Below, piece by piece: positions 1 to 27,500 of a stretch of 27,500 nucleotides of DNA; the first letter of the stretch is position 1, and each line of letters opens with the position of its first letter. Under the pieces are notes generated by a model. It saw only the letters and a program-made list of their open reading frames with translations, was not told the DNA's origin and searched no databases. The DNA is taken from assembly GCF_000485595.1 (NCBI RefSeq), contig NW_014577252.1, positions 258,912 to 286,411 of the forward strand, written 5' to 3'. Made by a program: the position numbers and the translations under genes. This stretch comes from Priapulus caudatus (taxonomy: Eukaryota; Priapulida; Priapulimorpha; Priapulimorphida; Priapulidae).

Positions 1-1367
1 TCTCCGCCTATCCTACTACCACTACCTAGCTCACCTACCTACCTACCTACCTGACCAAACCGACTACCTATTCTATCTACCTATTCCTACCTACCCACCC
101 ACCTACCTAATCGCGACCTACCGACCTACCTAACCCTACCTATCCTACCTACCTACCTATCGTACCTACCTACCTACCTACCTACCTACCTACCTACCTA
201 CCTACCACTACCTATGCTCTAGCCTACTATACCTACCTACCGACCTACCTTACCTTACCTGCCTTCCTTGCCTGCCTGCCTGCCTACCTATCCTACCTCC
301 CCCGTCCCCATATCCTACCCTACCTACCGACCACCTACCTTGCCGCCTACCTACCTACCTACCTACTACCTACCTACCTACCTACCTACCTACCTACCTA
401 CCTACCCTACCTATCCTACCTACCTACCCTACCTACCTACCTACCTTACCTAATCTGACCTACTACCTACCTAATCTACCTACCTACTACTACTACCTAC
501 CTACCTAACCTACCTACCTACCTACCTACTATCTACCTACCTACCTACCTACCTACCTACCTACTTACCTACCTATCTACCTACCTACTACCTACCTACC
601 TACTACCTATCCTACTTACCTACCAACACTACCTGCCTACCTATCCTACCTACTACCTACCTACCGACCCTACCTACCTACCTACCTACTACCTACCTAC
701 CTACCTACCCTATCCTACTTAGCCTACCTATCCTACCTACCTACCTAACCTATACGCTACCTACCTATCCTACTACACCTACATCCATCCTACCTACTAC
801 CTACCTACCTACCACCTATCCTTCCTACCTAACCTACCTAACCTACACCTACCTACCTACGCTACTCACCTTACTACCGACCTACCTACCTACCTACCTT
901 ACCTACCTACCCAACCTACCTATCCCTACCTACCTACCTAACCTACCTACCTACCTACCTACCTAACCTACTACCTACCTACCTACCTACCCTACCTACC
1001 GATCTACCTACTTCCTACACTACCTACCTACCTTATCTAGCCTACCTATTATCTGCTACCTACCTACCTACCTACCGACCTACCTAACCACCTACCTACC
1101 TACCTACCTATCCTAATCCTTACCTTACCTAACCCTACCTACCACCTACCTACCCTACCTACCTACCTACCTACCTACCTACCTACCTACCTACCTACCT
1201 ACCTACCTACCTACCTACCTACCTACCTACCTACCTACCTACCTACATACCTACATACCTACCTATCTACCTACCTATCTACCTATCTACCTACCTATCT
1301 ACCTACCTACCTACCTACCTATATAAACCTACCTACCTACACCTGCCTTTCCTACACCTACCTACCC
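1..1367. repeat. Degenerate (CCTA)n / (TACC)n microsatellite array
   Basis: The first ~1.37 kb is an almost unbroken CCTA tetranucleotide array that continues off the left edge. Purest stretch is about 1155-1245. Elsewhere it is broken by one-base gains and losses (CTAC, CCCTA, CTTAC) and substitutions. Small open frames here encode only Tyr-Leu-Pro-Thr-type repeats and are not genes. The indel-rich degeneracy could be real slippage and decay or uncorrected long-read error. Confidence 0.97.
1320..1327 (+). promoter_or_regulatory. Candidate TATA box at the edge of the CCTA array
   Basis: TATATAAA interrupts the CCTA array about 160 bp upstream of the ATG at 1485. A start of transcription ~30 bp downstream (about 1350) would give a short 5' leader running into the first LIM-gene exon. 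This is inference from one motif: if the AG at 1462-1463 is a splice acceptor, the promoter is elsewhere. Confidence 0.22.
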
Positions 1368-1484
1368 GTTACCGGCCACACCACACCTACGTGTCCGCGC
1401 GCTACCCATTGTCGATGAAAATCGCTGAAGTTGTAACATGTGCACACGAATTCTCGCTTGCAGAGGAGGCCTATACAGAACACG

Positions 1485-1686
1485 ATGGATTTGATGACGC
1501 CGAGAATGTTTGGGTCGTGCCACAACGTCGACTACAAGTCGCCCGTAGCCAACTATGCGACGGTGCGACCGCCACGTCGGAGAAGATCGACGCCTGTTAG
1601 TCAGCTGCCGCTCAGTCAGCAGCCGGTCTTCTTCTGGACGAGTCCCGCACTCGGTCCCTTCCATCCGGCCCAATTAGTCATACCAG
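1485..1686 (+). CDS. LIM-domain protein, candidate first coding exon (exon A)
   Basis: This exon encodes 67 residues plus one base of an unrecognised N-terminal region, basic and proline-rich (VRPPRRRRSTP, then QQPVFFWTSPALGPFHPAQL). ATG 1485 has a good context (A at -3, G at +4) and is the first ATG of this frame after an in-frame TAA at 1434. The third codon position is rich in G/C, unlike the AT-rich surroundings. The exon ends CCAG|GTAGGC with one base left over (phase 1). The next exon, opening after TTTCTGCAG, supplies exactly two bases in the frame needed, making GAT (Asp). A possible acceptor, CGCTTGCAG at 1455-1463, means coding or leader exons could lie further upstream; the frame stays open from 1464. 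It is assigned to the LIM gene by frame and strand only; no homolog of the N-terminus is recognised. Confidence 0.62.
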
Positions 1687-2831
1687 GTAGGCTCGCAGCA
1701 GCGAGGTTTTCCAAACCCTGCTGTATCGCCACACATCACACGGATATAGAAATTAATTGCGAGCGTGATTTCTGTTGGAGCGTCATAATAGAACACCGAG
1801 TCCGTCAGATGAAGCACTAAAGCTAATTGCCCTTTACTTCCGTAATTTTGCGCGTGCGCTTTTAAATTGAACGTTCCGAAATGCGAGTTTTACTTGTCAC
1901 TCTTTACTATCGCACCCCAAATCCGTTGAAGCAAGGATGAATCGGTCTAGTGATAACAACTCGTGATTCGATGGCGCGTAAAGCGATGGAATGCGCGCAG
2001 GATCCATTTGAATGAAAGAGACAATTGCTTTCGTAGTTGATTTGACGTTTAACGCCTCTAACAAAGCAGAAATAGCGATCGCATAGCGGAGGCAGGCTGT
2101 TTGATGTTGCGATAAAAGCAGCTGTGAGCACGCAAGAAACGAATTCTATACGACGAATAATTTTATGTGATGCGCAGACACCTTACAAGTCTGCGCATTG
2201 AACCATCAGAAGAGTGGCGTGAAATACATGAATGTGTGTTGTTATTGATTCGTAAGATTATCGCGTGTTCTCCATTACCAGATATTCGCAATTTGCTATT
2301 ATGACATTGACGTTCCATGACATAAGCGATATTCGTTTGGCTAGCAACGCTAACAGCATCTAACGTGGCTTAGAAATACGTCACAAATGTACAACACTAA
2401 ACAGTACATTGGTCGATTTTGAAGTAGTGGATAGTAGGAGAGCTTTGTGTACTATACTCACCCTGCGCTTCAGTAACGTAATATAATCGTGGCAGTAATT
2501 GCAACTAATGTTTCTAGACGCCCACAAGTGTGTACTATAAATACGGTTAATAATTGTTAATAATATAATATGTGCTCCGTGTGTACATGTAAGTATACCT
2601 AATTGTGCAGCCATTGAAAAAGGCAGAAAATCCATTTGTGGTCCTGAATTTAGATTAACATTTACTTTAAATTATAAAGTAGGCCTACGAGCTCTTAAGA
2701 GAGATAGCAGTGAACATTAGTCAAAGAGAGCCACGTGGGGAAGGAAGAAGTTTATACATGAAAAAAGTGTGGGAGTGGTCGCACTGCGCCGACTACTATA
2801 AACTGTTTACGTCTACTGATCATTTCTGCAG
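1687..2831 (+). other. Intron A-B of the LIM-domain gene
   Basis: Predicted intron of 1,145 nt running from GTAGGC to TTTCTGCAG. It is AT-rich with stops in all frames. Several short open frames are present on both strands, but none has coding-like composition or a recognisable motif. No repeats of note. Confidence 0.55.
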
Positions 2832-3432
2832 ATGACGACGGCGACGACAACATGTCGAAGACATCGAAGGATTCTGGTAGTTTCTGCAGCATGAGCGACC
2901 TGCCGGGCTTCGGGTACGACCGCCGGCCCATCAACCCTGACTTCAAGACGGACACACTCCGATCGAAGGAGAGCGGCTACTCAGAATCGGAGCCCGACTT
3001 TGAATTGTGCAATAAGACGTTCTCGTACAGCGACTGCAGCGCGCTGAGCGACGGAGCTGTAGTGGTGCGCGGCGGCGGCGCGCGCGGACACGGTCGTGGT
3101 GAGCGGACAGAGCGCCGACGCGGCGGTGGCGGCGACGGTGGGGGCGTGCGGAGGAAGCAGAAGATGCCGTGTGCGGAGACGTGCGCGCACAGGTGCGTCG
3201 ACGACGCGTCGTCCTCGTCGGCAGCGCGCTGTCAGACGACAACGTGTGGCGACTGCGAGTGCGTCACCTGCGACGCTGAGGCGGCGGTGGCTCCACTGAC
3301 GCTGAAGACGAGCGGCGCGGAGGAAGAGGAGCCGACAGGCGAGCGATGCACGGCGTGCGGCTTCACGGTATGCGACGACCGCGTCTCACTCAAGGGCGCC
3401 ATCTATCATGCCGTCTGCTTCAAGTGCTCGAG
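2832..3432 (+). CDS. LIM-domain protein, main exon with first half of the LIM zinc finger (exon B)
   Basis: GC-rich coding exon between TTTCTGCAG and CTCGAG|GTAAGTAG. Counted from ATG 1485 it covers residues 68 to about 268. It opens with an acidic DDDGDDN run, then MSKTSKDSGSFCSMSDL and a Ser/Tyr/acidic segment, a Gly/Arg-rich linker, a cluster of eight cysteines (about residues 181-214) and an acidic EEEE spacer. It ends with the first part of a LIM domain: C240-x2-C243-x16-H260-x2-C263-x2-C266. LIM domains bind two zinc ions and dock other proteins, often in actin or adhesion complexes. The exon stops two bases into a codon, so the domain must be completed by another exon; 10057-10089 fits. 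With exon C, the residues after the histidine resemble EPLIN/LIMD2-type LIM domains, but orthology cannot be fixed. An internal in-frame ATG at 2852 could also serve as a start. Confidence 0.85.
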
Positions 3433-6253
3433 GTAAGTAGACGGACGTGCGCGCGTGCTAGCCGCGCTATAGCCGTGTGGTGTTAAATGGCCGAGTGCTT
3501 GTTTAAGAGGAGAGCGCGGCCTGGATAAGTCATCAGCCATTTACAGCCAGAATGTTAATACTGTTGTGTGATACAATTTTATGATCGGTATTCGGAATTG
3601 TTGATTTGGCAGATGCGTATAGGACTATCGGCTTTGCATCTCGTACACTTTATACATTTGTTTTAAAAGTGTAATGTTTATGCAAACGTATGAAAGGGGG
3701 TATACCGCGTCACCAACTATCGTTTAGGTCAATGCTCTGACTGAATGGCAAATTTAGATTTCAATTTTAATTTAATATTTGAATTAGATTTTATTAATTT
3801 GTATGCAGTTGCATATCTCGACAGGAATTGGGAATGGCTGGGATCTCGACTTATATTTTCAAAGACCAATCGATGCAGGCTATTGGAAGGGAATTAATGG
3901 CAAGACTGTGTCGCTTAGTGCTGTATAGCTCGGTGATGAAAAGTCTTATTTTTTAAATTCATCGTTGAGAGGGCATTGGAAGATTTAGGGTTTACATCGA
4001 TTCTTAAAGGTAGATAGTTTTGAGGAAAAGGCTGGTGGTTTTAGCTGGGAACGAAAAGGTACGATGTATAAGGAATAAGTGTGCGCCATGAACGCATCGT
4101 TGCGAGCATTCGCGAGCATTTGTCGCTGCCGCATCAAAGATGTGGCATCGCCTGGTAATTAGCAATGAGGACACAGGCGTATCCTGCAAAGCTCCAGCCA
4201 AAATTACCAGGTGTCGCCGTCCTGGTGTCGTGCTCTCTCCTTGCCAGGCGACCATAACATAAAGTGGCTAAATTATTGCAGTTGTTTCTTGTAATTGTGG
4301 AACCGAACCACTACAAATCACTGCAAACTACTCGCGGTTAGCTTTTGTCCATTATTAGCTTGGCAGCAGACGCATAAGTAACGGGCTGCTTCTGCTGCTA
4401 TTTAGTATCGTTGTTGACAGCGGTAATTGTCTCACGAGTCCTTTGACGGTTCTTTCGGGAAAGGGAACCTTTGATGTCCCGGTGCACATACTTGAATAGA
4501 AACGCGGCAACATTTCAGTGAGATGGCGGGGTGTGGTGGCGGTGATGAGCGGTACAATTTGACCCCGCGGCATGCTATTTATTCTTTTTCTGGCGAGAGA
4601 AGCCTATTTTAGACCTATAGGTGACCGAAACCTGGAGGGACGTTCCTCTTTGCATTCGTTAGCGTCTGCGACAGAATTCAGCTCCTACGGATGGCATTTA
4701 CCCTGTCGCTCTAACATCGCGTGTTCTATGATTAACCTCAATGGGTGTGAACGCGTACGCAGTTTAGATGATCCTACCGACATTATATACACTGCCAGTC
4801 GCCAAACGCAATAGCTTTTCAAACTATTGCACGCCATAAATAAGCCAATTCCCAGTCGATGATCGCACCAATTCATTGCCAAGGCCAATTTCCGACGGCT
4901 ACAGCTTTGGAAGCCGCCAAATGGTAAGCTGTCGGTGACTATATATCTAGACATTTGGGACTCGGTGATATCAGTGCTGTAATTTACTGGTGTGCTATAA
5001 ATTAATGACTACAGACCGCTGTGATGTTTCCCAGGCGGCCATTACAGCTAGACGTTGCAGGATAGGATAATTATAGATTAGTGTTTATGGTAGGATCAAG
5101 AGCTAATAATAGGACGTACGTAGGTGCACAACATAAGGGCATGGATTTACGTATATACTTCTATTCATAAGTTCATGATAACTGTAGCTTACAATAACAA
5201 GATAAACAATTTCACTGTGAAACGAAATCGCCTGTGTATAGCGCAGTCATGTACTCCTTAACATGTTCATATAGTACTGATGTGATTTATTATAAATATC
5301 ACTCAATGCTAAAACTGCAAATTGCTCAAGGGCACATTTTTTGTCGTCTGTTCCATTTTTTGATAAATCTGTACCGCATGTTTGTTGTAGCGAGTAGCGA
5401 GTAACGAGAGCATTACGGCATCTATATTTTGGATGCTCCAGTTATAATCGGCGGTTTTCATGAAGTCTTTCAACAAGATACAACGTAAACGAAAAGCTAA
5501 TTTAAATGTAAATATGCGGTATTTTTGAACACTGACATGTGACTGCGTGAAATTCAACAATCGGATTTAATCTTTCTGTTGCCTTCACAAGCGAGGCAGC
5601 GTAGCATGCACGTCGTATCAAATGACACGTGAGCGTTATGGAAATGGACGTATAGAGTATTGCCTTAAACGAACATACACCCGTTACGGCAAATTATTAG
5701 TATCAAGCTCAAGTCGAATCAAGTACTCCCGTGTGTTCGAATCCGTGTTCGATATAGTGAGCATTGCATGTGGAGTGTTGAGATGGGACTGCCAACCTAA
5801 TGGAAAGCTACAGACACTGCATGACAAGCATCACGTTGTGCTCGCGCAAGGTATGTGTTTCACATGATACCAACGTCGCCAATCACGGGTCGTGGCCTGC
5901 AGTGGTCAACGACTCGAATTAAGTGAAAGACGGCCGGATAAAATTGATTCCCGGGCAGATAAACGATTGAAAATAGCGGCCGATACATAATACATCTCTA
6001 GGCGATCTATAGCGAGTGATTTGCACTCGGTATCTCTAACGAGGGCACTGAGACATGAAACGAAGAATGACGACCTGCTTACTACGTAAACAAGTTTTTT
6101 ATAGGCGCAGTAAATGCTTTGCAATTATATATGGGTCTTCTTGATAACAGGAGATTGCACGAAGGCATCTATAACTGTGAATGCCCTCGAATTTTAATTG
6201 GTAATTCCCATTTCATGAATGGTCACCGATCGAGTTTTAATAAAATCGATATA

Positions 6254-6312
6254 ATCATATCAGGAGTAAATAATAATAGATTATTTATATTATTATTCAC
6301 TCCTGATCATAT
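6254..6312. mobile_element. Palindromic micro-element, copy 1, with 7-bp direct repeats
   Basis: A 45-bp palindrome at 6261-6305 starts CAGGAGT and ends ACTCCTG. The arms are 18 bp (17 of 18 paired) around a ~9-nt AT-rich loop. It is flanked on both sides by ATCATAT (6254-6260 and 6306-6312), an exact 7-bp direct repeat as expected of a target-site duplication. It shares its ends and flank length with copies at 14265, 18143 and 24797. It encodes nothing. Transposase and superfamily are unknown. Confidence 0.72.
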
Positions 6313-7153
6313 GTAGGGCCATTGTGGACGCCTAGCAATTTCACTTGGTAATGTATATTGTGCGATCCTCCGAACCAGCTTCAGACATTATTATTACGTG
6401 AAGTAGGGCCTAATGCCACATGAATAAATGAAAAACGCCATTCTTCTTACATCGAGACTCTTCAGTCTCCTCGGTATACATACGCAATATATACTGTTAA
6501 CTCCGAGCCGTGGCTGTGATGTCACCAAAGCTAGACCATTGACGTTACCGGCCCAACCAGGCTTGTATTGGGGACACTGCTTTGAGATCGCTACGAGGTA
6601 CATGTCCTACATGTGCTACCATCTAGTGGTTGTGAGCGAATACAAGCGTTTGTGACACGCATACGTGCACACATATATACAAAAAAAACCACGCACGCAC
6701 GGGCCTTCAAACACAATATATGTACGCATTACATACTTTATGATATCGCGCATGAATAACTAAGTGAGCTATATTTTTAAACAATTATGTAGAACTGTGG
6801 ACCTTACTCGTGCATATTATCGTCTTTGATATAAATAATTTATGATATTTAATTTCAATCAATTCAAGTATATTAAAGTAGCATTTGCATGAATTTTCAT
6901 ATAATTAAGTGAATGTGACGCAAATTATTCTCCTGGGACGTTAACGTAGTCTATCAAATTTATAAAAAAAAGCAATTAAATAGATTTGCTTATAGAAATT
7001 AGATTACACTTGAGGAACTTTTATGTATTCACTTATGAGCGGTATTAAGTAGCTAAGCGGTATTAGCTGGTAGCGCTATTGTACGGGCCTGTCTATATAT
7101 GTGTGCAGCAGGTAGTGCGATGAGTCACCTGCACGTACACACGTGACATATGT

Positions 7154-7208
7154 CGCACGCACAGGCACGCACGCACGCATGCATGCACGCACGCACGCAC
7201 GCTCACAT
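7154..7208. repeat. (ACGC)n microsatellite
   Basis: Imperfect tandem ACGC/GCAC tetramers with a GCATGCATGC interruption, inside the large LIM-gene intron. Open frames across it encode only His-Ala-Arg-Thr repeats. Confidence 0.9.
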
Positions 7209-8437
7209 GCGGGCGTCAACGCGTATGGTTGTTTGTTTAACAATTTGATCGAAGTCACGAGAAGCTCTTGTCGTCAAACTAATACAGCGCACACGTTGAC
7301 CCAGTGTCAGTTGCGATTTCCTCACGTCTGCCGATGGACTCGGTTCATGGATGACTTCACATCGCTAAGTAATGACGCTTTGGTGCGGGATATGTTGGCG
7401 AATGCATATCTACGCGGAAAATATAGATTCCCCAGCTTTCATGCTGTTACTGTGGCATGGACCTAATCTGATGTTTGTCGTTGATGAATTCCACACATCT
7501 GAGCTCATTCTGAGAATTGCTACGACAGTTTACTGTGAGAACATGCAGTCAATAGTTCCTATAACAAATAGATTGCTACCTTTTTCGATAATCACTGTTG
7601 ACATGTGCCTTGATGAAGTAGGAAATCTCGACAGCAACAAAAGCATTTTCGCAAACTAGGTTATGGTCAGACCCCAAGTCTGCCATTTTCACTACTAAAA
7701 GTAGTGATTATTTCTGCACTGGTTGGTCGCTAACGACTAGTGTACGATAGTTGTTAGCATGGTTCCTGGTTAGGTGAATGGCTCTGCATGCCATTGCTCG
7801 CCGTGACTGTGTTTGGACAGCAGGCTCACACAAGACCTTGCTAGTGGAATACGTTCGTCTTTTTCGGTGCATTAAGCTACGGGAGGCCCACATGTCGGTG
7901 TAAATAGCGGCACAGCTATAGTTACTATAGCCGAGCAAACCTTCGCTAGTCCTTTGGAGCAAAAGGCAGAGCTGAAATGTTCTCGTGATGGCTCTTTACG
8001 TCTGCATAATAAGCTTTATTTCCTTCAACTTAGTCAAAGATTTCGGCAGACATCTTTTATGGCCGAGTGCTGTTTACTGTGAGCTTATGTCAAGTGTGCC
8101 GATGATATCGCTAGTGCAATACAGTAGCGGATAAGGTTTTACTACATGTTGTACTTCCTGATAATGCCTGCCACTTTAACATGTATAGAGACATTATCAT
8201 ATGTCATAGAAGCGGATTGGCTAGCTAATGCGATATATGCGGTGGTGCAGACGGTGGCGTTCATTGTGAGTGATTCAGATCCAAGTGGAGGTATAATCAG
8301 TGCTTTCGCGAGTGTGATATTACCCAATAAAGCAAAGGGTTCGCATTCGCTATACGTTCTATAGGCCACACTCCCTCAGTGTTCCAAGTTAACGTGTTTT
8401 GGCGCCAAGTGACACGTCCCCTTGTTCATCGCTGAAA

Positions 8438-9540
8438 ATGGACTTATCTGATGCCTGCAGTAAAACGCGCGTACCAGCTCTGTTCGAACAAGGCTTAACG
8501 ATAGCATCCAAAATGGAAGATTCGGAGACGTCTAGTGAAGATACCAAAGGCGGCAACGAACTAGTTAATAGCAACGATCCAGCTCAACCCGAAGGAACAA
8601 CACTTAGAGATATAGCTGACAAGGACAAAGCAGGATCTCAAAGCCACGATAGGAACGAGCAAACGGTAGGGACGTTACTTCTAACAGCTAACCCACACGT
8701 GCCTGCGAACTACGTCCACGATAAACTTGTCAACGACTGTGTCGATGACAATGACACGAGCATTTCGGAGAGTGAAGGCGAGGAGTGCTCTCAAGGGCCA
8801 CGATCCGGGGATCGTATATCATCTAAGGCGAAATTCGAGAAGAAGAGCAAGGTCGGGCGGAATCGGCTGAAGCCATTCATTAATCTCGTCAAAACATCGC
8901 CGATGTTAAAACGGAGGTTTGGCAAGGAGGTATCGCTGGGAGCGACATCGTTACCGAAGAGCGACGTCGTTCATCAGACCCACGTTAGGCAGAAAGCAGC
9001 AGCTGCCACGCGCGAGTTCTCCAGCATGGCTGAGCTTCTGAGCGTCAGCAGCGTCGTCGTCGAAGCGATCGCGAAGTCGGATTACATGCAATGTGCTGGT
9101 ATGTCGCCAATTTGCTACAGCGATAAACTGCCTGCTGCGAAGCTCGGGGCGAGATGCCGCGGGCTGGCCGAGGTCGCAAAGCACAACAGTACGGTGCAGA
9201 CGGTGTTCGACAAATTGCGCCTCCAACGGAAAACACAAGACAAAAAAGGTGGCGGAGTATCGAGCAGGAAGAAACTTCAGATGATTTCCGATAAAGAGCA
9301 GAAACGTAAGGCGGATGTAGATGTTAGAGATGAGCTGCTCGAATGCATCTCCTCCTTAGATCCCGGGTGGGAATCGGTGTCACTCTCAAGCGGTAGTCAG
9401 TCGGACAGCTTAGAAAACTGTAAGGATATTTCGGCAAGGAAGAAGTCGCCGGTTTATGATGACGCAGGAATATCAATGTTTGGAAGCCTAACATCGAATG
9501 CAGTGTATGTCATGTGTGCGAAGGAACAGGACTCAAGCAG
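8438..9540 (+). CDS. Unrecognised Ser/Lys-rich protein-coding exon in the LIM-gene intron (exon D)
   Basis: A long open frame with coding-like codon use gives about 367 residues from ATG 8438 (A at -3, G at +4; the frame is closed by TAA at 8390). The product looks largely disordered: an acidic/Ser-Thr region at residues ~25-125, a basic stretch (KFEKKSKVGRNRLKPF) around residue 140, more hydrophobic segments at ~195-230, a Lys/Arg-rich segment at ~265-300 and a Ser-rich, acidic C-terminal part. No domain is recognised. Coding character fades after about 9540, where AGCAG|GTGTGT offers a donor in phase 2, the same phase as the donor of exon B, so this exon could join exon C at 10057 in frame. 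CTGCAG|T at 8460/8461 offers an acceptor in the matching phase, which would make 8461-9540 a 1,080-nt cassette exon. It could therefore be an alternative first exon (giving a product without the first half of the LIM domain), a cassette that splits the LIM domain, or a separate nested gene ending at TGA 9766. Confidence 0.65.
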
Positions 9541-9766
9541 GTGTGTGATGGCGCGCGTGTGTCATACATTTTGTCATCACTCCTCGCTCATTGCTATCCA
9601 AAATGTCGCGTTGCGGATCTGTTCATGGCGTTACTCTCTCACAAGTTTTTACTTATATGATATATTATTTTTTTGCAGTGATAATTTCGACTGCATTTTC
9701 TACATTTTTTGCGTAATTCATAGCCGCACAGTTTTGACGCACGAATCAATATATCCAGTGGCGTGA
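9541..9766 (+). other. Open extension of exon D with a possible 138-nt intron and short terminal exon
   Basis: The frame stays open to TGA at 9764-9766, but the residues (runs of Cys, Phe, Tyr, His) look non-coding. A run of seven T followed by GCAG at 9671-9678 is a good acceptor. Splicing 9540 to 9679 would remove 138 nt (a multiple of three) and add about 29 residues ending at TGA 9766. Whether this is used or is simply intron of the LIM gene cannot be settled here. Confidence 0.28.
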
Positions 9767-10056
9767 CATTGCGTTGTAATTTTTATCGCTGCCACGTCAA
9801 CACGTGTGTTATTTGCGTTCCATTCTCAATAATGGCAGGCATTAATCCTGCCATGTCATAACTCTATTCCCAGCTCCGTAAATGCGCAAAAAGCATTCGT
9901 TTGCGATCATGTGTCTTTTCCCATATATGCAAATGATAATAGCAGTGGCAAGATAATAATACATGCGTACATAAACATTTTTGTGGATTTTCATGGTTGA
10001 CAGCTTTGACGTGCATCAGTCGCATTTATTCATCTTTTTTTTTAAATTATTTCTAG

Positions 10057-10089
10057 GTGTGAAGCCGCACTGTCATTGAAGACCTACCG
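10057..10089 (+). CDS. LIM-domain protein, 33-nt micro-exon (exon C)
   Basis: A tiny exon framed by strong splice signals: a T-rich tract and TTATTTCTAG before it, and ACCG|GTAAGTCTG after it. Read in the phase left by exon B (AG plus G gives Arg), it encodes CEAALSLKTY and two bases of the next codon. This places a cysteine exactly at H-x2-C-x2-C-x2-C of the LIM domain (HAVC FKC SRC), and C-x3-LSL-x-TY resembles the EPLIN/LIMD2 kind of LIM domain. Because it both satisfies the frame and completes the motif, I treat it as real. The remaining C-x2-(C/H/D), expected 16-21 residues after this Cys, must come from a further exon. Confidence 0.75.
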
Positions 10090-10874
10090 GTAAGTCTGCT
10101 TTGACGAAATGAATGGTCCAATTATGAAAATGCTGCGAATCTTGTGTGTAAATAAGGTTAACGAAGAAGCTTATTGTTGCGCTACCAGTACCTCTCTAGA
10201 CTGTCACCGCTGTCATTTCCCTGGTCACGCGCCGTTCAAATAAAAACGTATAATATGATAAGCATATTATAATATGCGATGATACAATCAGTTTAGCGAA
10301 AACTGCCAAATGCGACACATCCGAGGCTGAATACCACGTGACTGAGTGACTAGATTCAACCACCACAACAACATTCTACGTTTTACTCTGTCGTTATTGT
10401 TACACAAATACCGGTGCAGCCTAATGTAATTACTATGGCTTTCATGAGAGGATTTCCCAGGGCTTCAACTCCAATTAATCTAATGAATGATTAGTAATTG
10501 GCAATTTCGTTTGTACAGATCTTTATTCCGCTGCAGTTATTTCAGTATTTCGCCCGGGTTATTTCCTAGGATAATAGACCAATACGATTTCCATTAGTTA
10601 CAACACTCAACGTTTTAGTTAGTAAAAATCGGTCACCGGTGAATTTTCTGAAATTATCTCAGTCATGTGTAAACCGTCAACTTCCCTCAGTCAAAGCATT
10701 TTCGTTCTCAGTCTGCGACATTTTAATATTATCCATAAAATCTATATAGTTTTAGCAGTTAATCAATAGGCATGCATTATGTGCATATTAGTTGACTCCT
10801 GATGATATCGATTCAGAAGTATCATAATATAATATGTATAATATTATCATGTTAATATTTTTATTCCTATTATA
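10090..10874. other. Intron or intergenic stretch after the micro-exon
   Basis: AT-rich sequence with no clear gene. At 10189 an acceptor-like ACCAG is followed, in the phase needed after exon C, by codons containing C-x2-C and a TAA that overlaps an AATAAA-like string. The spacing is too short for a normal LIM domain, so I do not call it an exon. Confidence 0.4.
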
Positions 10875-11032
10875 GACACGCATACGCGCGCGCGCACCGA
10901 CACATGCACACACACATGCACGCGCACACACACACGAGCGCGCACGCACGCACACACGCACGCACACGCACACGTACACGCGCGCACATGCACCGTCACC
11001 AGCACACACACACACCACACACGACACACCAC

Positions 11033-11073
<41 letters not shown>

Positions 11074-11162
11074 CCAACACACACACGACACACGACACGA
11101 CATGCACGCCAAGCACACACACACGGCACACACACGCACACAACACGCACGCACACACACAC
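10875..11162. repeat. (CA)n microsatellite with ACGC segments
   Basis: About 290 bp of CA/GT dinucleotides mixed with ACGC and ACAC-C variants; the purest CA run is about 11034-11066. Open frames on both strands (His-Thr or Cys-Val repeats) are artefacts of the repeat. Confidence 0.97.
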
Positions 11163-11845
11163 TGTATGCACATGTCTGTTGTATGTCACTAAACTGAGGC
11201 TGTATATTGGCTGTTAGGTAAAAAAAAATTTTTATTAAATTTATATAGCAGCTCTGTGATATGACTCCTGACAGTTTACCATTTCATAGCAGATCACTCG
11301 TACGTGCTGCCATCTACTGGCCAGCAAATACATGGAGATGGAAAAAAGTGTTTTGTGTGCGTGACCGTGTTTAAGAGTATGTACGCACAATAGATGCACG
11401 TGTACGCTCACAAGGTACACGCTCTGCTCTACCTCGCCTACCTACCTACCATACTATGTATCTATACTATATATATGATATATATATATATAACTACTTG
11501 TGAAGATTTGTATTCTCACATGACATTTTGTTTGCATGTCTGTTACTGATGTGATTTATATTTAGAGAAGGTGATAGACAGATAATATTCATCTTGGCAG
11601 CCAAATCCAAAATATTTGAACATCTGCCCTTTATATGGGACGATTGTTTGACATTAATAAAGGTGAATCTGACTTCTGTCTGTTTTATACATTAGTGCAA
11701 ATGACACACATACGTGCACACGCCCCTAACACATCAAGTAATCAGTTTTATTATGATACTTTCTTATCATGATCTTTCCTACCTCAGATATCCGTCGTAT
11801 AGCTAATCAGAACAGAAGTACATGCCAATGGGAACATGCGGTACA
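11163..11845. other. Unannotated AT-rich stretch
   Basis: No gene seen. It includes a short TA run (11466-11492). It also has a segment around 11300 with GCTGCCATCTACTGG, which loosely resembles GCTACCATCTAGTGG at about 6614. Both lie near CA-rich sequence and may be remains of one dispersed repeat. Confidence 0.4.
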
Positions 11846-11954
11846 ACATCACACAACACACAGCACAAACACACACACACCCACACAAGCACACAACACA
11901 CACACGACGCAGGCCCACACACACACACACACACCACACACACACACACACACA

Positions 11955-12001
<47 letters not shown>
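11846..12001. repeat. Compound (CA)n-(TA)n microsatellite
   Basis: CA-rich repeat (about 11846-11953) passing directly into an uninterrupted TA run (about 11958-12001). Encoded frames are only His-Thr and Tyr-Ile repeats. Confidence 0.97.
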
Positions 12002-12002
<1 letters not shown>

Positions 12003-12403
12003 GTGGTGCTGTGACGGACATATTGTCAATTCTCTTAACTAATCATTGTCGGGTTTTTCGTTACTTGATCTCTAACTTGATTGTCATTATATTATTTAAA
12101 TATGAACATATTTCACTCACACATTTCATGTCCGTGATATTTGCTGTACATTGCTCTTAGATACACTGCTCTATTTTTATTTAGTACGCTAGATTTCGCT
12201 ATAGTGTAAAATTCAATCTTCTGGTTTGACAAAAATTAACACATAGTTGGTTTACTTGATTAAAAATATTTTGACGCCTGTAAAAGGCATAACACAATAA
12301 ATTACAATGTAGCACTGCACCTATGTAGCGCTGCATCTATGACAGTACTGAATGATAAGTGGAGAAAGCTATTTGCTGGTCAATGTTCGTTATTATCGTT
12401 ATT

Positions 12404-12418
12404 CACCAGGGGGCGCCA
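12404..12418 (+). promoter_or_regulatory. CTCF-like motif
   Basis: CACCAGGGGGCGCCA agrees with the bilaterian CTCF core (CCACNAGGGGGCGC) at all but the first position. It is GC-rich in an AT-rich setting, about 100 bp left of a large inverted repeat. It could equally be part of a decayed mobile element. Confidence 0.3.
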
Positions 12419-12518
12419 CCTACCTGAACGTACCGCCTTGGCGGGCACACTCTATAACAACCACCGATACTCACCGTACCCATAATGCTCTAAAGGACGA
12501 AAATCCCTCTAGGAAATG

Positions 12519-12912
12519 TCTATATTCAGGCCGGTACGGGAGATTACGGTACGCATATATTTGCTAATATATTGACTAATCGCGCGTCAATAAACTCAAT
12601 ATTCACAGAGAGTATAGCTAAGACATGTGTCTATAGGTATCTAGAATTTTAGAAATTTAATCATCTGTAATTCACTTCCGCGCGCATATATTTGCTATAT
12701 TGACTAATCGTGCGTCAATAAACTCAATATTAACAGAGAGTATATGAATTCAAGCCGGTACGGGAGATCATTTGCATAATATATTCTAGATACCTATAGA
12801 CACATGTCTTAGCTATACTCTCTGTGAATATTGAGTTTATTGACGCGCGATTAGTCAATATATTAGCAAATATATGCGTACCGTAATCTCCCGTACCGGC
12901 CTGAATATAGAC
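12519..12912. mobile_element. Long perfect inverted repeat (foldback element)
   Basis: The arm at 12519-12647 and the arm at about 12783-12912 are perfect reverse complements over ~129 bp, starting GTCTATATTCAGG and ending GTATCTAGAAT. The ~135-bp spacer holds a shortened, diverged third copy of arm sequence in the left-arm orientation (about 12685-12769). No coding capacity. No clear target duplication was found. Confidence 0.85.
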
Positions 12913-13179
12913 ACTCCCAATGCTAAAAGTAAGCTGCAAGTGGAAATCTCCGTCCACATACAAATGCTCATGTACATCCTGCGCATGCGCATGTGCATCA
13001 TGATCATGCGCATGCTACATCAGTCTCGATTCATAATCAATCCGAGAATCATCCGAGAATCATTGAATCCGATGTCATAAACGATAGCCAAACCGCATGA
13101 ACAGTGTGTCCTGTTACAGTCAGTCCAACATGACTGCCCACAATGTGAAAAAATATCCAAAGTTCATAATATAGTACTG

Positions 13180-13210
13180 TTCATTCATTCATCATTCGCT
13201 CATTCATCAT
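13180..13210. repeat. Short (ATTC)n repeat
   Basis: Imperfect tandem CATT/ATTC tetramers (TTCATTCATTCATCATTCG and similar). Confidence 0.75.
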
Positions 13211-13782
13211 ACTGCAGAAATTTCACCTTTGAATCCTCAGAATTGTTCCTCCTGCCTTGTACCGGTGATTGTTATATAGTGACCACCACCTGGTCGGTGC
13301 TGCACACCCCCTATACGTACCAGCAAGTACCAGTACACGATTTCCTACAATGTTCCTCCATACACAGCAACGGTCAAGCACGTCCGTTAAAGTGATTACG
13401 TCACCGCAAATAGTAAAAATAAAAAAAATTATGTCCACTTTTCCACAAAATGTAAATGATTCTGTTCACTTTTTATGGTTAAATTGCTGCATTTACTTCC
13501 TATTTTGCTATTCCGTTCGATGTGAGCAAACGCTCGTGACTCATACATACCTCATAGCAAGCATTTCATGTTGTGATCAATGCATCAAATCGCCCAGGTT
13601 TTTTTTGGATTTTTAACTAGTTGAGAAACAATCTTATCATGTAAGAATTTGAGGATACATTAGAGTCCCGTTAGTACTTACATTTAATGTAAAAAATTGC
13701 AACAAATATTTTACAAATATATATATATATATACGGTAGAAAATTCGTGACGTAAACAATTTAATGTTAGTTATGCTGAGAC

Positions 13783-13998
13783 GGTCTATGTCCCCCAGGG
13801 TACTGCCGGAACGTACCCTAGCTGGTACTATCTAATATGCCAAACCGTACCTCGCCTACTTCACTAACGAGTTTAGGGAGTCGCCTACGCCTACTCCCTA
13901 ACCCTAACCCTAACCCTAACCCTAACCCTAACCCTAACCCTAACCATATCAGATAGTTACCAGGGTACGTTCCGGCAGTACACTGGGGGACATAGACC
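13783..13998. mobile_element. MITE-like element carrying telomeric repeats
   Basis: A 216-bp element whose ends are ~54-bp imperfect inverted repeats. The left end begins GGTCTATGTCCCCCAG (13783) and the right end closes CTGGGGGACATAGACC (13998). Both arms contain TACTGCCGGAACGTACCCT, or its complement, and differ by a few bases and a small indel. Between them lies a short unique segment and a (CCCTAA)n tract. No open frame and no convincing target duplication (left flank GCTGAGAC, right flank CTATGAGC). Likely a non-autonomous DNA transposon; family unknown to me. Confidence 0.75.
13896..13945. repeat. Interstitial telomeric repeat (CCCTAA)n
   Basis: About eight perfect CCCTAA units, i.e. 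TTAGGG on the minus strand, the common metazoan telomere repeat. They sit inside the inverted-repeat element at 13783-13998, so they are part of that element rather than a chromosome end. Confidence 0.95.
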
Positions 13999-14147
13999 CT
14001 ATGAGCGTTAGGCATCTCTATTATGTTCGAATGCATGATCGGATATTTAACTACCAGCACAGCATACCTACGTTGAAATAAGCACGTAGCTTACTCGCCA
14101 GCGTCTGTTTGAGTCTCAATTCTTTATAACATGCTATTATTTTATTG

Positions 14148-14374
14148 AAAAATTCTTGAATAGTTGCTATGCAGAGTTTAGGTTCTAAAAGCAGTAATTC
14201 CACGGAAGATCCAAATACGTAATATGTGGGTGTTATATAACACCAGAAGACTGATAACACCCACATATTACCAGGAGTGTATTGATACACTCCTGATATT
14301 ACGTATTCGGATCGTCTGTGGAATTACTGTTTTTAAAACTTAAACTCTGAATAGCAACTATTCAAGAATTTTTT
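14148..14374. mobile_element. Foldback element with diverged ~90-bp arms
   Basis: The left arm (14148-14236) pairs with the right arm (14254-14374). Both outer ends read AAAAATTCTTGAATAGTTGC on their own strand, with several mismatches inside. The centre contains the perfect 16-bp palindrome GGTGTTATATAACACC. The right arm is longer because a 24-bp palindrome plus a 7-bp duplication has been inserted at 14272. Non-coding; probably an old MITE-like foldback. Confidence 0.8.
14265..14302. mobile_element. Palindromic micro-element, copy 2, with 7-bp direct repeats
   Basis: The 24-bp palindrome at 14272-14295 has two perfect 11-bp arms (CAGGAGTGTAT and its complement) around two bases. It is flanked by ATATTAC on both sides (14265-14271 and 14296-14302). 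It lies in the right arm of the 14148-14374 foldback; the left arm retains the matching uninterrupted sequence, so insertion with duplication is shown within the window. Confidence 0.82.
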
Positions 14375-17300
14375 ACATGATAAATGCATGGCTCGAGTTT
14401 TGCAATGTTTGGTGAGATAATGATTGCACGCATGTCTATAAGCAGATTTGCAAAAACTCAGAAAGAAACGAATTTGAATGTATTTTACACGAAATCGGTG
14501 CAGCCTTATGAAACGAAAAAAAATCTGTACGGCCAACGTGCAAATCTGGCGAACACGCGTGTTAGTAGTAAAATATGCGGCGGGAAACTAATAAACTAAA
14601 TACCAATCCCGGTACAAGGTGTAGAAGAAGTAGGCCACGTATCACCAGACCTTAATCTGTTTTTGCACACGCTATTCTGCCTACATTTCGCGCAGAAAAT
14701 CCTGAGAGGTATATTCTGTTTTCCGAGACACGCAAGTTTAGAAGCGTGTAGAAAGAGCATTTTGTGAATGACCATGAACTGTGATCACGTGAATGGTGGT
14801 ACATAGGTTCACACATATAACCATTTCGTGTATTCGCTTCGCTGATTCGATCGTTAGTGCGGTGTGTAGCTGTGCCCTACGTCCAGCATGGTGACTGTGT
14901 CATTTGGCAAAGGTTATTCGCTGTAGTAGAAATGATGACCGGTATATATCTATTCGTAAAAAATAGATGTTAGATGTGGAAATAGTGTTATCTATAGTGA
15001 CTTGGTTTTATAGTACCTTATCTGATTTTAGCGTATCTGCAAATAATTATAATAATATCCGTGAGATAATCCCAGAGAGTCACGGTCTTAGGTTATTCCA
15101 ACTCTAACTCTTTGATTTAAAGTTTTGGTTTTTCTCAATAATTGTAACATATGCGCATGCGTTATATTAAAAATGCGTATAAGTTGAAAATGCGTCATCG
15201 ATGATAAGATTTATAATTAGATCTCACATGGATAAAAATTTATAGATAGTAATGTCAAAACCTGCCTACTCCGCTAATTAAGCTAGTTATACAAAGTCAC
15301 CAAGTAAAGTCCATAGAGTTCATATTGTTAAACAGTACGCATGTCTTAGTCGTTTCTAAACGCGATCGATAGAGTAAAACAGTCCGAAATTATCCTATTG
15401 TATTAAACCTATTCATTATCTACTCATATAATATATAACACGTGAGTGTAACATACAATCCTATTGTATTAAATTTAATTATAGGCCTACTTGCGTGGCT
15501 ACAGAAGCTGTCGATCGTCATTGCAGTTACCATTCTTGTGTTCTGCTGTTTCCGTGGCTGTATTAATTCTCACCTGACGGTATATTGCATGTGTGACGTG
15601 TTTTTTCCTCAGACATAAGCTTCTAGCTTATGTTGTGCTTGTGTGCAGTGTGCACCAACGCGATTTATCTGACTGCTCTTACAATGCATTATAAACATGT
15701 ACGAAAACAGAAAAAGATAACAAGGAAGCGTCCGCAGGTCACGTCTACTGTTAGGTAGGAAAACATGCAGCTGTGCCTAAGATAGATAAGCTGTCAAACC
15801 ATGTAAACGCTGGCGAAGTCAAGGTGCTGCATGGGTATTTGCCTATAACGTAAGGATGTGCTGCTCACAACCTGCTTGTACGTGAATATACCTATGATTT
15901 ATATAACCACCTATAGCCGTGAAAATTACAACCGCACTGGGTAAAAGATAATAGATTTTCATGATTTATTAAGCTGCCATTATCCAGAGGCATGGTATAA
16001 AACACTATGTTTCTAGGAAGTTCCTAAAAGAAAATGATATTTTTGGTTGCATACAGGTCGCATGCACTTTATTTTTGTCGTTGTTAATATTGGGTCATCA
16101 ATTATGCGTTCTGCTGTGCGGTGCCTATATGAATAGCCTTATTTGGCCATGCAGGTGTACCTGCAGTGAGGTGTGGTGATTTTGAACAGTAGCCGGTGCC
16201 ATTTAAAAGGCGGGTTTTCGGCGTCAACTGTGCAGAAAATGACAGCAGGTCCTCGTTTCCTGTGATCAACCGCTTTTGGGTAGCCAGGTGTGATTTGGTC
16301 CAATTTCCTCTCCGGCTAGTTATAATATAAATATATGTTGTTGTTAGAGACTCCTTACCTGTTGTAAAATGCGGTCGAAGCATTGGTGCATTCCAAATTG
16401 CCGGCAATGAATGTCACTCCTCACGGTAAATTTTACCACTTCGTTCGACATCGTCATGCCTGGTGATCACGTCTCTTTATCTTCTGTTGCCACCTGCTCC
16501 TTTCCGACATGAAACCAGCCCATGCCCATGCAAACAATCTCCCCCCGTTGGCAATCACGCTTAAACTTTCTCTGCGCTATATTAATTCTTTATTTCTCTG
16601 GAGCTGCCTCTCCCTTATCCCGCTCTGACTTTCCCTCTGCTCGTTCTTGCGATCTTATAAATGGGATTTCTCCGTTGTCATTTGCTACCGGGCGCTGTTG
16701 AAGCTGTTTAGATTTCCAGAGGGAAGTCAAAAGGGAATGATTAAAAAAAGTTACAGATAGAAATTCCATCTTCTATTATGGACTCCTGATGAGATCATGC
16801 ACGTGCATAAAGTACTCCCACAATCACTTTTATAAACCAGATGGAAAGTATACGTTTTGGTGTAATGACGCATATTGATGCAATCGACGGACATAAAAAT
16901 TAAATTGACTCGCGCAGTTTATTATTTTACAATCCTTATAAGGAAATGTATATAATACACGTGAGGTTTAATACTTTATTCTGCACAATTGTATTGTTAG
17001 AACAATTCCGTTCGCCAAATTTAAGACTAGCAAAACTTAATCGAGGTGACCGCAGCCCGCGGCTTTGCACGCAACCTGTAACTTTTCTTCTCTTCGATGC
17101 GGGAATCATCTGCGTTTCACAGCGAAATTTCCATAGATTTATCACTAATGTAGCCGAGCATATAGGTCTCCCGTGCTGTACCGTAGCAACGAAATTCCTG
17201 ATTTTAACGGAGTAAGTGAGTCATTACGTTAAATCGTTTCATATTTTAGCCACGAGTGGGCGTTACGGGACGCAGCAAGGCTCCAGAGAGGAGTTATCCA

Positions 17301-18142
17301 CTTGCTGTATATATCAACATGCGTGCACGCATGCAGCGGATAACGGGCATGGACCTTGTGTGTATTTCCTGCACTTGGCTACTTACTTGCAGAGATACGG
17401 ATTTTGGTTTTGTGCTCTTGTGAGAAGAGCATCAAACAACTCAAGGAGCTGCTAATAGGAATGAGACACGACAGTAAGATGAGCTCAGTGAACAGACCAG
17501 GAGTGCTATAACAGCAGATGCGGCCACCGTCGGCAGCCTTTCCAAACGAGTTCATTCACTCTGCTCGCGTTTGTTTTTCATTTTAACTACGCACAGTTAT
17601 ACTAAGCCCCCTTACTCATCCCCTTTGTTTAACGTGTCAACTTGCATGAGTGTCTTCCGTACATCGGCATTGTCTCTGGATTTGCAAACCCATGTCAGCT
17701 AGGCACAATATGCTCTGCAATAATGGAAGGGAAACGAGTACATTTGGGACGCCGTATTGCACTATTTTAATTATTTGGGAACCGGGAAATACCAGACGAA
17801 ATTTTTGTAATTTAGGAAAAATAGTCAACCGGTACTTGGGAAAGCCTAAATTTTAGTTAACAGGGAACGGGGAATTGGCCCATTTTATCTTAAATACTGG
17901 AATGGACCCCCGTTACCCGCATAATTATAAAATGATAATCCAGAAATTTTGCGTCGAAATTTTGCATCGAATGCTTGTCAAAGTGAAAGTATCTGATTTA
18001 CGGGTTCGGGGTTTTAAAGTGTACTGAAAAATAAACATGCGTGGACCGAATACCTGCAAGTAATTGATTTAAGTATACTACGTAAGATATGTAAGTTACA
18101 ATTTCTACAAAAAGTTGAGTACTCACTCATCCTGTGAGATAG
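14375..18142. other. Gene-poor stretch
   Basis: No supported gene on either strand. Open frames up to about 100 codons (for example 16102-16407 on the minus strand) have no recognisable motif or convincing splice context. A 16-bp direct repeat, ATCCTATTGTATTAAA, occurs at about 15392 and 15459. The stretch at about 16430-16680 is pyrimidine-rich on the + strand. Confidence 0.45.
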
Positions 18143-18210
18143 GTAGTATCAAGAGTGCATAATAGAGTGCAGTCAAGAGTGCACTCTCTATTATGCACTC
18201 TTGGTAGTAT
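18143..18210. mobile_element. Palindromic micro-element, copy 3, with 7-bp direct repeats
   Basis: The 54-bp element at 18150-18203 starts CAAGAGT and ends ACTCTTG, with 18-bp perfect arms (CAAGAGTGCATAATAGAG and its complement). The flanks are GTAGTAT at 18143-18149 and 18204-18210. The central 18 bp repeat part of the end sequence (TCAAGAGTGCACT), which suggests an internal rearrangement or nested copy. Confidence 0.78.
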
Positions 18211-18512
18211 ACTCGTGAATTCACACGGTAAGAAATATCTCTTGTCCGGACAGAGAACGGAGATCTCATGTACATCGGATTGAATAGTTAAACGTGCAGT
18301 ATATACATAACAAATCGCGACGCTCCAACTACCAGTACATTACGCGCACGTACTACGGAAGTTAACAACCTAAAGCATTCTTGCCCTCTACGAGGCTAGC
18401 ATATCCTATAGCGTATCTCTCACATTTTCATCAGTGAAGATCGCCAGAGAGACACAAATACAAATAACAAGCACCTTCACATTTGTTACCTAATCAGGAT
18501 CCCCCTAATCAT

Positions 18513-19505
18513 TACCCCTTCACACACGGATTTTTTTACGAGTCCTTACGGATCGCACAATTCGTAAAAGTACACGGATCCTTACGATTTCGCCACTTTT
18601 ACGAGCGATTTACGTGTTATTACGAGCTATTTACGGTTTATTACGGTTTATTGCGGATTATTACGAGTTATTACGATGTATTTACGGCAAAATTCCACGA
18701 TTTCTTAAGAGTTGTCACGGATAACTACGAGCAACTTACGGGCATTTTACGAGCTTTTTACGGATTGTTACGGATATATTACGGAATGTTACGATTCATC
18801 GAAGCTTTTACGTGTTAGTTACGACCTGTTTACGTGTTGTTACGAATAGGTACGAGTTAGTTACGACCTGTTTACGTGTTGTTACGAATAGGTACGAGTT
18901 AGTTACGAGTATTTACGAGTCCTTGCGATTTTTTGGCAAAAAGTATATAAAATTCCTGCAAATTTCAATCTATCATCAACTTGTTGACTGCCCTCTTCTT
19001 TGGAGCCATGCTTGTAGATATTGTAAAGTAGATATGCAGAGATGTAACTTCTCTGACTTCTTGATAACAACTGAAAATAACGTGTTCGATTTTGCAGCCT
19101 TTCCTAAATCGTAAACAATACGTAAGAATACGTAAAGTATACGTATCTATTCGTAAAGTGCTCGTAATAACTCATAATAATCCGTTACAATCGTACAATT
19201 GTTACGAGTCATTTACGGATTATTGCGAGCAGTTTACGGATGGTTACGTGTTGTTGCGAGCGGTTTACGATACTTACGGATTGTTACGAATTATTTACGG
19301 AAAAAATCAATCCGCGTGGACACTCGTGAGAAGATTTTTGACATGTAAAAAAATTTCCCTCTCCTTTCACGGATCTTTACGAGTGTCTGCGAGTTGTGAC
19401 GAGTTAATACGGATACCAGCGAGTTATTTACGGATGCTTACGATTGACTACGAGTTGGCGATCCGTAAGGACTCGTAAGAAAAATCCGTGTATGTGAAGG
19501 GGGTA
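18513..19505. mobile_element. ~1-kb TIR element filled with a TTACG array
   Basis: The ends are inverted repeats of about 45 bp. The left reads TACCCCTTCACACACGG then TTACGAGTCCTTACGGATCG; the right is its complement with small changes (GTGTATGTGAAGGGGGTA). TA bases next to both C-runs are compatible with a TA target site, but this is not certain. The interior consists of two blocks (about 18530-18925 and 19110-19470) of TTACG(A/G)-type units every 10 or 11 bp, separated by a ~180-bp unrelated centre. The long open frames here (Tyr/Leu/Arg/Val repeats) follow from the repeat unit and its lack of stops in one frame; they are not considered genes. Confidence 0.78.
18817..18900. repeat. 42-bp tandem duplication inside the TTACG array
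   Basis: Two identical adjacent 42-bp units, each beginning AGTTACGACCTGTTTACGTG. Each holds four TTACG-like cores at 10-11 bp spacing, showing how the array grows by multi-unit duplication. Confidence 0.9.
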
Positions 19506-21212
19506 TAGTTGTCTAAAGTTCTACATCTAAAGTTGTCTCGTCTTACGGATAACCCGCTTTGCAGTGCGCATGTGTGCAGCAATATTATGGGCGCGATAGA
19601 GTGGAACGTCTGCGAGATGTGCTTCTTAGTATTCAGTGACAGATTAACCGCACAATTGGTGATCGTGTAAGTCTGTGCATACTCGTGCAGTTGCTATGAT
19701 TGCTTGCGTACGTAGACCTCGGCCTTTACAACGCATCCGGCCACGAAGACGCTCATATACGGGAGGCATGAACTTGCAGGACTACCTATATTAGTCCGCA
19801 GTTTGATTGAAAGATGAATTTACATGATTAGAGTAGCTTTAAGCAGTGACGAACTATTCGAATTCACTAATTAACTGAAGTGTTCTTGAACGTTTGGGTA
19901 AAATAGTCTGGAAGCGAATTTTGCTTTTAAAGGTACAGCAACGGATGTGTTGGTGAAGACCACGAATTAGAAGTAAAGGACACGATCTGAAGAACAGATC
20001 AATATGACACATTGTCTCAGTTGGTGGCATTGAATTAAGCTTGCATAATCCTGAAGTACTGGCCGTCTGCTGTGCGGTTTGCAATGTTGTCGTAATTCAA
20101 TTCACGAACCCTTGGGACGGGGTATTTGCAATTACGGTAATTTGTTTTAATATTCATTTATCTAGCTTGTTTTTTTTATCTGTTATATGGACGGCCAAAC
20201 GGAGATTTGCGTTTACATTTTCGTAACCTGATGGTGTCAATGGAGCGAATGTACATCCAGGATGTGCTATCAAATGAAAATATTGGCAACGTTTAGCCGA
20301 GCGTGTTTGCACTGGGAACAGCAAGTAGTTTAGTTATTAGGTACTTTCTACAGGTTTCTCGCACGCAAATTGCGCTGCTGCTGCCGATAATAGCAAAAGA
20401 AGTACTTGCGCAAATATTGGCCGAGGGAAATTTTGGCGCTAGGATATGTTTGCTTTCTGGTTTTTTTCTTTGCTTTTCCTGTTACAGCAAATGTTGTAAA
20501 GTGCAGTAGCTCGTTGGGTCAGCTGCACAGAGATCTTGCCAGTTTTTCGTTGACGAATAAAATCATTCCAGTGAGTATACTGCTGTAATCCTCTTTCTTA
20601 AATGACTCGGAAAACAGTAAAACCGTTTAAAAGTTTTTTAGTGTAACTATTATCCACATTTTCAAACACATTTTCTTTAATCCGGCCATTTCCCCCTTGT
20701 CTATAACATAGCTTATTAGAAATGTTTGTACTATAGTATTAACAGGAAAACATAATAAACGTTATGTTAAACATACTGTTTATCATGTATCCCTGGTATT
20801 AAAGAGGTAGGACACAATACCTCTTAGGAATACAAATAGGATACAATACAAGGCCCAAAAACTTTCTTTTCAAAATGCGCCACCATGGATTGCATGTCAC
20901 TTGAGATATCTGCGAACACTCGCTAGGTTCTCAGCCGTGTGTGACTAATTGCTATTCCGTGTAGACTCCCACAGTAGTAAGTCTATTTTATTGTCGCGTG
21001 GGGCGTGAAAAGAACTCGTTCGATCTACTACACCGGATACGAGACTGCCAGTAATACAGCCATCAGTTTAGCATTACCGCCCTGCAACAGGTAACCTACA
21101 CGTTGACCATGGCCTTGCAAGTCACTGTAATAGGCTGTTGTGTACCAGATCAGTAGATGCATCTGCAGAAAAGAGGGTGTATTTTGCTATCGTGTGCACC
21201 GTAGAAGCTTGC
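19506..21212. other. Gene-poor stretch
   Basis: Nothing supportable as a gene. Some open frames (20041-20226 and 20303-20588) are rich in hydrophobic residues but lack coding-like codon use and splice context. A small hairpin AAGAGGTA/TACCTCTT occurs at about 20802-20825. Confidence 0.45.
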
Positions 21213-21283
21213 ATTTTTAATGGGTATTCGTTTCTCCACCCTGGCACGCGGTCAGGGTGGAGAAACGAATACCCATTAAAAAT
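21213..21283. repeat. Perfect 31-bp-arm palindrome
   Basis: The left arm 21213-21243 (ending TTTCTCCACCCTG) and right arm 21253-21283 (starting CAGGGTGGAGAAACG) are perfect reverse complements around the 9-nt loop GCACGCGGT. No flanking direct repeat was found and the ends do not match the CARGAGT family. The perfect arms suggest recent origin or selection. Confidence 0.9.
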
Positions 21284-21376
21284 CAATCGATGTTATGCCA
21301 AGATACTAAAACTTTGGGCTGTGTCAAGAAAAATCTATATACATCCCACCAAACCCTTGTTTTCTCAAGACATGTC

Positions 21377-21892
21377 CTATTTACACCCGTTGGAAGAAAA
21401 ACATTGGACACTCCCTGACAAACACAATCCATCAGCTCTGTCAACTAGCACATTAGTCTTGAATGGGGCTTGCCAGTCTGTCAAAACACCGCATTTCACT
21501 CTCCCTTTTGCACGCAAACATACCTGAGACGAACTAACTCGAACACAGTTTGTATGGTTTGTGTTTTTAAAGTATTTTTTCTCAGCCGGCGCAGGCACAT
21601 TTTCACGGGATTTACCTGTACGTAATCGGTAAGAATACAGTATTCTACGCTCACGCGGACGGGCTCCTTCGAGCTGCGGTGACATCGTAAATAACTGTGT
21701 CTTTCTGGCATGACCCGCCGCCAACGTACACCGTTGTTCGAAATGTTTGAGTGAAAGATCGGCGAGTATATGGAGCATATATGAGGTGTATGGCTTTATA
21801 TTTTTGATCATCTCTAAAGGTTTCAGTGTAGAAGTGAACTTCTGTTGGCCTGACGAGAGGACGTAATTGACTCTGTTGGAAGCAATGAACAC
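21377..21892 (-). CDS. Unrecognised 171-codon open frame, doubtful
   Basis: The longest non-repetitive minus-strand open frame in the right half, with product rich in Lys, Arg, Ser and Cys. No domain, signal peptide or homolog is recognised. An overlapping + strand frame (21138-21527) crosses the palindrome at 21213-21283. No promoter or splice signals stand out. It may be chance or a mobile-element remnant. Confidence 0.12.
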   Translation of the reverse strand: MFIASNRVNYVLSSGQQKFTSTLKPLEMIKNIKPYTSYMLHILADLSLKHFEQRCTLAAGHARKTQLFTMSPQLEGARPRERRILYSYRLRTGKSRENVPAPAEKKYFKNTNHTNCVRVSSSQVCLRAKGRVKCGVLTDWQAPFKTNVLVDRADGLCLSGSVQCFSSNGCK

Positions 21893-22400
21893 AGTACGTA
21901 ATATGTTTTAGAGAGCTACATGTATAGTCTTATTGTGTGACAGGAATGATTGATGGGATGTTTCCCTATCCTTCCTTAATTATGAATCAAAATTAAATCA
22001 TTACAACTTGAATACTGTAATGAGCCCAGTACCTATAAGTCACAATAATATGCAACATGATATCGAATATCAGTGCCCATTAAAATTATGGGCTCCTTCT
22101 TATATCGAACGCGGAGAGAAGTATTTTTACTATTGATCGGCTGGCATATCACGACAGTGGTTAATTGAATAAGTGAAGAGAGATTTTTTAAACTATATAG
22201 CCTTCAATGTTATGCCGCGGCACGTATGTGCAAATAAAACATTATTGATATCCATAGTCACCTCCAACACTGGATCACACCAGCCTGACGATGACATGGA
22301 AGTTCATCGAGGGTAAATTCCCTCGACATACAGCTTGCAGCACATGATTAACCATATCCCGCGTCTTCTACCATCGTATTCATCGTCTCAGCCACACAGC

Positions 22401-22420
22401 TGAGTGAGTGAGTGAGTGAG
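22401..22420. repeat. (GAGT)n short tandem repeat
   Basis: Five consecutive TGAG/GAGT units within a somewhat GC-richer region (about 22380-22960). Confidence 0.85.
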
Positions 22421-22476
22421 TACTCTCACAGTCACGTGGTCACACACGCGATGTGTACACGCGCAAGTTTAGCCGC

Positions 22477-22482
22477 TATAAA
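22477..22482 (+). promoter_or_regulatory. Candidate TATA box upstream of a possible first exon
   Basis: TATAAA in GCCGCTATAAACTGCC at the start of a GC-richer stretch. A donor-like CTTG|GTAAGC follows at about 22736. Together with the coding-like start at 22890 this may mark a gene start, but the link is speculative. Confidence 0.15.
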
Positions 22483-22889
22483 CTGCCATTCAAGCAATCT
22501 TCCCGAGCGGGTATGATTGTAGCCATGTCCGGCCAACAACAATAGCATGCCGGCGATTGTTTACACTGGCCAGATCTTCCCGGTTTCGCCCCCTTCACGT
22601 TCGCCCAATTACGTCTGACCTTCGTCGTTAATGGAGACAAGTGCGAGAGCGTTTCTGTATGATACGCGACGAGTGCTTTAAGAAGCACTTGATTTCGAAC
22701 GCGACACTGAAAAGTGCTTTTGTAGCATTTGTCTTGGTAAGCTGAGACAACCAGCCGCCCGGCCAGTCTGTTTGTTAAATTACTTGCTGTTGGAGAGGAT
22801 CAGGAGAGGAGTTTTGTCTGTCTGTTTGCTTTGGACGCTGCCATTTTGGGGCTGTTCTACTATTGCGCTCTTCGTACCGATTGCTCTTC

Positions 22890-22952
22890 ATGGTCGCCCG
22901 ATGGATGCAAACATATATGGCATTATATTGCCTTGCGCTGCCTGTAGTTGTC
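22890..22952 (+). CDS. Possible first coding exon encoding a signal peptide
   Basis: ATG 22890 (G at +4) opens 21 codons with a short charged start (MVARW) followed by a hydrophobic stretch (YMALYCLALPVVV), as in a signal peptide or signal anchor. It ends at GTTGTC|GTGAGTAG, a strong donor, in phase 0. The sequence upstream (about 22740-22889) is T- and G-rich and could be leader. No partner exon was found in the window, so this rests on the short signal-like peptide plus donor only. Confidence 0.28.
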
Positions 22953-23999
22953 GTGAGTAGCCGTACTAACCCTCTGCCTACCTCCCGCCTTCATTATAGT
23001 CAGGTGCCTTTCGCGCAATGTCGGGCCGTAATTTCTGAGATCGAGGCTAATGCTCAGTATAGTCTTGTATCACGTGTTTTACTTTTTTCGTCGCATAACA
23101 AAATCCCAAATGAGTTGGCGACGTTTCAGAGGACAAACATCCCCGAGCTAGTTAGTGACAAGCGATTAAAATCCCACCGGAGCATTTATTGTCGCACTTA
23201 ATTAGTGAACGTTTAGATATATGCGTTTACATAGAAAACATTAGACGTATGGAAACTGCGGTTCAAATGCGGTTTCTTTACCTATATATACATTCTACAT
23301 ATTACAGCGAGAAACTAGTGGCAATCGCACAGCAGAATGTGAGGGATTCAGTAGATAGTGAGAGGCTGGGCGCTTGCGCAGTGCGCGACTGGTACCATAT
23401 GGTACAGATACATGTTATTAGCCAGCTATTATCCGCCCTGCATTTATACCGCTCGTAAGCTTTCTTCAAAGGCTCACAGTGATATTAGATAGATACGTTG
23501 TGTTGTAAGGGATACATAGTTAATTAAGAGAAGCGCCGCGTGGGCGCAAGTGACCAATATCGCTGAACCAATATCGGTGAATAAGAACGTATTAGATCGC
23601 TACCAGTTACGCAGAAAGCAACAGCAACGCTGCGCAATAATCTTTGAGATAACAACAAGTTAGCGCGAGCATGTTCGGCCTCGATTACATATATGTGCAT
23701 TTATTGGAAACATCAGCAGCACCCCATCGCTGCTTGCCGTCCACTGTGCCATTATAACATCCCAATCATCACGATGAAGCAACATACGAACATTTCGCTA
23801 GAGATTTGACGCGCCAGTGCGCATTGATTGTATTTGCTGTAGCGTTCTTTAGCTCGTTCCACCAAGGATTATGTGCATTATTGATGCGAGCAAAGTGTAT
23901 ATAATATTCTCATTAATTTCGCAATAAGAAATTTCGCAGTTCACTTATAAGCCTGGCGTCGCATGTTCGCATTAAAATGCATGCGCATCTCGCCAGCAG
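22953..23999. other. No gene seen
   Basis: Mixed-composition sequence between the possible signal-peptide exon and the CAG array. Open frames of 60-110 codons show no motifs. It would be intron if the exon at 22890 is real. Confidence 0.4.
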
Positions 24000-24229
24000 C
24001 ACTAGTGGCATCAGAAGCAGCAGCAACAAGAACAACTGTAGCAGCAACAGCAACGGCAGTAGCAACAACAGCCTTATCAGAAACAATGACAGTCGTAGCA
24101 GCAACAACACCCCCAGTAGCAGCAACAATTAACAGCAGCAGAAACAATCACATCAACAACAACAACGACAACAACAACAAAGCAGTAGCAGCAACAGCAG
24201 TAGCAATAACAGCAGCAGTAGCAGCAGCC

Positions 24230-24266
<37 letters not shown>

Positions 24267-24373
24267 CAGTAGCAGCAGCAGTAGCAACAGCCGCAGCAGC
24301 AGCATCAGCAGCAGCAGCAGCAGCAGCAGTAGCAGTAGCAGTAGCAGTAGCAGCAGCAGCAGCAGCAGCAACA
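24000..24373. repeat. Imperfect (CAG/CAA)n trinucleotide array
   Basis: About 370 bp of AGC/CAG triplets with CAA, GTA and CCG interruptions. The densest part is about 24190-24373. Frames encode Ala/Val/Thr, Ser/Asn or Gln on the + strand and Leu or Ala on the minus strand; the Gln frame is broken by TAG, and no exon context is visible, so a coding role is not supported. Confidence 0.95.
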
Positions 24374-24796
24374 GCCACTGTTCTGTTTTATGAGAAGAGT
24401 GGCCTGGCTTCTAAGTGCTTTGAGAGATCCATCGAGGATTCCCGCACAGCGCACAGACACGGTCGGGAAGCTCTCCGGCGTTTGATATTAGAACATATTT
24501 ATTTATAGCCTGATATTCGAGAAGTGAAATCGAACACATTGCGTGTTTTTGCAGCAGTGGTGTGCTCCTTCTGGTCTATCTCACTTGTCCGCGTCAGCAA
24601 CTGGAAAGCCACCTCGCACTGCTGTAATGGTCTGACCGTGATCAATATTTTACATTCAGCTATTTTTCACGTTTTCTAATGAAGGAAATATGATGGCCTT
24701 TCAGTGGCTGCGACCTGGTTCGAATAAATTTCGTTCACGTAATGATTAGGCCGAGACTCTGTGAACCACCGAATTTGACGTAATCGTTCAGTAGAC
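24374..24796. other. No gene seen
   Basis: Sequence between the CAG array and palindromic copy 4, with no coding signal beyond the open tail of the repeat frame. Confidence 0.4.
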
Positions 24797-24850
24797 ATAA
24801 CATCAAGAGTAGTTAATATAACATATGTTATTATCTACTCTTGATAACAT
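24797..24850. mobile_element. Palindromic micro-element, copy 4, with 7-bp direct repeats
   Basis: The 40-bp palindrome at 24804-24843 starts CAAGAGTAG and ends CTACTCTTG, with ATAACATATGTTAT in the middle. It is flanked by ATAACAT at 24797-24803 and 24844-24850. Pairing between the arms is near complete, with a two-base length difference. Confidence 0.75.
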
Positions 24851-25157
24851 TAGTCCCATTATTATTGAACAGCATTTTCATTGCATTTTATGGGATTACA
24901 ATAAGCTACACTATTCCAGTAAATTATAAACTGCGAACCCACAGAGTAAAAAAGCTTTCTCTTTATTAGTTCTGTGATAATATTACGGAAATTCGCAGTC
25001 GTCTCGTTAATATGTGAATAATTCTGTCACTTGTGGGACTATTTATACCCCATAGGCTGGTTCTTTTAGCATAAAAAAAACGTTTAAATGTTGCCGCCGA
25101 CGACACATGCTGACGTAACATATTATAACGAAATGATAACGCGTAGATAAGCAACGC

Positions 25158-25163
25158 GAGAGA

Positions 25164-25225
<62 letters not shown>
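25158..25225. repeat. (GA)n microsatellite
   Basis: About 68 bp of nearly pure GA dinucleotides with two AAAG interruptions at its start; a purine-only strand. Confidence 0.97.
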
Positions 25226-25227
<2 letters not shown>

Positions 25228-25320
25228 AGATGCATCCTAGTTTTGCACATAATTATATTAATTAATTTAATTGTTATAATTATTACAGCTATTATCGCGG
25301 TTTTAGATTCATTGACATGA

Positions 25321-25409
25321 CGCGCGTGCGTGCGTGCGTGCGTGGCGTGCGTTGCGTGCGTGGACGTGCGCTGCGCGCGGCGCCGTCGCAGCGCGCGCAG
25401 GTGCGTGGT

Positions 25410-25454
<45 letters not shown>

Positions 25455-25544
25455 GTGTGTTGTGTGTGTGTGTGGTGTGTTGGTGTGTGTGCGTGTGTTG
25501 TGTTGTCGTGTGCGTATTGTGTGGTGTGTTGTGTGTGTGTGGTG

Positions 25545-25604
<60 letters not shown>

Positions 25605-25639
25605 TGTGTGTGTGTGTATGTGTGTGTGCGTGTGCGTAT

Positions 25640-25720
<81 letters not shown>

Positions 25721-25840
25721 GTGTGGGGGCGTGTGTGTGTGCGTGCGTGCGTGCGTGCGCGCGCGCGCGTGTGTACGTGCGTGTCTGTGCGCATACGTCT
25801 GTGTGTGTGTGTGCACGCGCATGTGTGTGGCCGTGTGTAT
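25321..25840. repeat. (GCGTGC)n / (TG)n microsatellite block
   Basis: Starts with GCGT tetramers (25321-25360) and a GC-rich core (GCGCGGCGCCGTCGCAGCGC, about 25372-25391), then ~430 bp of TG dinucleotides with GGTG and GCGT variants, ending in GTGCACGCGCATGTGTG. The long open frames on both strands (Cys-Val and His-Thr repeats) are artefacts. Confidence 0.97.
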
Positions 25841-27500
25841 TTGTCAAAAATCTCATCAGACAGAAAATGTCCACATATCTGCAAGCAAATATTTGGCTGA
25901 GAGATCTATCTGTATTCGCTTTTTCCGTGGACAAGCGATCTAAGGCAATCATGTCTCTAGAACTATTTACTCACCGCACGCTGCTTAGTAACAGTCAAGA
26001 TATAAATCTAGATACAAGTTAAAGTAAACCAAAGCTGATTAATTTTGTTATGAAAAACAATTATTAGGCGTAATTAATATCCCATCGAGCTATACCTCGT
26101 ACTTCGAAATGCTTGACTAATATTTGCAAACAGTTATTTGTTTTCGAGTATAAGCTACCTCGTTTTCATGTCTCGATTAACTAATGAAATTTAGAGGTGT
26201 TTGCAAATTTGAGCTTCTAGGAATAGTATCCATAATTTATCAACTTATCCTTGCGTTTTTTGTACATACAGTGAGCTCCCTCTGCTCATATATCATTCGT
26301 ATAATTCCGTCTTATAATATGTTTTGGCTTACAGATGTTGGCCTACGGTTTTGGCTTACGGGTCGTTTTGAGAGACAGTGTAACAGTTATGTGAACATTC
26401 TTTCATTAATGAGTATGGTTAATTATTTGCGGTGTGGTCGTTAATCCAGCCTGCATGGTTTTGTCTCAGGAAATTACTGAAGTGATCTTTAATTGATGTG
26501 TGTTTTGTTTCTCTAGCAGATCTCATTAAATTTAACGGCACATAACCGAGAGTAATAGGAGTTCTGCTGTTTTCTGCGCACATTAAATACCAGTTTCAGG
26601 GAAAATGGCCAATAAACTGCAAGGAAAAGCTTCCGTGTTCACATCGGCCATCATACGAGACTAATAATGTATGACTCTTTCCTAATAAATAATCTTCTAG
26701 TTATTGTGTGACAATGTTGTCTTATAGATAACAGCTAGGGCAGTATAATATTCTCATAACTTATGCACAGGTTCTACGTAACTCACGGCCGTAGTAAATG
26801 TGGTTAATATATTACCAGTATTACCAAGAACAAGGTTGCACTACTTAGCAGACGCGAGGATACACTGTTGAAAATCCTCGGCATTCACGCTGTTTGCAAC
26901 TACTTTCCGGTATTTGCATAACGCGCAGTATAGTAGGTGTGCAACTGTGTCACGCTTCGTGTGTGCTGTTTAGACAGATCGCCATGACCCTGGCGTTATA
27001 CCTCAAAAGCCTCGTGTGGCGTGTCATCTCCTTCTTGTATTGAAATGGTTCTATCGAGTTTTATTTGCACTGCTTGCCATTGCTACACACACATGTGACC
27101 ACGTACAACTGATGGCTAATGTTTACTGAGTGGGCCGATTGATGGGCGCGGCCCGCAACGGATAATGACTTAGTCGTATAATCACAAGGTTTGCTGTTGA
27201 TTGCTCGTCCAAAGTGTTGACAGGTTTGTCTCATAAGCTGTATAAAACATGAACGCTTTTACTATATGTGTTTGGGTATATCATACTGCTTCTTCTAGTA
27301 TAAGATGGCATACTGCAAACACCATCCAAAAATAATCATGTTCAAATCAGCAGTTCAACAAATTAAATACGAGCAACGAGCAACGCGAACTGCTATCTTT
27401 CGTGAAAAATAGCATATAACCAGCTACTGTTTGATAAAGTAATGCCTCTAGCGACACCACTGACAGCAGTGAACAAGGTATCAGTAAGACCTAACTATCA
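25841..27500. other. Gene-poor right end
   Basis: No supported gene. A TACTGCAAACACCATC motif near 27312 encodes YCKHH, resembling the end of a LIM domain, after an acceptor-like CTTCTTCTAG, but in the wrong phase to follow exon C directly. Confidence 0.4.

Follow-up and report, generated by a model that had tools for sequence, protein, structure and literature searches.

The window, that is, the whole stretch of DNA analysed, comprises 27,500 nucleotides of the Priapulus caudatus genome (assembly GCF_000485595.1, contig NW_014577252.1, positions 258,912 to 286,411 of the forward strand) and is rich in simple repeats. It contains five short palindromes, each bounded by a 7-bp direct repeat, and an older inverted repeat that encloses one of them (window coordinates; no strand is assigned):

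6254..6312: putative footprint 1, a 45-bp palindrome (6261-6305) with flanks ATCATAT/ATCATAT
14148..14373: older inverted repeat with 78-nt arms, 91% complementary, enclosing putative footprint 2
14265..14302: putative footprint 2, a 24-bp palindrome (14272-14295) with flanks ATATTAC/ATATTAC
18143..18210: putative footprint 3, a 54-bp palindrome (18150-18203) with flanks GTAGTAT/GTAGTAT
20736..20802: putative footprint 5, a decayed 53-bp palindrome (20743-20795), CAGGAAAACATAATAAAC...CCCTG, with flanks GTATTAA/GTATTAA
24797..24850: putative footprint 4, a 40-bp palindrome (24804-24843) with flanks ATAACAT/ATAACAT

Four of these had been described in an initial annotation as palindromes of 45, 24, 54, and 40 bp with CARGAGT ends and exact 7-bp direct repeats, and all of the coordinates, lengths, ends, and repeats were reproduced. 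When the window was scanned for exact inverted ends of 7 bp, whatever their sequence but with at least three different letters, accompanied by an exact 7-bp duplication and spanning at most 3 kb, footprints 1-4 were the sole output. Their arm identities ranged from 0.88 to 1.0, i.e., they are near-perfect and some are imperfect. Footprint 5, with an arm identity of 0.81, had been overlooked. Partners were sought for the unpaired CARGAGT words at 17498 and, on the opposite strand, at 10795, 11264, and 16782, and none were found. Searches for a homologue of the window frame 8399-9600 and for Pfam families in two window frames returned no match.

The claim that four such matches are unlikely to arise by chance was borne out by the shuffled-sequence control that the initial annotation had named. 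No CARGAGT pair with a duplication was obtained in 200 dinucleotide shuffles of the window, while inverted ends of 7 bp with any sequence, combined with a 7-bp duplication, occurred 0.45 times on average, with a maximum of 3. Further copies, for which a genome search had been proposed, were abundant: CARGAGT...ACTCYTG pairs with a gap of 0-30 were found 2527 times genome-wide versus 45 times in a reversed control (56-fold), and those with a gap of 31-60 were found 1722 times versus 43 (40-fold). The abundance of simple repeats in the window would favor an origin of the palindromes by chance or from low-complexity sequence, given AT-rich DNA, but the empty shuffles and the excess over the reversed control make the probability of this explanation practically negligible. 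In the sequence examined, 19 of 22 short CARGAGT pairs were bounded by an exact duplication (7 bp in 15 cases, and 8 bp in four). The remaining three, which were dropped as rows, are alternative pairings, each using one end of a duplicated pair. Simple-repeat matches (CACACA more than once, CATATAT, or fewer than four letters) were filtered out of the genome-locus scans; the accompanying window shuffles were run without this filter. The same 30- and 40-bp palindromes were found repeatedly, letter for letter, at many sites.

The 15 seven-bp duplications yielded the target consensus ATANTAT, which resembles, without being identical to, the GTANTAC target of Galileo; the Galileo-like variants GTAGTAT and ATATTAC are present in the window. 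With the left flank fixed as ATAATAT (in a pattern that demanded A or T as the final base), 368 genome places were found versus none in the control. At the 27 such places among the matches listed, the right flank was ATAATAT in 22 and differed from it by one base in five.

The palindromes share their ends with a longer family, a foldback element of mostly 740-800 bp whose first 20 bases are those of the palindromes. Among eight longer CARGAGT copies (locus L011 included), the duplication was an exact 7 bp in four and an exact 8 bp in two, one of the latter being a plain AT run; the other two copies had neither. A DNA search with a 120-base end revealed seven opposite-strand pairs spanning 767-782 bp (40 of 1213 candidates scored). 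The best-studied family comprises 230 strict scars versus no more than 409 ends that lack a directly abutting mirror image, the latter number being an upper limit that includes filler-bearing footprints.

We found that the ends of the palindromes are constant while their centers vary, and that the retained ends have a sharp edge. Palindromes with at least 18 nt of both foldback-element ends numbered 230, those with at least 20 nt numbered 104, and those with at least 21 nt numbered zero, as counted with patterns that omitted the outermost four letters. The mode of palindrome length was 39-40 bp, or about 2 × 20, in the first 50 among the matches listed for the set with at least 18 nt. Individual arms were also compared in a table of 18 rows representing 16 loci (two were entered twice), in which five rows diverge at base 13 or 16; L014 and C10:690547, each with one arm matching fewer than 13 nt, were omitted. 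From the 20-nt edge, we infer retained tails of ~20 nt and a staggered cut that would lie ~20 nt within the inverted repeat, compared to 17 nt in Drosophila P.

The centers of individual palindromes resemble products of end joining. Footprint 2 could have arisen when arms like CAGGAGTGTATCAATA were joined at a microhomology, and a 32-bp relative, CAGGAGTGTATCAATATATTGATACACTCCTG, is located at C1:847546. The left arm of the older inverted repeat runs uninterrupted through one ATATTAC while the right arm holds footprint 2, and the left arm thus provides a paralogous empty site. Footprint 3 is read as 18 nt, followed by a 17-nt filler with a second copy of CAAGAGTGCA, followed by 19 nt; a filler-free 38-bp relative was found at C3:171052. 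Filler copied from end sequence is present both in this footprint and at locus L012. Footprint 4 has a close relative at C3:180304.

We propose, with a probability of roughly 0.83, that the palindromes were left behind as excision footprints by non-autonomous P-superfamily-like DNA transposons whose inverted repeats are of the foldback type. A CARGAGT-ended element would insert at an ATANTAT-like site and duplicate 7 (sometimes 8) bp, as is seen for the examined footprints and for six of the eight longer copies. The transposase would then make a staggered cut at each end, severing one strand at the border of the element and its complement ~20 nt further in, within the inverted repeat, so that ~20 nt of each end would stay at the donor site as 3′ tails. 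The tails would be filled and joined blunt, via short microhomology, or with copied filler, as judged from the palindrome centers. Each excision event would leave one short palindrome, made of two ends of about 11-20 nt that face each other, with a copy of the duplication on either side.

The compared systems are described here from excerpts of the cited papers. P transposase cuts 17 nt inside the inverted repeats (PMC7776569, PMC2895639). Drosophila P repair junctions (PMC2895639, Table 1) likewise consist of the duplication, two inverted-repeat starts, and the duplication, with centers that are blunt, contain 1-3-nt microhomology, or carry copied filler; they differ in coming from a one-site transgene with an 8-bp duplication and 17-nt tails, whereas the palindromes described here occupy thousands of assembly sites, with a mostly 7-bp duplication where checked and a 20-nt edge. 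Galileo, a P-superfamily element of Drosophila, also has 7-bp (rarely 8-bp) duplications, a palindromic AT-rich target, long foldback inverted repeats, and mostly non-autonomous copies (PMC4168063, PMC2775673, PMC3573991); the CARGAGT elements differ from it in their target, their ends, and their size. Neither of the two Galileo papers that were searched for the word "footprint" contains it. P-MITEs of Anopheles gambiae are likewise short non-autonomous P relatives with conserved ends, but have 8-bp duplications and identified related P elements, and the excerpt makes no mention of a foldback form (PMC1562414). Dada shares 6-7-bp duplications, but its authors found no terminal inverted repeats and small RNA genes as targets, whereas the CARGAGT elements have clear inverted ends and ATANTAT-like targets (PMC3706591); Dada was rejected on both grounds. 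Thus, of the two sources that had been suggested from duplication length, Dada falls away because of its ends and target, while the P superfamily is retained, given the 7-8-bp duplications, the palindromic AT target, the foldback relatives, and the retained end pieces. A hAT source was also rejected: hAT elements generate 8-bp duplications and lose their ends on excision, so that their footprints derive from the flanks, whereas here end sequence is retained and the duplication measures 7 bp in 15 of 19 cases.

The genome contains 64 P-superfamily RNase H matches. One frame, of 827 aa, has the domains PF12017/21787/21788/21789 and is similar to Drosophila P transposase 6p5a (E = 2.8e-23). A search for longer members encoding a transposase had been proposed; longer foldback members do exist, but inspection of 33 of the 64 P matches, in 20 loci with flanks of 1.5 kb and 13 longer stretches, revealed no CARGAGT-bounded transposase gene. 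At locus L042, an unpaired CARGAGT end word was seen ~540 bp from a P match, on the one side covered. A tblastn search of loci L001-L034 and L058-L060 with 125 P proteins gave a single match, a 32-aa fragment in L003. A candidate 3.6-kb CARGAGT element, L058:84-3713, was set aside, since its duplication is a plain run of AT and no match within it emerged from tblastn searches with five P frames of this genome and 120 P proteins. Because of the result around the 33 matches and the edge at 20 rather than 17 nt, membership of the CARGAGT elements in the P superfamily is proposed on anatomy, in particular the 7-8-bp duplication and the palindromic AT-rich target.

The same two observations, together with a duplication of 7 rather than 8 bp in 15 of 19 footprints, could indicate that the same footprint mechanism is driven by a non-P transposase with a long (~20-nt) staggered cut. 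We regard this as unlikely, since the 7-8-bp duplications, the palindromic TANTA-core target, and the foldback repeats are as in Galileo (PMC4168063), the genome has P transposase genes, and one P-coding element seems to have a comparable footprint. Less probable still are internal-deletion derivatives whose middle was lost by aberrant gap repair and which possibly still transpose. Internally deleted non-autonomous copies are normal among P elements (PMC7776569), and the recurrence of identical 30- and 40-bp forms would fit such an origin, but break points should then scatter, whereas both arms end at 20 nt (230/104/0), and recurrent forms are also what blunt or microhomology joins predict. 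Moreover, ends 24-40 bp apart would probably leave little space for transposase pairing. Accordingly, where the initial annotation had viewed the palindromes as elements reduced to two ends by internal deletion or by excision, excision is supported and internal deletion disfavored, as judged from the one family with a known parent. The high self-complementarity and thousands of copies could also suggest that the palindromes are hairpins capable of moving by themselves, either as RNA or as a folded single strand. This is very improbable, given the longer parent family with identical 20-nt ends, the variable centers and filler that resemble repair, and the 7-8-bp duplication, which is typical of DDE transposases.

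On the excision reading, thousands of P-element-like excision scars appear to persist in the genome. Bench assays have already yielded P-type excision junctions (e.g., PMC2895639); here, thousands of natural junctions appear to lie beside longer same-ended elements in one genome, and the cut position (20 nt) and germline repair outcomes could thus be measured from sequence. It is possible, at somewhat less than even odds, that the CARGAGT elements represent a lineage not yet described, whether P-like or outside P, which cuts 20 nt in and has left about four thousand germline scars, each one joined independently and carrying a duplication of its own; if so, cut site and repair chemistry would be readable from an assembly alone. 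In literature searches for CAGGAGT and transposon, the titles among the matches listed look unrelated, and no prior genome-wide set of P-type footprints was evident by title among the matches listed in the library searched. Ordinary repeat annotation could overlook such scars or mistake them for tiny transposons.

The P-coding element mentioned above is located at locus L067. It is 4574 bp long, has perfect 34-nt inverted ends (CATAGAAATAGATAGATAACC...; end pair as pattern, CATAGAAATA...TATTTCTATG), and encloses a P RNase H piece (PF21787, E = 3.1e-19), so that a P-type transposase domain lies within perfect inverted repeats. An exact 8-bp duplication is absent at this CATAGAAATA element, the flanks being GTCCACC versus GTCCCACC, a one-base slip. 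A 55-bp palindrome at L003:1104-1158 has an exact 8-bp duplication, and both of its arms approximately match the ends of the L067 element. In this one case, the P-coding element therefore appears, by sequence comparison, to have a similar kind of footprint. The agreement is gapped and extends over ~23-24 nt, neither 17 nor 20: the left arm has two gaps of 1 nt each, and the right arm has one mismatch, one 1-nt gap, and one 4-nt gap.

The tiny CARGAGT palindromes of the window are most probably (ca. 0.83) excision footprints, the scars left when a transposon leaves, and not minimal mobile elements. The four copies claimed by the initial annotation, in which CARGAGT and ACTCYTG face each other, are present in the window precisely as it described them (spans include the duplications):

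6254-6312, palindrome, copy 1
14265-14302, palindrome, copy 2
18143-18210, palindrome, copy 3
24797-24850, palindrome, copy 4

A window scan for exact 7-bp inverted ends (with at least three different letters) bounded by exact 7-bp direct repeats, up to 3 kb, returned those four sites only. In 200 dinucleotide shuffles, CARGAGT pairs flanked by a duplication never appeared; when the 7-bp inverted end could be of any sequence, arrangements with a 7-bp duplication occurred 0.45 times per shuffle on average and at most three times (observed, four). A broader scan, which admitted all CA...TG palindromes 22-109 bp long that are bounded by exact duplications of 7 or 8 bp, revealed a fifth palindrome at 20743-20795 (duplication GTATTAA), and gave none in 60 shuffles. 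For copy 2, an older inverted repeat supplies a paralogous empty site: its left arm aligns gaplessly across the junction after removal of the insert and one duplication.

The striking part is how many footprints one genome contains. In the 385-Mb assembly (2952 contigs), the search for more copies found CARGAGT and ACTCYTG separated by 0-30 bases 2527 times, and the reversed pattern 45 times; pairs with a 31-60-bp gap numbered 1722 (control, 43). Both gap classes together amount to ca. one per 90 kb, these being counts of end pairs, in which alternative pairings of one end may be included, with duplications checked on a subset only. Exact duplications (15 of 7 bp, four of 8 bp) bounded 19 of 22 distinct pairs of up to 100 bp in the sequence examined, many from loci chosen for end match and not for flanks; the other three are alternative pairings, each having an end in common with one of the 19. 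Fifteen 7-bp duplications have the consensus ATANTAT, itself palindromic. With the left flank fixed as ATAATAT and the last right-hand base limited to A or T, 368 places were found in the genome and none in the control; among 27 matches listed of the 368, the right flank was exactly ATAATAT in 22 and one base off in five.

The palindromes fall into several end families, with CARGAGT common to all before the sequences diverge. Ends of the common CAGGAGTAGATAATAGGGAA family that are not directly followed by their own mirror image were found at 212 + 197 places (control, 0). Thirty such loci were examined: nine were footprint-like, and 21 matched a foldback element, mostly 740-800 bp long, whose inverted repeats reach 326 bp and are 99% identical in the best copy. 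The initial annotation had suggested looking for longer members that encode a transposase. Longer members do exist (eight copies with both ends seen, 398 to 800 bp; four exact 7-bp duplications, two exact 8-bp, one of these a plain AT run, and two neither), but tblastn with 125 P proteins detected no P coding in these eight.

The palindromes had also been read as elements reduced to two ends, by excision or internal deletion, and the point where the arms stop separates the two. Beyond base 20, the inverted repeat of the foldback parent reads on as GGAGTGTGAC.... Genome-wide, using patterns that did not include the outermost four letters, 230 CAGGAGTAGATAATAGGGAA-family palindromes retained at least 18 nt of both ends (gap 0-14), 104 retained at least 20 nt (gap 0-10), and none retained 21 nt (gap 0-12), which argues for excision and against internal deletion. 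Full lengths peaked at 39 bp (13) and 40 bp (16) among the first 50 spans listed of the at-least-18-nt set. Compared by letters, 11 of 16 loci had the parent inner sequence for 18-20 nt in each arm, except for one arm with 21 nt, and the rest diverged from the parent at base 13 or 16. The centres are variable, with blunt joins, short overlaps, and fillers, some of which copy end sequence (locus L012; window copy 3, whose 17-nt filler includes a second CAAGAGTGCA). Variable centres and copied filler are the outcome expected from joining long 3' tails.

Judged by anatomy, the transposase of the CARGAGT elements likeliest belongs to the P superfamily. According to PMC2895639, Drosophila P excision leaves TSD-CATGATGAAATAAC(AT)GTTATTTCATCATG-TSD and relatives, and the join types of the CARGAGT palindromes are the same. 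Galileo, of the same superfamily, has long foldback repeats and 7-bp, rarely 8-bp, duplications at GTANTAC (PMC4168063 and PMC2775673). P transposase makes its cut 17 nt into the repeat (PMC7776569), whereas the edge in CARGAGT footprints is at 20 nt; the same paper notes THAP domains in P transposases and states that they are restricted to animals. The 20-nt edge, together with mostly 7-bp duplications, points to a variant.

The P-type RNase H domain gave 64 matches in the genome and none in 14 control genomes. An 827-aa frame, which matches the Drosophila P transposase structure 6p5a (E 2.8e-23), contains PF12017, PF21787, PF21788, and PF21789; its named relatives, among the matches listed, are animal proteins. 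CARGAGT bounding was seen at none of the 33 of 64 matches whose surroundings were inspected, including L042, seen on one side only, where an unpaired end word (CAGGAGTGACACCTCTGATA read inwards; L042:2401-2407) lies ~540 bp from the match. At L066 (C173:62500-70000), parts of the stretch that holds the P matches are repeated; one end word occurs at both 2560 and 4062, another at both 2189 and 7258. A 32-aa fragment at L003:2287-2379 is 72% identical to one of the genome's own P transposase frames (tblastn E 2.5e-7).

Other ends are found at the following loci:

L067:270-4843, P-coding element, 4574 bp, perfect 34-nt inverted repeats CATAGAAATAGATAGATAACC..., P-type RNase H piece inside
L003:1104-1158, short palindrome, 55 bp, CATAGAAATA... 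ends, exact GC-rich 8-bp duplication GTTCCCAC
L009:1850-1878, short palindrome, CACAGATCTC... ends, exact GC-rich 8-bp duplication GTGGGGGC

The flanks of the L067 element agree only after a one-base slip. The two palindromes are likely footprints of further families. Both arms of the L003 palindrome match the L067 ends over ~23-24 nt, with gaps (left, two of 1 nt; right, one of 1 nt and one of 4 nt, plus a mismatch). By this approximate sequence match, a P-coding element of the genome appears, in a single case, to leave a footprint with anatomy like that of the CARGAGT ones. The CATAGAAATA word also occurs near a P match at L044.

The window contains other repeats. An inverted repeat at 12512-12918 (136-nt arms, 99% complementary, 135 nt between) looks like a young foldback-type insertion, and a near-perfect 71-bp hairpin (ATTTTTAATGGGTATTCGTTTCTCCACCCTG... 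and its complement) lies at 21213-21283. A long, degenerate CCTA tetranucleotide array occupies 1-1380, a short interstitial, telomere-type CCCTAA array 13896-13949, and a degenerate array of TTACG-containing units, often spaced ~21 bp apart, 18590-19440.
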